The position numbers and the translations under genes were made by a program. The notes beneath the pieces are model-generated. The model ran no database searches. It was not told the DNA's origin and saw only the letters and a list, made by a program, of their open reading frames with translations. Of a stretch of 64,000 nt of DNA, positions 1-64,000 are shown piece after piece. The stretch's first letter is position 1. Every line of letters begins with the position of its first letter. The stretch is from Curvibacter sp. GTDB lineage: Bacteria; Pseudomonadota; Gammaproteobacteria; Burkholderiales; Burkholderiaceae_C. The DNA is taken from assembly GCA_004293725.1 (NCBI GenBank), contig REAW01000018.1, forward strand, positions 1 through 64,000, in the 5' to 3' direction.

Positions 1-137
1 ATCAGGCCCAGAAATCGGGCAACCGAGTTGGCAAAGGTCTGGGTGTCTTCAGCAAGCAGGATTTGAAGCGTCATGCTGCCAATGTAGGCTATGTTGATTC
101 CAGCGTCAAACAAGGCCAGATTTCCGTCGTCTTTTGA
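1..137 (+). CDS. C-terminal end of an unrecognised protein (partial)
   Basis: An open frame enters from the left edge (first full codon at 3) and ends at a TGA at 135-137, giving about 44 residues that finish in GQISVVF. The piece is basic and polar, with no motif I recognise and no membrane segment. It runs toward the tRNA-Pro gene, which is on the other strand. A frame this short can be open by chance, so the gene is plausible but not secure, and no function can be assigned. Confidence 0.45.
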   Translation, partial: QAQKSGNRVGKGLGVFSKQDLKRHAANVGYVDSSVKQGQISVVF

Positions 138-223
138 GCCACTCATCCTCTTTCAACACCCAGCTTTGGGATCGGTGGGGGCAATAGTGAGGGCACTTTG
201 ACAAACTGGAGCCACCATGAAGA

Positions 224-255
224 AAGGACTTAGTGTCTTTCGACGCTAAGTCCTT
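224..255 (-). terminator. Rho-independent terminator after tRNA-Pro
   Basis: The arms AAGGACTTAG (224-233) and CTAAGTCCTT (246-255) are perfectly complementary. The pairing extends inward to a four-base loop at 238-241, giving about 14 pairs including one G-U. Read on the minus strand, the hairpin follows tRNA-Pro directly and is followed by a short T-rich stretch. It probably ends the tRNA-Pro transcript, and perhaps the whole thrS-to-tRNA operon. Confidence 0.75.
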
Positions 256-263
256 GATTCATA

Positions 264-340
264 TGGTCGGTGTGAAAGGATTCGAACCTTCGACCCCTTG
301 CACCCCATGCAAGTGCGCTACCAGGCTGCGCCACACACCG
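264..340 (-). tRNA. tRNA-Pro (anticodon GGG)
   Basis: The reverse complement folds as a complete 77-nt cloverleaf. It has a CGGTGTG acceptor arm, an anticodon stem CTTGC/GCAAG around the loop ATGGGGT, and a T loop GGTTCGAATCC. The loop places GGG as the anticodon, so the tRNA reads CCC and CCU proline codons. The 3' CCA is encoded (264-266). It lies downstream of the merR-family gene on the same strand, and a strong terminator follows it. Confidence 0.96.
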
Positions 341-374
341 AAGCCTTAAATTATAACTCTTGATTTTGTCTAGT

Positions 375-824
375 TCAGGCGGCTTCTGCAAGAAGTTCAC
401 GAATCTCTATCAACTCGCGTTTGATTTGAACAAGCTCCATCGAAGACAAATCCGGTCCATCAAGAGACTGACTGTCTTCAAAGTCCTCAAGGTCCATATC
501 GTCAACTTCTACGACTTCCATTCCGTCGAGCATGACCTCCCCGTTGCGCTTCTTGTCGCGCTCGCTTTGCAAGAGTTCCTGCATTTTGTTGCGCGCACCG
601 CTGATGGTGAACCCTTGGTCATACAACAAATCACGAATTCGGCGGATCATCAACACTTCATGGTGTTGGTAGTAGCGCCGATTGCCGCGGCGCTTCATGG
701 GGCGTAGTTGCGTGAATTCCTGCTCCCAATACCGTAGCACATGGGGCTTTACCCCGCACAAATCCCCCACCTCACCGATGGTGAAATAACGCTTTGCAGG
801 AATAGAGGGGAGAGTTTTCTCCAT
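375..824 (-). CDS. MerR-family transcriptional regulator
   Basis: This is a small DNA-binding regulator of about 149 residues. The N-terminal winged helix-turn-helix is clear: YFTIGEVGDLCGVKPHVLRY, followed by a basic GNRRYY segment and a second helical region (VLMIRRIRDLLYDQGFTISG). The C-terminal third is acidic with no obvious metal or ligand site, so the effector is unknown. The ATG at 824 matches the usual family start (MEKTLPSIPAKRYFT); a TTG at 848 in the same frame would add eight residues, and neither has a strong Shine-Dalgarno sequence. It is the last protein gene of the thrS-pheT-ihfA cluster, a position where this regulator is commonly found in Burkholderiales. Confidence 0.88.
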   Translation of the reverse strand: MEKTLPSIPAKRYFTIGEVGDLCGVKPHVLRYWEQEFTQLRPMKRRGNRRYYQHHEVLMIRRIRDLLYDQGFTISGARNKMQELLQSERDKKRNGEVMLDGMEVVEVDDMDLEDFEDSQSLDGPDLSSMELVQIKRELIEIRELLAEAA

Positions 825-926
825 TGAAATCAATGCTGTACGAGGCAAAGCGCAGAGGTTACTCTAAGTTTTGCTTGCATGCAAAGACCATTTTGCGGCG
901 ATCCGCCAAATGGCTATTTGTTGTTG

Positions 927-1262
927 CTAAACGGTGCCGGACGTTTTGCTTTCATCTTGGATTTGCTCTTTGAGCTTATGGCTGGCATGGAAGGTAACTA
1001 CCCGGCGAGCCTGGATAGGAATTGCCTCTCCCGTTCGCGGATTTCGACCAGGCCGCGGCGCTTTAGTGCGAATCTGGAAATTGCCAAAACCCGAGATCTT
1101 CACGTCTGTGCCGTCCACCAGACTGGCTGCAATAAGGTCAAAAAACGCGTCGATCATGTCCTTGGACTCACGCTTGTTGAGCCCAATCTGCTCAAACAGC
1201 ATGTCAGCCAATTGGGCTTTGGTTAATGCCGGCGTTTCCAGGCTTTCGACAGAAAAATCCAT
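927..1262 (-). CDS. ihfA: Integration host factor, alpha subunit
   Basis: IhfA pairs with IhfB to bend DNA sharply in recombination, replication and promoter architecture. The 111-residue product has the HU/IHF fold signature: ALTKAQLADMLFEQIGLNKR at the N-terminus, then ISGFGNFQIR, and the DNA-contacting arm with GRNPRTGEAIPI followed by the RRVVTFHAS strand. I chose the ATG at 1262, because a longer frame from 1343 would run into pheT and lacks family similarity. The gene follows pheT after 34 bases, the order known from many proteobacteria. Confidence 0.95.
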   Translation of the reverse strand: MDFSVESLETPALTKAQLADMLFEQIGLNKRESKDMIDAFFDLIAASLVDGTDVKISGFGNFQIRTKAPRPGRNPRTGEAIPIQARRVVTFHASHKLKEQIQDESKTSGTV

Positions 1263-1296
1263 GGTGGCTAGAGCTTTCTCTGGAGGATGGGTCAGA

Positions 1297-3732
1297 TCAA
1301 ACGCGTTGGCGGGCTGCAACGGACGAAACAAGTTGATCCACAACGGCTTTTACTGCGGTTTCAATCTGGTCTTCAGTCAGAGTCGCTTCGTCATTGTTGA
1401 GTGTCAGGCGTACAGCTAGACTGCGATCGGTTGCCCCGTTCACTGCCATCGCGTCCTTTGCAACTTTAGGCCGATAAACATCAAACAATTGCGCATCACG
1501 AAGCAACCCGGATGTTGGCGCGGCCCAAACGGCTGCCATTAGCGCCGCATGGGTGACACTGTCGCCGACTACGACCGCAACATCGCGCTGAACGGCCTGG
1601 AATTTGGCCACCGACTTGAACTCGGGCACTGGGCGATCCAAAACTGCATCGAGCGCCAACTCAAATACCATGGGTGCGGAAGAAAGTTCGTACGATTGGC
1701 ACCACTTTGGGTGCAACTCGCCAACATATCCAATCACTTTCCCCGCGAGTATCACGTGAGCACACCGGCCAGGATGCATTGCGGGGTGAGTACCAGGCGC
1801 GAAGTCTGGCTTTAGTGGTGCTAGCAAGGCTTCTACATCGCCCTTGGCATCGAAGAAGTCCACGCCCTGCTCTTTGCGGCTCCACTGAAGCACGTCGGCA
1901 CTGCCGCCCACTAGGCCAGCGATACGCATCGGTTGGTTGAAGCCTTCCACTGTACTGTCGGTGCTCATGACCGTCGCATCACGGTGAAACACGCAGCCCA
2001 ATTCGAACACGCGTACGCGCGGCGCCTTGCGGGCCGCATTGAAGCGCAATACTTGCACCAGCGAACCAATCAGCGAAGAGCGCATCACGCTCAACTGGCT
2101 AGCAATCGGATTGAGCAGTTTGATAGGGTTGAGATTGCCCGCCAGTTCATGCTCCCATCGTTCTTCTACAAAGCTGAAGTTGATTGTTTCTTGGTACCCC
2201 ATAGCGGCCAAAGCGCGGCGCACGGAAAAAGGGCTGCGCTGTGACTCTGGGCGGATTTTTGCCGTGATTGGTGCGAGCGGCGGTGTATGCGGCAGGTTGT
2301 TGTAGCCAACCATGCGGGCCACTTCCTCAATCAAGTCTTCTTCAATCTGCAAATCAAACCGGTAAGACGGGGGCGTAACTGTAATGATTCCGTCGCTCTC
2401 CGTTATAGATAAGCCAAGACGCGTCAAGGCGTCGACGCACTGCGCTTGTGTCAACGGCATGCCAATGACCTTCACGGCACGAGCAACGCGCAATGTGACG
2501 GGAGTCGGAGTCGGCATGTTGGCTTTTTGGTCAACCACGGGGCCACATGTGGTAGCCGGGGTGCCACAGATATCTACGATGAGCTGTGTAATGCGTTCGA
2601 TGTGTTCAACCGTCAGTGCTGGGTCCACCCCCCGCTCAAATCGGTGACCCGCATCCGTGGAGAAGTTGAAACGGCGCGACCGCCCTGCAATCGATTTGGG
2701 CCACCAGAAAGCGGCTTCCACATAGATATGCTTCGTATCGTCTGACACAGCAGTGGCATCACCGCCCATGATGCCTGCCAATGACTCCACGTGGGCGTCG
2801 TCCGCAATCACTCCAACCTTGTCATCCACGGTGACGGTGTTGCCATTGAGCAGCTTCAGCTGTTCACCGGGCTTGCCCCACCGGACATCGAGCCCACCCT
2901 GTATCTTGTCCAAGTCAAAAACATGCGAGGGACGACCGAGCTCAAACATCACGTAGTTGGAAATGTCCACCAGCGGGGTGACGCTGCGTTGGCCGCAACG
3001 GGCCAGGCGGTCGACCATCCATTGCGGAGTCTGGGCTTTGGTATCGACATGTCGAATCACACGGCCTGAGAAGCGACCACACAGATCAGGCGCAGAAATC
3101 TTCACAGCCACCGTGTCGTCGTTGGTCACATCCACGGAGGGTATTGGTGCAGTGATTAGCGGCGCGCCGGTGAGGGCCGCCACCTCTCGTGCCACGCCAT
3201 ACACGCTCAGGCAATGCGCCAGATTGGGCGTCAGCTTCAGGGTGAACAGAGTGTCATCTAAATCCAAGTACTGGCGAATGTCTTGGCCCAAAGGCGCGTC
3301 CGAAGGCAGCTCCAGCAGGCCTCCATGGTCTTGTGACAATTTCAGCTCTCGGGCCGAGCACAGCATGCCTTGGCTTTCCACGCCACGCAGCATGCCAAGC
3401 TTGATCAAAAAAAGTTTGCCGTCTTCACCGGGCGGCAATTCAGCACCAACCAGGGCACAAGGAATGCGGATGCCCACGCGTGCGTTTGGAGCACCACACA
3501 CGATGTTGAGCAGCTCGGCTTGGCCGACATCCACCTTGCAGACACGCAGGCGGTCGGCATTCGGGTGCTGTTCCGCCACCTTGATCTCGCCTACAACGAC
3601 TTTGGTGAAGGGGGGGGCAACAGATTTGAGCTCCTCGACCTCCAGACCTGCCATCGTCAGTGTTTCCGCGAGTTCGGCGGTTGAGATTGAAGGGTTGCAG
3701 AAGGTGCGCAACCAAGATTCGGAAAATTGCAT
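1297..3732 (-). CDS. pheT: Phenylalanine-tRNA ligase, beta subunit
   Basis: This is the large subunit of the alpha2-beta2 phenylalanyl-tRNA synthetase, 811 residues as is normal for the family. It begins with the typical MQFSESWLRTF. An EMAP/OB-type tRNA-binding domain follows at about residues 40-150 (VVVGEIKVAEQHPNADRLRVC). The B3/B4 editing region and B5 domain come next, and a ferredoxin-fold anticodon-binding domain closes the protein (FQAVQRDVAVVV near residue 720). It lies 53 bases after pheS. The beta subunit holds the editing site that removes mischarged tyrosine. Confidence 0.98.
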   Translation of the reverse strand: MQFSESWLRTFCNPSISTAELAETLTMAGLEVEELKSVAPPFTKVVVGEIKVAEQHPNADRLRVCKVDVGQAELLNIVCGAPNARVGIRIPCALVGAELPPGEDGKLFLIKLGMLRGVESQGMLCSARELKLSQDHGGLLELPSDAPLGQDIRQYLDLDDTLFTLKLTPNLAHCLSVYGVAREVAALTGAPLITAPIPSVDVTNDDTVAVKISAPDLCGRFSGRVIRHVDTKAQTPQWMVDRLARCGQRSVTPLVDISNYVMFELGRPSHVFDLDKIQGGLDVRWGKPGEQLKLLNGNTVTVDDKVGVIADDAHVESLAGIMGGDATAVSDDTKHIYVEAAFWWPKSIAGRSRRFNFSTDAGHRFERGVDPALTVEHIERITQLIVDICGTPATTCGPVVDQKANMPTPTPVTLRVARAVKVIGMPLTQAQCVDALTRLGLSITESDGIITVTPPSYRFDLQIEEDLIEEVARMVGYNNLPHTPPLAPITAKIRPESQRSPFSVRRALAAMGYQETINFSFVEERWEHELAGNLNPIKLLNPIASQLSVMRSSLIGSLVQVLRFNAARKAPRVRVFELGCVFHRDATVMSTDSTVEGFNQPMRIAGLVGGSADVLQWSRKEQGVDFFDAKGDVEALLAPLKPDFAPGTHPAMHPGRCAHVILAGKVIGYVGELHPKWCQSYELSSAPMVFELALDAVLDRPVPEFKSVAKFQAVQRDVAVVVGDSVTHAALMAAVWAAPTSGLLRDAQLFDVYRPKVAKDAMAVNGATDRSLAVRLTLNNDEATLTEDQIETAVKAVVDQLVSSVAARQRV

Positions 3733-3785
3733 GATCAGTCAGGCTAAAAGTACAACAGAGGGCGAAGCAAATGCTCTTGGGTCAG

Positions 3786-4856
3786 TTATTGGAACTGGGA
3801 CAAAAAGCGGATATCGCCATCAAAGAACAAGCGCAAGTCGTTCACGCCGTAGCGCAACATGGTGAGGCGGTCGGGTCCCATGCCAAAGGCAAAACCAATG
3901 TACTTTTCTGGATCAAGGCCCATGTTGCGGATCACATTGGGGTGTACCTGGCCGGAGCCAGCAACTTCGAGCCAGCGTCCAGACAGCGGGCCCGTCTGGA
4001 ACTGGATATCGATCTCAGCGCTAGGCTCTGTGAACGGGAAGAAACTGGGGCGGAAGCGCAGTACTAGGTCGTCCGACTCAAAGAAGGTGCGGCAGAAATC
4101 GGTGAAGACAAACTTCAGGTCCTTGAAGCTCACACTCTCGCCCACCCACAGGCCTTCGCACTGGTGAAACATGGGCGAGTGCGTCGCGTCGCTGTCCACA
4201 CGGTAGGTGCGGCCGGGTGCAATCACGCGAATTTCGGGCATGTCGCCGGAGAACAAACCGTCGGCGGAGGCGCCTGCAGCCGCACGGTGTTTTTTGACGT
4301 GCTGGACCGCATAGCGAATTTGCATGGGGCTGGTATGGGTACGTAACAAGTTGGGCGCAGTTTCGGAGCCGCCTTCTACATAGAAGGTGTCGTGCATAGA
4401 GCGCGCTGGGTGGTCTTCGGGCGTGTTGAGCGCGGTGAAATTAAACCAATCCGACTCGATCTCGGGACCTTGTGCCACTTCAAAACCCATCGAACCGAAG
4501 ATGGCTTCAATGCGCTCAAGTGTTAGTGATACTGGGTGCAAACCGCCCTGCCCTCGCTGACGGCCTGGCAGGGTTACATCCAGCGCTTCGGCCTGCAACT
4601 GCGTCTGCAGTTCGGCATCAGCCAGCGCTTGGCGGCGTTCAGTCAGGGCCGTTTCTATCGCCTGCTTGGCCACGTTGATCGCAGCACCGGTTGACTTTTT
4701 CTCTTCTACGCTGAGTGTGGCCATGCCCTTCATGAGCGTGGTCATGCGGCCGGACTTGCCCAAGAACAGGGCTTTGGCATTCTCCAGATCAGCGGGCGTC
4801 ACTGCTTGGGCAAAAGCCGCTTTGGCGGTGTCAACGATGGCGTTCAACTCGGTCAT
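3786..4856 (-). CDS. pheS: Phenylalanine-tRNA ligase, alpha subunit
   Basis: This is the catalytic subunit of phenylalanyl-tRNA synthetase, 356 residues, class II. An N-terminal coiled-coil region (about 1-90) binds tRNA. Motif 2 is visible around FHQCEGLWV and motif 3 near the end ([20 protein letters not shown]). The segment [11 protein letters not shown] is characteristic of PheS. It is cotranscribed with pheT downstream. Upstream, the rplT-pheS gap holds a strong hairpin with a T tail, so pheST expression may be partly uncoupled from the ribosomal protein genes. Confidence 0.98.
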
Positions 4857-4888
4857 AAATTTTGGTGTGACTGGTTATGTCATTGAAA

Positions 4889-4920
4889 AAGGGCTAGTGC
4901 TTTTTCAAGCGCTAGCCCTT
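4889..4920 (-). terminator. Intrinsic terminator or attenuator between rplT and pheS
   Basis: The arms 4889-4902 and 4907-4920 pair over about 14 positions around a four-base loop. On the minus strand the structure ends in CCC followed by TTTTTC, the classical U tail. It follows rplT and precedes pheS by about 30 bases, so it should reduce read-through into pheST. No phenylalanine-rich leader peptide is visible upstream, so a PheL-type control is not supported. The left end of a dispersed repeat overlaps the downstream arm. Confidence 0.7.
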
Positions 4921-4956
4921 GTTTCTGGTGCGCTAAACGCTACAAAATCAGTAGCA
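4911..4956 (+). repeat. Dispersed 46-nt repeat, copy in rplT-pheS gap
   Basis: This copy aligns without gaps to the ones at 51307 (31 of 46 identical) and 17839. It has the family's right-hand small hairpin GCTAC-AAAATCA-GTAGC. Its left end (GCTAGCCCTT) is one arm of the rplT-pheS terminator, so the repeat may have supplied that hairpin. Confidence 0.7.
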
Positions 4957-4969
4957 TTCAGCCGCGAAC

Positions 4970-5329
4970 TCAAGCAGCCAGTTTGGCTTTCACTTGTTCC
5001 ACGATGCCAGCAAAAGCAGCCATGTCATGGATTGCGATATCGGAAAGAACCTTACGGTCAATCTCGATATTTGCTTTCTTCAGACCATTGGCAAACTGGC
5101 TGTATGTCAGACCGCATTGACGGGCCGCAGCGTTGATTCGCGCGATCCACAATTGACGGAACACACGTTTCTTGGTACGACGGTCACGGTAGGCATATTG
5201 CCCAGCCTTCATTACTGCCTGTTTGGCAACACGGAAGACATTACCGCGGCGACCACGGAAACCTTTTGCAAGGGCCAGAACTTTTTTATGGCGGGCGCGA
5301 GCCGTTACACCACGTTTGACGCGAGGCAT
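4970..5329 (-). CDS. rplT: 50S ribosomal protein L20
   Basis: L20 binds 23S rRNA early in assembly of the large subunit. The 119-residue product starts [20 protein letters not shown] and contains the conserved [20 protein letters not shown] segment and the C-terminal [13 protein letters not shown] domain. Length and composition (very basic) are standard. It follows rpmI after 25 bases. In several bacteria L20 represses its own operon by binding leader RNA; the structured infC-rpmI gap upstream is a candidate site. Confidence 0.98.
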
Positions 5330-5354
5330 GTGATTACTCCTTGTTCGTCGTTAA

Positions 5355-5558
5355 TTAAATACCACGACCAGGCAGCATCTGCGCCATGTGACCCATATTG
5401 GTCTCATGAACTCCAGTAGTACCGCGCAAGTGGCGTTTATTTTTGGTGGTCTTCTTGGTCAGGATGTGACGTTTGAAGGCTTGACCGCGCTTGACGGTGC
5501 CACCTGGACGGACGCGGAAGCGTTTCTTCGCCGCGCTCTTGGTCTTCATTTTGGGCAT
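5355..5558 (-). CDS. rpmI: 50S ribosomal protein L35
   Basis: L35 is a small basic large-subunit protein of 67 residues. The sequence [20 protein letters not shown] and the later [18 protein letters not shown] are diagnostic. I chose the ATG at 5558, because the AAAGGAG Shine-Dalgarno lies about seven bases before it. An upstream in-frame ATG two codons earlier sits too close to that site. It is followed by rplT and preceded by a structured 165-base gap after infC. Confidence 0.97.
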
Positions 5559-5576
5559 GTTCATGCTCCTTTTCAT

Positions 5577-5723
5577 TTGTGCTCGTGAGGCGTACGGAAA
5601 ACTACTTCCGGCCTTGTTGGCCCCGAGCCACTTTTTAAGTGGAGCGTTTTATCGCCCCACTGGTTTGGCGAATCAGAAGATTCGCCGCTCACCCCGGCAG
5701 GTGACCAGACCTGCCGAGAGAAT
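5577..5723 (-). promoter_or_regulatory. Structured infC-rpmI leader, candidate L20 control region
   Basis: On the minus strand this gap holds several hairpins in series. One has arms 5695-5702/5709-5716 (CGGCAGGT pairing with ACCTGCCG) and a second has arms 5667-5674/5679-5686 (GGCGAATC with GATTCGCC). Smaller ones are CCACTT/AAGTGG and GGCC-AACAA-GGCC. E. coli controls rpmI-rplT by L20 binding to such leader RNA. Here the role is inferred from position and structure only. Confidence 0.45.
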
Positions 5724-6314
5724 TTAGGCCGCAGTTTCCGCTGCGGGCTTAGGTGCACCGCCACCAGGCTTCTTCCGGCCGGGCGCAATCATCATGATCA
5801 TTTGGCGACCCTCCAGCTTCGGGAATTGCTCCACGAGGATGGTGTCACCGAGTTCGTCGCGCATACGTTGCAACATCGCCAAACCAATTTCCTGATGGGT
5901 TATTTCGCGACCCCGAAAACGCAAAGTAATCTTGCACTTGTCGCCATCGGCCAAGAAACGCCGGATATTGCGCATCTTGATGTTGTAGTCGCCATCATCA
6001 GTACCAGGACGGAACTTGATTTCCTTGATCTCAATAACCGTCTGCTTGGCTTTCGCTTCCGCTGCCTTCTTCTGTTCCTGGTACTTGAACTTGCCGTAAT
6101 CCATCAACCGGCACACAGGCGGGTTGGCGGTTGCAGCAATTTCAACCAGATCCACATCCAGCTCACCTGCCATGCGCAGGGCTTCCATCAGGCTGACGAC
6201 ACCAAGGGGTTCGTTTTCTGGTCCAGAGAGGCGAACCTCTGGGGCCATTATTTCCCGGTTAAGGCGGTGTTTGCGTTCTTCACGCTGACGGCGGTCACGA
6301 AATTCAGTAGCGAT
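5724..6314 (-). CDS. infC: Translation initiation factor IF-3, AUC start
   Basis: IF-3 binds the 30S subunit, prevents premature 50S joining and rejects non-canonical start codons. The body is unmistakable: [20 protein letters not shown], then [14 protein letters not shown] and [12 protein letters not shown]. An ATG at 6248 would give 174 residues, but the conserved IF-3 N-terminus ([20 protein letters not shown]) is encoded in frame upstream of it. That segment begins at an ATC codon (6312-6314), with AAGGA seven bases before it and an in-frame stop just upstream. This gives 196 residues and a rare start codon, as expected for a gene that senses its own product. Confidence 0.93.
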
Positions 6315-6335
6315 GGCTCAATCCTTCACAATTTT

Positions 6336-6374
6336 TGCTACAAAAACAGTAGCTATTGCCGCACATAGCGCGCC
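6336..6374 (-). repeat. Dispersed repeat, copy in thrS-infC gap
   Basis: Read on the minus strand, this has the family's right half: GCGGCAATAGCTAC, TGTTTTTG and GTAGCA. The small hairpin GCTAC/GTAGC is intact and the left half is poorly preserved. It lies between the thrS stop (6403) and the infC start (6314). Confidence 0.55.
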
Positions 6375-6402
6375 GCCAAATCGGGTTTTCTTGGGTACAA
6401 CC

Positions 6403-8316
6403 TCAAGCCGCTGATTTGTTGGCAATGTCACTGGAAATCCTTTGAATAAAGGCCTCTAGGGGCATTGCACCAAGGTCTTGACCACCTCGGGCACGCACTG
6501 CGACGGCGCCTGCTGCCATCTCTTTGTCACCAATGACGATTAAATACGGCAGCTTTTGCATCGAATGCTCACGTATTTTATAGGTTATTTTCTCATTGCG
6601 CAGGTCTAAATTAACCCTAAGCCCTTGATTTTGCAGCGTTTTAGCCACGGAGCGACAGTAATCAGCCTGTGCATCGGTGATATTGAGCACCGCCACCTGC
6701 ACCGGCGCGAGCCATGCGGGGAGTGCTCCAGCACTTTCTTCGATCAGGATACCAATGAAGCGCTCCAAGCTTCCAACGATGGCACGGTGCAGCATGATCG
6801 GGCGGTGGCGCGCGCCATCTTCGCCGACAAACTCAGCATCCAGACGCTCTGGCAAATTAGGGTCCACTTGGATCGTTCCGCATTGCCAAGGCCGACCCAA
6901 GGCGTCTTTCAGCGTGTATTCGATTTTGGGGCCGTAGAACGCCCCCTCACCCGGAAGGTATTCAAAGTCGCAGCCCGATGCACGCAGGCCTTCAGCCAGT
7001 GCATGCTCAGCACGGTCCCAACTTTCTTCAGTACCGATACGTTTTTCGGGGCGGGTAGACAGTTTGTAAATGATGTTGGTAAAGCCGAAGTCTTTATAGA
7101 CCTTTTGAAGCAAGGTCGTGAAGGCAACCACCTCAGCTTGGATCTGGTCTTCGGTACAAAAGATGTGACCATCGTCCTGCGTAAAAGCGCGCACGCGCAT
7201 GATGCCGTGCAGACCACCCGAAGGCTCGTTGCGGTGGCAAGCGCCAAACTCGCCAAAACGCAAAGGCAAATCCCGGTAACTTTTGATTCCATGCTTATAG
7301 ATCAGGATGTGACCCGGGCAATTCATGGGTTTCAGCGCGTAGTCACGCTTTTCCGACTCGGTTACAAACATGTTCTCCCGGTATTTGTCCCAATGGCCCG
7401 TTTTCTCCCACAGGCTTTTGTCAATGATCTGCGGGCCTTTGACCTCCAGGTATCCGTTGTCTTGGTAAACCTTGCGCATGTACTGCTCTACCCCTTGCCA
7501 CAGGGTCCAACCCTTGGGGTGCCAAAACACGGTGCCAGGAGAGTGTTCGTCAATATGAAACAGGTCTAACTCGCGTCCCAGCTTGCGGTGGTCACGCTTT
7601 TCAGCCTCTTCCAGCATCGTCAAATGCTGCTGCAAATCGTCTTTAGTGGCCCAAGCGGTACCGTAGATACGCTGCAGCATCTCGTTTTTGTGGTCACCGC
7701 GCCAGTACGCGCCAGCCACCTTCATGAGTTTGAAGTGCTTGAGTTTGCCAGTCCTCGGCACGTGGGGGCCGCGGCACAGGTCTTCGAATTTTCCTTCGCG
7801 GTACAGCGAAACCTCTTGGTCAGCCGGGATGCTTTCAATGATTTCGGCTTTGTAGTGTTCACCCAAGCTTTTGAAGTAGGCCACGGCTTCATCACGTTGC
7901 AGAACGCGGCGCAACACCGGCTCATCCAGGGCGGCCAGCGTAGCCATCTTCTTCTCTATGGCTGCCAAGTCTTCCGGGGTGAAAGGACGTTTGTACGAAA
8001 AATCGTAGAAGAAACCATGCTCAATGACCGGGCCAATCGTGACTTGGGCCTCGGGGAACAACTCTTTGACTGCATATGCCAGCAAATGGGCCGTAGAGTG
8101 GCGGATGACTTCCAAGCCATCCGCATCTTTGGCCGTGATGATGGACAGCGCGCTGTTGGCCGCAATCTGGTAGCTGGTGTCCACCACTTTGCCGTCCACT
8201 TTGCCGGCCAGTGCGGCCTTGGCCAGACCTGCGCCGATAGAGGCTGCGACTTCGGCAACCGTTACGGGGCCGGGGAAATCACGTTGAGAACCGTCGGGGA
8301 GCGTAATTTGAATCAT
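6403..8316 (-). CDS. thrS: Threonine-tRNA ligase
   Basis: This class II synthetase charges tRNA-Thr. The 637 residues carry, in order, a TGS domain (about 1-60), the second editing domain, and the catalytic core. The editing domain has [16 protein letters not shown], with the HxxxH zinc-type motif. The core has motif 2 at [19 protein letters not shown], the zinc ligands MNCPGH and later histidines, and motif 3 near [21 protein letters not shown]-terminal anticodon-binding domain ends the protein. It is the first protein gene of the translation operon. Its 190-base leader has the features of a threonine attenuator, described separately. Confidence 0.98.
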
Positions 8317-8351
8317 GGTGGGTGCCTAAAAAGAGTCGATCAGAAAAGCAA

Positions 8352-8375
8352 AAAGCGCGGAGAGGTCCGCGCTTT
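8352..8375 (-). terminator. Attenuator terminator upstream of thrS
   Basis: The arms AAAGCGCGGA (8366-8375 on the minus strand) and TCCGCGCTTT (8352-8361) pair perfectly over ten positions around a four-base loop. On the minus strand the stem is followed by TTGCTTTTC. It lies about 35 bases before the thrS ATG, too close to be the end of an upstream gene's transcript, because phaB has its own terminator at 8536-8560. Confidence 0.85.
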
Positions 8376-8423
8376 ACTATGAATTTGGTAGCTGGCTGCG
8401 CACAAGGCGCGCGGACTACGGCC
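8376..8423 (-). repeat. Dispersed repeat, copy inside the thrS attenuator
   Basis: Read on the minus strand, it starts GGCCGTAG and ends GTGCGCAGCCAGCTACC, AAATTCATAGTA. This matches the family pattern GGCC..TAG ... GCGCAAGCAGCTACNAAAANNATAGCA. The left half carries the antiterminator strand (8409-8416). The match is partial, so this is a probable rather than certain member. Confidence 0.5.
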
Positions 8424-8468
8424 TTATTCGCTTCTTGTGAATGTCGCCGGTGTAGTTCGCGGTGTCAT
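8424..8468 (-). CDS. Threonine-rich leader peptide of thrS (predicted)
   Basis: A short frame, ATG to TAA, encodes MTPRTTPATFTRSE, with threonine at five of 14 positions (2, 5, 6, 9, 11). A GAAAGG stretch about ten bases before the ATG can serve as ribosome-binding site. It sits downstream of a predicted promoter and upstream of a terminator that precedes the threonyl-tRNA synthetase gene. The match between codon bias and the amino acid handled by the downstream gene is the main argument that it is a control peptide. It should have no function beyond being translated. Confidence 0.78.
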   Translation of the reverse strand: MTPRTTPATFTRSE

Positions 8469-8511
8469 AACCAGATTGCCTTTCTCGCTCTTATGCAAAG
8501 TTGAGTGCTGA

Positions 8512-8539
8512 ATTTTAACCCGAGTCGCTCCAATGAAAA
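8512..8539 (-). promoter_or_regulatory. Predicted sigma-70 promoter of the thrS operon
   Basis: On the minus strand the -10 candidate is TAAAAT (8512-8517, five of six to consensus). The -35 candidate is TTTTCA (8534-8539, four of six), with a 16-base spacer. Transcription would begin near 8505, about 37 bases before the leader peptide ATG. The -35 overlaps the T tail of the phaB terminator. Confidence 0.5.
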
Positions 8540-8560
8540 AGCCCGCATCAGCGGGCTCTT
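8536..8560 (-). terminator. Rho-independent terminator after phaB
   Basis: The stem AGCCCGC (8540-8546) pairs with GCGGGCT (8551-8557) around the loop ATCA. On the minus strand it is followed by TTTTTC. It lies about 30 bases after the phaB stop and ends the PHB operon before the thrS promoter. Confidence 0.85.
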
Positions 8561-8591
8561 TGTTCTAACCGAAAAAAACGGTGCGCAGACA

Positions 8592-9329
8592 TTAACCCAT
8601 ATGCAAACCGCCATTCACTGAAAAATCAGCGCCCGTTGCATATCCACCTTCTTCAGAGGCCAACCACGCAATGATGGAAGCGATTTCTGAAGGCTCGCCC
8701 AAACGCTTGACTGGCACGGTTGCAACAATTTTTGCCAGCACGTCTTCGCGAATGGCCTTGACCATATCGGTACCAATGTAGCCCGGGCTCACTGTGTTCA
8801 CCGTTACCCCTTTGGTGGCCAACTCCTGCGCCAGAGCCATGGAGAAACCATGCATACCCGCCTTGGCGGCAGAGTAGTTGGTCTGGCCAGCCTGCCCTTT
8901 TTCGCCATTGACCGACGAGATGTTGATAATCCGCCCCCAGCCCTTTTCCACCATGTCTGCCACGACTTGTTTGGTCACGTTGAACATGGAGTTCAGGTTG
9001 GTCTCGATCACCGAATCCCAATCTTCCCGGGTCATTTTCAGGAACATGCGGTCTTTGGTAATGCCAGCGTTATTGACCAAAACATCGATGGTCCCATGCT
9101 CTGCCTTTGTTTTTCCAAAGGCTTCAACGGTGGAATCCCAATCACCTACATTGCCTACCGAAGCGTAAAAGGTGTATCCCAACGCCTTTTGCTCCGCCAA
9201 CCATTTGGCATGGTCACGGGTAGGGCCGCAGCCCGCAATGACTTTAAAACCTTCTTTGTGCATTCGCTGGCAGATTGCGGTGCCGATTCCGCCCATGCCA
9301 CCGGTCACATACGCTACTTTTTGGCTCAT
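8592..9329 (-). CDS. phaB: Acetoacetyl-CoA reductase
   Basis: PhaB reduces acetoacetyl-CoA to (R)-3-hydroxybutyryl-CoA with NADPH, the second step of polyhydroxybutyrate synthesis. The 245-residue short-chain dehydrogenase has the cofactor motif TGGMGGIG at residues 9-16, NNAG (about 88), the catalytic Ser in NISSVNG and the YSAAK active-site Tyr-Lys pair. The ending GADFSVNGGLHMG is typical of PhaB. It is the last gene of phaC-phaA-phaB; 136 bases holding a repeat copy separate it from phaA. Confidence 0.97.
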   Translation of the reverse strand: MSQKVAYVTGGMGGIGTAICQRMHKEGFKVIAGCGPTRDHAKWLAEQKALGYTFYASVGNVGDWDSTVEAFGKTKAEHGTIDVLVNNAGITKDRMFLKMTREDWDSVIETNLNSMFNVTKQVVADMVEKGWGRIINISSVNGEKGQAGQTNYSAAKAGMHGFSMALAQELATKGVTVNTVSPGYIGTDMVKAIREDVLAKIVATVPVKRLGEPSEIASIIAWLASEEGGYATGADFSVNGGLHMG

Positions 9330-9355
9330 TGTGTTTCCTCTTCTTTCAGTTGTTA

Positions 9356-9402
9356 TGCTATCAATTTAGGAGCTTTCCGCGCATGATTTATTTGCGCCAT
9401 TG
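9356..9402 (-). repeat. Dispersed repeat, copy in phaA-phaB gap
   Basis: On the minus strand the right half reads GCGCGGAAAGCTCCTAAA then TTGATAGCA. This closely matches the copy at 55119 (GCGCAAGCAGCTCCTAAA, ACCATAGCA). The left half is diverged. Confidence 0.6.
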
Positions 9403-9465
9403 CCCTATTTCACTATGAGGACAGACCCGATGGGTTTGCAAAGGGGTCTGACCTGCAAGCGATTT

Positions 9466-10644
9466 TTAACGCTCCACTGCAAGGGCCACGCCCATACCGC
9501 CACCAATACACAGCGAAGCAACACCTTTCTTGGCACCACTACGCTGCATCTCGTGCAGCAAGGTCACCAGGATTCGGGCCCCGGATGCACCGATAGGGTG
9601 ACCGATAGCGATGGCGCCACCGTTCACGTTCACCTTGGCTGGGTCAATGCCCAGCAGTTTGTTGACTGCACAGGCCTGTGCGGCAAAGGCTTCGTTCAAT
9701 TCGAACAGATCCACGTCTTGCGCTTTCCAGCCCGCGCGGGCCAGGGCACGCTGTGTCGCCGACACCGGGCCCAAGCCCATGAGGGCGGGGTCCAGTCCGG
9801 TGGTACCAAAGCTGGCAATGCGCGCCAGTGGTGTCAGGCCAAGGGCCGCAGCTTTTTTGGCGGTCATCACTACGACGCCTGCGGCGCCGTCGTTGATGCC
9901 TGAAGCATTACCAGCGGTCACACTACCAGCTTTGTCGAACGCAGGCCGCAGACCTGCCAAGGCTTCGGCATTGGTTTTTTTGTTGATGAATTCGTCGGCG
10001 TCAAAAACGATGGCATCACCCTTGCGCTGCGGGATAGAGACCGGAACGATCTCTGATTTGAACTTCCCGGCCTCTTGCGCTGCTGCCGCCTTTTGCTGAC
10101 TTCCCAACGCCAAAGCGTCTTGTTGTTCGCGGGTAATTTCGTTGGCCTTGGCGACGTTCTCTGCGGTGATGCCCATGTGGTACTGGTTGTACACATCCCA
10201 CAAGCCATCAGTGATCATGGTATCGATCATCTTCCAGTCGCCCATGCGTTGGCCGTCACGGCTGCCCAACAACACGTGGGGAGATGCACTCATGTTCTCC
10301 TGGCCACCGGCAATCACGATCTCACTGTCACCCCAGGCCACCGCTTGAGCAGCCAACATCACGGCCTTCAGGCCCGATCCGCACACGGCATTGATCGTGA
10401 GCGCAGGCGTTTCTTTCGCCAAACCCGATTTGATGCCAGCTTGACGGGCGGGATTCTGGCCCACGCCTGCAGCCAGTACCTGGCCCAAAATGATTTCGCC
10501 CACCGCGTCAGCTGGCAAACCACTGCGCTCCAACAGGCTCTTGATAACGATGCTGCCCAGCTCAGTGGCCGGGGTTTTGGCAAGTGAGCCACCAAACTTT
10601 CCAACTGCAGTACGGGCTGCAGCAACGATAACGATGTCTTCCAT
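9466..10644 (-). CDS. phaA: Acetyl-CoA acetyltransferase (beta-ketothiolase)
   Basis: PhaA condenses two acetyl-CoA into acetoacetyl-CoA for PHB synthesis. The 392 residues start MEDIVIVAAARTAVGKFGGS. They contain the acyl-accepting cysteine C88 in NAVCGSGLKAV, the histidine motif GGAIAIGHPIGASG near 345, and the second catalytic cysteine in CIGGGMG near the C-terminus. The gene follows phaC by 30 bases. Length and motifs match biosynthetic thiolases, though degradative activity cannot be excluded from sequence. Confidence 0.96.
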   Translation of the reverse strand: MEDIVIVAAARTAVGKFGGSLAKTPATELGSIVIKSLLERSGLPADAVGEIILGQVLAAGVGQNPARQAGIKSGLAKETPALTINAVCGSGLKAVMLAAQAVAWGDSEIVIAGGQENMSASPHVLLGSRDGQRMGDWKMIDTMITDGLWDVYNQYHMGITAENVAKANEITREQQDALALGSQQKAAAAQEAGKFKSEIVPVSIPQRKGDAIVFDADEFINKKTNAEALAGLRPAFDKAGSVTAGNASGINDGAAGVVVMTAKKAAALGLTPLARIASFGTTGLDPALMGLGPVSATQRALARAGWKAQDVDLFELNEAFAAQACAVNKLLGIDPAKVNVNGGAIAIGHPIGASGARILVTLLHEMQRSGAKKGVASLCIGGGMGVALAVER

Positions 10645-10674
10645 CAGGTGTCTCCTTCTTAGTGAATCAAAAAT

Positions 10675-12408
10675 TTAAGCTCTCGCCTTGACATAACGCC
10701 CAGGGGCAGCCTCAAGGGCTTTGTACTTCCCTTTTCCATAAGTTTTGGGTGCTGCAATTTGCTTGCCAGCATGACCCTTGAGCCAATGGGACCAGTCCGT
10801 CCACCAACTTCCCGCATGTTCGGTGGCGCCCTCCAGCCACTGGGCATGGGTCTTGGGAAGTTTGCCATCGGCACGGATCCAGTGGCTGCGCTTGTTCTTC
10901 GCAGGTGGGTTAATCACCCCCGCAATGTGGCCCGACGCACCTTGAACAAATCGTTTTTTGCCCGGCAATAGTTGGGTGGAGGCATAGGCGCCACCAATGG
11001 GCACGATGTGGTCTTCGCGAGAACCGTAGATATAGACCGGAATATCGACTTGGCGCAGATCCAGTTTTTCTCCGCAGATCGTGAGCTTGCCGGGTTTGAC
11101 GAGGTTGTTTTCCAGGTAGGTGTTGCGCAGATACCAAGCGTAGTACGGGCCGGGCAGGTTGGTGCTGTCGCTGTTCCAGTACAACAGGTCAAACGGTGGA
11201 GGGGTTTCGCCTTTGAGGTAGTTGCCAACGACATAATTCCACACCAAGTCGTTGGGCCGCAAAAAGCTGAAGGTGCTGGCCAAGTCCTGCCCTTTCATCA
11301 GGCCGCCCTTGCCCAGCTCGCCTTCACGGTATTTGACGAAGCTCTCGTCAATGAACACATCCAGGATGCCAGTATCTGAAAAATCAAGGAAGGTGGTGAG
11401 AAAGGTGGCGCTGTCCACTGGCTTTTCGCCACGTGCTGCAAGCACCCCAAGCGCGGTACCCAACATCGTGCCGCCCACGCAAAAACCCAATGCATTGATA
11501 GTGGGTGAGCCGCTGATTTCTTGGGTGACGCCAATGGCTCGTATCACTGCGTGCTCGATGTATTCGTCCCACGTCTTGTTCGCCAAAGTGGCATCGGGGT
11601 TGCGCCAGCTCACCACAAAGGTTCGGTGGCCCTGCTCCACTGCATAGCGGACCAGCGAGTTCTCGGGCTGCAAGTCCAAGATGTAGAACTTGTTGATGCA
11701 CGGCGGCACCAGCAAAAACGGTTTCTCGTAGACCTTCGCGGTCAACGGCTTGTACTCAATCAACTGGAAGAGCTCATTCTCGAACACCACGGCACCCTCC
11801 GTGGTCGCCACGTTTTTGCCAACCTCGAACAGACTCTCATCCGTCATGGACACATGACCTTGTTGTATGTCATGAACCAGGTTTTTCAACCCCTTGGCAA
11901 TGCTTTCACCCTTGGTTTCAATGGCTTTCTTCTGGGCCTCCGCGTTAAAGGCCAAAAAATTGCTGGGCGCCGCAGCGGCCATCCATTGTTCTACCGCAAA
12001 GCGGATCCGGCTTTTGGTTTTGGTATCGGCATCCACGGCCTCAGCCAGTCCCATCAGCGTGCGGGCATTGAGCAAGTAGACCGCTGCAGCGTAAGCGGCC
12101 ACCGGGTTGTCACCCCACGCGGGGGCGGCAAAACGGCGATCCGTGCTGGCAGGCGCCTGAATGGGCTGGTTCAGCCCCTGGCTGAACAGCCCCATGGCCT
12201 CTTGCATGTACTGTTGCTGCAGAGCCTGCAGCTTTTCGGGCGCAAAGTGGATTTCAGGTGGCTTCTCGGTCATGGCGGGGAAGCCAGCACCTGCGGCTCC
12301 CAAATCCATGCCCTGAAAGGATTCCAGTGCCTTGGACCAGCTCTGGGTAAATGCCTGCTGAAACTGTTGGGTTGCCTGGGCCAAAAAGTCAGAACTGGGT
12401 TGGGTCAC
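10675..12408 (-). CDS. phaC: Class I poly(3-hydroxyalkanoate) synthase
   Basis: PhaC polymerises (R)-3-hydroxybutyryl-CoA into PHB granules. The 577-residue protein has the N-terminal PhaC domain, an alpha/beta-hydrolase core and the lipase-like box GFCVGG with the catalytic cysteine at residue 310. The expected Asp and His lie downstream (YIYGSREDHIVP and GASGHIAGVINPP). The start is GTG at 12408 with AAGGTG a few bases upstream. It leads the phaCAB operon; no phasin gene or regulator lies next to it in this window. Confidence 0.97.
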   Translation of the reverse strand: MTQPSSDFLAQATQQFQQAFTQSWSKALESFQGMDLGAAGAGFPAMTEKPPEIHFAPEKLQALQQQYMQEAMGLFSQGLNQPIQAPASTDRRFAAPAWGDNPVAAYAAAVYLLNARTLMGLAEAVDADTKTKSRIRFAVEQWMAAAAPSNFLAFNAEAQKKAIETKGESIAKGLKNLVHDIQQGHVSMTDESLFEVGKNVATTEGAVVFENELFQLIEYKPLTAKVYEKPFLLVPPCINKFYILDLQPENSLVRYAVEQGHRTFVVSWRNPDATLANKTWDEYIEHAVIRAIGVTQEISGSPTINALGFCVGGTMLGTALGVLAARGEKPVDSATFLTTFLDFSDTGILDVFIDESFVKYREGELGKGGLMKGQDLASTFSFLRPNDLVWNYVVGNYLKGETPPPFDLLYWNSDSTNLPGPYYAWYLRNTYLENNLVKPGKLTICGEKLDLRQVDIPVYIYGSREDHIVPIGGAYASTQLLPGKKRFVQGASGHIAGVINPPAKNKRSHWIRADGKLPKTHAQWLEGATEHAGSWWTDWSHWLKGHAGKQIAAPKTYGKGKYKALEAAPGRYVKARA

Positions 12409-12512
12409 GCCATCACCTTGGAAATTAGTGGGTCTAGTCTAACCCGCAAGTATGGCAATACGGTGGCTACGTTATCCTGACGTAACGCAAACGTAACCCA
12501 AACAAAATAGGC

Positions 12513-12830
12513 ATGTACATCATTCCGATCGCCTGGCTCTATGTGGCCCTCATGATGAGTGTGGCCGAAGCCACCAACTCCAATGGCACCGTCTTGGGCG
12601 CCATTTTTACGTTCATTCTTTATGGACTGCTGCCGATTGGATTGATGCTGTATTTCATGGGAACGCCGGCTCGCAAGCGAAAAATCCGCGCGCGGGAAGC
12701 TTCGGAACGCGAGGCAGCCATTGCCGCGCACGCGGCCACAACGGCGGCCCAAGCCAACACCTTAGTCGAGCCAGACGCAAGCGGCCTGCCGCCCGCTGAC
12801 TCGGTCGCGCCGGTGCGAAAAGAAGCGTGA
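12513..12830 (+). CDS. Conserved two-helix membrane protein, function unknown
   Basis: The 105-residue product has two hydrophobic segments (IIPIAWLYVALMMSV at about 3-18 and AIFTFILYGLLPIGLMLYFM at about 29-50). A positively charged stretch (ARKRKIRAREASEREA) and a low-complexity Ala/Pro tail follow. I recognise the type as a small hypothetical protein common in Comamonadaceae but can assign no function. Its 3' end overlaps the convergent laccase-domain gene by 69 bases; both frames look real. Confidence 0.7.
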   Translation: MYIIPIAWLYVALMMSVAEATNSNGTVLGAIFTFILYGLLPIGLMLYFMGTPARKRKIRAREASEREAAIAAHAATTAAQANTLVEPDASGLPPADSVAPVRKEA

Positions 12831-13559
12831 AGGGTTGCTGACGGTGCACCAAGGCGTGCTTCCGTCGTTGCCATAAAGGGCTGTTACACCTGCGGCTCGC
12901 AAGCGCATGCGTGCGAGGGCCGGTAAATCCGCCAGCCACTTGCCTGGTTTCGCCGCAGCAAAACAACCATCCGCCGCGGGGGTAGCCTCCACAAACGCTT
13001 GGCGTACTTCGTCTCCGACCTCAAACCTTGCAGGGCCAATACAGGGCCCCAGCCACGCTATCATTTCCGGAGCTGCTTGCGCAATACCAGAAAGGGCTGG
13101 AGAACGATTGAATGCCTGAATTGCCGCCAGCGTGCTCTCTACCACCCCCACCCCACCCTGCCCCGCCAAACCTCGCCAGCCTGCATGGATGGCGGCCGCC
13201 CAGGTTCCACTGGAATCACACAACAAAATAGGCAGGCAATCCGCGACCATGATGGCGCAGGCGACACCAGGCTGGGTGACCATGCACGCGTCGGCCTGGG
13301 TTCCGTCCAGCGTATTGCCCGTCAGCATCGCCACCTGCGTACCATGCACTTGTTCCAAAAAAACCGGGCGAACACCCAGCACTTCTTGCAATACAGCGCG
13401 GTTGTCCAAGACATCGCCCAAGGCGTCGCCGACATGGGTACCCAGGTTCAGCTGGTCATAGGGCGAACGAGACCGGCCACCACTGCGCGTGGTGCACAGC
13501 GCTTTCACGCGGGCGGGGGCGGGCCAATCGGGTCGCAACCAATCGGCTGGCGGCTTCAT
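12762..13559 (-). CDS. pgeF: Laccase-domain protein, peptidoglycan editing factor type
   Basis: The protein belongs to the YfiH/CNF1-like family, reported as polyphenol oxidase, purine nucleoside-acting enzyme or peptidoglycan editing factor. The three-part metal or catalytic signature is present: QVHGTQVAML, VADCLPILLCD and AAIHAGWRGL. With 265 residues it has the usual length. Its start overlaps the end of the zeta-GST gene by four bases (translational coupling), and its 3' end overlaps the convergent membrane protein gene. The symbol reflects the family, and the actual substrate is unknown. Confidence 0.9.
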   Translation of the reverse strand: MKPPADWLRPDWPAPARVKALCTTRSGGRSRSPYDQLNLGTHVGDALGDVLDNRAVLQEVLGVRPVFLEQVHGTQVAMLTGNTLDGTQADACMVTQPGVACAIMVADCLPILLCDSSGTWAAAIHAGWRGLAGQGGVGVVESTLAAIQAFNRSPALSGIAQAAPEMIAWLGPCIGPARFEVGDEVRQAFVEATPAADGCFAAAKPGKWLADLPALARMRLRAAGVTALYGNDGSTPWCTVSNPSRFFSHRRDRVSGRQAACVWLD

Positions 13560-14209
13560 GGTGTGAAATCCGGGCAGCGACTGGGCTGGGCAGCTTCAAA
13601 AGCGGGCAACGCCATGCAGGCGTCGAAGGCAGCCATGGTGCCGGGCAACCCGCTTAAATCCGTGTCAAAGCGGCGGGCGTTGAAGATTTGCGGAACCAGC
13701 AAGCAGTCGGCCAGCGTCGGGGCTTCACCAAAACAAAAGGCTGACGGCCGCAGACCTTGGGCTTCCAGCACCTCCAACTGCCGCTCAAATGCCAGCAACC
13801 CCTGGCGCACCCAGTGGCGGTACCACGTAGTCTTTTCGTCCTCATCACATTGCAGGGTACCCGTCAGGTACTTGAGCACCCGCAGGTTGTTGAGAGGGTG
13901 GATTTCGCAGGCAATCGTTTGCGCCAGCGCCCGCACTTGGGCCCGGCCCAAGGCGCCGGGTGGAAGTAGCGGGGGCGAGGGGCGGGTTTCTTCCAGGTAG
14001 TCGATGATGGCCATGGATTGCGTGAGCGTATGACCATCAATCTCCAAGACGGGCACCAACGCGTCCGGCGATAGCGCCCGGTGGGCCTCTTGCAGTTGCT
14101 CACCACGCACCAAATGGACGGGGATGTATTCAAAAGGCAAGCCCTTAAGGTTCAGCGCAATACGCACCCGGAACGAGGCGGACGATCGGCAATAGTTATG
14201 CAGTTTCAT
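13556..14209 (-). CDS. maiA: Zeta-class glutathione S-transferase, maleylacetoacetate/maleylpyruvate isomerase
   Basis: The enzyme isomerises a maleyl ring-cleavage product with glutathione in tyrosine or gentisate breakdown. The 217 residues begin MKLHNYCRSSASFRVRIALN, which contains the zeta-class SS.S.RVR active-site motif. A GST N-domain (about 1-80, with ALVPVLEIDG) and an all-helical C-domain (GEAPTLADCLLVPQ) follow. A fumarylacetoacetate-hydrolase-family gene lies close by in the opposite orientation (14585), which supports a ring-cleavage role. Whether it is MaiA or NagL-like cannot be told from sequence alone. Confidence 0.88.
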   Translation of the reverse strand: MKLHNYCRSSASFRVRIALNLKGLPFEYIPVHLVRGEQLQEAHRALSPDALVPVLEIDGHTLTQSMAIIDYLEETRPSPPLLPPGALGRAQVRALAQTIACEIHPLNNLRVLKYLTGTLQCDEDEKTTWYRHWVRQGLLAFERQLEVLEAQGLRPSAFCFGEAPTLADCLLVPQIFNARRFDTDLSGLPGTMAAFDACMALPAFEAAQPSRCPDFTP

Positions 14210-14281
14210 GGCCGCAAGGATAAACCCGAAGCCGTTACCATTGGTGATCTACCGACCGACCCCATACTGCCTGGAGCACCC

Positions 14282-14584
14282 ATGATTTTGGAACTCGCCG
14301 ACATCCGCATCCACCCTGGCCAACAAAGCGCCTTTGATGAAGCCATTGCCCGCGGACTGCGCGACGTCATCTCCCACGCCAAGGGTTTCCAAGGCTACAA
14401 GGTGAACAAGGGAATCGAAAGCCCCGAGCGCTACATCCTGCAAATTTTTTGGGACACGCTGGAAGACCACACCGTCGGTTTCCGGGGCAGTGATGCTTTT
14501 GCGCAGTGGCGCGCCATCGTAGGCCCATTCTTTGCCACGCCCCCCGTGGTGGAACACTTTGACCTGGTAGTGAAGTCGGCCTGA
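14282..14584 (+). CDS. Antibiotic biosynthesis monooxygenase (ABM) domain protein
   Basis: This is a 100-residue single-domain protein of the dimeric ferredoxin-like ABM fold: MILELADIRIHPGQQSAF, then GFQGYKVNKGIESPERYILQ, a core Trp (IFWDTLEDHTV) and a typical end (FDLVVKSA). I chose the ATG at 14282, because the longer frame overlaps the divergent GST gene. It directly precedes the FAH-family gene with no gap, suggesting one transcript. Such proteins may be small monooxygenases or heme-handling; the substrate is unknown. Confidence 0.85.
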   Translation: MILELADIRIHPGQQSAFDEAIARGLRDVISHAKGFQGYKVNKGIESPERYILQIFWDTLEDHTVGFRGSDAFAQWRAIVGPFFATPPVVEHFDLVVKSA

Positions 14585-15292
14585 ATGGGAAACACCATGC
14601 ATTTTGTTGTCACACCGCCCGTAACGCCCTCCATTGCTGTGGTGGGTGAGTCCGCCCGCTTCCCCATTCACCGCATTTACTGCGTGGGGCGCAACTACGA
14701 AGAACACGCGAAAGAAATGGGCCACTCCGGCCGAGAAGCGCCCTTCTTCTTCATGAAACCTGCCGACGCTTCGCTAGTGGCCGAGGCTGGCCAACCTGTT
14801 TCCATGCCCTACCCTAGCCTAACCAACAACCTGCACCACGAAGTGGAGCTGGTAGTGGCCATTGGCAAAGGCGGGAAGAACATTGCTGCAGCCCAGGCGC
14901 ACCAGCACATCTATGGCTATGCCGTGGGTCTGGACATGACGCGGCGTGACCTGCAAAGCGAGATGAAGAAACAGGGACGCCCTTGGTGCATTGGCAAGGG
15001 GTTTGATTTCTCGGCGCCTGTAGGCCCCATTACGCCGGCGGCACAGGTTCCCGCCATCCATAGCGGGGCCATTGCGCTGCAAGTCAATGGCCAAGACCGC
15101 CAGCGCAGCACCATTGCCAAATTGATTTGGAACGTTGCTGAGACGATTGAGCAACTGTCCCGCGCCTGGACACTCCAACCCGGCGACCTGATCTTTACCG
15201 GCACGCCGGAGGGCGTGGGCGCTGTGGTGCGCGGCGACATCTTGTTGGCTTGCGTGGAGGGACTGGAGCCCTTGCACGTGCAGCTGGTCTGA
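14585..15292 (+). CDS. Fumarylacetoacetate hydrolase family protein
   Basis: The 235-residue product has the FAH fold signature: IYCVGRNYEEHAKEMG, FFMKPADASLV, the metal-binding HHEVELVVAIGKGGKNI, and GDLIFTGTPEGVGAV near the end. Size and motifs fit fumarylpyruvate hydrolases of the gentisate route, which split fumarylpyruvate into fumarate and pyruvate; other acylpyruvases look alike. A second ATG at 14597 is an equally possible start. It sits beside a zeta-class isomerase gene on the other strand, which supplies the preceding reaction in that pathway. Confidence 0.88.
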   Translation: MGNTMHFVVTPPVTPSIAVVGESARFPIHRIYCVGRNYEEHAKEMGHSGREAPFFFMKPADASLVAEAGQPVSMPYPSLTNNLHHEVELVVAIGKGGKNIAAAQAHQHIYGYAVGLDMTRRDLQSEMKKQGRPWCIGKGFDFSAPVGPITPAAQVPAIHSGAIALQVNGQDRQRSTIAKLIWNVAETIEQLSRAWTLQPGDLIFTGTPEGVGAVVRGDILLACVEGLEPLHVQLV

Positions 15293-15300
15293 GCCGCCCG

Positions 15301-15846
15301 ATGATTCGCCCCCCTATTCGCCATTGCAAACAATGTGGTACCGCCGTGGTCTACCGCGTGCCAGACGACGGTGACACCAAAGAGCGAGCCGTCTGTCCAT
15401 CGTGCGCAACGGTCCACTATGAGAACCCGCTTAACGTAGTGGGCACGGTACCGCACTGGGGCAACCAGGTGCTGCTGTGCAAGCGCAATATTGAACCGCG
15501 CTTTGGCAAATGGACCTTGCCCGCCGGCTTCATGGAGCTCAACGAAACCACGGCCGAGGGGGCTGCGCGTGAAACTGACGAAGAAGCCGGCGCCCAGTTT
15601 GAAATGGAAGGCCTGTTCACGCTGCTCAATGTAGCGCGGGTAGGCCAAGTGCACATGTTCTACCGCGCCCGCCTGACCAGCGACCAGTTCAACCCCGGCA
15701 CAGAAACCATAGAGGCCCGGTTGTTCACCGAGGACGAAATCCCCTGGGATGAGATTGCGTTTCGCACCGTCAAGGAAACACTGGAACGCTACTTTGCCGA
15801 CCGTCGAGCCGGTCACTATGGCATCCATACGGTAGACATTGTTTAA
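15301..15846 (+). CDS. Nudix hydrolase with N-terminal zinc ribbon
   Basis: The 181-residue protein starts with a four-cysteine ribbon (CKQC at residues 9-12, CPSC at 32-35). A Nudix domain follows whose box is complete: GFMELNETTAEGAARETDEE then AGA, with the REx2EE glutamates that bind metal. Nudix enzymes hydrolyse nucleoside diphosphates linked to other groups; this ribbon-plus-Nudix layout resembles NADH pyrophosphatase-like proteins, but the substrate is unknown. The ATG at 15301 is eight bases after the FAH gene, within one plus-strand run of genes. Confidence 0.9.
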   Translation: MIRPPIRHCKQCGTAVVYRVPDDGDTKERAVCPSCATVHYENPLNVVGTVPHWGNQVLLCKRNIEPRFGKWTLPAGFMELNETTAEGAARETDEEAGAQFEMEGLFTLLNVARVGQVHMFYRARLTSDQFNPGTETIEARLFTEDEIPWDEIAFRTVKETLERYFADRRAGHYGIHTVDIV

Positions 15847-15852
15847 GCCCCC

Positions 15853-17268
15853 ATGCTGCCCTGCTTTGTCATGCTGGACCTGGAGACCACCGGAGGCAAT
15901 GCGGTGCACGACCGCATTACCGAAATAGCGGCGGTGCGCGTAGAAGGCGGTGTTGAAGTTGCACGCTGGAGCACCCTGGTCAATCCAGAAACCTCCATAC
16001 CACCCTTCATTCAGAACCTGACGGGCATTACCAACGCCATGGTGGAGGATGCACCCACCTTTGCCCAGGTGGCGCCTCGGTTGCTGGAGATTTTGGACGG
16101 AGCCGTATTCGTCGCCCACAACGTGCGTTTTGACCATGGTTTTGTGGTCAACGAACTGGCCAGGATGGAAAAACCTCTCAAGATCAAAACCCTGTGTACC
16201 GTGCGTTTATCGCGCAAGTTGTACCCGCAACACAAAGGCCACGGGCTGGACGCCATCATGCAGCGACACGGCCTGCACACCGTAGCCAGGCACCGCGCCA
16301 TGGGCGATGTGGATGTGGTGTTGCAATGGCTCCAGTTGGCACAGGCCGAACTGGGCACCGAGGTGCTAAAGCGCGAGGCAACCGCCCTGCTGCAAGGCAG
16401 CGCCAGCTTGCCGCCCCTGCTGGAGACACCGCTAGAAGACATCCCCGACACCCCGGGCGTATACCTTTTTTATGGCGAAGGCAGTATTCCGCTGTACGTG
16501 GGCAAAAGCGTCAACATCCGCACCCGTGTGCTGTCCCACTTCCAAAGTGCGGCCAAAGTGGCCCGCGAAATGCGCATCCTGCAAGAAATCCGCCGGGTGG
16601 AATGGCGTGAAACTGCTGGCGAGTTAGGCGCTTTGTTGCTGGAGTCGCGCTTGGTGAAGGAGCTTCAACCCCTGCACAACCGCCAATTGCGCAAAGAACG
16701 CCAACTCAGCGCCTGGATGTTGAACGACGACCCTGACCAACGCCCTTTGGTGCAACTGGTCCGTATGGACGATGTGGCCCCTCAAGCCCTGGGGCAACTC
16801 TACGGCGTGTACCGCTCCAAGCGGCAGGCCATGGACGCATTGCGCCTGCTGGCAGACACCCATCAACTGTGCCCACAGGCTTTAGGGCTGGAATCTGGAA
16901 AAGGGGCTTGCTTTGCCCACCAAATCCACAAGTGCAAAGGGGTATGTGCGGGCCGCGAGCCTGCAGCGCTGCACCGCGTGCGCCTGCAAATGGCCATGGC
17001 GGCGCATCGCTTGCAAGCCTGGCCGCACCCAGGGCGAGTGGGTGTGCGCGAACACCATGCCGCCTCGGGGCGCACCAACATTCACGTGTTTGACCGGTGG
17101 TGCCATGTTGCCACCGTGCACAGCGAAGACGAGCTGGACGAACTGCAAACCAGCCGACACAACATGCTGGCGTTCGACCTTGACACCTACCGCATCCTCG
17201 TCAAACGGTTGGCAGCGCCCTTGGGCCGTGAGCGTGCAGTGTTTCAGCTACCGCAGGTACAGCCATGA
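15853..17268 (+). CDS. DEDDh 3'-5' exonuclease fused to a GIY-YIG (UvrC/Cho-like) nuclease
   Basis: The 471-residue protein joins two nucleases. Residues 1-170 are a DnaQ-like exonuclease: FVMLDLETTGG supplies the first two acidic residues, AHNVRFDHGFV the third, and RHRAMGDVDVV the His-Asp pair. Residues about 200-290 are a GIY-YIG domain resembling UvrC: DTPGVYLFYGEG, PLYVGKSVNIRTRV, and the catalytic Glu in ALLLESRLVKELQPLHN. The C-terminal part holds a cysteine cluster (CFAHQIHKCKGVC), also as in UvrC/Cho. Such fusions are known in bacteria and are thought to act in DNA repair. The gene overlaps the next one by four bases. Confidence 0.92.
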   Translation: MLPCFVMLDLETTGGNAVHDRITEIAAVRVEGGVEVARWSTLVNPETSIPPFIQNLTGITNAMVEDAPTFAQVAPRLLEILDGAVFVAHNVRFDHGFVVNELARMEKPLKIKTLCTVRLSRKLYPQHKGHGLDAIMQRHGLHTVARHRAMGDVDVVLQWLQLAQAELGTEVLKREATALLQGSASLPPLLETPLEDIPDTPGVYLFYGEGSIPLYVGKSVNIRTRVLSHFQSAAKVAREMRILQEIRRVEWRETAGELGALLLESRLVKELQPLHNRQLRKERQLSAWMLNDDPDQRPLVQLVRMDDVAPQALGQLYGVYRSKRQAMDALRLLADTHQLCPQALGLESGKGACFAHQIHKCKGVCAGREPAALHRVRLQMAMAAHRLQAWPHPGRVGVREHHAASGRTNIHVFDRWCHVATVHSEDELDELQTSRHNMLAFDLDTYRILVKRLAAPLGRERAVFQLPQVQP

Positions 17269-17843
17269 CCCAAATATCGGCGCCCCTGCGCGCGCAACTC
17301 ACCCATGCCATTGTGGACCTGGTGGTGCAAGTCCCCCCCAGCGACGAAGCGGCACAAACGCACCCTAGCATCCGCGCCCACGCTATTGCCAGAACGGCGG
17401 CACGCCGGGCCAGTGTGCTGGCGGGCTCGCTGTCTCTGCCCCCTGGGGTGCTGGGTTGGATAACTGTGCTGCCCGAAATGGTGGCAGTGTGGAAACTGCA
17501 GGCTCAGATGGTGGCCGACATTGCTGCGGTGTACGGGCAACACCAACAACTGCGGCGCGAGCATTTGCTGTACTGCCTGTTCAAACAAGTGGCTGCCCAG
17601 CTGTTTCGCGACCTGGCTGTGCGCATGGGCGAGCGTGTGGTGGTGCGCCCTGCCACCCACAAGGTACTGCAAGCCTTGGCGCAAAAACTCGGGGTGGCAC
17701 TGGCAGGAGCCGCACTGCGCAAAGGTGCGTCACGCTTGGTACCGCTGCTGGGTGCAGTCACCGTGGGGGCGTATGCCTACTACGACACCCTGCAGGTAGC
17801 CCGCAATGCCGTTGCGTTGCTTGAGGATAAAAATGGCCTTTAG
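17265..17843 (+). CDS. EcsC-like conserved protein
   Basis: The 192-residue product has a hydrophobic middle (LAGSLSLPPGVLGWITVLPE) and a glycine-rich hydrophobic C-terminus (LVPLLGAVTVGAYAYYDTLQ). Both resemble the EcsC family, whose function is poorly known. It is translationally coupled to the exonuclease/GIY-YIG gene (four-base overlap). The last three codons and the TAG stop (17841-17843) lie in the left edge of a dispersed repeat copy, so the C-terminus may have been reshaped by that repeat. Confidence 0.7.
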   Translation: MTQISAPLRAQLTHAIVDLVVQVPPSDEAAQTHPSIRAHAIARTAARRASVLAGSLSLPPGVLGWITVLPEMVAVWKLQAQMVADIAAVYGQHQQLRREHLLYCLFKQVAAQLFRDLAVRMGERVVVRPATHKVLQALAQKLGVALAGAALRKGASRLVPLLGAVTVGAYAYYDTLQVARNAVALLEDKNGL

Positions 17844-17884
17844 CGCTCATGGATAAAGCGCAAGCAGCTACAAAAGAGATAGCA
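17839..17884 (+). repeat. Dispersed 46-nt repeat, well preserved copy
   Basis: The core begins TTTAGCGCTCATGGATAAAG and ends GCGCAAGCAGCTAC, AAAAGAG, ATAGCA; the flanking left edge reads AAAAATGGCC. It is the clearest copy of the family. The first five bases provide the stop codon of the upstream gene, and the copy ends 37 bases before tdk. Confidence 0.8.
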
Positions 17885-17921
17885 ACGTCAAACCTACATC
17901 TGAACCACTGTCCGACGCACC

Positions 17922-18512
17922 ATGGCCAAACTGTTTTTTCGCTATTCGGCAATGAATGCCGGCAAGTCCACCTCGCTGCTGCAAATTGCCTACAACTATG
18001 AAGAGCAAGGCCAGTCCGTGCAGCTCTTTACCGCAGGAATTGACAACCGCAGCGGCCACGGCAGCATTGCCTCGCGCTTGGGCATACAACGCCAGGCCAG
18101 TGTGTTTGACGCCCACACAGACTTTATGGCCCTGCTGGCGCCACCCAGCAGCCCGGCGTGCGTGCTGATCGACGAATCACAGTTTTTGACACCCGCCCAA
18201 GTGCGACAGCTGCACCAGATTGCCCACACGCGGGATATTCCCATCATTTGTTTTGGATTGCGCTCGGACTTTCAAGGCAATCCATTCCCTGGGGCAGCCC
18301 ACCTGCTGACACTGGCAGACGACATTGAGGAAATCAAGACGATCTGCGCCTGTGGTCGCAAAGCCACCATGAACATCCGCATCGACGCCCACGGCAAACG
18401 GGTCCGGGAGGGTGAACAGGTGGAAATTGGGGGTAATGAACGCTACCAACAAGCCTGCGCGCGCTGTTTTTACCAAGACCCCAACGACACGACAATCTCA
18501 GCGCAACGATGA
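17922..18512 (+). CDS. tdk: Thymidine kinase
   Basis: Tdk phosphorylates thymidine to TMP in the salvage pathway. The 196-residue type II enzyme has the P-loop FFRYSAMNAGKSTSLLQIAY at residues 5-24, the DESQF motif (about 86), and the lasso-region zinc site made by CACGRKA and CARCF near the C-terminus. Length and arrangement are standard for bacterial TdK. It closes the plus-strand gene run and is followed by the convergent DedA-like gene. Confidence 0.96.
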   Translation: MAKLFFRYSAMNAGKSTSLLQIAYNYEEQGQSVQLFTAGIDNRSGHGSIASRLGIQRQASVFDAHTDFMALLAPPSSPACVLIDESQFLTPAQVRQLHQIAHTRDIPIICFGLRSDFQGNPFPGAAHLLTLADDIEEIKTICACGRKATMNIRIDAHGKRVREGEQVEIGGNERYQQACARCFYQDPNDTTISAQR

Positions 18513-18535
18513 GGGCACCGCCGCACGCGGATTGA

Positions 18536-19186
18536 CTACGGGGCAAGCTCTGGTTGTGACTCGTTTCGTGAATTTCGGCGGTTTCTCGCTTCAGCCAAAG
18601 CAGCTTGTGCAAAGGGTTCCAACGTGGTTTTGAGGTAGCGGCCAAACAGTGCGGCCACCAGCATGCCCGCCACCAGCAAGCTCAACCCTGCATACGCCGC
18701 CCAGCGGGGATCCACTTGCGCCCCCGCGTACGCAAACGCGACTCCCAAGCCTACCCAAGTGAAGGTCCACAAGACGGCGCCAACCATATCCGCCAACGCA
18801 AAGCGCAGCCAAGGCAGGCGGGATGCCCCTGCCCCCAAACCCACCAAAGTAAAAGTACCTTTGGAGAACCGGAAGGCGGGCAACAGAAAATTGCCATAAC
18901 GCTCCACCACGGCAGAGCCCAACGCCAACCAAGGAGCGAAACCGGGGAACCTGGCATACAGCCAGGGTGAAAAACGGCGGCCCACCCAAAACCGTATCTG
19001 GCTCCCGATCACCGTGCCCAGCAACACCAAGGCCAACACTGCCGCAGTATTCAATGCGCCAGAGAAACTGACAAAACCGGCCACCATAGGCAAAGGCCCG
19101 GTTTTTCCCAGTGCATAAATCAACAAAAATCCGTACACCAGCGTGTCGTAGCGCGAAATGAAATCCAGAAGCTCTTGCGTCGTCAT
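18536..19186 (-). CDS. DedA-like small membrane protein
   Basis: The 216-residue protein has about five hydrophobic segments and a DedA/SNARE-associated layout: VYGFLLIYALGKTGPLPMVAGF, a basic cytoplasmic loop (SQIRFWVGRRFSPWL), and a re-entrant RFSKGTFTLVGLGAG region. DedA proteins affect membrane lipid flipping and proton-motive force. Similarity to the family is moderate rather than strict. The ATG at 19186 is preceded by GCAGG; a longer frame from 19258 is not supported. The C-terminus is charged and probably cytoplasmic. Confidence 0.75.
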   Translation of the reverse strand: MTTQELLDFISRYDTLVYGFLLIYALGKTGPLPMVAGFVSFSGALNTAAVLALVLLGTVIGSQIRFWVGRRFSPWLYARFPGFAPWLALGSAVVERYGNFLLPAFRFSKGTFTLVGLGAGASRLPWLRFALADMVGAVLWTFTWVGLGVAFAYAGAQVDPRWAAYAGLSLLVAGMLVAALFGRYLKTTLEPFAQAALAEARNRRNSRNESQPELAP

Positions 19187-19310
19187 CCTGCGATTGTCTG
19201 GCTCTGCGCAAGGGGATGCGCCAACTGGCACGAATACCCTCTGGCAACGCGGGCACAAATGAAACTATGGGTATCCACCGTTCTAAGAGGCCAGTCGCGC
19301 TTTAGCGCTT

Positions 19311-20000
19311 CTACAAAAAACTGGCAATTTCAGATAGCCGCTTTTTGCGGATATTGGGCACCGTGCAGTCTTTGTCAGGGTAGCCAACAACCAAGAGGAT
19401 GTAAGGCTTTTCATTGTCATGGCGATGCAATAGGCTGTTTAAGAAGCCCATCGGGCTGGGGGTGTGGGTAAGCGTGGCCAATCCGGCGTTGTGCAGGGCT
19501 GCGATCAAAAATCCCGTGGCTATAGATACGGACTCAGGGACGTAGTAGTTTTTTACGGCGGTTCCATCGTCCATCAATGTGCTTTTTTGCCCGAAGATGG
19601 CTATGAGGAATGGCGCGTCTTCCAGAAAAGGTTTGTTTGCGTCGGTGCCCAGAGGCGCAAGCGCGTCCTTCCACTCTTGCGGCGCACGGCGCTCGTAAAA
19701 CTCACGTTCTTCTATTTCCGCTTCCACACGAATTTTGTTCTTTATGGCTGGGTCGGAGACGACGGCAAAGTGCCATGGTTGGTGGTTGGCTCCAGAGGGG
19801 GCTGTTCCCGCAGTGAGTAAGCAAGCTTCAATGACCTCTTGGGGGACACTGCGGCTTGAAAACTCCCGAATTGTTTTGCGTCGGCGCATGGATTCGTAAA
19901 ACGCGTGGGCACGTTCCACCATCTCAGGTTCAGAATAGGCTTGGTACGTTGTCAGGGGCACGAACGGAGGCGAGCCGTGGTTGAAACTTAAGCGTGACAT
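19311..20000 (-). CDS. Nitroreductase family protein
   Basis: The 229-residue flavin oxidoreductase shows the family start [20 protein letters not shown], the FMN-contact segment [17 protein letters not shown], and the hydrophobic [18 protein letters not shown] helix. It probably uses NAD(P)H and FMN to reduce nitro or quinone-like compounds, or acts as an iodotyrosine-deiodinase-like enzyme. The true substrate is unknown. The ATG at 20000 is preceded by AAAGGGA. The stop lies in AT-rich sequence that faintly resembles the dispersed repeat. Confidence 0.88.
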
Positions 20001-20154
20001 AAATCCCTTTGGTCCGAAATGTGGAACCCGCGCAATGTAAGCATACAAAATGCCCCAACTCCTTCCGCGAATACCCTGAGTGTTGGTTGTGCTTCTCCAT
20101 CACCTCACTGCTTTTTGAATGACAAGCAACGCTGGAGTGGCTAAACTGATTTGC

Positions 20155-20907
20155 ATGTCGCTCAGGGCCTGTTTTCAATCTCTGCTGCAGTCTTTCTTGC
20201 TGCTGGGTTGCATAGTTTCGAGTGCAACGGCCGCCCCGCCCGAGGTGCGAGTTGGCATGGGACTCACCAAGCCACCTTATGTTTTTGAGTCTGGCAAGAA
20301 GGGAATTGAAGTAGAGATTGCAGAACAGGCGCTTGCTGTTGCAGGCTACAAAATGGTGGGCCTTCAGTTTCCTCCTGCCAGAGGGTTGGCCATGCAACGG
20401 GCAGGACAGTTGGATGTTTTGTTGACCGTGGATGAAGGCATTGGTGGAACTGGCTATTTTTCTGTGCCTTATGTCGTCTACCAGAACGTAGCTATTTCGT
20501 TAGCTTCGCGCAATTTCCAGATCAAGACCATTGAAGACCTTTCCAATTACTCGGTGGCTGCGTTTCAAAACGCGGAAGTCATCTTGGGTGAGCGTTTCAA
20601 AAAATTGGTAGCGGGCCACAGCAATTACAAAGAATATCCCCAGCAAATCATTCAGAACAATTTGCTGTACTCCCAGCGTGTGGATGTGGTGGTGGGCGAT
20701 AAGCGGATTTTTCGCTTTCTCAATACCCAACTGGATCCCAAATTGAACGTAAACCAGCCCATAACGGTTCACACCATCTTTCCCCCGAATCCGCGCAAGG
20801 CAGTTTTTTTGGACAAGGCCTTGCGCGACCGCTTCAACGCGGGGCTAAAGGCCATTCAGGCCAATGGCGTGTACGACGCGATTCTAAAAAAATACGCGAA
20901 CCAGTGA
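20155..20907 (+). CDS. Periplasmic substrate-binding protein (amino acid ABC transporter type 3)
   Basis: The 250-residue product begins with a signal peptide (SLRACFQSLLQSFLLLGC then SSATAAPP). It continues as a type 3 binding protein: VRVGMGLTKPPYVFESG, GIEVEIAEQALAVAGYK, and the C-terminal LRDRFNAGLKAIQANGVYDA. No permease or ATPase gene is adjacent, so it may be an orphan receptor or serve a transporter encoded elsewhere. The ATG at 20155 places the signal peptide at the N-terminus; one at 20119 would add twelve residues. Confidence 0.8.
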   Translation: MSLRACFQSLLQSFLLLGCIVSSATAAPPEVRVGMGLTKPPYVFESGKKGIEVEIAEQALAVAGYKMVGLQFPPARGLAMQRAGQLDVLLTVDEGIGGTGYFSVPYVVYQNVAISLASRNFQIKTIEDLSNYSVAAFQNAEVILGERFKKLVAGHSNYKEYPQQIIQNNLLYSQRVDVVVGDKRIFRFLNTQLDPKLNVNQPITVHTIFPPNPRKAVFLDKALRDRFNAGLKAIQANGVYDAILKKYANQ

Positions 20908-20946
20908 CAACCCAGTGCCTTCAATTCGGCACCTACGAGAAATTCC

Positions 20947-22311
20947 ATGGAACAGTTTGATTTGATCGTCATTGGTGGCGGGTCTGGCGGTGTGCGAGCT
21001 GCACGAATAGCGGCGAGCCATGGTGCAAGCGTGGCATTGGCCGAAGAGTTTCGAATGGGCGGCACCTGTGTGATTCGGGGTTGTGTGCCGAAAAAGCTCA
21101 TGGTGTATGCCTCGCGCTTTGCGCAAGAGTTCAAGGAAGCCGCCGGTTTTGGCTGGACGTTGGAGAAGCCGCTATTGCAGTGGAGCACTCTCAAAACCAG
21201 GCGCGATGCGGAAGTGGCCCGGCTGGAGGGTGTGTACCGAAGCAACCTGCAAAATGCAGGGGTGCACATTCTGGAAGGCCGTGCGACGCTGGTGGACCGC
21301 CAAACGGTGGCCCTATCCAACGGTCAGCGGTTCCAGGCAAAACATATTTTGATAGCAACCGGTGCTCAGCCGGAGGCTGGTCCAGCCATTCCGGGCCATG
21401 ACTTGGCCATTGATTCCAATGGCTTCTTCGATCTCCAAGCCATGCCGCGCCGCGTGGTGGTGCAAGGTGCGGGTTACATTGCACTGGAGCTGGCTAGCGT
21501 GTTGCATCTGCTCGGCGCAGAAGTCACTGTAGTGGCGCGCGGCCAGCAAATCCTGCGCGGCTTTGATGAAGAGATGCGCCAGCATTTGGCCGCGGAGATG
21601 GCACGTAACGGTTTGCAGTTTCGTTTCGGCCGTGAAGTACAGGCCATTGCCCGCAGCGAAGAAGCGCTGGCAGTGCAACTGGACAACGGCGATACCCTGG
21701 CGGCCAACTGCGTGCTGCGCGCCCTAGGCCGCCGGCCCAATACCAATGGACTGGGCCTGGAGGCGCTGGGCATAGCGCTTGATAGCAAAGGCGCCATTTC
21801 GGTTGATGATTTCAGCCAGACTACGGTACCCGGCATCTACGCGGTGGGCGATGTCACCAACCGCGTCAACCTGACCCCAATGGCCATACGCGAAGGCCAT
21901 GCTTTCGCCGACACCGTGTTTGGCAGCAAGCCGCGCCGCGTGGACCACACACTTGTCCCCACCGCCGTTTTCACTACGCCCGAGGCCGGAGTGGTAGGAC
22001 TCACCGAAGAACAGGCGCTCAAAAGCCATCCAAGGCTGGATGTGTACCGCGCCAACTTCCGCCCCCTGAAGGCCACTTTGTCGGGCCATCCCGGCAGAAT
22101 GCTGTTGAAGCTTCTGGTAGACCGCGATACCGACCTCGTGCTGGGCTTTCACGCTGTGGGGCCAGATACCGGCGAGATGGCCCAACTCATGGGCGTTGCG
22201 CTCCAACTTAAGGCGACCAAAGCCGCTCTGGATGCTACGCTCGCGGTCCACCCTACGGCCGCTGAAGAGCTGGTTACCATGCGCACACCGACCGTACGCC
22301 ACAACCTCTAA
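20947..22311 (+). CDS. gor: Glutathione-disulfide reductase
   Basis: Gor keeps glutathione reduced with NADPH and FAD. The 454 residues show the FAD-binding GGGSGGVRAARIAA at about 11-24 and the redox-active disulfide in GGTCVIRGCVPKKLMVY. The NAD(P) domain (VVVQGAGYIALELASVLHLL), the second FAD motif (TTVPGIYAVGDVTNRVNLTP) and the dimer-interface end HPTAAEELVTMRTP complete the enzyme. The VHPTAAEE histidine-glutamate pair is the catalytic acid-base site. It lies between a binding protein and a methyltransferase with short gaps. Confidence 0.95.
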   Translation: MEQFDLIVIGGGSGGVRAARIAASHGASVALAEEFRMGGTCVIRGCVPKKLMVYASRFAQEFKEAAGFGWTLEKPLLQWSTLKTRRDAEVARLEGVYRSNLQNAGVHILEGRATLVDRQTVALSNGQRFQAKHILIATGAQPEAGPAIPGHDLAIDSNGFFDLQAMPRRVVVQGAGYIALELASVLHLLGAEVTVVARGQQILRGFDEEMRQHLAAEMARNGLQFRFGREVQAIARSEEALAVQLDNGDTLAANCVLRALGRRPNTNGLGLEALGIALDSKGAISVDDFSQTTVPGIYAVGDVTNRVNLTPMAIREGHAFADTVFGSKPRRVDHTLVPTAVFTTPEAGVVGLTEEQALKSHPRLDVYRANFRPLKATLSGHPGRMLLKLLVDRDTDLVLGFHAVGPDTGEMAQLMGVALQLKATKAALDATLAVHPTAAEELVTMRTPTVRHNL

Positions 22312-22326
22312 TCTCTCGACTCCCTC

Positions 22327-23535
22327 ATGCAGCCCTCTCACATCCACTGGACCGAAGCGGGTCAAAATTTTTCTGCCTTGTGGCGATCCGAACGCGGCGC
22401 GGCGCCTCCCAAAAGAGTGGTACTGGCCGACGACACCACTACAGCCGATGATGCCTACCAACTCGCATGCGAAGGCACGGCCCTGCTCTGGCGTGGAGAT
22501 TTTCACAATGCACGCCAGTTGCTCCAGGCACTTGCACGGCGCATAGATCGCAAGCCTCAACGCAAACAGCGCGCAGCCACAGGCAAAAAAATAGACAAGG
22601 CACCCGTCTCAGCGGCAGAAGGCTTCAACCTTCACCGCCAAGCGCAGGCCCAACGCTCCCGCGTTCTGGCCATGGTGCTGTTGCCATTCAACGCCGACTA
22701 CAGCATCCCATTGCGTCGCGCTCCCGATGCACGGCGAGCTTGTACCGAGGCCTGGGGGCCGGCCGTGGCAACTGATGGCGCGTCTGTATCAACGATGCGC
22801 GACCTCTTGGGCATGACCAGCGCACACGAATGGCGCAAAAAAGGCGTGGAAGTTCCCGCACTTGGGGCGGCCCCCAACAACCGCATTCATCCGCACTACG
22901 GAGTGTTCTCCCCTGTGCGTGGAGAGTATGTGGACTTGGTAGCTGCTACACCGCTGCCCGCGCTACCACCTGCCGCTTTGGCCCTGGGGGAAACCTTGGT
23001 TGCGTTTGACATAGGCACCGGAACCGGTGTGCTGTCTGCGGTGTTGGCACGGCGCAAGGTGAACCATGTTGTCGCTACAGATCAAGACCCACGCGCCCTG
23101 GCATGCGCGCGTGACAACTTGGCCCAGTTGGGTGTCGCTTCGCAAGTAACGCTGCTGCAAACCAACTTGTTTCCAGAAGGCGCAGCGTCACTGGTGGTGT
23201 GCAACCCACCCTGGCTCCCTGCGCGGCCAAGCTCACCCATTGAATACGCGGTGTATGACGAAAACAGTCAGATGTTGCTGGGGTTTCTCAATGGTTTGGT
23301 GGCTCACTTGGCCCCCGGTGGCGAGGGCTGGTTGATTTTGTCAGACCTGGCCGAGCACCTGGGTTTGCGAAGCAGAGAGGAATTGCTGACCGCCTTCGCA
23401 AAGGCTGGCTTGCAGGTGCTGGGGCGCGTGGATGCCAAGCCCCTGCACCCAAAAGCCAGTGACAGTACGGACCCCCTTCACGCGGCAAGAGCTGCGGAAG
23501 TTACCTCTCTATGGCGGCTGGGGCCCATCCAGTAG
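22327..23535 (+). CDS. SAM-dependent methyltransferase with NPPW motif
   Basis: The 402-residue protein carries a class I methyltransferase domain in its second half. Motif I is AFDIGTGTGVLSAVLARR (about 235), and the NPPW tetrapeptide (VVCNPPWLPA) is the signature of enzymes methylating glutamine or adenine amino groups, as in PrmC/HemK. The first 220 residues are less conserved, with a basic stretch (KPQRKQRAATGKKIDK) that may be a substrate- or RNA-binding part. The substrate is unknown. It starts 15 bases after gor and converges with the decarboxylase gene. Confidence 0.85.
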   Translation: MQPSHIHWTEAGQNFSALWRSERGAAPPKRVVLADDTTTADDAYQLACEGTALLWRGDFHNARQLLQALARRIDRKPQRKQRAATGKKIDKAPVSAAEGFNLHRQAQAQRSRVLAMVLLPFNADYSIPLRRAPDARRACTEAWGPAVATDGASVSTMRDLLGMTSAHEWRKKGVEVPALGAAPNNRIHPHYGVFSPVRGEYVDLVAATPLPALPPAALALGETLVAFDIGTGTGVLSAVLARRKVNHVVATDQDPRALACARDNLAQLGVASQVTLLQTNLFPEGAASLVVCNPPWLPARPSSPIEYAVYDENSQMLLGFLNGLVAHLAPGGEGWLILSDLAEHLGLRSREELLTAFAKAGLQVLGRVDAKPLHPKASDSTDPLHAARAAEVTSLWRLGPIQ

Positions 23536-23555
23536 GCCCCACTAGCATTGCCACT

Positions 23556-25826
23556 TCAGGCCTTCACGCAGTCCGCGTAATAGCGCATTTTTCCATCCTC
23601 CCCTACCTCGTTCACCAAGCCATGGACATCTGTCTCGAAGCCAGGGCATTGGGCGTTGAATTCGCGCGAGAATTTAAGGTAGTCCACCACTTTTTTGTTA
23701 AACACCTCGCCAGGCACCAAGAGCGGAATACCGGGGGGATACGGCGTCACCATTCCCACGGACACGCGGCCTTCTAGGTCATCGATATTCACCCGCTCGG
23801 TCTTGCGCAAGGCAATGTGGGCGTAGGCGTCACTGGGCTTCATGGCGGGAACCAGGTCACTCAGGTACACCTCCGTGGTCAGTCGGGCGATGTCAAACTT
23901 GGCGTACAGCTGGTGAATGTGTTGGCATAGATCGGCAAGGCCCATCTTTTCGTAGCGCGGGTACTTCTGCACAAACTCGGGGAGCACGCGCCACATGGGC
24001 TGGTTCTTGGCATAGTCATCTTTGAACTGCTGCAGCGCAGTCAACATGCTGTTCCAGCGGCCCTTGGTAATGCCGATGGTGAACATGATGAAGAAGCTGT
24101 ACAGACCCGTCTTTTCGACCACCACGCCGTGCTCCGCCAAAAACTTGGTCACGATGCTGGCAGGAATACCGGTCTTGGCGAACTTGCCGTTCAGATCCAG
24201 GCCGGGTGTCACAATGGTGGACTTGATCGGATCCAACATATTGAAGCCGTTGGCCAACTTTCCAAAGCCATGCCAGTTCGCTTTGGCGCTTTTGCTCTCA
24301 CCTTTGATGATCCAGTCCGCGGCGCGGCCAATGCCCTCATCCACTAACTTGTCTGGTCCCCAGACCTTGAACCACCAGTCGTCACCATACTCTTCGTCCA
24401 CCTTGCGCATGGCGCGGCGGAAGTCAAGGGCTTCGGCAATGCTTTCTTCCACCAAGGCCGTGCCGCCGGGCGGCTCCATCATGGCGGCCGCCACGTCGCA
24501 ACTGGCGATGATGCTGTACTGCGGGCTGGTCGAGGTGTGCATCAAATACGCCTCATTGAACAAATGTTTGTCCAACTTGACCGTTTGCGAGTCCTGCACC
24601 AACACATGGCTGGCCTGGCTAATTCCGGCCAACAGTTTATGAATGGACTGGGTGCTGTACACCACCGCCTCTTTGGGACGTGCACGGTTTTTGCCCATGG
24701 CATGGTAGGTGCCATAGAACGGATGGAAGGCTGCGTGAGGAAGCCAGGCTTCGTCAAAGTGGATGTTCTCTACATAGCCGTCCAACATGCTCTTGATCGT
24801 TTCGGTGTTGTAGAGCACACCGTCGTAGGTGCTTTGCGTCAGCGTCAAGATTCGGGGCTTTACCTTTTTGGCGTCCACGCCCCTCAGCAAAGGGTTGGCC
24901 TTGATCTTGGCTTGAATGGTGGCCGGCTCAAACTCACTTTGTGGAATGGGCCCAATGATGCCGAAGTGGTTGCGCGTGGGCTTGAGAAACACGGGGATCG
25001 CGCCGGTCATGATGATGGCGTGCAAGTTGCTCTTGTGGCAGTTGCGGTCCACAACCACGATGTCGCCAGGCGCCACCGTGTGGTGCCACACCATTTTGTT
25101 CGAAGTGGACGTGCCGTTAGTCACAAAGAAACAATGGTCAGCGTTGAAGATGCGCGCTGCATTGCGCTCGGAAGCGCCAATAGCCCCGTTGTGGTCCAGC
25201 AACTGTCCCAGCTCTTCCACCGCATTGCACACATCGGCGCGCAACATGTTTTCCCCATAAAACTGGTGGTACATCTGGCCAACGGGGCTCTTCAGAAATG
25301 CCACGCCACCCGAATGCCCAGGGCAATGCCAGCTGTAGGAGCCGTCTTCTGCATAGTCCAGCAGAGCCTTGAAGAATGGGGGTTGCACGCCTTCCAGGTA
25401 ACCCTTGGCCTCGCGGATGATGTGGCGGGCCACGAACTCGGGCGTGTCCTCAAACATGTGGATGAAACCGTGCAACTCGCGCAAGATGTCGTTGGGAATG
25501 TGGCGGCTGGTCTTGGTTTCGCCGTACACATAAATCGGTACATCCAGGTTCTTACGGCGTACTTCTTCAATGAAATGGCGCAGGTTGAGCACCGCCGGAT
25601 CCAGGTCCGGGCCGGGTGTGAACTCTTCGTCGTCGATGGACAAAATAAACGCGCTTGCCCGACTTTGCTGCTGGGCAAATTGGCTTAAGTCACCGTAGCT
25701 GGTGACCCCCAACACTTCAAAGCCCTCAGTTTCAATGGCTTGGGCCAAGGCACGGATACCCAGCCCAGAGGTATTTTCCGATCGAAAATCTTCGTCAATG
25801 ATGATGATGGGAAAGCGAAATTTCAT
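23556..25826 (-). CDS. Arginine/lysine/ornithine decarboxylase (PLP, fold type I)
   Basis: The 756-residue enzyme is a large bacterial basic amino acid decarboxylase. It has an N-terminal response-regulator-like wing domain (about 1-130), the conserved WHCPGHSGGVAF, the HxxH cluster VVDRNCHKSNLHAI, the PLP lysine in STQSIHKLLAGISQASH (about 386) and a C-terminal decamer-forming domain (PYPPGIPLLVPGE). These enzymes form the decarboxylation products agmatine, cadaverine or putrescine, for polyamine synthesis or acid resistance. Which substrate is used cannot be told by eye. No antiporter gene is adjacent. Confidence 0.92.
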   Translation of the reverse strand: MKFRFPIIIIDEDFRSENTSGLGIRALAQAIETEGFEVLGVTSYGDLSQFAQQQSRASAFILSIDDEEFTPGPDLDPAVLNLRHFIEEVRRKNLDVPIYVYGETKTSRHIPNDILRELHGFIHMFEDTPEFVARHIIREAKGYLEGVQPPFFKALLDYAEDGSYSWHCPGHSGGVAFLKSPVGQMYHQFYGENMLRADVCNAVEELGQLLDHNGAIGASERNAARIFNADHCFFVTNGTSTSNKMVWHHTVAPGDIVVVDRNCHKSNLHAIIMTGAIPVFLKPTRNHFGIIGPIPQSEFEPATIQAKIKANPLLRGVDAKKVKPRILTLTQSTYDGVLYNTETIKSMLDGYVENIHFDEAWLPHAAFHPFYGTYHAMGKNRARPKEAVVYSTQSIHKLLAGISQASHVLVQDSQTVKLDKHLFNEAYLMHTSTSPQYSIIASCDVAAAMMEPPGGTALVEESIAEALDFRRAMRKVDEEYGDDWWFKVWGPDKLVDEGIGRAADWIIKGESKSAKANWHGFGKLANGFNMLDPIKSTIVTPGLDLNGKFAKTGIPASIVTKFLAEHGVVVEKTGLYSFFIMFTIGITKGRWNSMLTALQQFKDDYAKNQPMWRVLPEFVQKYPRYEKMGLADLCQHIHQLYAKFDIARLTTEVYLSDLVPAMKPSDAYAHIALRKTERVNIDDLEGRVSVGMVTPYPPGIPLLVPGEVFNKKVVDYLKFSREFNAQCPGFETDVHGLVNEVGEDGKMRYYADCVKA

Positions 25827-25957
25827 CGAAAGGCTCCAACAGACAGGGAAAAATAAATCAAATAGGCGCGAAGTTTAAGGACTTATGTCGGCAACCGTAA
25901 GGCGGCGTCACCCATTTGGCCCACAATGTGGCGTCATCAATACAAAGGAGGCCCCCC

Positions 25958-26383
25958 ATGTCAGACCCCACCCTGTGGTGGTTGATCGCAGGCGCCATCG
26001 TTACGGCTGAGCTGCTGACCGGTACCTTTTATCTTCTGATGTTGGCTTTAGGCGCTGTTTCTGCTGCGCTTGCAGCCCATTTGGGGGCCGGTCTGCCCTT
26101 GCAACTCGTACTAGCGTCCCTGGTGGGGGGCGGTGCTGTAGTGGCTTGGCATTTCAAGCGATCGGCCGGTCGCGCCGAGCTGCCGGCGCAAGCCAATCCC
26201 AATGTGAATTTGGACATCGGTGAAACCGTACAGATCAGCGCCTGGAACCCAGATGGAACCGCCAATGTGCACTATCGCGGAGCGCAATGGACCGCCATGC
26301 ACCGCGCTGGAGTCAACCCGTCCCCTGGCACCCATCGCGTTGCGGAGATGGTAGGCAGTCGTCTTTTGGTCGACAAAACTTAA
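25958..26383 (+). CDS. NfeD-family membrane protein
   Basis: The 141-residue protein has two or three hydrophobic segments in its first 85 residues (LWWLIAGAIVTAELLTGTFY and LQLVLASLVGGGAVVAWHF) and a C-terminal OB-fold domain (GETVQISAWNPDGTANVHYR). This is the short NfeD form. The ATG at 25958 follows an AAAGGAGG ribosome-binding site. It sits 12 bases before a stomatin/SPFH gene, the conserved NfeD-paraslipin pair thought to organise membrane microdomains. Confidence 0.92.
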   Translation: MSDPTLWWLIAGAIVTAELLTGTFYLLMLALGAVSAALAAHLGAGLPLQLVLASLVGGGAVVAWHFKRSAGRAELPAQANPNVNLDIGETVQISAWNPDGTANVHYRGAQWTAMHRAGVNPSPGTHRVAEMVGSRLLVDKT

Positions 26384-26395
26384 CAAGGAAAACTT

Positions 26396-27304
26396 ATGGA
26401 AATCGCAATTACGTTATTGGTTATCGCTGTCATTTTTGTTACGCGATCGGTCAAAGTGGTGCCCCAGCAGCATGCGTGGGTCATTGAGCGCTTGGGAAAA
26501 TACCACGGCACGCTGACGCCTGGCCTGAATTTTTTGGTGCCTTTTATTGATCGCGTCGCCTACAAACACGTGTTGAAAGAAATTCCGCTAGACATTGCCA
26601 GCCAGGTTTGCATCACCAAGGACAACACCCAACTGCAAGTGGACGGCATTCTGTACTTTCAGGTGACAGATGCCATGCGTGCCAGCTACGGATCAAGTAA
26701 CTACATCATTGCCATCTCGCAGCTTGCCCAAACCTCACTGCGATCAGTTATCGGCAAACTCGAACTGGACAAGACCTTTGAAGAGCGGGACATCATCAAT
26801 GCGCAAGTGGTTGCAGCCATTGACGAAGCTGCGCTGAACTGGGGCGTAAAAGTGTTGCGCTACGAAATCAAGGACCTGACACCGCCCAAAGAAATTCTTC
26901 ACGCCATGCAAGCACAGATCACCGCGGAACGCGAAAAACGCGCCCTGATTGCCGCGTCGGAAGGCCGCCGCCAAGAGCAAATCAACATTGCCACGGGAGA
27001 ACGCGAGGCCTTTATTGCCCGCTCAGAGGGCGAAAAACAAGCTGCCATTAACCAAGCGCAGGGCGAAGCCGCATCCATTACCGCTGTGGCAGATGCCACC
27101 GCACAAGCGATTGAGCGTGTGGCTGCCGCGATTCGCCAGCCTGGCGGTGAGCAGGCGGTCCAGCTTAAAGTGGCCGAAAAAGCCGTGGAGGCTTACGGCA
27201 AAGTGGCTGCGGATGCGACCACCACACTCATTATTCCGGGTAACATGAGCGAAGTCTCGACCCTTATTGCCACGGCCATGAAAATGGTGCAATCAAGCAA
27301 GTAA
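26396..27304 (+). CDS. SPFH/stomatin-family protein (paraslipin, QmcA-like)
   Basis: The 302-residue protein has one N-terminal membrane anchor (IAITLLVIAVIFVTRSVKVV), then an SPFH domain (QQHAWVIERLGKYHGTLTPG, VDGILYFQVTDAMRASYGSS). A long Ala/Glu-rich coiled coil follows (about 165-250), which forms oligomeric cages in relatives. It belongs to the paraslipin/QmcA branch and pairs with the upstream NfeD protein. A role in membrane quality control or lipid microdomains is inferred from the family. Confidence 0.93.
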   Translation: MEIAITLLVIAVIFVTRSVKVVPQQHAWVIERLGKYHGTLTPGLNFLVPFIDRVAYKHVLKEIPLDIASQVCITKDNTQLQVDGILYFQVTDAMRASYGSSNYIIAISQLAQTSLRSVIGKLELDKTFEERDIINAQVVAAIDEAALNWGVKVLRYEIKDLTPPKEILHAMQAQITAEREKRALIAASEGRRQEQINIATGEREAFIARSEGEKQAAINQAQGEAASITAVADATAQAIERVAAAIRQPGGEQAVQLKVAEKAVEAYGKVAADATTTLIIPGNMSEVSTLIATAMKMVQSSK

Positions 27305-27340
27305 TCTGGCCCATTGCTGCTCAGGCTCCTTTCGTTACGG

Positions 27341-27403
27341 CTTGCGAAAAAAAGAGTTCAGACTTAAGCTCAATCGCGTTCTGAAAATTCTAGTTTTCGC
27401 AAG
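27341..27403 (+). promoter_or_regulatory. Inverted repeat overlapping the H-NOX ribosome-binding site
   Basis: CTTGCGAAAA (27341-27350) and TTTTCGCAAG (27394-27403) are perfect ten-base inverted arms 43 bases apart. The downstream arm runs into the AAGGAG Shine-Dalgarno of the H-NOX gene (27402-27407). A second, competing pairing GAAAA/TTTTC uses the same downstream arm. As RNA this could hide the ribosome-binding site; as DNA it could be a two-site operator. Either role is inference. Confidence 0.45.
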
Positions 27404-27414
27404 GAGTGCGGGTT

Positions 27415-27948
27415 ATGAAAGGCATGGTCTTTACTGAGTTTTTGGAAATGGTGGAGATGAAGTTTTCTGCCGACATGGTGGATGACATCATTGAGGACAG
27501 CGCCCTCCCGAGTGGCGGCGCTTACACAGCGGTTGGTGTGTATGACCATGGTGAATTGGTACAAATGGTTGTGGCATTGTCCCGGCGCTCAAACATACCC
27601 GTACCCACCTTGGTGCAGGTGTTCGGGGAGCATTTGTTTGGACGCTTCAATGTGCTGTACCCCAGTTTTTTTGCGGGACAGGTCTCGGTGCTGGACTTCT
27701 TGGAAGGTATAGAAACCGTTGTCCATACCGAAGTGCGCAAGCTTTATCCAGACGCGCAGCTTCCGCAATTCCATTGCACACGTACCGTTGACGGATTGCA
27801 AATGCGCTACAGCTCCCCTCGCCATTTTGGCGACTTGGCAGAAGGCTTGATCAAAGGAGCCATCGTGCATTTTGGCGGAGGCGTAGCCGTTAGCCGGAAT
27901 GACCAGGCCGATGGCGACATTGTGTTTGACCTGCGCCGAATAGCCTGA
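27415..27948 (+). CDS. hnoX: H-NOX heme nitric oxide-binding sensor
   Basis: H-NOX proteins bind NO at a b-type heme and change the activity of a partner kinase or cyclase. The 177-residue single-domain product has the proximal heme ligand H104 within [18 protein letters not shown]. It also has the propionate-binding Y-x-S-x-R signature at 132-136 (YSSPR), as well as the N-terminal [14 protein letters not shown]. It has only one cysteine, so the zinc site seen in some H-NOX proteins is absent. The start is ATG at 27415 with AAGGAG eight bases before it. It is followed after five bases by a hybrid kinase, its likely partner. Confidence 0.95.
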
Positions 27949-27953
27949 ATTTC

Positions 27954-30008
27954 GTGCCAAGTTCGCCCTCGGAGCAAAGCCCTGAAGAAGCGTTGCGTCG
28001 CATGGCGCTGCGCTTGGAGCGAGAGCGGACGGCCCGCAAGCAGGCCGAGGCATTGCTAGAAGAAAAGAGCCTGGAGCTTTACCGCATTAACCAGGCATTG
28101 CAGGTGACTGCGCAAGGTCTCGAAACCCGTGTGACAGAGCGCACAGCAGAGCTCAAGACCGCGCTCGAAGAAGCGGAATCAGCCAATGAGGCCAAGAGCC
28201 GGTTTTTGGCACTCATGAGTCATGAAATCCGCACCCCCATGAATGGTGTATTGGGTTTGTCGGAGTTGCTCTTGGGCACAACGCTTGATGCGCAACAGGG
28301 CATGTATGTAAAGAATATTGTTGGAGCCGGAACGTCTCTGCTGGCACTTATCAACGATATTTTGGATTTTTCAAAAATTGAAGCGGGCGAAATGTCGCTG
28401 GAGCTTCTGCCATTCAACCCCAGGCAGATACTGGACGATGCGACAGGCTTACTCAAGCAGCAGGCGGCAAGTAAAGGAGTGGAGTTGGTTGTGCTCCATG
28501 CGCCCGATTTACCTGCGCTCTGGCACAGTGATCCTACGCGCCTGCGCCAGGTGTGGCTCAACCTGATTGGCAACGCCTTGAAGTTCACGGAGCACGGGCG
28601 CGTTACGGTGTCGCAATCGGTTGATCAGGGGTGCCTGCGTTGTGTGGTGCAAGACAGTGGCATCGGCATGTCAGACGCTGCACTCGCCCAACTCTTTCAG
28701 CCTTTTCGCCAGGCGGACAACAGCACGACCCGAAAGTATGGCGGCACAGGCCTCGGCTTGGTCATTTGCAAAGCATTGATCCAAAAGCTGGGCGGACAAA
28801 TGCGCGTTAGCAGTACCCAAGGGGTGGGGTCGCGTTTCGAGTTTGATGTGCCGCAATCATTGACGGCCAAGGTCCAATCTCGAGCATTGGTAGACGCCGT
28901 TACTGCCGCGATGCCGGTGGTTGCATCGGATGGAGATTTGGCCGCTCTTCGCATTTTGCTGGTGGACGACCAGCCCATCAATCGTCTATTGGCTCGAAAT
29001 CAGCTCAAGCAGATCGGGTGTTCGGTATCCGAAGAAGCACATCATGGCAGGGCCGCTTTGGACTGCCTGCGCGAACACACGTTCGATGTGGTGCTGATGG
29101 ACATGCAAATGCCCGAGATGGACGGTCTGGAGGCTACGCGCCAACTGCGCCGGCTCCCGCTTAGCTTGCAACCCTTTGTGATTGCCATGACAGCCAACGC
29201 CTTTGCCGAAGACCGCGATGCTTGTTTGGCGGCCGGAATGAACGACTTTCTCAGCAAGCCGGTCAATCTTGAAACGCTACGCGAAGCACTGTGGCGCGCC
29301 ATATCCACAACCGGCAATGGAGCTGAAAGAAGCGCCGTCATCTCGCCACCACCTAACCAAGACCTGGTCTTGAGTCAGGCAATCCGCGATGCGGCGACAG
29401 CGGCCGAGGTTGATCTGCAGACGGCGCTACATCGCCTAGGGGACAACCAGGATATCTACACCGACGTACTGTCCGCCTTTTTGAGTGATGTGCATGGATT
29501 GACCACGCATTTGGATGAATGCGTGGTGAAGGACAATGTTCAAGACAGCAAACGTCTACTGCATACCCTAAAGGGTTTGGCAGCGACGTTGGGAGCACAG
29601 TCACTGTCTACGGAGATTGCACAAGCCGAAAACACCTTGCTTGAAACACAGCACGCTCCATTCCCTTTAAGAGACGTTGCCCGACAAACAACCAAAGCTA
29701 TCCATGCAACCCTCCCTGCACTACAGAACTTATTGGCAGCATTGGTCAAGGGCCGCAGCATCCAGGAAAGCGGCATAGCTTTGCCGGACATGCAAAGAGC
29801 CATGCAACAAGCCCTCGAAAAACTCACAGCGCTTTTGGTTGCTGGCGACCTGGAAGCAATGAACGCAATGGCAGAGATCGATCAGTTGTATGCCCCCACG
29901 GCGAAACAGACCCTAGAGCCTCTTCAGATTGCCATGGCCGACATGAATTTTGAGGTCGCATTGAAACATTGCCGGGCACTTCTGGATAGCAGCACAGAAG
30001 CGCGCTAG
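27954..30008 (+). CDS. Soluble hybrid histidine kinase of the H-NOX system
   Basis: The 684-residue kinase lacks membrane segments and any sensor domain of its own. An N-terminal coiled coil (about 14-85, [20 protein letters not shown]) leads to the phospho-acceptor H90 in [15 protein letters not shown]. An HATPase domain follows ([20 protein letters not shown]). A receiver domain ([10 protein letters not shown], acceptor Asp in [13 protein letters not shown]) and an Hpt domain ([15 protein letters not shown]) follow. Its position next to H-NOX makes it the probable NO-regulated partner. The start is GTG at 27954; an ATG at 28002 is a possible alternative. No output domain is present, so the phosphate must be passed to a separate regulator. 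Confidence 0.92.
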
Positions 30009-30025
30009 CCTATACAGGCTTGCCG

Positions 30026-31081
30026 CTACTCTTGGTAGCGGTCGCGGATCGCTTCCACTTCTTCCCAGGCCGCCAAAAACGCATTCACACAATCGGGGTC
30101 GAAGTGTTTTCCGGAACCCGCTACCAGGAAGTCAATGGCTTCCTCCACCGTCCAGGCCTTTTTGTAGGGGCGTTCTGAGGTCAGGGCGTCAAACACATCG
30201 GCAACCGCGACGATGCGGCAAAAAATGGGGATCTCTTCTCCTTTGAGGCCGGATGGGTAGCCGGACCCGTCGTACTTCTCATGGTGACCCAACGCGATAT
30301 CTGCCCCGGCTTGCAGTACCGAGGAAGCACTGCCCTTCAGGAGCTCATACCCAAAGCTGGCATGCTGCTTCATGATTTCAAATTCAGCTTCGTCCAGGCG
30401 CCCGGGCTTGAGCAATATGTTGTCACTGATGCCGACTTTGCCAATGTCATGCATGGGTGCGGCCTCCAACAGCAGTTCTTGTTGCTCTAGCGACATGCCC
30501 AGCCCCGCGGCTATGACCTTGGAGAAATGCGCCATGCGCTGGATGTGAGCGCCGGTTTCAGGGTCGCGGTATTCTGCAGCCTTGCACAGCCGGAACACGG
30601 TGTCGCGTTCTCTGTCCACAATTTTTGCCGTGGCTTTACGCACCTCATCAGCCAGCCAAGAGGCACGTTGGGCCAAGTGCTTGTTCGCTTCGCTCACCAC
30701 CAACATGTTTTTGGATCGGGCGAGAAACTCAACCTTGTCTACCGGCTTTGTCAGGAAGTCATTGGCTCCAGCGTCCAGCGCACGGTAGCGTACATCTTTG
30801 CGGTCATTCGCGGTAATCATCAAAAGGGGCGTCGACGCACAACCGCCAATAGCGCGAAACTTCGCGATAAATTGGAGACCATCGATGTCGGGCATCATGT
30901 AGTCAACGATGACCAGGTCGACTCCATGGGTAGCGGCCCACTCTAAGGCCTTGAGTGGATGCAAAAACGTATGGGCTTCGCAGTTGCCCAGCTTTTTCAC
31001 CAAGGCACCAAAGAGAACCAAGTTCACTTCGGTGTCATCCACGATCAACACGTGCTGCAGGGTTTGTGCGTCTTTTTGCAT
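30026..31081 (-). CDS. Response regulator with HD-GYP c-di-GMP phosphodiesterase domain
   Basis: The 351-residue protein has an N-terminal receiver ([15 protein letters not shown], acceptor Asp in [13 protein letters not shown]). A helical linker and a complete HD-GYP domain follow: [20 protein letters not shown] and [20 protein letters not shown], with [13 protein letters not shown] before them. All usual metal-binding residues appear present, so it should hydrolyse c-di-GMP, unlike the degenerate HnoD of Shewanella. It follows the second hybrid kinase by 26 bases on the same strand and converges on the H-NOX kinase. It is the only obvious output of the island. Confidence 0.93.
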
Positions 31082-31107
31082 GATCAGAAGTATCCTTGGG
31101 ATTCGCT

Positions 31108-34100
31108 CTAACCGGGTGCATGGGCATGCAAAACCACGACCAGCCGATCAACCTCTGCCGTAAACCTTGGCAGCCGCGCTCGCAACTCTTGTGCATTTTC
31201 CTCTGCAGCCAATGCTTCCAACTCAGCGGCGAGCTGGCTGGCGGGCACTGCGCCAAACATGAGCAACGTGGCTTTGAGAGCATGCGCGGTATACAAAAGA
31301 GTTTGATAGTCGCCCGCCGTCAATGCAGTGTCTAGTCCGCGCCTGTCTAGCGGCCACTGGTTCAGGAACGGTTGCAAGACGATATCTACCACCTCTGCGT
31401 CTTCAGCAGCCAAAGCACGCGCGTAGTCAAAATCTTCAGTCACTGCGCCTGGCGCTTCACTCAAATCTACCAACGGTATTTCTCTTGCATTGCTCTTGCC
31501 CAGGTTTTGCAAGAGTTGATTCAACTCTTGCGCTTTGATGGGCTTGGACAGATAGTCGTCCATGCCCGCATCGATGCAACGTTGGCGATCTGACTCCATT
31601 GCGTTGGCAGTCAACGCAACAATAGGGGTGCGGGGCCCAACCTCACTCGCCCTGAAGCGCCGCGTGGCTTCCAGGCCGTCCAAGACCGGCATCATCATGT
31701 CCATCAAAATCACGTCAAACTTGGTGTGAGCCAAAAGATCCAAAGCTATTTGCCCATTGTCTGCCGCTTGCACCTCATGGCCCCAGCGGTGGAGCAAACT
31801 CATTGCAAACCGCTGATTCACCACATGGTCTTCCACCAAAAGCACCTTGAGGCGAAGTTGGGTGTCCAAAACGCTGTGGCGTGTAACCAATTCTGCGGGG
31901 CGCGTGATCTCGGCATTCAATACCTGCGCCACAGCCTTCAGCAACTCGTCTTTGGCAATTGGCTTACTCAAATAGCCCGCCACCCCCGCAGTTTTTGCGC
32001 GCTGGGCGTCCCCTTTGACGCTAGCGCTAGACAACATGATCATCGGCGTCTGCGCATAAAGGGGCAGTAAAGATACTGTTTGGGCAAGGGCAAACCCGTC
32101 CATGTTGGGCATTTTTGCGTCAAGCAAAAGAAGGTCAAACTGCGTTTGCGCACCCCCAGTGCCCAGCATTTCCAAGGCGTCCTTCCCCGAGGCAGCGCCA
32201 GCAACCACTGCGCCGGCGCCCTGCAAGGTGCGAACAAGCACTTGGCGATTCACCTCGTTGTCATCCACTACCAATAGCCGCACACCACGCACATTGAATG
32301 TCGATGTGGATGGCGCATCTGATTGCGCGGGCAGCGGATCCCGCTCAACCTGCACCTCCACATGAAACACGCTGCCTTTCCCTAACTCGCTTTCGGCCCA
32401 CACTTGCCCGCCCAAAGCCTGGGCCAGCCGAGCGCAAATGGTGAGACCCAGACCGGTTCCTCCGTATCTGCGTGTTGTGGAGCTGTCTTCTTGGGAAAAG
32501 GCATTGAAGATCGAGCTGATCTTGTCTTTCGGTATGCCAATGCCGGTGTCACGAATAGCGAAGTGCAGCATGCAGTGACGCCCACTGCCATTGGGGCTCA
32601 CCTCTCGCGTGGCGGGCTCCACTCGCACCACCACCTCACCGTGTTCCGTAAATTTGATGGCATTGCCCACCACATTGAGCAGAATTTGGCGCAGACGCCC
32701 AGGATCCCCCAAGACGTGCACGGGTACCGCAGGGTCCATGTCGCACACCAGTTCCAAGCCCTTGCTTTGGGCGCGCTCTGCCAAAGACTTCAGGCTCTCG
32801 CTTACCGTGCGTCCGAGGTTGTAGGGAATATGCTCAATCAGCAGCTTCCCGGCTTCTATCTTGGAGAAATCCAGGATGTCATTGATAACCACCAACAGCG
32901 CCTCTGCAGACGACTGAACCAGACCCAGGTATTCGCGCTGCTCCGCATCCAGCTCGGTATCCATCAATAAACCCGTCATGCCAATGACCCCATTCATTGG
33001 GGTACGGATCTCATGGCTCATATTGGCCAGAAAGTCTGATTTGGCGCGGTTTGCCGACTCCGCATCTTCTTTGGCTTTTTGCAGCTCTTCCGAAATCCGC
33101 TTGGCCGCAGTGACATCCGTGAAATACCCATTCCAGACCCCAGCCACTTTTTCCTGCGGGCTGGCATTGGCTTCGCCATGCACCCACAGCGTCTCTTGGG
33201 TTTTTCGGTGGATGACCCGAAAATCAATCTGCCATGAGCGCGCTGTGCCTTGGGAGGAAACAATGGTGTCAAACACCATCGCTTTGTCTTGCGGGTCGAT
33301 ACATCCGGTGAACGCTTCGGGGTTTGCCACCACGTCTTCCGCTAACACTCCGCAAATACGCCCGATACCATCACTCATAAAAGGAATTTGGAGTCGCCCT
33401 TGCGCCGTGAAGGTGTACTGAAACACTGCCGCTGGAATATTCTGCGTCACGCTGCGCAACCGCAAGTCGGCATCTTTGAGCGCACTAATGTCTTGCCAAA
33501 TCCCGGTGAACACCGTGCTGCCATCAGCGGCCAGATGGGGCTCAGGAATGATTTCGCTGCGAATCCAGCGTACGGCGCCGTCAGGCAGGCGCACGCGATA
33601 TTCACCCAGCCAAGTTGAGCGATTGGCGGCGGCGGCTAGCACCCCGCCAATCACCCTGCCCCGATCTTCCGACACAATTTGCCGGGTGGTAAGTGAGGAA
33701 TCCGCCAAGAGTGCTTCGCGCGTCAATCCCAAAACCTCGTACAAGCGCTCGCTCACGAAGGTAAACCGGTAGCCGGTGGCGCTTACGTGCCACTGAAACA
33801 CCACGCCCGGCACGCTGTTGGTGATGTGGCGAAGCCTATCCTCCCCTGCTTTGATAGCGGCTTCCATGCGCTTTCGCTCGGTTATGTCCGTACGAATCGC
33901 GATGTACATCGAGGGTTTTCCGCTCTCATCACGCAGGGGCACAATGGTCGCGTTCACCCAGTAGAGGTGCCCCTCTTTGGCCCGGTTGCAGATCTCGCCG
34001 TGCCAGACCTTTCCCCGGGCGATGGTGTCCCACATGTCGGTAAAAAAAGCCTTGGGGTGCTCGCCCGAGTTAATCATGCGGTGGTTGTGGTTCAACAACT

Positions 34101-34668
34101 CTGCACGGGTGTAGCCGCTAATCTCGATGAGTTTGTCGTTCGCATACACGATGTCACCATCGGCATTGGTAATGCTCACAATGGCATGTTGGTCCAAGGC
34201 GAATTTTTGATGCGCCAAGTCGGTCAAGGCCGATTGCAAGTCGCTTTGTACTTCTTGCTTTTGCTTGAACAGCCGGCTCATCAGCGCCGACAAGTTTTCC
34301 AAATTCTCGTCTTGCGCCAGCAAACCTTCAGGCTCACCTTCATCCATCAAGCTGCGTGCAGTGTTGCGCAAGCTGTCAATGGCGCGGTTCCTGCTGGCGA
34401 TCTCGTCGCGCATTGAGTCATTTTTTTTGGTCAGCTCTACCGAGCTCAGTTCCAGGCTTCGGGTCTTGAGATCGAGATCACGGTCGCTCTGCAAATAGGC
34501 TTCGTCTACCCGTTGCAAAAAAGCGCCCATGCCATTCAACAGTTGCGCTGCGGTGGGCGACATGGCTCCTTGTTGCGCCAAGGCCCCTAGTTCCGCTAGA
34601 ACCTCTGACGTCTGCGCCTCCTCCACGCCCAGCAGGCGTTTCATCTGGCGCGCCAGCAGCTTGTGCAT
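31108..34668 (-). CDS. Hybrid histidine kinase with PAS domains, two receivers and Hpt
   Basis: The 1,186-residue kinase has an N-terminal helical region (about 1-160), then three PAS-type domains (for example [20 protein letters not shown], ending in [12 protein letters not shown]). A HisKA site ([17 protein letters not shown]) and an HATPase domain ([20 protein letters not shown]) follow. Two receivers come next, [10 protein letters not shown] with [12 protein letters not shown], and [10 protein letters not shown] with [13 protein letters not shown]. The Hpt domain is near the end ([14 protein letters not shown]). There are no membrane segments, so the signal is cytoplasmic. It lies 19 bases after the FIST gene, which is probably its sensor, and upstream of the HD-GYP regulator. 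Confidence 0.92.
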
Positions 34669-34687
34669 AAAACAGTTAACGCCTCAA

Positions 34688-35824
34688 CTATGCGGACTCA
34701 GACAAATAGGTAATCGTCATGGTTTGGTTGTGTAACTTGCAGTCAACCGTTGGCGAAAAGGGGCTGATTTCGCCGTACGAATAGAAACCCGCCAACGTAG
34801 CGCCGCTTCCAAATACCTCCCCTACCGCTTCTACCTCTTCGTCCACCCGCCCGCCCATGACGAGCTTGCGTCCAACGCAGCTCACTAAAAGTGCGAGGCC
34901 CTCGTTGTCGGTGGCATGCATTTTTTGTGCGGCTTGCGCTGCAGACTCTGCACCTTCGACCAGGGCGTCGGTACTGGCATGCATCAACTTCAGGTAGCCA
35001 TTGGGGTCAATATCTCCCGCCAAGGTCAAGCTACCTGCTGCTTCATCCACCGCCAAGATGGTGCGGATCAGTCCCACCTCGTTGTGGTCGCTGCCCAGCA
35101 TGGCAAACGGAAACAACAGGCCTGAGGCTGGCAGACCCTTGGCATGCTCGCCCAGGTAGTTTTTATAGACTTCCAGCGCAGACTCACCATCGAGTTCGTA
35201 CAACACATTGTTGTCGCACCGCGTCACCTTGCGCGCTGGCCCAAACGGCGACCAGCCACCAAACGAGCCATGGGCGAATTCAAGCTTTTCACCGTACAGC
35301 CCCACACATACCAAGCGCTCGCTGCTAATGCCAACGTTATCCAAAATCCATGTCTTGGCAAACGCGCCGCCGTCTCCGGCCAGCCCGCCGGTAATGGGGA
35401 TGTGATCCCCAACCACCGATGCCATGCCGCCAATCACCGCACTCCCGTTGATGGCCACGCCTTGTCCAAAAATCAAAATGGCCCGCAGGCCTGCTGTATC
35501 CAACCCTTGCGCCAAACGCTTGCCTGCAGCAAAGGAGTCCGCCATATCGGCCAACGACGTGCTTACTTGCGCAACGCGAGAATGTTCAAATCGCAATGCG
35601 GTCACCACCAAAGTGCCGTCTTCTACGCCTTGCTTGGAAATCTCTCCGGCGGTGGTGCAACCCACCAACTGACTGGTCGCAAACGCCGCCTTCAAACCAG
35701 GCGCCGCAGCCTGCAACGCATCCACGGACCCAAATGCAAACACCAAAGTAGGGCTAATCGCGGTAAGTGGGGAAAAATCAGCGGCCGAGAAGGCGCTACG
35801 AACGGTGACTTGGGAAACTTTCAT
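34688..35824 (-). CDS. FIST-domain sensor protein (NosP-like)
   Basis: The 378-residue soluble protein has FIST_N (LVFAFGSVDALQAAAPGLKA, GCTTAGEISKQG, the GGLAGDGGAF loop) and FIST_C (ASGLLFPFAMLGSDHNEVGL, ending TLAGFYSYGEISPFSPTVDC). FIST proteins encoded beside hybrid kinases include NosP, a heme protein that senses NO in Pseudomonas, Vibrio, Legionella and Shewanella. Here the gene starts the operon FIST-kinase-HD-GYP, and an H-NOX operon faces it. Heme binding is inferred from this context, since I cannot identify the heme ligand by eye. Other FIST proteins bind amino acids or unknown ligands. Confidence 0.85.
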   Translation of the reverse strand: MKVSQVTVRSAFSAADFSPLTAISPTLVFAFGSVDALQAAAPGLKAAFATSQLVGCTTAGEISKQGVEDGTLVVTALRFEHSRVAQVSTSLADMADSFAAGKRLAQGLDTAGLRAILIFGQGVAINGSAVIGGMASVVGDHIPITGGLAGDGGAFAKTWILDNVGISSERLVCVGLYGEKLEFAHGSFGGWSPFGPARKVTRCDNNVLYELDGESALEVYKNYLGEHAKGLPASGLLFPFAMLGSDHNEVGLIRTILAVDEAAGSLTLAGDIDPNGYLKLMHASTDALVEGAESAAQAAQKMHATDNEGLALLVSCVGRKLVMGGRVDEEVEAVGEVFGSGATLAGFYSYGEISPFSPTVDCKLHNQTMTITYLSESA

Positions 35825-36036
35825 GGCTATGTTCCTCGATTTATTTAGTGCGACGAGAAACCCATATTAACGTCCAAAGTAAGGTTTGACTACCAAAACC
35901 AATGGCAAGCATTCACTCCGCAGGAAGCCCCGCAATAAAGAAAAATTGGAGCATCGTTTCGCCTCGCCACTCGATGAGCAGCATGAAGCGACCACGGCGG
36001 TAGCTGAATGTTTTTTTAATCTTGCCCCAAGAAAAA

Positions 36037-36067
36037 CAGCCTTGCCATATCACGTATGGCAAGGCTG
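36037..36067 (-). terminator. Rho-independent terminator after the PEP-CTERM lipase gene
   Basis: The arms CAGCCTTGCCATA (36037-36049) and TATGGCAAGGCTG (36055-36067) pair perfectly over 13 positions around a five-base loop. On the minus strand the stem is followed by TTTTTC. It begins 20 bases after the lipase stop. Confidence 0.88.
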
Positions 36068-36087
36068 TCATGGGGGGAACCTTCGGG

Positions 36088-37068
36088 TTAGGAGGCCTGC
36101 ATAGGTGTGTTACGACGGCGGGTGCGGTAGGCAATCAAGCCCAGACCCATCACCATCAGCACCACTGTTTCAGGCTCTGGTACAGCAGTCACGTACATGT
36201 TTTCCGCAATCAGGCTGTGAGCCGCTGTAGTGGGGTGAATACCGTCCCAGAACAAGTAATTGCTGCAGCTGTTGACGGTTGCGCCGCAGGCATCGGTGGT
36301 GTTGGTAAAGCCGCGTGCAGCTGCCTGCCCAGCCAAGCCGTACAGATCGAATGTCTTCACACCGGTCTCAGAAGCCAAACGTCCCGCCAACACTTGGTTG
36401 AACGTTTGTGAAATCGTGGTTCCGAGATCTCCACCACCAGCCGCGATGGCAGCAGGTGTGAGGCCCAGATTAGGTGCGTTCCACACGATGATGTCCTTGG
36501 CGCCAGCACCTTGGAGGCTATCGACAATGTTGCCGATGTCTGCAGCGAACTGCACTGCAGCGGCCCCAATAATTCCAGGGATGAGGCCCGGATTTCCAGA
36601 TATAAGTGCCCCGACCGCTGCAGTCAGGGTGGCGCGAATATTGTTTCCTCCACCGGCAACCACATACAGCCCATTGGCGTCCGCGACACCTGAAGTTTTT
36701 GTCAAGTACATGCCCGTTTGCATGAGCAAACTGGGAGTTGACTCACCAGGAACGAAATAGGAGGTCTGTGCTCCGCCAAACGCGTAATTGTTTCCGCCCA
36801 AGAGAGACGGCGACAAACCCAATCCCAATTTATCCGCAAACTGCGTTGCCCACACCGGTCCATCGGAATACACACCAGATGCATAGGTGAGGCTAGGAAC
36901 ATAAGAATTCCCACTGACGATTTGGGACGGAGCCGTGCCTATCGCCAAAGTGTTGTTGCCACTGTCGGACAAGCTGTCACCAAAAACAACCAAGGAAGAA
37001 TAGGCCGATGCAGTCATCGACGCAGACACAAGCAAAGCGCTGCACAGCAGCTTAGAAATCAACCGCAT
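36088..37068 (-). CDS. GDSL/SGNH esterase with PEP-CTERM sorting signal
   Basis: The 326-residue exported protein has a signal peptide (ISKLLCSALLVSASMTASAY). The SGNH hydrolase blocks follow: VVFGDSLSDSGNN with the catalytic Ser, the Gly in AGGGNNIR, and the Asp-His pair in FWDGIHPTTAAH. It ends in a textbook PEP-CTERM tail: VPEPETVVLMVMGLGLIAY and the basic RTRRRNT. Exosortase would cleave at the PEP motif and transfer the enzyme to the cell surface or exopolysaccharide. No exosortase gene lies in the window. The substrate (lipid or ester) is unknown. Confidence 0.93.
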   Translation of the reverse strand: MRLISKLLCSALLVSASMTASAYSSLVVFGDSLSDSGNNTLAIGTAPSQIVSGNSYVPSLTYASGVYSDGPVWATQFADKLGLGLSPSLLGGNNYAFGGAQTSYFVPGESTPSLLMQTGMYLTKTSGVADANGLYVVAGGGNNIRATLTAAVGALISGNPGLIPGIIGAAAVQFAADIGNIVDSLQGAGAKDIIVWNAPNLGLTPAAIAAGGGDLGTTISQTFNQVLAGRLASETGVKTFDLYGLAGQAAARGFTNTTDACGATVNSCSNYLFWDGIHPTTAAHSLIAENMYVTAVPEPETVVLMVMGLGLIAYRTRRRNTPMQAS

Positions 37069-37417
37069 GGGGTCTCCTGATTAAATTTATGAAGAGGAAG
37101 TTTCACTGAAGCAATAGCGAAGGACCAATAGTCCGTTCGGACTACTGGCCCCTGATTTAGAGACGGCCGTCCACAAGAGCCAAGGGTAAGCACTTATTTT
37201 TTGGCTCTGTTTGGGCCAAAAATGCCATGTGTGCACAGCAACTGTCACAGGCGCGACGCGCACCTGTATTTCTTCCGCCACACCGTGTAGCACAACTGCG
37301 TTCCAGCGTTCCGCTATGTCACCTTGCGTGGGCTGGCGCTGCCAAAAAAGACTACCATTGGCACCTACCCACCGTCCTTGCTGCGCAGACAGCTACTTTT
37401 TTTATAGCAAAAATCCC
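37069..37417 (+). other. Divergent intergenic region, 349 bases
   Basis: It separates the PEP-CTERM esterase gene from the HbpS-like gene. I see a hairpin near the esterase start (about 37125-37147, with TAGTCCG pairing with CGGACTA). A partial dispersed repeat lies at its right end. Both promoters must lie here, but no convincing -35/-10 pair stands out, and no further gene is supported. Confidence 0.6.
37372..37409 (+). repeat. Dispersed repeat, partial copy before the HbpS-like gene
   Basis: It holds the family's right half: GCTGCGCAGACAGCTAC, TTTTTTT, ATAGCA. The left half is missing or unrecognisable. It ends nine bases before the start codon of the next gene, so it includes the position where a ribosome-binding site is expected. 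Confidence 0.55.
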
Positions 37418-37912
37418 ATGAGCACTGCCATCGATCTAGAACGCCTTGCCATCCAAGAACAACGCCTGCAGTTCAATGCATTTGACCTAACCACCGCCTG
37501 GGAGCTTGGCACCAAGATCAAGTTGCTATGCGAAGCGGCAGGCGTGGCGCTGACGATCGAGGTGCGTCTGGCCAAAGAAACCGTTTTCTTCTATGCCATG
37601 CCTGGCACTGGCCCCATCAATGCCGACTGGGTGCGCCGCAAACGCAATGCAGTGGAGCTGCTGCACACCAGTTCGTATGCATTGGGGCTCAAACTGGATC
37701 AGGAAAAAAGCTCACTGGAAACTAAACAAGGCTTACCCTTGCGTGACTTCGCTACCCACGGCGGCAGCTTCCCTATTCGAGTTCGGGGCGTGGGTGTGGT
37801 GGGCGTGGTCACGGTGTCAGGTATTCCGCAGCGCGAAGACCACGCCATGGTGGTGCAAGCATTGGCCGCGCTGTGCGGCGTTCCGTTGGCCGATGTGGCG
37901 TTGGACGCATAA
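37418..37912 (+). CDS. Heme-degrading/HbpS-like protein (UPF0303 type)
   Basis: The 164-residue protein resembles the GlcG/HbpS-UPF0303 family: RLQFNAFDLTTAWELGTKIK at the N-terminus, then VFFYAMPGTGPINADWVRRK and GGSFPIRVRGVGVVGVVTVS, the conserved glycine-rich core. Members have been linked to heme or cofactor binding, but the role is poorly defined. The ATG at 37418 is the family-consistent start. The longer frame upstream shows no similarity. It converges with relA at a distance of 13 bases. Confidence 0.82.
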   Translation: MSTAIDLERLAIQEQRLQFNAFDLTTAWELGTKIKLLCEAAGVALTIEVRLAKETVFFYAMPGTGPINADWVRRKRNAVELLHTSSYALGLKLDQEKSSLETKQGLPLRDFATHGGSFPIRVRGVGVVGVVTVSGIPQREDHAMVVQALAALCGVPLADVALDA

Positions 37913-37925
37913 ACTCCGGAAGACG

Positions 37926-40157
37926 CTAGCGTCGCCTCGCCGAGCGCACGCCGCCCAGTTCCCCCACAGTTTTGAGAACCCGGGTCAGCTTGCCTGACTC
38001 GGCAACCTCCACGGTAAACGTCATCCAAGCCGTGCCTTTGACGGACTGGGTTTGAACGCCAATGACATTCATTTTTTCCTTGGCAAAGACTTCCGAAATA
38101 TCGCGCAGAAGACCCTGCCTGTCATGCGCCTGCACCGCCACATCAACCGGGTAGACATTGCCCTCCTTGCCGCTGGGTGCGCCCCACTCCACCTCAATCA
38201 ACCGGTCACCACTGCGGCCGACCATATTGCGCAGGTTGGAGCAGTCGGAACGATGCACACTCACACCTTTGCCGCGCGTAACAAAACCACTAATCAAGTC
38301 AGGCGGCGCCGGCTTGCAGCAGCGCGCCAGTTGCGTCATGAGGGAATCGATGCCCACTACCAGCACACCGCCCTTGCCGCCTGCAGCGCGCGGTTTTTTG
38401 AGTGGCATATAGTCGTCTGCCACTGCGGTAGGCTCTGCTGGGCGCAGCAGCATCTCGATGTTGCGCAGAGAAAACTCGTCCTTGCCCACCACTTCAAACA
38501 GCGCGTCCGCGTTGTTGAAGCCTAACTGCCCCGCCAAGTCGTCCAGCTTGATGGCCGTCTTGCCTTCGCGTTGCAGCAGCTTCTCTACCGCTTCGCGGCC
38601 CTTGGCCATGGTTTCGCCCATGGCCAAGGCGTTGAACCATGCCCGCACTTTGGCACGCGCGCGGTGGCTGACGAGGTAGCCCAATTCGGGGTTGAGCCAG
38701 TCGCGGGATGGCCCCCCCTCTTTGACCGCCGTCACTTCCACAGTCTGGCCGTTCTTGAGTGGTGTGTTCAGGGGCACCATGGCACCGTCTACCCTGGCGC
38801 CTCGGCAGCGGTGGCCCAGATTGGTATGCACGCTGTAGGCAAAATCCACCGCAGTGGCGCCTTTGGGTAGCTCCACGATGGCAGCGTCAGGTGTCAACAC
38901 ATAAATGCGGTCGTCGAACATGCCCGAGCCATCGCCACTGCCGCTATCGCCCGACAGGTCTCGTTCCCACGCCAGTAACTGGCGCAAAACTGCGATCTTG
39001 GCGTCATAGTCGCCCGCCGCCGTGACGCCACCGGCGTAACCTTTGGTACCAGCCTCCTTGTAGGCCCAGTGTGCGGCTACGCCGTGTTCGGCATGGTCGT
39101 GCATGGCCTGGGTGCGCAGTTGCACTTCGATCGGTTGACCCTGCGGGTCGCGCACCACCGTGTGCAACGATTGGTAGCCGTTGGGTTTGGGGCGGGCAAT
39201 GTAGTCGTCAAACTCCTCGGATACCGGCACATATTGGCTGTGTACCCAACTCAGTGCAGCGTAGCAGTCAGGCACCGTCGGCACAATGATGCGCAGCGCA
39301 CGAATGTCATACACCTGGTCAAAACCCAGCGACTTGCCACGCATTTTCTTGACAATGCTGTAGATGTGTTTAGGTCGGCCCTGCACCGTGGCCTGTATGC
39401 CCTGTGTTGCCAACTCATCGGCCAGTTGCTGACGCAGGCGCTCCACTGCCGCCTCACGTTCGGCACGCTTTTCATCCAGCAACTTGGCAACCTGCTTGTA
39501 GGTCGCTGGTTCCAAAAAGCGAAAAGACAGGTCCTCAATTTCCCACTTAATTTCCCAAATGCCTAATCGGTTTGCCAAGGGCGCAAACACCTGCAGTGCT
39601 TCTAACGCCAAACCGGGCGGCACGGGAAGCTTGGTTGCTGCAAAGTGGCGAAGCGTCTGCAAGCGTGACGCCAGCCGCAGCATCACGACCCGCAGGTCCT
39701 TGGAAAACGCCAGCAGCATTTTGCGCACACTCTCGGTTTGTGCTGCAGCGGTTTGCGCCATGGGTGCCAGAGTACTGTGGTTGGCAGAGTTTTGCGTCCT
39801 ACGCGCCATTCGCTGTAGACGCACCAACTTGGTGGTTTCCAGCGCCAAGTCGGCGAAGTTGTCGCCAAAAGCTTTGGCGATTACCTCATGCGGCTTATTG
39901 AGGTGATCACAGGCATAGACCAGGTAGCTGGCAGCCTGCATGGCTTCAGAACCACCAATGGTGCGCAGAATAGCGGCCACGGCATCAGCGTGCTGCAGCA
40001 CGTTTTCGCACGTATCCAGCGTTTGGGTGGCCAGCAGGGGTTCCGCGAAGGCGCGGGCGCGCTCCAGTGCGCCTGCCTGCTCTGGCAAGCTGGCAGCGGT
40101 AGCCGCAATGACCTGCGGGGTGGCCGACGCACCATGCTCGGCATACAAACTTTTCAT
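37926..40157 (-). CDS. relA: GTP pyrophosphokinase, RelA type
   Basis: RelA makes (p)ppGpp at stalled ribosomes. The 743-residue protein has an N-terminal pseudo-HD region in which the hydrolase HD pair is lost (YLVYACDHLNKP in place of the usual HDVVEDT). The synthetase domain follows (RPKHIYSIVKKMRGKSLGFD, EFDDYIARPKPNGYQSLHTV), then a TGS domain (IYVLTPDAAIVELPKGATAV). A conserved-cysteine region and an ACT domain (VAVQAHDRQGLLRDISEVFA) end the protein. Loss of the HD site marks a synthetase-only enzyme. The ATG at 40157 (MKSLYAEHG) is the family-like start. Confidence 0.95.
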   Translation of the reverse strand: MKSLYAEHGASATPQVIAATAASLPEQAGALERARAFAEPLLATQTLDTCENVLQHADAVAAILRTIGGSEAMQAASYLVYACDHLNKPHEVIAKAFGDNFADLALETTKLVRLQRMARRTQNSANHSTLAPMAQTAAAQTESVRKMLLAFSKDLRVVMLRLASRLQTLRHFAATKLPVPPGLALEALQVFAPLANRLGIWEIKWEIEDLSFRFLEPATYKQVAKLLDEKRAEREAAVERLRQQLADELATQGIQATVQGRPKHIYSIVKKMRGKSLGFDQVYDIRALRIIVPTVPDCYAALSWVHSQYVPVSEEFDDYIARPKPNGYQSLHTVVRDPQGQPIEVQLRTQAMHDHAEHGVAAHWAYKEAGTKGYAGGVTAAGDYDAKIAVLRQLLAWERDLSGDSGSGDGSGMFDDRIYVLTPDAAIVELPKGATAVDFAYSVHTNLGHRCRGARVDGAMVPLNTPLKNGQTVEVTAVKEGGPSRDWLNPELGYLVSHRARAKVRAWFNALAMGETMAKGREAVEKLLQREGKTAIKLDDLAGQLGFNNADALFEVVGKDEFSLRNIEMLLRPAEPTAVADDYMPLKKPRAAGGKGGVLVVGIDSLMTQLARCCKPAPPDLISGFVTRGKGVSVHRSDCSNLRNMVGRSGDRLIEVEWGAPSGKEGNVYPVDVAVQAHDRQGLLRDISEVFAKEKMNVIGVQTQSVKGTAWMTFTVEVAESGKLTRVLKTVGELGGVRSARRR

Positions 40158-40182
40158 GCGACGCTCACAACATCCGGGAACA

Positions 40183-41070
40183 CTACCCAAGCAAAAAAGA
40201 AACCACGGCCTCAACCTGGTCCGACGCAATCAAAGTGGGAGCGTGCCCCACCCCCGCGAACTCGACCAATTGCGCTCGAGGACCGCGCTGGGTCATAGCT
40301 TGCGCGGTGGCTGGTGACAACAAGTCGGAGGTCGCGCCTCGCAGCAACAACGTAGACGCCGTAATACTGTCATACAACTGCCAAAGCTGAGCCTCTCCCT
40401 GCAAAGCACTTTCTTGCGTTACCGCACGAAAAGGCACGGCAATGGCTGGGTCGTAGTGCAGGGCAACACGACCATCGGGCAAGGACTTCACCATGTGTCG
40501 CGACAGTTCCAACCACTGGCCCGGTGTATGGGGACCAAAGCTTTGCGAAATGGCCCACATGGCATCGGCGGCTTGCTGCAAAGAATCAAAAGTTTGCGCT
40601 TTTCCCAAATAAGTACCGATGCGCGCCAGCGCTTCCCACTGGATCACGGGTCCAACGTCATTCAACACCAGACGGCGCACCGCAACTCCCACGGCCTGCG
40701 CGTGCGCGCATACCGCCAATCCAATCAGTCCGCCCATACTGGTGCCCACCCAGTCCAAAGTAGCTGGCTTGAGGTGCGCAAGCAACTGCAACATGTCAGC
40801 CGCGTAGTTGGGTAGTTGGTAGCCTTGCGGATCTTGCAGCCAGTCACTCTGACCGCGACCTGCAACATCGGGGCAAACGACCCGCAGCGGCTGTGGGCTG
40901 CGGGCCAGCAGCGCCTGGGCCAGCACGTCAAAGTCCCGCCCCTGGCGCGAGAGCCCATGGACGCACACGATGGTATGGGCCGCATCGGGTGCCCCCCATT
41001 GCCAGTACGCCATCCGATGGCCGCCCTGCGCATCCGTGCAGGGTACGTAGTTCAGCGTAGGGTCAGCCAT
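40183..41070 (-). CDS. Alpha/beta-fold hydrolase
   Basis: The 295-residue hydrolase has the oxyanion motif CVHGLSRQGRDF, the nucleophile elbow VGTSMGGLIGLAV with its Ser, and a C-terminal Asp/His pair (RGATSDLLSP and GVGHAPTL). The ATG at 41070 starts the recognisable protein; an apparent longer frame from 41709 is antisense to bdhA. It lies 25 bases upstream of relA on the same strand. The substrate is unknown. Confidence 0.88.
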   Translation of the reverse strand: MADPTLNYVPCTDAQGGHRMAYWQWGAPDAAHTIVCVHGLSRQGRDFDVLAQALLARSPQPLRVVCPDVAGRGQSDWLQDPQGYQLPNYAADMLQLLAHLKPATLDWVGTSMGGLIGLAVCAHAQAVGVAVRRLVLNDVGPVIQWEALARIGTYLGKAQTFDSLQQAADAMWAISQSFGPHTPGQWLELSRHMVKSLPDGRVALHYDPAIAVPFRAVTQESALQGEAQLWQLYDSITASTLLLRGATSDLLSPATAQAMTQRGPRAQLVEFAGVGHAPTLIASDQVEAVVSFLLG

Positions 41071-41139
41071 GATTCGGTCACTCGTTTGATAATGCCCACA
41101 TCCTAATGGAATCCCCTCACTCTTTTTGAAGGACGCAGC

Positions 41140-41910
41140 ATGTTGAATGGGAAAACCGCCATCGTTACCGGATCCACCAGCGGAATTGGTTTGGGTATTG
41201 CCAAGGCCCTTGCCGCGCAAGGCGCCAACATCGTCCTCAACGGCTTTGGCGATGTGGACGGACCCAAGGCCGAGATTGCGGCGTTGGGTGCCCAGGTGGG
41301 ATACCACGGCGCCGACATGAGCAAGCCTGCCGAGATTGAGGGCATGGTGCAGTACGCAACAACCACCTTTGGCGGCGTCGATATTCTGGTCAACAACGCT
41401 GGCATTCAGCACGTAGCGCGGGTGGAGAATTTCCCGGTGGAAAAATGGGATGCCATTTTGGCCATCAACCTTTCCAGTGCCTTCCACGCCACACGCTTGG
41501 CCTTGCCCGGTATGCAAGCCAAGAACTGGGGGCGCATCATCAACGTGGCCTCGGTTCACGGCTTGGTGGGCTCTGCCGAGAAGTCGGCCTATGTCGCGGC
41601 CAAACACGGCGTGGTGGGTTTGACCAAAGTGACCGCTCTGGAGAACGCCACCACCGGCGTAACTTGCAACGCCATTTGCCCCGGTTGGGTTCTCACCCCC
41701 TTGGTGCAAAAGCAGGTGGATGCCAAGGCGGCGGCGCGGGGCATCAGCAATGCCGAGGCCACCAAACTATTGCTGGGCGAAAAAGAACCGTCCATGCAGT
41801 TCACTACGCCAGAGGAGCTGGGGGCGCTAGCCGTGTTTTTGTGCTCGGCCGCTGGCAATAATGTGCGCGGTGTGGCCTGGAACATGGACGGCGGTTGGGC
41901 CGCACAATAG
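41140..41910 (+). CDS. bdhA: 3-hydroxybutyrate dehydrogenase
   Basis: The enzyme oxidises (R)-3-hydroxybutyrate to acetoacetate with NAD, the second step of PHB use. The 256-residue short-chain dehydrogenase starts MLNGKTAIVTGSTSGIGLGI. It shows NNAGIQHVARVENFPVEKW, the catalytic NVASVHGLVGSAEKSAYVAA and the family-specific substrate loop LTPLVQKQVDAKAAARG. These QHV and LVQKQ segments separate it from general ketoreductases. It is divergent from the hydrolase gene and ends close to a repeat copy. Confidence 0.94.
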   Translation: MLNGKTAIVTGSTSGIGLGIAKALAAQGANIVLNGFGDVDGPKAEIAALGAQVGYHGADMSKPAEIEGMVQYATTTFGGVDILVNNAGIQHVARVENFPVEKWDAILAINLSSAFHATRLALPGMQAKNWGRIINVASVHGLVGSAEKSAYVAAKHGVVGLTKVTALENATTGVTCNAICPGWVLTPLVQKQVDAKAAARGISNAEATKLLLGEKEPSMQFTTPEELGALAVFLCSAAGNNVRGVAWNMDGGWAAQ

Positions 41911-41925
41911 AAGCAATTTTGGCCA

Positions 41926-41970
41926 TTTACGCCCGTAGATGTTGCGCAACTAGCTCCTGTTTTTATAGCA
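41926..41970 (+). repeat. Dispersed repeat, copy between bdhA and the MFS gene
   Basis: The core starts TTTACGCCCGTAGATGTTGC and ends GCGCAACTAGCTCCTG, TTTTTATAGCA, preceded by CAATTTTGGCC. One base is missing relative to the other copies. Its right edge (41963-41970) contains the stop and part of the last two codons of the convergent MFS gene. Confidence 0.75.
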
Positions 41971-43168
41971 ATCGCGTAGCGGGGCTGCCGCTGACATGAG
42001 GCCGTTGGCGGGTGGCCCACCAGCTCATGGCCATGGAAGCCAGCAGCCCCCCAAGCGCAAACCAGTGCAAAGAGCCCATGCCGTGCTGTGCAATGAGCAG
42101 GCCGCCACCGCCTGCACCCAAGGCTTGACCTGCATACATGGCAGAACTGTTGAGCGCAATGGAACCGGACGCAAGCGCCGGCGCAATGCCCACCAGCCGA
42201 GCTTGTTGCGCAGAGTTGGACGAAAAGCATCCCAGCGCCCAAGGAATCAACACCAGCGCCACCATCATCAGGTTCGTTCCCAGAGGCCACAGCAAGAGAC
42301 TCAGCGCCATGGCGGCCACACCCCACATCACGGCGCGCGGCGCCCCTATGCGGTCAATGTGACGCGACATGAAGATGTTGCCCAAAAGGCCGAAGACGCC
42401 AAACCACGCGAACAGCAAGCTGAGCTGCAGTGGGGTAATTGCCAACATCGCCTTGAAGTACGGCGCAAAGTATGAAAACAGCACAAACTGCCCAGCCGAA
42501 TAGAGCAGTGTGACAACCACGCACAGCATCAGTGCTGGCGAACGCAGGGCCTCACCCCATGCAGCGCGTGACAAGGGGGGAGGCTTGATGCCATCTGGCA
42601 TGGCACGCCAGACCCAAACCGCACTCACCAAACTCAGCACGGCGACAAAGGCAAAAGCCGCACGCCAACCCAACGTGCCACCAATGAGCGCACCAATTGG
42701 CAGCCCCAGAACAGAAGCCACTGACCACCCCAAAAACACAAAGGTAATGGCACGCCCCCGTTGCTCTGGCGCGACCAGCAGGCCAACGCAAGCTGCGGCC
42801 TGCGGTGTAAAGATGGCCGGTGCCACTACCGTCAGTATTCGCACCACCAGCAACGAACCAAAGCTTGGCATCAAGGCACTGATACCCAAAAATACGGCAT
42901 ACCAAAGCAGAGACAGCGCCAATAGCCGACGCCTGTCCCAGCCAGCCACCACACTGGCCAACAAGGGCGCTCCCAAACACATCACTGCTGCCGCAGCAGC
43001 AATGAGCTGCCCAGCGGTTGATACTGAAACATTCAACGAGGCACCAATGTCGTTGAGTGTTCCGGGTACCACCATGACGCCGGTTCCAATAACAAAGTTG
43101 CCAAAGAGCAATGGCCACAGAACCGCAGGCAGCGGGGCAGCATCTGCCGAACGGAGTAGGAGGGACAT
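41963..43168 (-). CDS. Major facilitator superfamily transporter (DHA1-like)
   Basis: The 401-residue protein has about twelve hydrophobic segments and the MFS loop between helices 2 and 3 (GAPLLASVVAGWDRRRLLAL). The RGRAITFVFLGWSVASVLGL segment resembles the drug-efflux group (AraJ/DHA1 type). The substrate is unknown. Its last codons and TAA stop lie within the dispersed repeat at 41926-41970, so the very C-terminus may have been supplied by the repeat. Confidence 0.9.
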   Translation of the reverse strand: MSLLLRSADAAPLPAVLWPLLFGNFVIGTGVMVVPGTLNDIGASLNVSVSTAGQLIAAAAAVMCLGAPLLASVVAGWDRRRLLALSLLWYAVFLGISALMPSFGSLLVVRILTVVAPAIFTPQAAACVGLLVAPEQRGRAITFVFLGWSVASVLGLPIGALIGGTLGWRAAFAFVAVLSLVSAVWVWRAMPDGIKPPPLSRAAWGEALRSPALMLCVVVTLLYSAGQFVLFSYFAPYFKAMLAITPLQLSLLFAWFGVFGLLGNIFMSRHIDRIGAPRAVMWGVAAMALSLLLWPLGTNLMMVALVLIPWALGCFSSNSAQQARLVGIAPALASGSIALNSSAMYAGQALGAGGGGLLIAQHGMGSLHWFALGGLLASMAMSWWATRQRPHVSGSPATRLL

Positions 43169-43278
43169 AAAGATCCTGTTGGAGAAAAGCGCAGGCGTTG
43201 GAGCCAGACTATTTTTGACCGCCCTGTCTGAGAAGCACAGTCACGACAGGTATTGTGACGTGGAGTCGACTCCGGGAG

Positions 43279-44622
43279 TCAGCTTGTTTGTTCGCTTTCG
43301 ATCTGCTGCGAAGCGCGCACAAACGCCTCGAACTCGGGCACCACTACCGGCTTGCTGAACAAGTAGCCTTGGAAGATGTTGCAGTCGTGCGATATCAGAA
43401 AGTCCCGCTGTCCCATGGTTTCCACGCCTTCTGCAACCACTGCAAACCCAAGGTTTTTCCCGAGCGCAATCACGGTTGTGGCAATTGCGGCGTCATTGGG
43501 ATCGCTCAACACATCACGCACAAAGGACTGGTCAATCTTGAGTTGCTCCAAGGGCAGTTTTTTGAGGTAGTTCAAGGAGGAGTAACCCGTCCCAAAGTCA
43601 TCCAAAGAGCAACCCACTCCCAAGCTCCGCAAGGCTTCCATCTTGCGCACGATGTCGTCCACATCTTCCACCAGCATGCTTTCGGTAAGCTCCAACTTGA
43701 GCCGTTTGGGATTGGCCCCCGTGCGCTCGAGTGCCGCCTGAATTTGTTCCACGAAATCGCGTTGCCGAAACTGCCGGGCACTGACATTGACGGACAGACT
43801 CAGGTGGGAATACTCAGGCATATGAGCCCAAGTTTTGAGCTGCGTGCACGCGTCGCGCAATACCCAGGCACCCAACGGAAGAATGAGGCCCGTCTGTTCA
43901 GCCAAATCAATGAAGTCGCCGGGCGCGACCAAACCCATTTTGGGGTGTCGCCAGCGCAGCAACGCCTCTGCACCTATGACGCGCCCTTTGTGAGTGACTT
44001 GGGCCTGGTAGAGCAAGAAAAACTCATTCCGCGCGATTCCTTTGCGCATGTCCACTTCCAACGCGTGGGACGCAACCACCTCGGTCACCATGATGTGCGC
44101 AAGCGCGTACAGCCCCAACATGGCCAGAGCGGTATTGATCCAGGTTCCCGGCACACGTACATCGTTGGATATCAGGTACTGGGTTTGAATTCCCCACGTG
44201 GTGCTGCTCAGCGCCACATAAGAAACGAACAGCATACCCACCACACTGTGACGCATCCAGCCCGGCTCGTCGCGCAAGACCAGCATGGCGGCCAGCGCCA
44301 GAAGCAAAATGTAGTGGTGCGTGGAGCGCGGGACTTGGGCATCCGGAATGTCAAACACCAGTCCGAATGCCACCAGAGAGGCATATACCGTGGTCAACAT
44401 CACAAAGAAAGCCAAACGCGTGCGGCGCTTGCGTGTAAGGTAGGCGACCAGCAGACCCATGATCGCCATTGCCGACTCCACAGCGACGATTAACCAAGCC
44501 TGCCGTATCGCGAAAAAGGTGGCCCACCCCACCCCAATAGTCACCATCAATAGGGCAGAAACCCACAGCAGCATGCGTACGCGGCTCTGGTGCATTTGTG
44601 TTGGCAGAGACGGCACGCTCAT
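43279..44622 (-). CDS. Membrane-bound EAL-domain c-di-GMP phosphodiesterase
   Basis: The 447-residue protein has about six membrane helices in its first 190 residues and a C-terminal EAL domain. The EAL domain carries the expected active-site motifs: EALLRWRHP, SLSVNVSARQF, LELTESMLVE, LDDFGTGYSSL, KIDQSF and AVVAEGVET. All look intact, so hydrolysis of c-di-GMP is likely. The EAL domain is very similar to that of the upstream gene, and the two genes overlap by four bases, suggesting duplication and translational coupling. Confidence 0.93.
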   Translation of the reverse strand: MSVPSLPTQMHQSRVRMLLWVSALLMVTIGVGWATFFAIRQAWLIVAVESAMAIMGLLVAYLTRKRRTRLAFFVMLTTVYASLVAFGLVFDIPDAQVPRSTHHYILLLALAAMLVLRDEPGWMRHSVVGMLFVSYVALSSTTWGIQTQYLISNDVRVPGTWINTALAMLGLYALAHIMVTEVVASHALEVDMRKGIARNEFFLLYQAQVTHKGRVIGAEALLRWRHPKMGLVAPGDFIDLAEQTGLILPLGAWVLRDACTQLKTWAHMPEYSHLSLSVNVSARQFRQRDFVEQIQAALERTGANPKRLKLELTESMLVEDVDDIVRKMEALRSLGVGCSLDDFGTGYSSLNYLKKLPLEQLKIDQSFVRDVLSDPNDAAIATTVIALGKNLGFAVVAEGVETMGQRDFLISHDCNIFQGYLFSKPVVVPEFEAFVRASQQIESEQTS

Positions 44623-47600
44623 TCAAGATGCTCTTCTGGCTGAAGGGACTGCAAATAGACTGTGAAGGTTTGTGCGGGCAATGGCCGGCTAAACAAATAC
44701 CCTTGAAAGGCTCCACAGCCACTTTGCATCAAGAAATCACGTTGCGCTGCGGTTTCTACCCCCTCCGCAATTACCGCCAAGCCCAAGCTGCGGCCCAAGG
44801 TCACGATGGTCTTGGCAATCACGGCATCGTTAGGATCGGTCAGCACGTCCCGCACAAAAGACTGATCGATTTTGAGCTGATCGAGAGGGAGTCGCTTCAG
44901 GTAACTGAGCGATGAGTAGCCAGTTCCAAAATCATCCAGCGAGAAGCCAACCCCCCGGGCGCGCAAGGCCGTCATCTTTTCGATCAGGTCCTCGACGTTG
45001 TCAACCAGCATGCTTTCGGTCAACTCCAGTTTCAAGCGCTTCGGGTTTGCTCCTGTGTAGTCCAACATGGCCAGCATGTGGTCTGCAAAGTCCTGCTGCC
45101 TGAACTGGCGCGAACTCACATTCACCGCCAGTGTCAGGTGTTCTGTGGCGGGGTCTTGGCCCCAGGTAACCAATTGGGCACATGCAGTTTCCAACACCCA
45201 ACTTCCCAGTGCAACAATTTGTCCAGATTCCTCGGCCACAGGAATGAAGACCGCTGGCGATACCATGCCATGCTCTGGGTGGTTCCAGCGCAGCAAAGCC
45301 TCTGCTCCCAATACACGCCCCTGTGCATTCAACTGTGGCTGGTAGTAGAGCTCATACTGACCGAACAGAAGCCCTTGACGAATATCGACTTCCAGTTTTG
45401 CCCGTTGTGTCACCGCGGCCTGCATCAATGGATCGTAAAAACGCAGTCCGTTGCGGCCGGCGTTTTTGGCTTGGTACATGGCCAAGTCTGCCTGTTTGAG
45501 CAAATCCTCCAGTGCGGCCTCATGACCACTGAACAATGTCAACCCCATGCTTTGGGTGCTGTGGTACTCGTGCCCGGCAAGGCGGTACGGCTTGCTAAGC
45601 GTTGCAATAATCTTTTCACCCACCAGAGTTGCCTGACCTGCGGCAGTCTCTCGCAACGCGTCCAATCCCTCAAGCATCACCACATACTCGTCGCCCCCCA
45701 GTCGTGCCACCGTATCTTCTTCACGCACTCCGTCGATCAAACGCTGCGCAACTTCCTGCAGCAGCAAATCCCCCTTGTCATGCCCCAACGTGTCATTCAA
45801 GGTTTTGAAATGGTCCAAGTCAATAAACAACAAGGCGCCGCAGGCACCGCTGCGCGCACTACTTGCCAGCGCATGTTGCAGACGGTCCAAGAGCATGCGG
45901 CGATTCGGCAATCCGGTCAGTGTGTCGTAGAAGGCCAATTGACGAACCTGATCTTCTGCGGCTTTGCGCTGTGTAATGTCAATTTGTGTCGCCACGTAAT
46001 GAGATACCGCCCCGCCATCGTCAACCACTGATGAAATGTGCATGAGCTGGGGATAAACATCTCCATTCTTTCGGCGGTTCCAGATCTCGCCTTCCCAATG
46101 TCCTTCCTTGTCCAGCGCCTCGTTCATTTGCGTGTAAAAGGCATCGTCGTGCCAACCGGAGCTGAACATGCCAGGGTTTTTGCCAATGACCTCGTGGGCG
46201 TCGTATCCGGAAATCTTGGTGAAGGCTTGGTTCACGCGCAGAATTTCGCGACGCGCATTGGTCACCATCATGCCTTCCTGCGCTTCAAATGCGGTAGCGG
46301 CCACACGCAATTCGGACTCTGTTCGGCGCCGTTCCGCCAGGTCAATATCCAATCGAAAAAACTCAGCCACTTTGGCATTGGCGAACACCATGGCGTAGCT
46401 GGACAGAATCGGGACTTCATGGCCTTGCTTGTGCACGAGGGTCATTTCTTGCGCGTCGAGGACTCGCGAGGTAGCTTGCAAATCCTCCATTTGCTCCTGC
46501 AAGCGACTGCGCAAACTGTGCGGCACCAACAGGATGAAAAAATTGCGTCCCATAGCCTCTTCTGCCGAATACCCGTACAAGCGCTCAGACGCCATGTTCC
46601 AGTAGGTAATCGTGCCATCCGGGGTGTACCCCTGCACGGCCACCGCGCCCACGTTTTGCAAAAGGCTCCTAAACCGGTTTTCCGACGCTTCCAGCGCTCT
46701 TAGCGCGTCCATTCTCTCTGTCACATCCAGTCCAAGCAACGCCAAGGAGCGTGGTCTGCCCGGCACCGGTGGGAGCGCATGGGCTCGACCTGCAAACCGA
46801 CGCACGCCGTGGGTTGATTGCAAATCAAATTCAAACGCGTGATTACCCGGTAACGCCAAGGCTCTTCGCAAGTGCAATAACAGTGGTTCAGCTTCTTCCG
46901 GTGATAGCACCTCGCTCAAATGCTTCCCGACAAGGCTGGCGTTCCCGCCCGCGCTGAGCAGTGCGGAATCCGATAGCGCTTCAACGATCGTGCCGCGTTC
47001 GTCGAGCACATACTGCACATCGAAAGTGGCGTTCAGGATCTCGCGCAAATGCATTTCTTTGAGAACCAAGTCAGCCTCAGCCTGCTGGCGCTTGCGCACG
47101 TTCTCAAGAATCAGGCCCGTCACCATGGTTGCGAGGGAGAACACCAACATCAACGCGACAGCCGCCATCAGCGGGGCGTGGATAGCAAAATCTCCGGGCG
47201 CCAAGCTCAACAAACTGACAACAACGCTGTGCATCAGCAAACCAAACAGCAACAACGGCTGCCACCCTAAACTTGCACGGCCCTGGCGCAGCAACAGGTG
47301 GTATGCGAGGCCCATCCCGAAACAAACCAAGACCACCGCAGTAGCAATGGGGGCACTGAAACCACCCAAAAAACCTTGGTAGGCCAATGCGATGATCGCC
47401 GCCACTGCCCCCACCCAAGGCCCGCCAAACAGGCTGGCCATGCTCAGAACAATGGACCGGGCATCTACCAACAAGTTTGGCACTGGGGTGAGCGGCATCG
47501 CCATGGCAATGGCACATGCGCTGCCAAACAGCAGGCCGCCCACTAGTTGATTCAAAAAGGAAGACTTCGAGCGGGTGCGCAAGCTATAGCCATACAGTTG

Positions 47601-47648
47601 GCTCAAGGCGAGCAATAGCATGCCCCCTTGCAGCAGCGCTAGCAGCAC
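44619..47648 (-). CDS. 5TMR-PAS-GGDEF-EAL c-di-GMP enzyme
   Basis: The 1,009-residue protein starts with a 5TM receptor of the LytS-YhcK type (LLVDARSIVLSMASLFGGPW, GAVAAIIALAYQGFLGG). PAS-type domains follow (ITYWNMASERLYGYSAEEAM; RREILRVNQAFTKISGYDAH). A GGDEF domain has the active-site variant GGDEY (RLGGDEYVVMLEG), and a full EAL domain ends the protein (EALLRWNHPEHG, LDDFGTGYSSLSYLKRLP, AEGVET). The start is GTG at 47648 behind GGAGG. The Phe-to-Tyr change in GGDEF may or may not keep cyclase activity. It overlaps the EAL gene by four bases. Confidence 0.92.
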   Translation of the reverse strand: MLLALLQGGMLLLALSQLYGYSLRTRSKSSFLNQLVGGLLFGSACAIAMAMPLTPVPNLLVDARSIVLSMASLFGGPWVGAVAAIIALAYQGFLGGFSAPIATAVVLVCFGMGLAYHLLLRQGRASLGWQPLLLFGLLMHSVVVSLLSLAPGDFAIHAPLMAAVALMLVFSLATMVTGLILENVRKRQQAEADLVLKEMHLREILNATFDVQYVLDERGTIVEALSDSALLSAGGNASLVGKHLSEVLSPEEAEPLLLHLRRALALPGNHAFEFDLQSTHGVRRFAGRAHALPPVPGRPRSLALLGLDVTERMDALRALEASENRFRSLLQNVGAVAVQGYTPDGTITYWNMASERLYGYSAEEAMGRNFFILLVPHSLRSRLQEQMEDLQATSRVLDAQEMTLVHKQGHEVPILSSYAMVFANAKVAEFFRLDIDLAERRRTESELRVAATAFEAQEGMMVTNARREILRVNQAFTKISGYDAHEVIGKNPGMFSSGWHDDAFYTQMNEALDKEGHWEGEIWNRRKNGDVYPQLMHISSVVDDGGAVSHYVATQIDITQRKAAEDQVRQLAFYDTLTGLPNRRMLLDRLQHALASSARSGACGALLFIDLDHFKTLNDTLGHDKGDLLLQEVAQRLIDGVREEDTVARLGGDEYVVMLEGLDALRETAAGQATLVGEKIIATLSKPYRLAGHEYHSTQSMGLTLFSGHEAALEDLLKQADLAMYQAKNAGRNGLRFYDPLMQAAVTQRAKLEVDIRQGLLFGQYELYYQPQLNAQGRVLGAEALLRWNHPEHGMVSPAVFIPVAEESGQIVALGSWVLETACAQLVTWGQDPATEHLTLAVNVSSRQFRQQDFADHMLAMLDYTGANPKRLKLELTESMLVDNVEDLIEKMTALRARGVGFSLDDFGTGYSSLSYLKRLPLDQLKIDQSFVRDVLTDPNDAVIAKTIVTLGRSLGLAVIAEGVETAAQRDFLMQSGCGAFQGYLFSRPLPAQTFTVYLQSLQPEEHLE

Positions 47649-47806
47649 GGGAACCTCCTACAGTCCGGAACGCCAAAGCAAACCAAACGCATCTCCCGAC
47701 ATTTATTGTTGCAATCATTATGGCGTTGCTAGGCGGTTTATGTAAGGCCCTTCTCTCCCGCCACATTTCCCCGCTTTAGGGGAAAACTGAACTCTGCGCC
47801 TTGGTG

Positions 47807-48049
47807 CTACCGCGAGGACTGGTCGCGCAATTGGCGGCGCATTTCCGCCTTCTGGGCCGGACTGAGATGGCGCTCGGCCTTCGCATCGGACTGGGTATTG
47901 CTTTCGTCTTTTTGGCTCACCAAGGCCTGACGCAGATCAGAACGGCGCTGGACTTTACTTTGTTCAGCCTGTGCGGGCGACTGCGCTGGAACTGCGCCTC
48001 CCCATAGGGGCACCACGGAAAGCACCAAGATAAACAAAAGCGGTCGCAT
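47807..48049 (-). CDS. Small exported protein of unknown function
   Basis: The 80-residue product has a signal peptide (RPLLFILVLSVVPLWGGAVP then AQS). A short charged, Gln/Ser/Lys-rich mature part follows, ending KAEMRRQLRDQSSR. It is divergent from the OmpR-type regulator gene and upstream of nothing else on its strand. I recognise no family. A clear signal peptide and conserved-looking LSPAQKAEMR motif make it likely real. A link to envelope sensing by the neighbouring two-component system is only suggested by position. Confidence 0.6.
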   Translation of the reverse strand: MRPLLFILVLSVVPLWGGAVPAQSPAQAEQSKVQRRSDLRQALVSQKDESNTQSDAKAERHLSPAQKAEMRRQLRDQSSR

Positions 48050-48120
48050 GTCGGTATAAAAGCAAGGGAAACCTAATGAAATGACATTGTTAAGTCCCGA
48101 TGCCCGAAAGTAGCTTGGTT

Positions 48121-48200
48121 ATTTGTAACATAGTGTCAATATGCGTCTCACAATCAGTGCTTCATGACCCGTGCGACGCAAAATTGCGACTGTTACAAAT
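48121..48200 (+). promoter_or_regulatory. Inverted ATTTGTAACA / TGTTACAAAT sites before the OmpR-type gene
   Basis: ATTTGTAACA (about 48121-48130) and TGTTACAAAT (48191-48200) are perfect inverted copies about 60 bases apart in the 163-base region before the OmpR-type gene. The GTAACA core resembles known OmpR boxes, so autoregulation is possible. Confidence 0.35.
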
Positions 48201-48212
48201 TCTGAATACGCC

Positions 48213-48944
48213 ATGCAGCCCAACCCAAACCGTCCTAACAAGATTCTTGTGGTCGATGACGACGCCCGCATTAGAGACCTCTTGCGTCGCTATTTGACCC
48301 AAGAAGGCTTTGATGTGTTGCTCGCTGAAGACGGCAAGTCGCTGACCCGCATCATGCTGCGCGAAACGGCCGATCTGATCGTGCTTGACCTCATGATGCC
48401 AGGCGAAGACGGGCTTTCTATCTGCCGCCGCCTGCGCGCTGCCAATGACGTCACTCCCATCATCATGCTGACTGCCAAAGGCGAAGATATCGATCGCATT
48501 GTGGGCTTGGAAGTGGGTGCCGACGATTATTTAGGCAAACCCTTTAACCCGCGCGAGCTACTGGCTCGCATTCACGCCGTGTTGCGTCGCCGCCCGGTCG
48601 CAGAGGTTCCCGGCGCCCCCTCGATCGACAACGAAGTCGTGAAATTTGGATCATTTGTTTTTGACCTTGGCGCGCGCGCCCTCACCAAGGGAGGCCAGGA
48701 GTTGACCCTTACCACAGGTGAATTTGCCATGCTCAAGGCCTTGGTGCGGCACCCGCGCATACCACTTTCGCGCGAAAAACTGGCGCAACTCTCGCGCGGT
48801 CGTGAGTTTGAGCCGTTTGACCGCAGCCTGGACGTACAGGTCTCGCGCCTGCGTAAGCTGATCGAGACTGATGCCACCAACCCGCGCTTTATTCAAACGG
48901 TGTGGGGCATCGGTTATGTGTTTGTGCCCGACGAGGCCGCGTGA
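48213..48944 (+). CDS. ompR: OmpR-family response regulator
   Basis: The 243-residue regulator has a receiver domain (ILVVDDDARIRDLLRRYLTQ; acceptor Asp in LIVLDLMMPGEDG; Lys in YLGKPFNPRELL). A winged-helix DNA-binding domain follows ([47 protein letters not shown]). The sequence is close to OmpR itself. The ATG at 48213 (MQPNPNRPNK) is chosen; a frame from 48171 is longer without similarity. The stop overlaps the GTG start of the sensor kinase, so the pair is coupled. It probably governs envelope or osmotic response. Confidence 0.93.
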   Translation: MQPNPNRPNKILVVDDDARIRDLLRRYLTQEGFDVLLAEDGKSLTRIMLRETADLIVLDLMMPGEDGLSICRRLRAANDVTPIIMLTAKGEDIDRIVGLEVGADDYLGKPFNPRELLARIHAVLRRRPVAEVPGAPSIDNEVVKFGSFVFDLGARALTKGGQELTLTTGEFAMLKALVRHPRIPLSREKLAQLSRGREFEPFDRSLDVQVSRLRKLIETDATNPRFIQTVWGIGYVFVPDEAA

Positions 48945-50371
48945 AGCTAGACTTTGCCACGGTGGCCCAAGCAGAGCAAACCGACTTTGATGCCAGCGGC
49001 CCGGCTACGCTGACAGACCACGACGCTCCCATCAGGCGGAGACGTTTTGCGCGGCTTAGCCTGTTTTGGCGCACCTTCTTTTTATTGGCTCTCCTGCTGC
49101 TCGGCAGCATTTTGGCGTGGCTACAAACCCTTCGTTCCCTGGAGTTTGAGCCGCGCGCGCTTCAAACCGCACAACAACTCGCCTCCCAGGTCAACCTGAG
49201 CCGTGCCGCGCTGATCCATGCAGATGGCATTGCGCGAATCTCCCTGCTCAAAACCATGAGAGATGAAGAGGGCTTGCGCATCATGCCGCGTGAGCCCACG
49301 GACCAATTTTCCTTGTTGGACAACGACACTTTAAGCCACAGGATCGCGGTGGATATGGCAGAGCGACTGGGCAAAGGTACGGTAGTCGCCAGCACGGTCA
49401 ACGGCCAAGCCGGGCTGTGGGTCAGCTTTGTGATTGATGGCGACGAGTACTGGCTGCAATCGGACCAAAACCGCCTGTCATTGGCTGGCGGGACCACATG
49501 GATGATTTGGTTGTTTGTTGCGGCGGTGTTGTCGCTGGTGGGCGCGGCGTTGATTGCGGGGCTGATCAACCGCCCTCTGAAAGATCTTTCGTTTGCAGCC
49601 ACCCGGGTACGCGAGGGCAACTTCGGCGCAAGCCAGCTGGACGAAGACGTCAACACGAGCGAAATCCGCGAGGTCAACATCGGTTTCAACCGTATGGCCC
49701 AAAAGTTAGCCAAGGTTGAACAAGACCGTGCCGTCATGCTCGCTGGTATTTCCCACGACTTGCGTACCCCATTGGCACGGCTGCGATTAGAGACCGAGAT
49801 GAGCGTGGCCGATGAGAGCGCCCGCGCCTATATGGTGGCCGACATCAACCAGCTCGACGCCATCATCGACAAGTTTTTGGATTACGCGCGCCCCGATCGT
49901 GTAGCACTGGCTCCGGTGGTTTTGAGCGACGTGGTGGATGCTTGCGTCTATTCGTTGCAAAAAATGCCCGACGTGCGCATCAAACTAGACCTGAAGGGGG
50001 ACCTCCTTGTCTTGGCGGATGAGGTGGAGCTGGGCCGTGTTTTGTCCAATTTGCTGGAAAACGCGAGGCGCTACGGAAAATCGGTGGATACCGGCATTGC
50101 GATGATCGATATTGCTGCTATTGCGCGGGAAAAATGGGTGCTCATCAAAGTACGTGACCACGGCATTGGCGTCGCAGAAGAACAGTTGCACCAACTGACC
50201 AAGCCCTTCTACCGCGGTGAAGCCGCACGCACCGCAGCCAATGGCGCAGGGCTGGGTCTGGCCATTGTGGACAAAACCATACAGCGCATGGGCGGGGCAT
50301 TCCGGCTCACCACCGCAGGCTCGGGTGGCCTGACCGCCCAGATCCGTTTACAGCGTGCTACGCGGCTTTGA
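48941..50371 (+). CDS. envZ: EnvZ-like sensor histidine kinase
   Basis: The 476-residue kinase has two membrane segments ([16 protein letters not shown] at about 46 and [20 protein letters not shown] near 190) enclosing a periplasmic sensor loop. A HAMP domain, the HisKA motif [19 protein letters not shown] and an HATPase domain ([24 protein letters not shown]) follow. The start is GTG at 48941, overlapping the regulator's stop (GTGA) with GAGG five bases upstream. It converges with ispF, the two ends overlapping by 14 bases. Confidence 0.92.
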
Positions 50372-50840
50372 TCAACAGGACCACGGCGCGGGCTTCCATG
50401 GCACGCCCCTCGCCCACAGGTCCCATTTTTTCGGCTGTTTTGGCTTTCACGTTGACCTGCCCAACGTCTAACCCCAACACCGCAGCAATTCGCTCACGCA
50501 TAGGGACGATGTAAGGCGCCAATTTGGGTGCCTGGGCAATGATGGTGCTGTCTACATTGCCAATGGCATACCCCAGCGCCCGAACATCCGCCGCCACCGT
50601 GGAAAGCAGCATGGCAGAGTCTGCACCCAAGTACTGCCCATCGGTATCAGGAAAATGCTTGCCAATATCGCCCAGAGCGGCTGCGCCCAATAGGGCATCT
50701 GTAATTGCATGCAGCAAGGCATCCGCATCTGAATGGCCCAGCAGGCCCTTGCTATAGGGCACCTCCACCCCGCCGAGCATGAGCTTGCGCCCTTCCACCA
50801 GTTGGTGCGTGTCCCAGCCTTCACCAATTCGAATATTCAT
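50358..50840 (-). CDS. ispF: 2-C-methyl-D-erythritol 2,4-cyclodiphosphate synthase
   Basis: IspF makes the cyclic diphosphate intermediate of the MEP isoprenoid pathway. The 160-residue product has the metal-binding [10 protein letters not shown] (Asp, His), [20 protein letters not shown] and [11 protein letters not shown], and the end [20 protein letters not shown]. The ATG at 50840 gives the usual length. It follows ispD after seven bases, a common arrangement for two successive-pathway enzymes. Confidence 0.97.
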
Positions 50841-50847
50841 GATTAAC

Positions 50848-51591
50848 CTAGCGCCCATCCAAAAAACTAGAACCGTTTCGCGCCGCCAACACCGATTCCG
50901 CCAACGCAAAGTCTTGCGGGTAGGTTACCTTGAAGTTTTGGGCACTTCCCTCCACCAGGCGTGGCTGCAATCCCATGAACTCCATTGCGCTGGACTCGTC
51001 GGTCACGGCATCACCCGCCGCTTGCAAAGCCGCTTGCAAGGCGGCCAGGCGAAACATTTGAGGCGTTTGTGCCAGCCATTTGTCCCCGCGCTCAACGGTT
51101 TGCGCCACGCGGCCGTTCGCTTCTTGCTTCAGTGTGTCGGGCAATTTCAGCGCCAGCAACCCGCCCACCGGATCATCCAGGCAACTATCTATCAATGCAT
51201 CAATCTGCGCAGGCGTGACCAGACAGCGTGCGGCATCATGTACCAGCACCCAGTCATGGGCTTGCGCGCCCATCCCTTGCAATACACTTAAGCCATTAAA
51301 AACCGACTTAGCCCTTGTGGATCCTCCGCAAGAAGCTACCAAAATCGTAGCATCACGGGATTCAAAAAAAGTATCCCCTGCGGATACCACCACCAGCGTA
51401 CCAGCCAGCCGACGCACGCCGCGCAGGGCGGCCAGTGTGTGCAAAACCATGGGTTGGCCGGCTACCTGCGCGTACTGTTTGGGTCCATTGGCCTGGGCGC
51501 GGGAGCCATTGCCTGCACACGGTACCAGCGCCCACAAGCGCGCATTGGGCACACCGGAAGCGGAAAGAGTTTGAGAGGGGGAGGCATTCAT
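50848..51591 (-). CDS. ispD: 2-C-methyl-D-erythritol 4-phosphate cytidylyltransferase
   Basis: IspD joins CTP to methylerythritol phosphate. The 247-residue enzyme has the nucleotide-binding [20 protein letters not shown], the [11 protein letters not shown] motif (about residue 90), [14 protein letters not shown] and AQTPQMFR, all expected. Unusually, the codons for [20 protein letters not shown] lie in a copy of the dispersed repeat (51307-51352), read in reverse. The reading frame is kept and the motif is intact, so the protein should work. The ATG at 51591 is chosen. It is divergent from mfd with 32 bases between starts. Confidence 0.95.
51307..51352 (+). repeat. Dispersed 46-nt repeat, copy inside ispD
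   Basis: The core starts CTTAGCCCTTGTGGATCCTC and ends CCGCAAGAAGCTACC, AAAATCGTAGCA. It aligns without gaps to the copies at 17839 (32 of 46 identical), 4911 (31) and 55119 (31). It lies wholly within the ispD coding sequence and is read in reverse by that gene, encoding the conserved CGGSTRA region. Confidence 0.7.
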
Positions 51592-51623
51592 AGGGATAGC
51601 CCATTCTAAAATCGAACCCATCC

Positions 51624-54600
51624 ATGGATTTACCTAAACTCACCACGGGCAAGCGTTACACGCTGCCCCGCCCGGCCGGTTCGGCCGATGCCCTTCTCCT
51701 GGCCCGCTTGGGTGAACGCGAAAAAGCCGCCGGTCGGCCGATGACGGTGGTGACGGCCAACGCCAGTGACGCACAGCGTTTGCTGGAGGAAATCGCCTTC
51801 TTTGCCCCATCGCTGCGCTGCGCGCTGTTCCCCGATTGGGAAACGCTGCCATACGACACGTTTTCTCCGCACCAAGACCTGATCAGCGAGCGCCTGGCAA
51901 CACTGTGGCGCATCAGCCAACGCGACAAAGAAACCGGGGCCGATGTGGTCATCGTGCCGGCCACCACCGCGCTGTACCGTTTGGCGCCCCCCAGTTTTCT
52001 GGCCGGCTACACCTTTGAATTCAAGGTCAAACAAAAGCTAAACGAAGCCCGGCTCAAGGCCCAGTTGACACTCGCGGGCTACAGCCATGTCACCCAAGTG
52101 GTAAGTCCCGGTGAATATGCGGTGCGCGGTGGATTGATTGATTTGTTCCCCATGGGTAGCCCCGTGCCCTACCGGGTGGACCTGTTTGACGACGAAATCG
52201 ACAGCATCCGCACCTTCGATCCGGACAGCCAGCGCAGCTTGTACCCCGTGCCCGAAGTGCGCCTGCTGCCAGGCCGCGAATTCCCCATGGACGACGATGC
52301 GCGGGTCAAGTTCCGCAACCGTTGGCGCGAACTGCTGGAAGGTGACCCCACCAAGAGCCGCATTTACAAGGACATTGGCAACGGTGTAGCCACCGCCGGT
52401 ATTGAGTACTACCTGCCCTTGTTTTTTGACGAAACGGCGACTGTTTTTGACTATGTAGGCGCGGACGCCACGGTGGTGTTGCACGGTGACTTGGAGCCTG
52501 CCTTTCAGCGCTTCTGGCAAGACACCAAGGACCGCTACCGCCTGGTGCAGGGCGACCCAGACCGCCCCGCCCTGCCGCCAGAGGCGCTTTTCTTAGGTAC
52601 AGAGCAGTTCTACGCCCGGGCTAACGCGCACGCCCAGTTAGCGATTCGCGCACCTGCCGAGGGCGATGTTTTTGCAGAGTTTGCTGGCCTGCCCGCCCTG
52701 TCGGTGGAACGCGGCACCGAAGACCCACTGGCCCGACTGAAAACCCACGCCCGCAACACGCAACACCGCATTCTGGTGCTGGCCGAAAGCGATGGCCGCC
52801 GCGAAAGCCTGCTGGACTTTTTGCGCGCCAGCGGTATTTCACCGCCAGCTTTCGATTCGCTCACCGAATTCCAAACCAGCGACGAGAAGTTTGGTATCGC
52901 GACAGCGGGGCTCACGGTCGGCTTTAGCTGGACCGAGCTTGGCATTGACCTCATCACCGAGACCGAACTGTTTGCTGCCGGCCCCACCACGCGCCGCCGC
53001 AAAAAGCAGGAGCAGGTCAGCGATGTAGAGGCGCTGATCAAGGATCTGAGCGAGCTCAATGTGGGTGACCCGGTAGTGCACAGTTCCCACGGCATCGGGC
53101 GCTACCGTGGCCTGATCAACATGGACATGGGCAACAAGAATGCCCAGGGCGAACCGGAGCTGCAAGAGTTTTTGCACTTGGAGTACGCCGACAAGGCCAC
53201 GCTCTACGTGCCTGTTAGCCAATTGCAACTGATCAGCCGCTACACGGGCGTAAGCGCAGACGAAGCGCCACTGCACCGCCTGGGCAGTGGCCAGTGGGAA
53301 AAAGCCAAGCGCAAGGCCGCGGAACAGGTGCGTGACAGCGCGGCCGAACTGCTCAACATCTATGCCCGCAGGGCTGCGCGAGAAGGACACGCCTTCCGGT
53401 ATTCACCCGGAGACTACGAAACCTTTGCCAACGACTTTGGCTTTGAAGAAACCGCCGACCAGAAAGCGGCCATTCACTGTGTGATCCAGGACATGATCAG
53501 CCCACGCCCCATGGACCGGTTGGTTTGCGGCGATGTGGGCTTTGGCAAGACCGAGGTGGCGCTGCGCGCGGCCTTCGTGGCGGTCACCGGTGGCAAGCAG
53601 GTGGCATTTTTGGCCCCCACCACACTCTTGGCAGAGCAGCACTTCCAAACCCTGATGGACCGCTTTGGCAAGTGGCCCGTCAAAATTGCAGAGATGAGCC
53701 GCTTCCGCAGTGGCAAGGAAATTACCGCAGCGCTCAAGGGCGTGGCCGATGGCACCGTGGACATTGTGGTGGGTACCCACAAGCTACTGAGCCAAGACAC
53801 CAAGTTTGCCAACCTGGGCCTGCTCATCATTGACGAGGAACACCGCTTTGGCGTGCGCCACAAGGAACAGATGAAGGCGCTACGCGCTGAGGTAGACGTG
53901 CTCACACTCACCGCCACCCCCATCCCCCGCACGCTGGGCATGGCGCTAGAAGGGCTGCGCGACCTGAGCGTGATTGCCACCGCGCCGCAGCGCCGCTTGG
54001 CCATCAAGACCTTTGTGCGCTCCGAGGGCAATGGCGTGATCCGCGAAGCCGTGCTGCGCGAACTCAAGCGTGGCGGGCAGGTCTACTTTTTGCACAACGA
54101 AGTGGAAACCATCGAGAACCGGCGCCAAAAGCTTGAAGAGCTGCTGCCCGAGGCCCGCATTGCCGTAGCCCACGGCCAAATGCCCGAGCGCCAGTTGGAA
54201 GCCGTGATGCGCGACTTCATCGCCCAGCGCTACAACCTGCTGCTGTGCTCCACCATCATCGAGACCGGTATTGACGTACCCACCGCCAACACCATCGTCA
54301 TGAGCCGTGCTGACAAGTTTGGCCTGGCCCAGCTGCACCAATTGCGCGGGCGCGTGGGCCGCAGCCACCACCAAGCCTATGCCTATCTCATGGTGCCCGA
54401 TGTCGAAGGCCTCACCAAACAGGCCCAACAGCGGCTGGACGCGATCCAGGCCATGGAAGAACTTGGCAGCGGCTTCTACCTCGCCATGCATGACCTGGAG
54501 ATTCGCGGAGCCGGCGAAGTGTTGGGTGAAAACCAAAGTGGCAACATGCTGGAAGTGGGCTTCCAGCTCTACAACGAGATGCTGAGCGAGGCGGTGCGCT

Positions 54601-55100
54601 GCCTCAAAGCCGGCATCGAGCCCGACCTGCTGAGCCCGCTCAACGTCACGACCGAAATCAACTTGCACGCCCCTGCCCTGCTGCCGGATGACTACTGTGG
54701 CGATGTGCACCTGCGTCTGTCTTTCTACAAAAAGCTGGCCACAGCCAAGACCACGGACCAGGTGGATGGCCTGCTCGAAGAGATCGTGGACCGCTTTGGC
54801 AAGCTTCCCGCGCAGGCGCAAACGCTGATTGACGTGCACCGTCTGCGCGTGATTGCAAAACCCTATGGCGTAGTGAAAGTGGACGCCGCACCCGGCGTAA
54901 TCACCATCACCTTCAAGAAAGACCCGCCGATTGACCCGATGAAAATCATTGGCCTGATCCAGAAGAACAAGCACATCAAGCTGGCCGGCAACGAGAAACT
55001 GCGCATCGAACGCGAGCTGCTGGAGGTGAAAGACCGGGCGCAGATGGTGCGCGACATCCTCAAAAGCTTGGGCCAGCCCCTGGTGGCCACCCCGGCCTAG
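51624..55100 (+). CDS. mfd: Transcription-repair coupling factor
   Basis: Mfd removes RNA polymerase stalled at DNA damage and recruits UvrA. The 1,158-residue protein has a UvrB-like N-terminus (about 1-350, LFPDWETLPYDTFSPHQDLI), an RNA polymerase-interacting CarD-like domain (LNVGDPVVHSSHGIGRYRGL, near 480), and a RecG-like translocase. The translocase has Walker A DVGFGKTEVALRAA, DEEH box IIDEEHRFGVRHKEQM, and TATPIPRTLGMAL. The helicase C-domain (STIIETGIDVPTANTIVMSR, LRGRVGRS) and a TRCF C-terminal domain complete it. Length and order are normal. A repeat copy follows the stop. Confidence 0.98.
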   Translation: MDLPKLTTGKRYTLPRPAGSADALLLARLGEREKAAGRPMTVVTANASDAQRLLEEIAFFAPSLRCALFPDWETLPYDTFSPHQDLISERLATLWRISQRDKETGADVVIVPATTALYRLAPPSFLAGYTFEFKVKQKLNEARLKAQLTLAGYSHVTQVVSPGEYAVRGGLIDLFPMGSPVPYRVDLFDDEIDSIRTFDPDSQRSLYPVPEVRLLPGREFPMDDDARVKFRNRWRELLEGDPTKSRIYKDIGNGVATAGIEYYLPLFFDETATVFDYVGADATVVLHGDLEPAFQRFWQDTKDRYRLVQGDPDRPALPPEALFLGTEQFYARANAHAQLAIRAPAEGDVFAEFAGLPALSVERGTEDPLARLKTHARNTQHRILVLAESDGRRESLLDFLRASGISPPAFDSLTEFQTSDEKFGIATAGLTVGFSWTELGIDLITETELFAAGPTTRRRKKQEQVSDVEALIKDLSELNVGDPVVHSSHGIGRYRGLINMDMGNKNAQGEPELQEFLHLEYADKATLYVPVSQLQLISRYTGVSADEAPLHRLGSGQWEKAKRKAAEQVRDSAAELLNIYARRAAREGHAFRYSPGDYETFANDFGFEETADQKAAIHCVIQDMISPRPMDRLVCGDVGFGKTEVALRAAFVAVTGGKQVAFLAPTTLLAEQHFQTLMDRFGKWPVKIAEMSRFRSGKEITAALKGVADGTVDIVVGTHKLLSQDTKFANLGLLIIDEEHRFGVRHKEQMKALRAEVDVLTLTATPIPRTLGMALEGLRDLSVIATAPQRRLAIKTFVRSEGNGVIREAVLRELKRGGQVYFLHNEVETIENRRQKLEELLPEARIAVAHGQMPERQLEAVMRDFIAQRYNLLLCSTIIETGIDVPTANTIVMSRADKFGLAQLHQLRGRVGRSHHQAYAYLMVPDVEGLTKQAQQRLDAIQAMEELGSGFYLAMHDLEIRGAGEVLGENQSGNMLEVGFQLYNEMLSEAVRCLKAGIEPDLLSPLNVTTEINLHAPALLPDDYCGDVHLRLSFYKKLATAKTTDQVDGLLEEIVDRFGKLPAQAQTLIDVHRLRVIAKPYGVVKVDAAPGVITITFKKDPPIDPMKIIGLIQKNKHIKLAGNEKLRIERELLEVKDRAQMVRDILKSLGQPLVATPA

Positions 55101-55118
55101 TTAGGCATTAAATCGGCC

Positions 55119-55164
55119 TCTAGCCCAACAAGATATTGCGCAAGCAGCTCCTAAAACCATAGCA
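55119..55164 (+). repeat. Dispersed 46-nt repeat, copy between mfd and serB
   Basis: The core starts TCTAGCCCAACAAGATATTG and ends GCGCAAGCAGCTCCT, AAAACCATAGCA, preceded by AAATCGGCC. It lies 18 bases after the mfd stop and ends eight bases before the serB start codon, so it occupies the place of serB's ribosome-binding site. Confidence 0.8.
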
Positions 55165-55172
55165 AACACTCC

Positions 55173-55895
55173 ATGTCCAGTATCGAACGCTCCCCCGGCC
55201 TTGTCGTCCAGAACCTCCCTGCCGCGCTGAAACTTGCCGACTACAAGCTCATCGCGTTTGACATGGATTCCACACTCATCAACATCGAGTGCATCGACGA
55301 AATAGCCGACGCCGTGGGCCGCAAGGCCGAAGTGGCCGCCATCACCGAAGCGGCCATGCGCGGCGAGATTACTGATTTCAAGGACAGCCTGCGCCGCCGG
55401 GTGGCTTTGCTCCAAGGCGTGACGGTGGCCGACTTGGAAGCCGTCAAGCGCGAACGCCTGCAACTCAACCCCGGCGCCGCTGCGCTGGTGGCGGCCTGCA
55501 AGGCAGCCGGGCTCAAGGTGCTGCTGGTCAGCGGCGGTTTTACCTACTTTGCCGAGCATGTGCGCGAACTACTTGGCATCGACTTCACCCGCTCCAATGT
55601 GCTGGAAGTTGCCTCTGGCCCTCGCGGCGGCACATTGACTGGCGCTCTGGTCCAACAAAGCTGGGGCGACATCTGCGACGGCGCCGAAAAACGCCGCACC
55701 TTGCTGGAAGTGGCTTCACTCTTGGGAATAGAGGCCGCACAGTGCATTGCCGTGGGTGACGGCGCCAACGACCTGCCCATGATGGGAGCCGCCGGCCTGT
55801 CAGTGGCGTTTCATGCGAAACCTGCGGTACGGGCACAGGCCCAAGTGGCTATCAATAGCGGCGGACTGGACCGGCTCCTGGAAGTGCTGGTGTAA
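55173..55895 (+). CDS. serB: Phosphoserine phosphatase
   Basis: SerB performs the last step of serine synthesis. The 240-residue HAD-family enzyme has motif I LIAFDMDSTLINIECIDEIA (nucleophile Asp within DMDST), motif II VLLVSGGFTYFAEHV and motif III/IV AVGDGANDLPMMGAAGLSVA. No separate ACT domain is present, as in shorter SerB forms. The repeat copy just upstream leaves no clear Shine-Dalgarno, so translation may be weak or coupled. Confidence 0.95.
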   Translation: MSSIERSPGLVVQNLPAALKLADYKLIAFDMDSTLINIECIDEIADAVGRKAEVAAITEAAMRGEITDFKDSLRRRVALLQGVTVADLEAVKRERLQLNPGAAALVAACKAAGLKVLLVSGGFTYFAEHVRELLGIDFTRSNVLEVASGPRGGTLTGALVQQSWGDICDGAEKRRTLLEVASLLGIEAAQCIAVGDGANDLPMMGAAGLSVAFHAKPAVRAQAQVAINSGGLDRLLEVLV

Positions 55896-56130
55896 ACCGC
55901 TTGAAGATCCTCAAGGTTGTTCGGCCACATGACCACGAATAATGCCTAACTGGACCACACCGGCGTAAGGCTCTGGTAGGCCAAAAGCAGGTCTACTAGA
56001 CTGCTCTATAGGAGTCATTCGCACTCAACAGTCGACGGCAGCTTTGTGGCAAGCACTTCATCAAAGCGAGCACCCGCGTTGGACTAGATGCGGTCTTTTT
56101 AATTGCTTCGGGGCAGACCGCGACCGCGGA

Positions 56131-57654
56131 TTAGCCTATCGGGCGGGATATAACTTTTTTGTCCCGCAATGCACTAATTGTTTCTTCTATAGACTGACCT
56201 TTCAATCTCATTCGATTTCGAATTGAATGGACGCTCAAGCCTAACTTTTCCGCTAGTTCAGTTATCGATGTGTAAGAGCTGCCGAATGCAGTAACTGGTT
56301 TAGGTTGTGCTCCAGCTTTCGGCTTGGACTGCAAATGCCGAATAGCCACTTCAACACTTTCCTGCTTCTCCGTCAATCGAACTAAAAGTGACGGTACCTT
56401 AATGCCAAAGTGTCTTGCACATTCGCCATACGACTTGAAAACCAATCCGAATACCGAGACACTCATCCCAGCGAATCGGCTTGAGTCCGGAGCATCTGAG
56501 ATTTCCAGTGCTTGCTCTAATGTCCAGCCACGCCTCTTCAGGCGTTCATGCACTAGTTTGTAATCGATGCTATGTGCTTCTGCTGCTTGCTTGATGCTTG
56601 GATACATTACACCTGCTACTGCAACAGAAATTTCTTTTCCAACCCAGTCCTTTTCTACTAAGCCAACAGCCTCTTCGGGCGTCCATTTCAGTCGCCCAAT
56701 TCGAATTGCCATAACCTGCGGGTCTACACCGAAATGCGCTGCGGCAGCGAGGTAAGTCGGAAATGTCCGGCCGTCAACGGTTAACTGCTTGCCCGTTCCA
56801 ATCGAACCACCTCGGGCGGTGTTGTACCCATTCCGGATCGAATCACGCCGGACTATTTCTTGCACCTCTTGGTCTTGCAATTCGTCGTAACTGCGAGTTG
56901 TGTCAGACAATAACTCAATTTTGAATGCCGCTTCTCCGTACCTGTTTATTGCATTCATAAACGCGGACTTTCGGCCCCGCCTTGCTGCCGCAAAGTGCTG
57001 ATTTAGTCGCGCACTCAACTCCCCCACAGTAATGCCGACATACACTTTTTCATTGATCGTATTTGTGACCAAATACAGCTTGTAGCCTCCTGCATCCGGC
57101 ACAGGCTCAATCTTCCCTTCAGTCGTGCGAACTTGCTTCCATTTTTGCTCTCTGGCGTGGCCTTCGTGATTGCGAAAGCGCGGGGGCGCAGGAATGATTT
57201 CGAGTGCTTGAGCCAACGTCCATCCAGACCTTAATCGCTTGGAAACTAGAGTGCCGGTGAGCTTATGTTTCTCAGCGAGCGCGGTAATGGACGCATAGAC
57301 AACCCCATCGAACTCAAGCGATTTTCCTCTTGAGCCGACTCGAGGCTTTAAGCGCCCGAGGAAAGCATCTTCGACCGTATACCCGTTTTCAATACGCGCC
57401 TTTACAGTCGTGAGTTTGACGCCTAAAGCAGATGCAGCGAGCGTCAAATTCTCATACTTCTGGCCGTTTATTTCCACCGCTTTAGGGCGGTAATGCGACT
57501 CTTCGTGCGGTACTAGACCGACCGCTTGTTCTGGTGTCCACCCTCGTTGAATTCGACTGTGAGTTTTGAAACGTTCCACGCCATAGTGGAGGCACATCGC
57601 GGCAACGCTTTCAAAGCGATTCCCTTCACAAACTATTGAAACACGCTTGCTCAT
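56131..57654 (-). CDS. GIY-YIG nuclease-domain protein with seven DNA-binding-type repeats
   Basis: The 507-residue protein has a central GIY-YIG-type domain (about 195-300: KLYLVTNTINEKVYVGITVG, LNQHFAAARRGRKSAFMNAI, EAAFKIELL, IRNGYNTARGG). Three repeats lie before it and four after it. Each repeat of about 40-45 residues follows the pattern hydrophobic strand, S/T hydrophobic, two Ala-rich helices, then RGWTPEQAVGL-like or GWTLEQALEI-like end. They resemble the NUMOD/IENR helix-turn-helix modules of phage homing endonucleases. The gene looks more AT-rich than its neighbours and has no conserved partner, so horizontal origin is likely. No integrase or attachment site is visible. The function is unknown. 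Confidence 0.85.
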   Translation of the reverse strand: MSKRVSIVCEGNRFESVAAMCLHYGVERFKTHSRIQRGWTPEQAVGLVPHEESHYRPKAVEINGQKYENLTLAASALGVKLTTVKARIENGYTVEDAFLGRLKPRVGSRGKSLEFDGVVYASITALAEKHKLTGTLVSKRLRSGWTLAQALEIIPAPPRFRNHEGHAREQKWKQVRTTEGKIEPVPDAGGYKLYLVTNTINEKVYVGITVGELSARLNQHFAAARRGRKSAFMNAINRYGEAAFKIELLSDTTRSYDELQDQEVQEIVRRDSIRNGYNTARGGSIGTGKQLTVDGRTFPTYLAAAAHFGVDPQVMAIRIGRLKWTPEEAVGLVEKDWVGKEISVAVAGVMYPSIKQAAEAHSIDYKLVHERLKRRGWTLEQALEISDAPDSSRFAGMSVSVFGLVFKSYGECARHFGIKVPSLLVRLTEKQESVEVAIRHLQSKPKAGAQPKPVTAFGSSYTSITELAEKLGLSVHSIRNRMRLKGQSIEETISALRDKKVISRPIG

Positions 57655-58015
57655 GTAGAAAGTTTACCCAATGTCAAGGATTCAAGATTGGTGAGAAAAC
57701 ACTGAATCGATCAGTGCTACTACTGGACTATGACCTTGAGTTCCAAATATCGCGGCAAACCTGCGATTTACGACCGCCAGCTTACAAGCGCCGAGGTGGA
57801 CTTCCATTAACCAGCCATTCGCCAGTACCCGCAAACGCCGCCATGCCGAATTACATCGCACTCGCTTGCTGAAGTTCATGGCAAGCGGACTGCTTCTGAG
57901 AAAACGACTCGACTTCAGTCCTAAGTAGCCGGTGGCCTACCGTGCATTGGTATCCGTGGCTGGTTTGACTGGAATATGCACCCGCTGCACCCGCTGGACG
58001 CCCCAGGCAGAGTTC
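57655..58015 (+). other. Intergenic region without recognisable genes, 361 bases
   Basis: This stretch lies between the start of the GIY-YIG gene and the end of the frameshifted phoD gene. I see no convincing reading frame, tRNA, terminator or transposon end. A short tandem CACCCGCTG CACCCGCTG occurs near 57977. It may hold the GIY-YIG promoter, or be debris from the insertion that brought that gene. Confidence 0.5.
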
Positions 58016-59553
58016 TCAGGCCCGGTGCACCACCGCCCGCCCCGGCTCCACGGCAAAAGCCGCCAAGGTCTGCAAACCTGAGTCGGGCCGCGTCACGTCG
58101 TCCACTGCCCGCAGGGTCACGCTCAGGCCCTTGGGCGTCAATTCAGCCACACCATAGCCGCGCCGTTCGCGGTCCACAAACACGAAGTGCGGGTTCTCGG
58201 CCAATGTTTCAGGCACACCATCGTTGGTGCCGCCGCGTGAGGTGATGCTGGTTCCGCAAAACTCCACCGCGCGTAATCAGCCTTTACATGCCCCACCCAA
58301 TTGGAGTGTACGTCGCCCCCCAGAAACACCGGGTTGCTGACGTGGTGACGTTGCAGTGCATCTGTCACCCGTGTGCGGGCTGCGGGGTAACCGTCCCAGC
58401 TATCGTTGGACACACTCAGCCCTTCGCCGAGTTTGAAGTCCCGCTGACCAAAGACAGTTTGTTGGCCCAGCACCGTCCATTGCCCGCCGCCCGTGGCCAA
58501 AGATTGATCCAGCCAGCGTTCTTGCGTAGCGCCCAACAGCGTGCGCCGTGGGTCGGCCAAGGCTGCGCAAGTTGCGGGGTTCACCGTGCTGGAACCCGGG
58601 CCACCGCCCTTGGTGCAGGCGTGGGGGTCGCGGTATTGGCGGTCGTCCAGCAGATGCAAGGTGGCCAGGCGGCCAAAGGGTACCCGGTCATACAGGCGCA
58701 ACTCGCGGTTGGCACCCCATACTTCATTCAACGCCCGCCCCAGTGCTGCGGCTCGTAGCGGCATATGTTCGTAATAGGCCTGGTAGGCGGCCGCACGGCG
58801 AGCGGCAAAGTCGATGCCTTCAGGCCCTCGGCTCCCTTGCGTGCTGCTGGCGTAGTCGTTCTGCACCTCGTGGTCGTCCCAGGTCAGCAGCCAGGGGCAA
58901 GCGGCGTGCATGCCCTGCAAATGGGGGTCGCTTTTGTAGAGGGCGTAGCGGGCACGGTAGTCGTCCAGCGTAATGGTGGCCGCAGTGGGCACGCTGCGCA
59001 CGGCCTTGCTGCTGCCGCCGTATTCGTAGATGTAGTCCCCCAGAAACATCAAGGCATCGAGATTCTCACCCTGCATGTGGCGGTAAGCGCTGTAGTGTCC
59101 ATGCTCCCAGTGCTGACACGAGGCATAGCCCAGACGCAAACGCCGCGCCACGGCACCCGGTGCTGGGAAGGTACGGGTACGCCCGGTAGCGCTGACCGCT
59201 GCGCCCAGCATAAACCGGTAGTGGTACCAGCGGTCAGGTTCCAGGCCCTGCACTTCAGCATGTACCGAGTGGGCAAGCATGGGCAGGGCCTGCGCTTGAC
59301 CCGACTGCACCAACCGCTGGAATTGCTCGTCATGCGCAATCTCCCATCGCACGGTGATGGGGCCAAGCGCCGGTGCTTCCGCCTGCACCAGGCGGGTCCA
59401 TAAGACCACGGAGTCATGGGTAGGCGAACCGCTGGCCACGCCCAATGCAAACGGGTTGCTCTGCAACAGCGGCTGGCTCCAGGCACTGCGCGGCAGCCAC
59501 CCCAGGCTGGCGCAGCTTGCAGCTCCAACCAAGAGTTGCCGCCGGTCCAGCAC
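58016..59553 (-). pseudogene. phoD: Alkaline phosphatase D family gene with a frameshift near 58265
   Basis: The main frame (59553-58138) encodes a Tat-type signal (DRRQLLVGAASCASLGW), an N-terminal PhoD domain and the metallophosphatase blocks YASCQHWEHG, FLGDYIYEYGG, LTWDDHEVQNDY and FLGGDVHSNWVGHVKADYAR. Just after KADYAR the family continues with a short loop and VEFCGTSITSRGG. Here that segment is in another frame (from about 58267 to the TGA at 58016) and continues as normal family sequence (ENPHFVFVDRERRGYGVAEL). The loop is too short, so a deletion of roughly 20 bases that is not a multiple of three is likely. The 471-residue product has a wrong tail; residual activity is uncertain. 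The start is GTG. Confidence 0.8.
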
Positions 59554-59565
59554 GGGCGTACTTCC

Positions 59566-60213
59566 TTAAGCTTGGGTGGCGAGCTGACGCAGCGCTTGTT
59601 CAAACACCTCGGGTGGCTGGCCACCAGAAATCAAGTGGCGGTCGTTGATCACCACTGCGGGAACCGAATGGATACCCTGGTCCAGAAAGAATTGTTCTTG
59701 CTCACGTACTTCAGCCGCAAAATCGTCCGTGGCCAGGACGCGCTGGGCCTCGTCCACATCCAGGTCCGTGGTGCGCACGGCGCGCAACAGCACGTCGTGG
59801 TTGCTGGGGTCTTCGCCGTTGGTGAAATAGGCAGTGAACAGGGCTTTTTTCAAGGCCAGTTGTTGGCCTGAGGTTTCGGCCCAATGCAGCAAACGGTGGG
59901 CATCAAACGTGTTGTAGATGCGCGCACGCTTGTCCATGTTGAAGGTGAAGCCTAGCGCCTCTCCGCGTTGGCGAATGTTCTCGCGCGCGGCGGCGGCTTG
60001 CTCGGGCGTTGCGCCATATTTTTGATTCAGGTGTTCGGTAATGTCCTGGCCTTCTGCACCCATCTTGGGGTTCAACTCAAACGGCTGAAAATGGATGTCG
60101 GCTTGCACTTCGTCCTTCAGCCGCTCCAAGGCCACTTCAAGACTTTGCAAGCCAATGGCACACCACGGGCAAGAAACATCGGACACGAAGTCAATTTTTA
60201 GGGTGGGTTGCAT
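59566..60213 (-). CDS. DsbA-family oxidoreductase (FrnE-like)
   Basis: The 215-residue thioredoxin-fold protein has the redox motif CPWC in FVSDVSCPWCAIGLQSLEVA. The family segments FELNPKMG, YGATPEQ, FDAHRLLHWA and GIHSVPAVVINDRHLISGGQ follow; the last holds the cis-proline. There is no signal peptide, so it acts in the cytoplasm, as in FrnE/polyketide-type DsbA proteins linked to stress resistance. The start is ATG at 60213 (a GTG lies just before). It is followed by the frameshifted phoD. Confidence 0.92.
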   Translation of the reverse strand: MQPTLKIDFVSDVSCPWCAIGLQSLEVALERLKDEVQADIHFQPFELNPKMGAEGQDITEHLNQKYGATPEQAAAARENIRQRGEALGFTFNMDKRARIYNTFDAHRLLHWAETSGQQLALKKALFTAYFTNGEDPSNHDVLLRAVRTTDLDVDEAQRVLATDDFAAEVREQEQFFLDQGIHSVPAVVINDRHLISGGQPPEVFEQALRQLATQA

Positions 60214-60232
60214 CACATTTCTTTCATTGTGG

Positions 60233-61420
60233 CTAGAGCGATTGCTTCAAGCGACCAATGCCTTCCTGGATCTTGGCCACATCGGCGGTGGCAAAGCTAA
60301 GGCGCAAGGTGCTGAGGTCGGGGTCGTGCGCATAAAACGGGGCGCCGGGGACAAACGCCACCAGTTTATCGATGGCGCGCTTGGCAAACTCGCTGGCGTT
60401 TTGCTCTTGTCCGTTGGCACCGGTCAAACGGGCCCAAAAGAACATCCCGCCCTGCGGAGGTTCAAAGGCGATCGCATCACCCAGTTCGCGTTGCAGGCAT
60501 TCACCCATCACGCGTGCGCGCTCTGCGTACGTGGCGCGAACGGCCGCCAATGCAGCAGGCAAGCGGTTGAGCGTGAGGTAGTGCGCGGCGGTGGCTTGCG
60601 TCAGGTTGCTGGTGTGGGCATCGCTGAACTGCTTGCACATGGTGGCACGGCCCAACAAGGCGGGCGGCGCTATCAACCATCCCACCCGCAGGCCGGGGCT
60701 CAGCACTTTGCTGAACGAGCCGCAATGCGCCAGCCAATCACGGCTGCCAAGCACCTGGTCGCTGAGGGCCAGCAGACTGGGTGGCGGAGCCTGGTCAAAA
60801 AACAATTCGCCATAGGGATCATCTTCTACCACCAGGGTTTGGGTGCGCACCGCAATCTCTAGAATCCGTTTGCGCCGCTCCAAACTCAGCATGGCGCCGC
60901 TGGGGTTGCCAAAGGTGGGGATCAGGTAGACCAGTTTGGGCTTGTGTTCATCAATCAACGCCTCCAGCTTGTCCACATCTACGCCATGGGCGTCAATGGG
61001 GGCGTTGATGACGTGCGCTCCATACAGACGAAAGCACTGAATGGTGGCCAGAAAAGTAGGCGCTTCCATGATGACCTTGTCACCGGGCGAGATCATGGTT
61101 TTTCCGATCAGGTCCAGCGCCTGCTGGCTGCCTGTGGTGACGATCAAGCCGTCAGCGGCCACCGTGGCACCCTTGCCAGCCATGTGGGCGCTGATTCCCT
61201 CGCGCAGGGGCTGCCAGCCTTCTGTCGCGCCATATTGCAGAACCGCACCGGGGTTGGATCGCAGCACGGCGTCGGTCGATTCCCGGATTCCTTCCACATC
61301 AAACAACGCCGGATCAGGAAACCCCCCCGCAAAACTGATGATGCCGGGTTTGCCCAGCAGCTTGAATAGCTCCCGGATGGCGGAGGTCTCTACATTGTTG
61401 AGGCGGTCGGCAAATTGCAT
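60233..61420 (-). CDS. PLP-dependent aminotransferase, class I/II (2-aminoadipate type)
   Basis: The 395-residue enzyme has the fold-type I pattern: GIISFAGGFPDPALFDVEGI, YGATEGWQPLREGISAHMAG, VTTGSQQALDLIGKTMISPG and PTFGNPSGAMLSLERR. The PLP lysine is in HCGSFSKVLSPGLRVGWLIA (about 234). This resembles LysN/ARO8-like and MocR-related aminotransferases, which act on 2-aminoadipate or branched and aromatic amino acids. The substrate is not certain. No helix-turn-helix domain is present. The ATG at 61420 (MQFADRLNNVE) fits the family. Confidence 0.9.
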   Translation of the reverse strand: MQFADRLNNVETSAIRELFKLLGKPGIISFAGGFPDPALFDVEGIRESTDAVLRSNPGAVLQYGATEGWQPLREGISAHMAGKGATVAADGLIVTTGSQQALDLIGKTMISPGDKVIMEAPTFLATIQCFRLYGAHVINAPIDAHGVDVDKLEALIDEHKPKLVYLIPTFGNPSGAMLSLERRKRILEIAVRTQTLVVEDDPYGELFFDQAPPPSLLALSDQVLGSRDWLAHCGSFSKVLSPGLRVGWLIAPPALLGRATMCKQFSDAHTSNLTQATAAHYLTLNRLPAALAAVRATYAERARVMGECLQRELGDAIAFEPPQGGMFFWARLTGANGQEQNASEFAKRAIDKLVAFVPGAPFYAHDPDLSTLRLSFATADVAKIQEGIGRLKQSL

Positions 61421-61543
61421 GCGAGGTTCTTTCAAAGATCAATATTCAAAAATAATCGTCGCTGTGCACCAAACATGGCAAAACGGCACTGCGCATGGGG
61501 TAAATTGTCACCGATTGGGTCACAACGCTTTTTTGGAGAATCC

Positions 61544-62347
61544 ATGGTCAACCTCGAAGCTTTCTTTGCCAGTGTTAAGTTGCCCACCATGTCTGAGGTC
61601 GCGCACGAGCTCATCCAGACCATGAACGACGACGACGCCCCCGTCACCAAGGTTCGGGATCTAATCGCCAAAGACCCGGCCATATCCGCCAAGCTACTGC
61701 GCTTGGCCAATAGTGCGCAATTTGGACTACCGCGCGGTGTGGGCACCCTGGATGACGCCATTACCATGGTGGGTATGTCCAAAGTGCGGACTTTGGCACT
61801 TGGTGCCTGCTTGAGCGAGTCGTTTCCTACCCTGCCAGACCTTGACCGCAAGGAATTCTGGCGTACCAGCATGGCCTGCGCCGGGTATGCCCAATGGCTG
61901 GCAAACAGGCTCAACATCGATAGCCAAATGGCTTGGCTCACTGGCATGATGCTGCGCCTTGGCGAGTTGTTGATTGCCCAAGCCGACCCCGCCACTCTGC
62001 ATGAAATTGAAAAGCTGCCGCACCTGCCGGGGGGGCGTTGGCAACGTGAGCAACAACTGGTGGGCTTCACCGAAGGCCAAATCACTGCTGAATTGGCCCG
62101 TAGATGGAATTTCCCCATGCAGATGGTGCAGGCGCTCCAGCGTTCTGCGGACCCCCTTACCGACCAAGCCTTTTCACGCCTGGGCGCAGTGCTGCACTTG
62201 GCGGAGCTTTTGGCGGAAACAGAAAATGCCGGACCGGAATCCGTCGACGACCTGCCCGCAGATGTGATTGCAGCGCTCATGATCGACGCCGACTGGATGC
62301 GCTCCAAATTCCCGGATTCCAGCACCTTCCTGGACGTCACCACCTAG
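61544..62347 (+). CDS. HDOD-domain protein
   Basis: The 267-residue single-domain protein has the HDOD layout: FFASVKLPTMSEVAHELIQT, VRDLIAKDPAISAKLLRLAN, SAQFGLPRGVGTLDDAITMV, and MAWLTGMMLRLGELLIAQ. HDOD proteins resemble HD phosphohydrolases without catalytic residues and act in signalling. The start is ATG at 61544 behind TTGGAG. Its stop overlaps the GTG start of nth by one base. A close paralogue lies immediately after nth. Confidence 0.9.
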   Translation: MVNLEAFFASVKLPTMSEVAHELIQTMNDDDAPVTKVRDLIAKDPAISAKLLRLANSAQFGLPRGVGTLDDAITMVGMSKVRTLALGACLSESFPTLPDLDRKEFWRTSMACAGYAQWLANRLNIDSQMAWLTGMMLRLGELLIAQADPATLHEIEKLPHLPGGRWQREQQLVGFTEGQITAELARRWNFPMQMVQALQRSADPLTDQAFSRLGAVLHLAELLAETENAGPESVDDLPADVIAALMIDADWMRSKFPDSSTFLDVTT

Positions 62348-62991
62348 TGAGCCCTGCCGCAGTCGAGTCTTTTTTTGCCACCCTGCGGGCCGCCAACCCG
62401 CATCCGCAAACCGAGCTGGAGTTCAGTTCCGTGTTTGAGTTGCTGGCGGCGGTACTGCTTTCCGCCCAAGCGACTGACGTAGGGGTCAACAAGGCGACGC
62501 GGCGTCTATTTGTTGCGGCGAATACGCCCCAAAAAATTCTTGCCCTGGGTCTCGAAGGACTGGAGCAGCACATCAAAACCATTGGCCTGTACCGAAGCAA
62601 GGCCAAACACCTGATGCAGACCTGTCAGATGCTGGTGGACCTGCATGGCGGTCAGGTTCCCCGCACCCGTGAGGAACTTGAGGCGTTGCCGGGCGTAGGT
62701 CGCAAAACCGCGAATGTGGTCCTCAATGTTGCTTTTGGCGAGCCCACCATGGCGGTCGACACGCACCTCTTTCGCTTGGGCAACCGTACCGGGCTTGCAC
62801 CGGGAAAGACTCCCTTGGACGTCGAGCGCAAGCTACTCAAGCGTATCCCGGCAACTTATCTCGTAGATTCCCACCATTGGCTCATTTTGCATGGCCGCTA
62901 CGTCTGCCAGGCGCGCAAACCTTTGTGCTGGAAATGTGGCGTGAAAGAGGCTTGCGGGTATACACTTAAAACTCCTGTACCCACAAAATAA
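62347..62991 (+). CDS. nth: Endonuclease III (base excision repair)
   Basis: Nth removes oxidised pyrimidines and nicks the abasic site. The 214-residue enzyme has the helix-hairpin-helix ELEALPGVGRKTANVVLNVA with the catalytic Lys, the catalytic Asp in MAVDTHLFRLGNR and an iron-sulfur loop with spacing C-x6-C-x2-C-x5-C near the end (CQARKPLCWKC, GVKEAC). The start is GTG at 62347, inside TAGTG, so it overlaps the HDOD stop and is likely translationally coupled. It sits between two HDOD paralogues. Confidence 0.95.
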   Translation: MSPAAVESFFATLRAANPHPQTELEFSSVFELLAAVLLSAQATDVGVNKATRRLFVAANTPQKILALGLEGLEQHIKTIGLYRSKAKHLMQTCQMLVDLHGGQVPRTREELEALPGVGRKTANVVLNVAFGEPTMAVDTHLFRLGNRTGLAPGKTPLDVERKLLKRIPATYLVDSHHWLILHGRYVCQARKPLCWKCGVKEACGYTLKTPVPTK

Positions 62992-63006
62992 CAACAGCGA
63001 CACACC

Positions 63007-63828
63007 ATGACGGACCTTAGCGCCTTCATTCAATCGGTCAAGCTGCCAGTCATGCCGGAAGTGGGGCATGCCCTGATCCGTACCCTCAATGACGAGGACG
63101 CAGATGTGGTGTCTGTGCGAGACATCATCGCCAAAGACCCTGCCCTGACTGCCACCCTGCTGCGCATGGCCAACAGTGCCTTGTTTGGCTTGTCGCGCTC
63201 CGTCACTTCACTGGACAAAGCGGTCAGCGTCGTCGGTATGACGCAAATCCGTGCACGGGCGCTCAGCATTTGCCTGGCCAACGCCTTTCGCTTGCCGCAA
63301 GGCATCGACCGGTTGGAGTTCTGGCGTTACAGCATGGTGTGTGCGGGTTACGCCCGGTTTCTGGCCAGCGAAGCAGATATGGATGAACAACAGGCGTGGC
63401 TGACCGCCATGATGCTGCGCTTGGGAGAAATGATCATCGTGCAGCAGCAGCCCACTGTTCTCAATCTCGTGCAACGGCAACCTTGTGGCCCTGGAGAGCG
63501 TTGGCAACGCCAACGCACACTACTGGGGTTTGACGAAGGTGGCGTGACGGCTGAAGTAGCGAAGCGATGGGACTTTCCCAATGACGTGGTGTTGGCGCTC
63601 AAGCACTGTGGCAATGCCCAGGCAGCGCTGCAACAATCCAAACTGTGCGGTGTTGTGCACTTGGCGGGTTGGCTGACCGATCAGTCCAGCAGCCATGCCA
63701 CGGTGTTGCAGGCCGTTCCGAATGCGTCTAAAGCATTGTTGCAGCATCTCCAACTGTCCGAGGAAAGCCTGCAATTGGGACTACCAGACCCTGAGACGTT
63801 TAGCGATGTATCAACCTTGCTGACTTGA
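63007..63828 (+). CDS. HDOD-domain protein, paralogue of the gene at 61544
   Basis: The 273-residue product parallels the earlier HDOD protein almost throughout: FIQSVKLPVMPEVGHALIRT, VRDIIAKDPALTATLLRMAN, SALFGLSRSVTSLDKAVSVV, AWLTAMMLRLGEMIIVQ, and EVAKRWDFPNDVVLAL. The two genes look like a tandem duplication with nth between the copies. It starts 15 bases after nth. Its 3' end overlaps a convergent partial gene by 18 bases. Confidence 0.9.
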   Translation: MTDLSAFIQSVKLPVMPEVGHALIRTLNDEDADVVSVRDIIAKDPALTATLLRMANSALFGLSRSVTSLDKAVSVVGMTQIRARALSICLANAFRLPQGIDRLEFWRYSMVCAGYARFLASEADMDEQQAWLTAMMLRLGEMIIVQQQPTVLNLVQRQPCGPGERWQRQRTLLGFDEGGVTAEVAKRWDFPNDVVLALKHCGNAQAALQQSKLCGVVHLAGWLTDQSSSHATVLQAVPNASKALLQHLQLSEESLQLGLPDPETFSDVSTLLT

Positions 63829-63999
63829 GCGCACGGCCTCTTGACGGCGGGCCGTAGTAGTTTCTGAAGAATCAGCGCGCTGCGGTTGCAGCTCCACCCA
63901 CTGACCAAATGCAGGGGCTGCGACAGGCCACAGACCCGCACTGGGCACATAACGTACCCCTTGCGCCAGCAGGCTGGCAGCCCGCGCTACTCCAGCATG
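63811..63999 (-). CDS. C-terminal end of an unrecognised protein (partial)
   Basis: A frame enters from the right edge and ends at TGA (63811-63813), giving 62 residues: a helical part (GVARAASLLAQGVRYVPSAG), then APAFGQWVELQPQR and a polar Thr/Arg/Gln-rich tail. It converges with and overlaps the second HDOD gene by 18 bases. I recognise no family, and the short length makes the call moderate. Confidence 0.5.
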   Translation of the reverse strand, partial: HAGVARAASLLAQGVRYVPSAGLWPVAAPAFGQWVELQPQRADSSETTTARRQEAVRSSQQG

Positions 64000-64000
64000 G

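Follow-up and report, generated by a model that had tools for sequence, protein, structure and literature searches.

The stretch of Curvibacter sp. DNA analysed here (64,000 nt, hereafter the window) carries on its minus strand thrS, coding for threonine--tRNA ligase (6403..8316; NCBIfam TIGR00418, 736.6 bits), as the first gene of an operon. Behind the leader described below, the gene order is thrS, infC (IF-3; 5724..6314, TIGR00168), rpmI (L35; 5355..5558, TIGR00001), rplT (L20; 4970..5329, TIGR01032), pheS (3786..4856, TIGR00468) and pheT (1297..3732, TIGR00472), all on the minus strand, and the upstream neighbour of the leader region is an acetoacetyl-CoA-reductase-like gene. The infC start at window positions 6312-6314, read from the sequence, appears to be ATC (AAGGATTGAGCC ATC GCT ACT GAA), while starting at the first ATG would remove 22 residues; such a start is in line with E. 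coli infC, which is likewise initiated at a non-AUG codon. The terminator scan found no terminator between thrS and pheS on the minus strand. A long hairpin of 14 pairs in the rplT/pheS gap (4889-4920), behind which pheS lies, was reported for the plus strand, with a T-run following on the minus strand too, and this rplT-pheS hairpin recurs in three of the four relatives' gaps displayed. E. coli pheST has the pheM leader, whereas no Phe-rich leader was found before pheS in the window, and a frame with three Phe in seven residues occurred in only 3 of 67 such gaps. Additionally, small imperfect hairpins of the form GCTACTG-TTTTT-GTAGC, seen by eye in the thrS/infC gap (6337-6353), in the rplT/pheS gap (4939-4955) and between attenuator segments 2 and 3 (8376-8393), look like a short intergenic repeat.

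Ahead of thrS, on the minus strand, lies a leader ORF (8468-8424; ATG ACA CCG CGA ACT ACA CCG GCG ACA TTC ACA AGA AGC GAA TAA) encoding the peptide MTPRTTPATFTRSE, in which 5 of 14 codons specify Thr (ACA, ACT, ACA, ACA, ACA). It is preceded by the Shine-Dalgarno-like sequence GAGAAAGG (8479..8486), the GAAAGG columns of which are at least 90% identical among 68 aligned leaders, and, further upstream, by a putative sigma-70 promoter (TTTTCA / 16 nt / TAAAAT; 8512..8539) that would drive the leader transcript. The latter, with 9 of 12 matches, was the only promoter-like site found ahead of the leader, compared with 0.4 (sd 0.9) in shuffles, which makes the promoter plausible but weak when taken alone; TAAAAT-like hexamers were seen by eye at a similar position in many relatives. 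Segment 1, the protector arm, lies inside the Thr codons (8452..8461, CGCGAACTAC), and segment 2 (8409..8419), which starts 5 nt past the leader stop codon, has either segment 1 or segment 3 as its partner. Segment 3 (8365..8375) consists of the 5' arm of the terminator plus the first loop base and is the antiterminator partner, segment 4 (8352..8361) is the terminator 3' arm, and a U-rich tail follows at 8342..8351.

The terminator stem comprises ten perfect pairs (8375-8366 with 8361-8352) and ends 35 nt before the thrS ATG (8316). In the 1:2 pairing, 8461-8452 matches 8419-8410 (GTAGTCCGCG) at nine of ten positions with one A-C mismatch, and in the 2:3 pairing 8416-8409 (GTCCGCGC) matches 8372-8365 (GCGCGGAC) at eight of eight. 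The 159-nt leader folds with a z-score of -2.9, one of 200 shuffles being equally good, and the best predicted structure of the leader RNA contains exactly the 1:2 pairs and the 3:4 stem proposed in an earlier, sequence-only reading of the window. This reading had claimed a leader peptide with five Thr in 14 residues, a perfect 10-bp terminator with a U-rich tail about 35 nt before thrS, and two mutually exclusive pairings at 9 of 10 and 8 of 8; all of these are confirmed, and the coordinates given for the pairings are exact.

A screen for ATG frames of 8-24 aa with a terminator within 115 nt, run on the window and 80 thrS-region loci (1.31 Mb over both strands, a background of window and thrS-region DNA and not of a whole genome), returned 30 frames with at least four Thr in seven residues, 25 of which start with MTPR, the other five being longer in-frame starts of the same leader kind. 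Lowering the threshold to at least three Thr gave 40 MTPR frames and 17 others, and among the 12 others listed, four were not thrS leaders.

thrS was found in 149 out of 150 genomes of the family, from which 30 loci, including the window's own, were taken and combined with 80 named loci; the upstream region was readable in 109 of these 110, L095 being left out as its contig begins within thrS. The motif ATGACACCGCGAAC (three mismatches or fewer) was present ahead of thrS in 75 of the 109 loci, the window's own counted, or in 73 of 107 after merging duplicated genomes (L004/L053 and L014/L049 share identical upstream sequences under two ids). A terminator was reported after the leader in all 75 motif loci (L045 as a weak match). 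The MTPRT leaders, found in Acidovorax, Comamonas, Hydrogenophaga, Roseateles, Rubrivivax, Massilia, Janthinobacterium and Undibacterium, among others, contain between two (MTPRTQSSQGFIPLA) and nine Thr (MTPRTTTTTTSTSTEV), with only two in six of them (L026, L045, L059, L072, L074 and L101); L056, another of the 75, no longer has the ATG. Among the 34 loci in which the motif is absent are all five Limnohabitans-titled ones, the further loci being scattered, e.g., Malikia, Extensimonas, Serpentinimonas and one Rhodoferax. Related Thr leaders are present in two Ralstonia without the motif (L071, MIQAPRTTTASERQ; L073, MIRAPRTTTASERQ) and in the motif-less Pandoraea locus L108 (MFMIARTFTVVKVRR), while a third Ralstonia (L065), with the leader MIQAPRTTTASERQ, belongs to the 75. 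Relatives retain a Thr-rich frame, in 75 of 109 loci and additionally in other families.

Two side observations concern individual loci of this set. One record titled Chitinophaga pinensis (L070) carries thrS with a leader of the Comamonadaceae type and is probably a mislabelled bin. Furthermore, an inverted repeat around the promoter-like TAAAAT was detected (p <= 0.05) in 7 of 14 leaderless loci (L003, L033, L034, L035, L038, L039 and L076) compared with 2 of 51 leader-bearing controls. Its arms vary by species yet remain complementary, and its loop holds GCGTAAAAT in five of the seven, resembling the anticodon-like CGUAA; three other Limnohabitans-titled loci, L061, L063 and L067, stayed above p 0.05.

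The alignment of the 68 leaders shows no variation at the bases GGT.ATGAC.CCGCG.AC. An exact, single copy of the 17-base core GTTATGACACCGCGAAC (8455..8471 in the window, minus strand) is present in 34 genomes out of 300 sampled over the order, counting the window's own; these represent 8 of the 51 families sampled, and every one of the 34 matches sits just ahead of thrS. The order is read here as Burkholderiales in the wide GTDB sense, and the other orders considered below as gammaproteobacterial, judging by the relatives that carry names and by the rank at which genomes were sampled; f1 to f51 denote families of this sample by number only. Five matches with one mismatch were found in the order, of which one (G091) precedes thrS and the other four, with no thrS adjoining, were taken as chance, and the reversed pattern as control matched with at most one mismatch in 3 of 300 genomes. 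In a class sample of 229 genomes, three matches before thrS all came from the window's family; one further match, outside the order and with no adjoining thrS, was likewise attributed to chance. A sequence-only model (R1), built from the 68 leaders (45 of them forming set A2) after leaving out the aberrant L021, L041, L045, L056, L062, L065 and L097, recovered 46 of the 300 genomes at E <= 0.01, with a second weak match in G288. Weak R1 matches in L179-L181 had no thrS within the 1.8 kb examined and were counted as false.

Investigating the codon usage of the 73 MTPRT leaders, we observed Thr at codon 6 in 61 (ACG 22, ACA 21, ACC 13, ACT 5) and at codon 7 in 33, or in 59 and 31, respectively, of the 71 distinct leaders. 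As all four Thr codons are used at codon 6, the amino acid is preserved while the third base drifts. Codons 2-5, in turn, are nearly fixed at synonymous sites, beyond what counting Thr needs; pairing with segment 2 may explain part of this fixation. Outside codons 2 and 5, the Thr codons (ACC 58, ACG 43, ACA 32, ACT 18) show no strong use of rare codons, and we do not argue from codon rarity, given that ACA and ACT owe their excess mainly to codons 2 and 5, which are frozen. In many leaders the Arg codon CGA, which is rare (six genes of the window use it for 12 of their 152 Arg residues), stands directly before a Thr codon, and CGAAC is found in 15 of the 25 Thr-rich frames described next; CGA at this position may serve the pairing with segment 2 or cause a pause.

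To survey the order, 108 thrS upstream regions from 50 families (108 of 130 genomes) were searched for a short frame before the terminator rich in any amino acid, with 27 regions left out for being too short or for having no terminator. Among the 81 regions counted, 25 had at least three Thr in seven residues where 0.9 would be expected (none of 60 shuffle rounds gave more than 4), and at least four Thr were present in 14, where 0.13 would be expected. Amino acids other than Thr showed no comparable excess in these 81 regions, the next being Val (6 compared with 2.0), which we read as derived from tRNA genes. One of the 25 frames (L224) is a tRNA-derived false frame; the remaining 24 are distributed over 14 families. 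Ten more regions hold an Arg-Thr (CGA-ACN) frame with fewer Thr, and 46 of the 81 regions with a terminator have neither kind of frame. Leaders from other families, e.g., MFRTSTTTQS, MQLNRTTTTS, MAVRTTTTHP, MSFRTTTTGTLNLG and MFKRTTTTRISR, are of different sequence but keep the logic of a Thr leader.

The excess of Thr also bears on an alternative in which the hairpin would be a plain terminator or mRNA protector separating thrS from the unit ahead of it, the short frame being without a regulatory role. Several families indeed have only a tRNA-Val, a terminator and thrS, with no space for a leader, and many leaderless Comamonadaceae loci retain the terminator. A plain terminator would, however, account neither for 25 Thr-rich frames where 0.9 are expected, nor for the conserved Shine-Dalgarno-like sequence and start, nor for the exclusive 2:3 pairing next to the stop codon, and we regard this explanation as very improbable. 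A tRNA-Val(GAC) gene precedes thrS in many families of the order: of 21 loci picked by eye, ARAGORN found a tRNA in 17, in each with the anticodon GAC. Loci with an upstream tRNA-Val include L132, L127, L128, L135, L139, L259, L261, L292 and L108.

The pairings were tested in an alignment of 43 distinct leaders of the Comamonadaceae-like group, using shifts by 1-3 columns as control. Of the cells, 83.7% are paired in helix 1:2 (no shift gave more than 42.7%), 90.9% in 2:3 (no more than 61.0%) and 90.7% in 3:4 (no more than 62.4%), a comparison biased toward the structure because this was derived from the same sequences. Relatives keep both alternative pairings, 2:3 and 1:2, in the large majority of cells. 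Changes on both sides of a pair were seen in 7 cells for 1:2, 4 for 2:3 and 15 for 3:4. Compared with shuffled columns, the terminator 3:4 is clearly supported (covariation score reached by 0/500, further pair types by 3/500), while 2:3 showed no gain (both-side-change pairs reached by 168/500, further pair types by 267/500) and 1:2 gave 192/500 and 34/500 on those measures. Many core pairs never vary within this alignment, and 20 of the 43 sequences have an A-C mismatch in 1:2.

A comparison between families of different sequence is the better test of pairing. It comprised 35 hand-chosen leaders, of which L274 and L247 dropped out, and across the remaining 33 leaders of 20 families 2:3 reached a combined z of -6.5 (-4.6 when averaged by family) and 1:2 a combined z of -3.3 (only -2.4 when averaged by family). 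An f8 genome remakes the 2:3 helix with other letters (CGCTAGTCGAGGCC with AGCGCGGCTGGT), and an f5 genome forms it from GGCTAGTCGTACG and AGTGCGGCTAGT. In the 33 leaders, the best 2:3 site starts between -10 and +14 nt from the leader stop codon, the lower bound being set by the method, as the search started at -12. Duplex energies of single loci reached 5 or fewer of 100 shuffles in 14 of 75 loci for 1:2 and in 30 of 75 for 2:3, but GC-rich DNA makes this measure too noisy for a verdict on any one locus. Overall, pairing frequency and the cross-family z, rather than strict covariation, argue for a 2:3 antiterminator that would be exclusive with the terminator, with the protector helix 1:2 as the weakest element of the predicted architecture. 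What the sequences show is the anatomy of the leader and its recurrence in many families, a 2:3 pairing exclusive with the terminator, and selection that retains Thr as the amino acid.

Taken together, these features make it very likely that the region is a ribosome-mediated transcription attenuator that senses threonyl-tRNA and controls thrS and probably also infC-rpmI-rplT. By its sequence, it combines a leader ORF and putative ribosome site, an enrichment of the cognate codon and an intrinsic terminator before the first gene, with the leader stop codon placed such that a terminating ribosome would mask segment 2. With ample charged tRNA-Thr, the ribosome would reach the leader stop codon and mask segment 2, so that segments 3 and 4 would make the terminator and transcription would end before thrS. 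When charged tRNA-Thr is scarce, the ribosome would stall at the Thr codons and mask segment 1, segment 2 would pair with segment 3, and the polymerase would continue. Where the leader is not translated, 1:2 and 3:4 would both form and transcription would terminate. Transcription and translation of the leader are inferred, as are ribosome stalling within it and a rise of read-through upon Thr limitation. The Thr-rich frames and the exclusive pairings in relatives support the sequence-only reading, which had claimed this type of control for thrS. Counting against the attenuator are the modest pairing results at single loci, the strict covariation measures for 2:3 and 1:2, the A-C mismatch in 1:2, the leaders with two Thr or a lost ATG, the 34 motif-less loci, the 46 order-wide regions with neither kind of frame, the synonymous fixation of the core and the absence of a strong preference for rare Thr codons.

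Autogenous control by the enzyme itself is another explanation to be weighed. E. coli thrS is a textbook case of translational autocontrol, in which a ThrRS-binding hairpin lies near the ribosome site, and the conserved leader might accordingly be an RNA site bound by ThrRS, with the Thr codons incidental. The conservation of the 17-base core at synonymous positions would fit such a site, as would the binding of E. coli ThrRS to an anticodon-like mRNA hairpin. The two systems concern the same gene and would both be autoregulatory in effect, but the operator pattern is absent here: a strict, self-devised pattern for the anticodon-like motif (..CGTA..TCACCA, no more than 60 nt away from where thrS starts) matched 0 of 109 family and 0 of 108 order thrS upstream regions, compared with at least 13 of the 29 best-matching thrS upstream regions from 84 genomes of other orders. 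Those best 29 regions contained one Thr-rich frame, and 11 had a terminator. Moreover, Thr is retained with a free third base, and with unrelated flanks in other families, and a terminator match follows the leader in 75 of 75 motif loci, leaving a ThrRS-bound site as a highly unlikely explanation. As seen by eye, a tRNA of the tRNA-Val type precedes thrS in loci of both the order and the other orders, so that the neighbourhood looks old while the control differs.

Hardly credible, finally, is a dominant nascent-peptide or codon-pair pause at MTPRT (CGA then ACT or ACG) with tRNA-Thr charging as just one input, which the rarity of CGA and the recurrence of CGAAC in the Thr-rich frames would favour, since in the window group CGAAC belongs to a segment 1 that complements segment 2, which may itself explain CGAAC, and CGA is replaced by CTG or CCG in f3 and f23 leaders and by AAA in one f5 leader (the ten low-Thr CGAAC frames, having been selected for CGAAC, are not a test of this).

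The attenuator proposed for thrS can be placed beside several known systems. Leader-peptide attenuators control the amino acid operons thr, his, trp, leu and phe as well as E. coli pheST with pheM. The thrS leader shares with the classical cases a short ORF enriched for the cognate amino acid, exclusive hairpins and an intrinsic terminator before the first gene; unlike them, it would control threonyl-tRNA synthetase at the head of an operon with IF-3, L35 and L20, and it keeps a nucleotide-identical core over eight sampled families. In Gram-positive bacteria, the T-box leader of thrS senses the charging of tRNA-Thr and switches a terminator; sensing of tRNA-Thr charging and a terminator switch would be shared with the leader described here, in which the sensor would be the translating ribosome. 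The Rfam family Thr_leader is the leader of E. coli thrABC, which also uses Thr codons as the signal and differs in gene and sequence. An Rfam scan of window positions 5000-12000, at E up to 5, returned neither a Thr_leader nor a T-box match. A Trp_leader match at 8533-8619 (21.6 bits, with a cut-off of 41), which covers the hairpin behind the upstream gene, and a CC0196 match were rejected.

Attenuation of amino acid and aminoacyl-tRNA operons is reportedly the topic of work by Lopatovskaya, Seliverstov and Lyubetsky. In the literature searched, we recognised no account of a thrS leader attenuator in these bacteria, though Lopatovskaya, Seliverstov and Lyubetsky 2010 might list thrS; the term thrS occurs 0 times in the main text of PMC2965389, the supplement tables of which might list it. 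A Thr-containing leader peptide before thrS is annotated in another phylum: for thrL of Streptomyces lividans, PMC8079986 gives 18 aa with two Thr (MKRVRPFLETTPGFVPAR) on a leaderless transcript, with no clear terminator. This S. lividans annotation of a weak Thr leader at thrS has to be set beside the suggestion of the sequence-only reading that such control is little or not described. The best reading of the sequence data is that the thrS attenuator belongs to the known leader-peptide kind, its breadth across families being unusual.

A further-reaching scenario, which we consider speculative and rather unlikely, would be that GTTATGACACCGCGAAC and the rare CGA before the Thr cluster form a programmed pause that synchronises ribosome and polymerase, threonyl-tRNA charging thereby setting the output of IF-3, L35 and L20, and perhaps of PheRS. 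In this scenario, the sensor would have replaced, or been replaced by, the ThrRS-binding operator at the split of the beta- and gamma-type Proteobacteria, and would have been lost again in streamlined lineages such as Limnohabitans.

In conclusion, the thrS leader may represent a new RNA family, for which a search motif is already at hand. If the attenuator reading is true, initiation factor 3 and two ribosomal proteins would be under the control of threonyl-tRNA charging, a large sister group would govern the conserved operon that E. coli autocontrols at translation through a transcription switch responsive to tRNA charging instead, and this swap of regulatory principle at one operon would be directly testable in many cultured genera.
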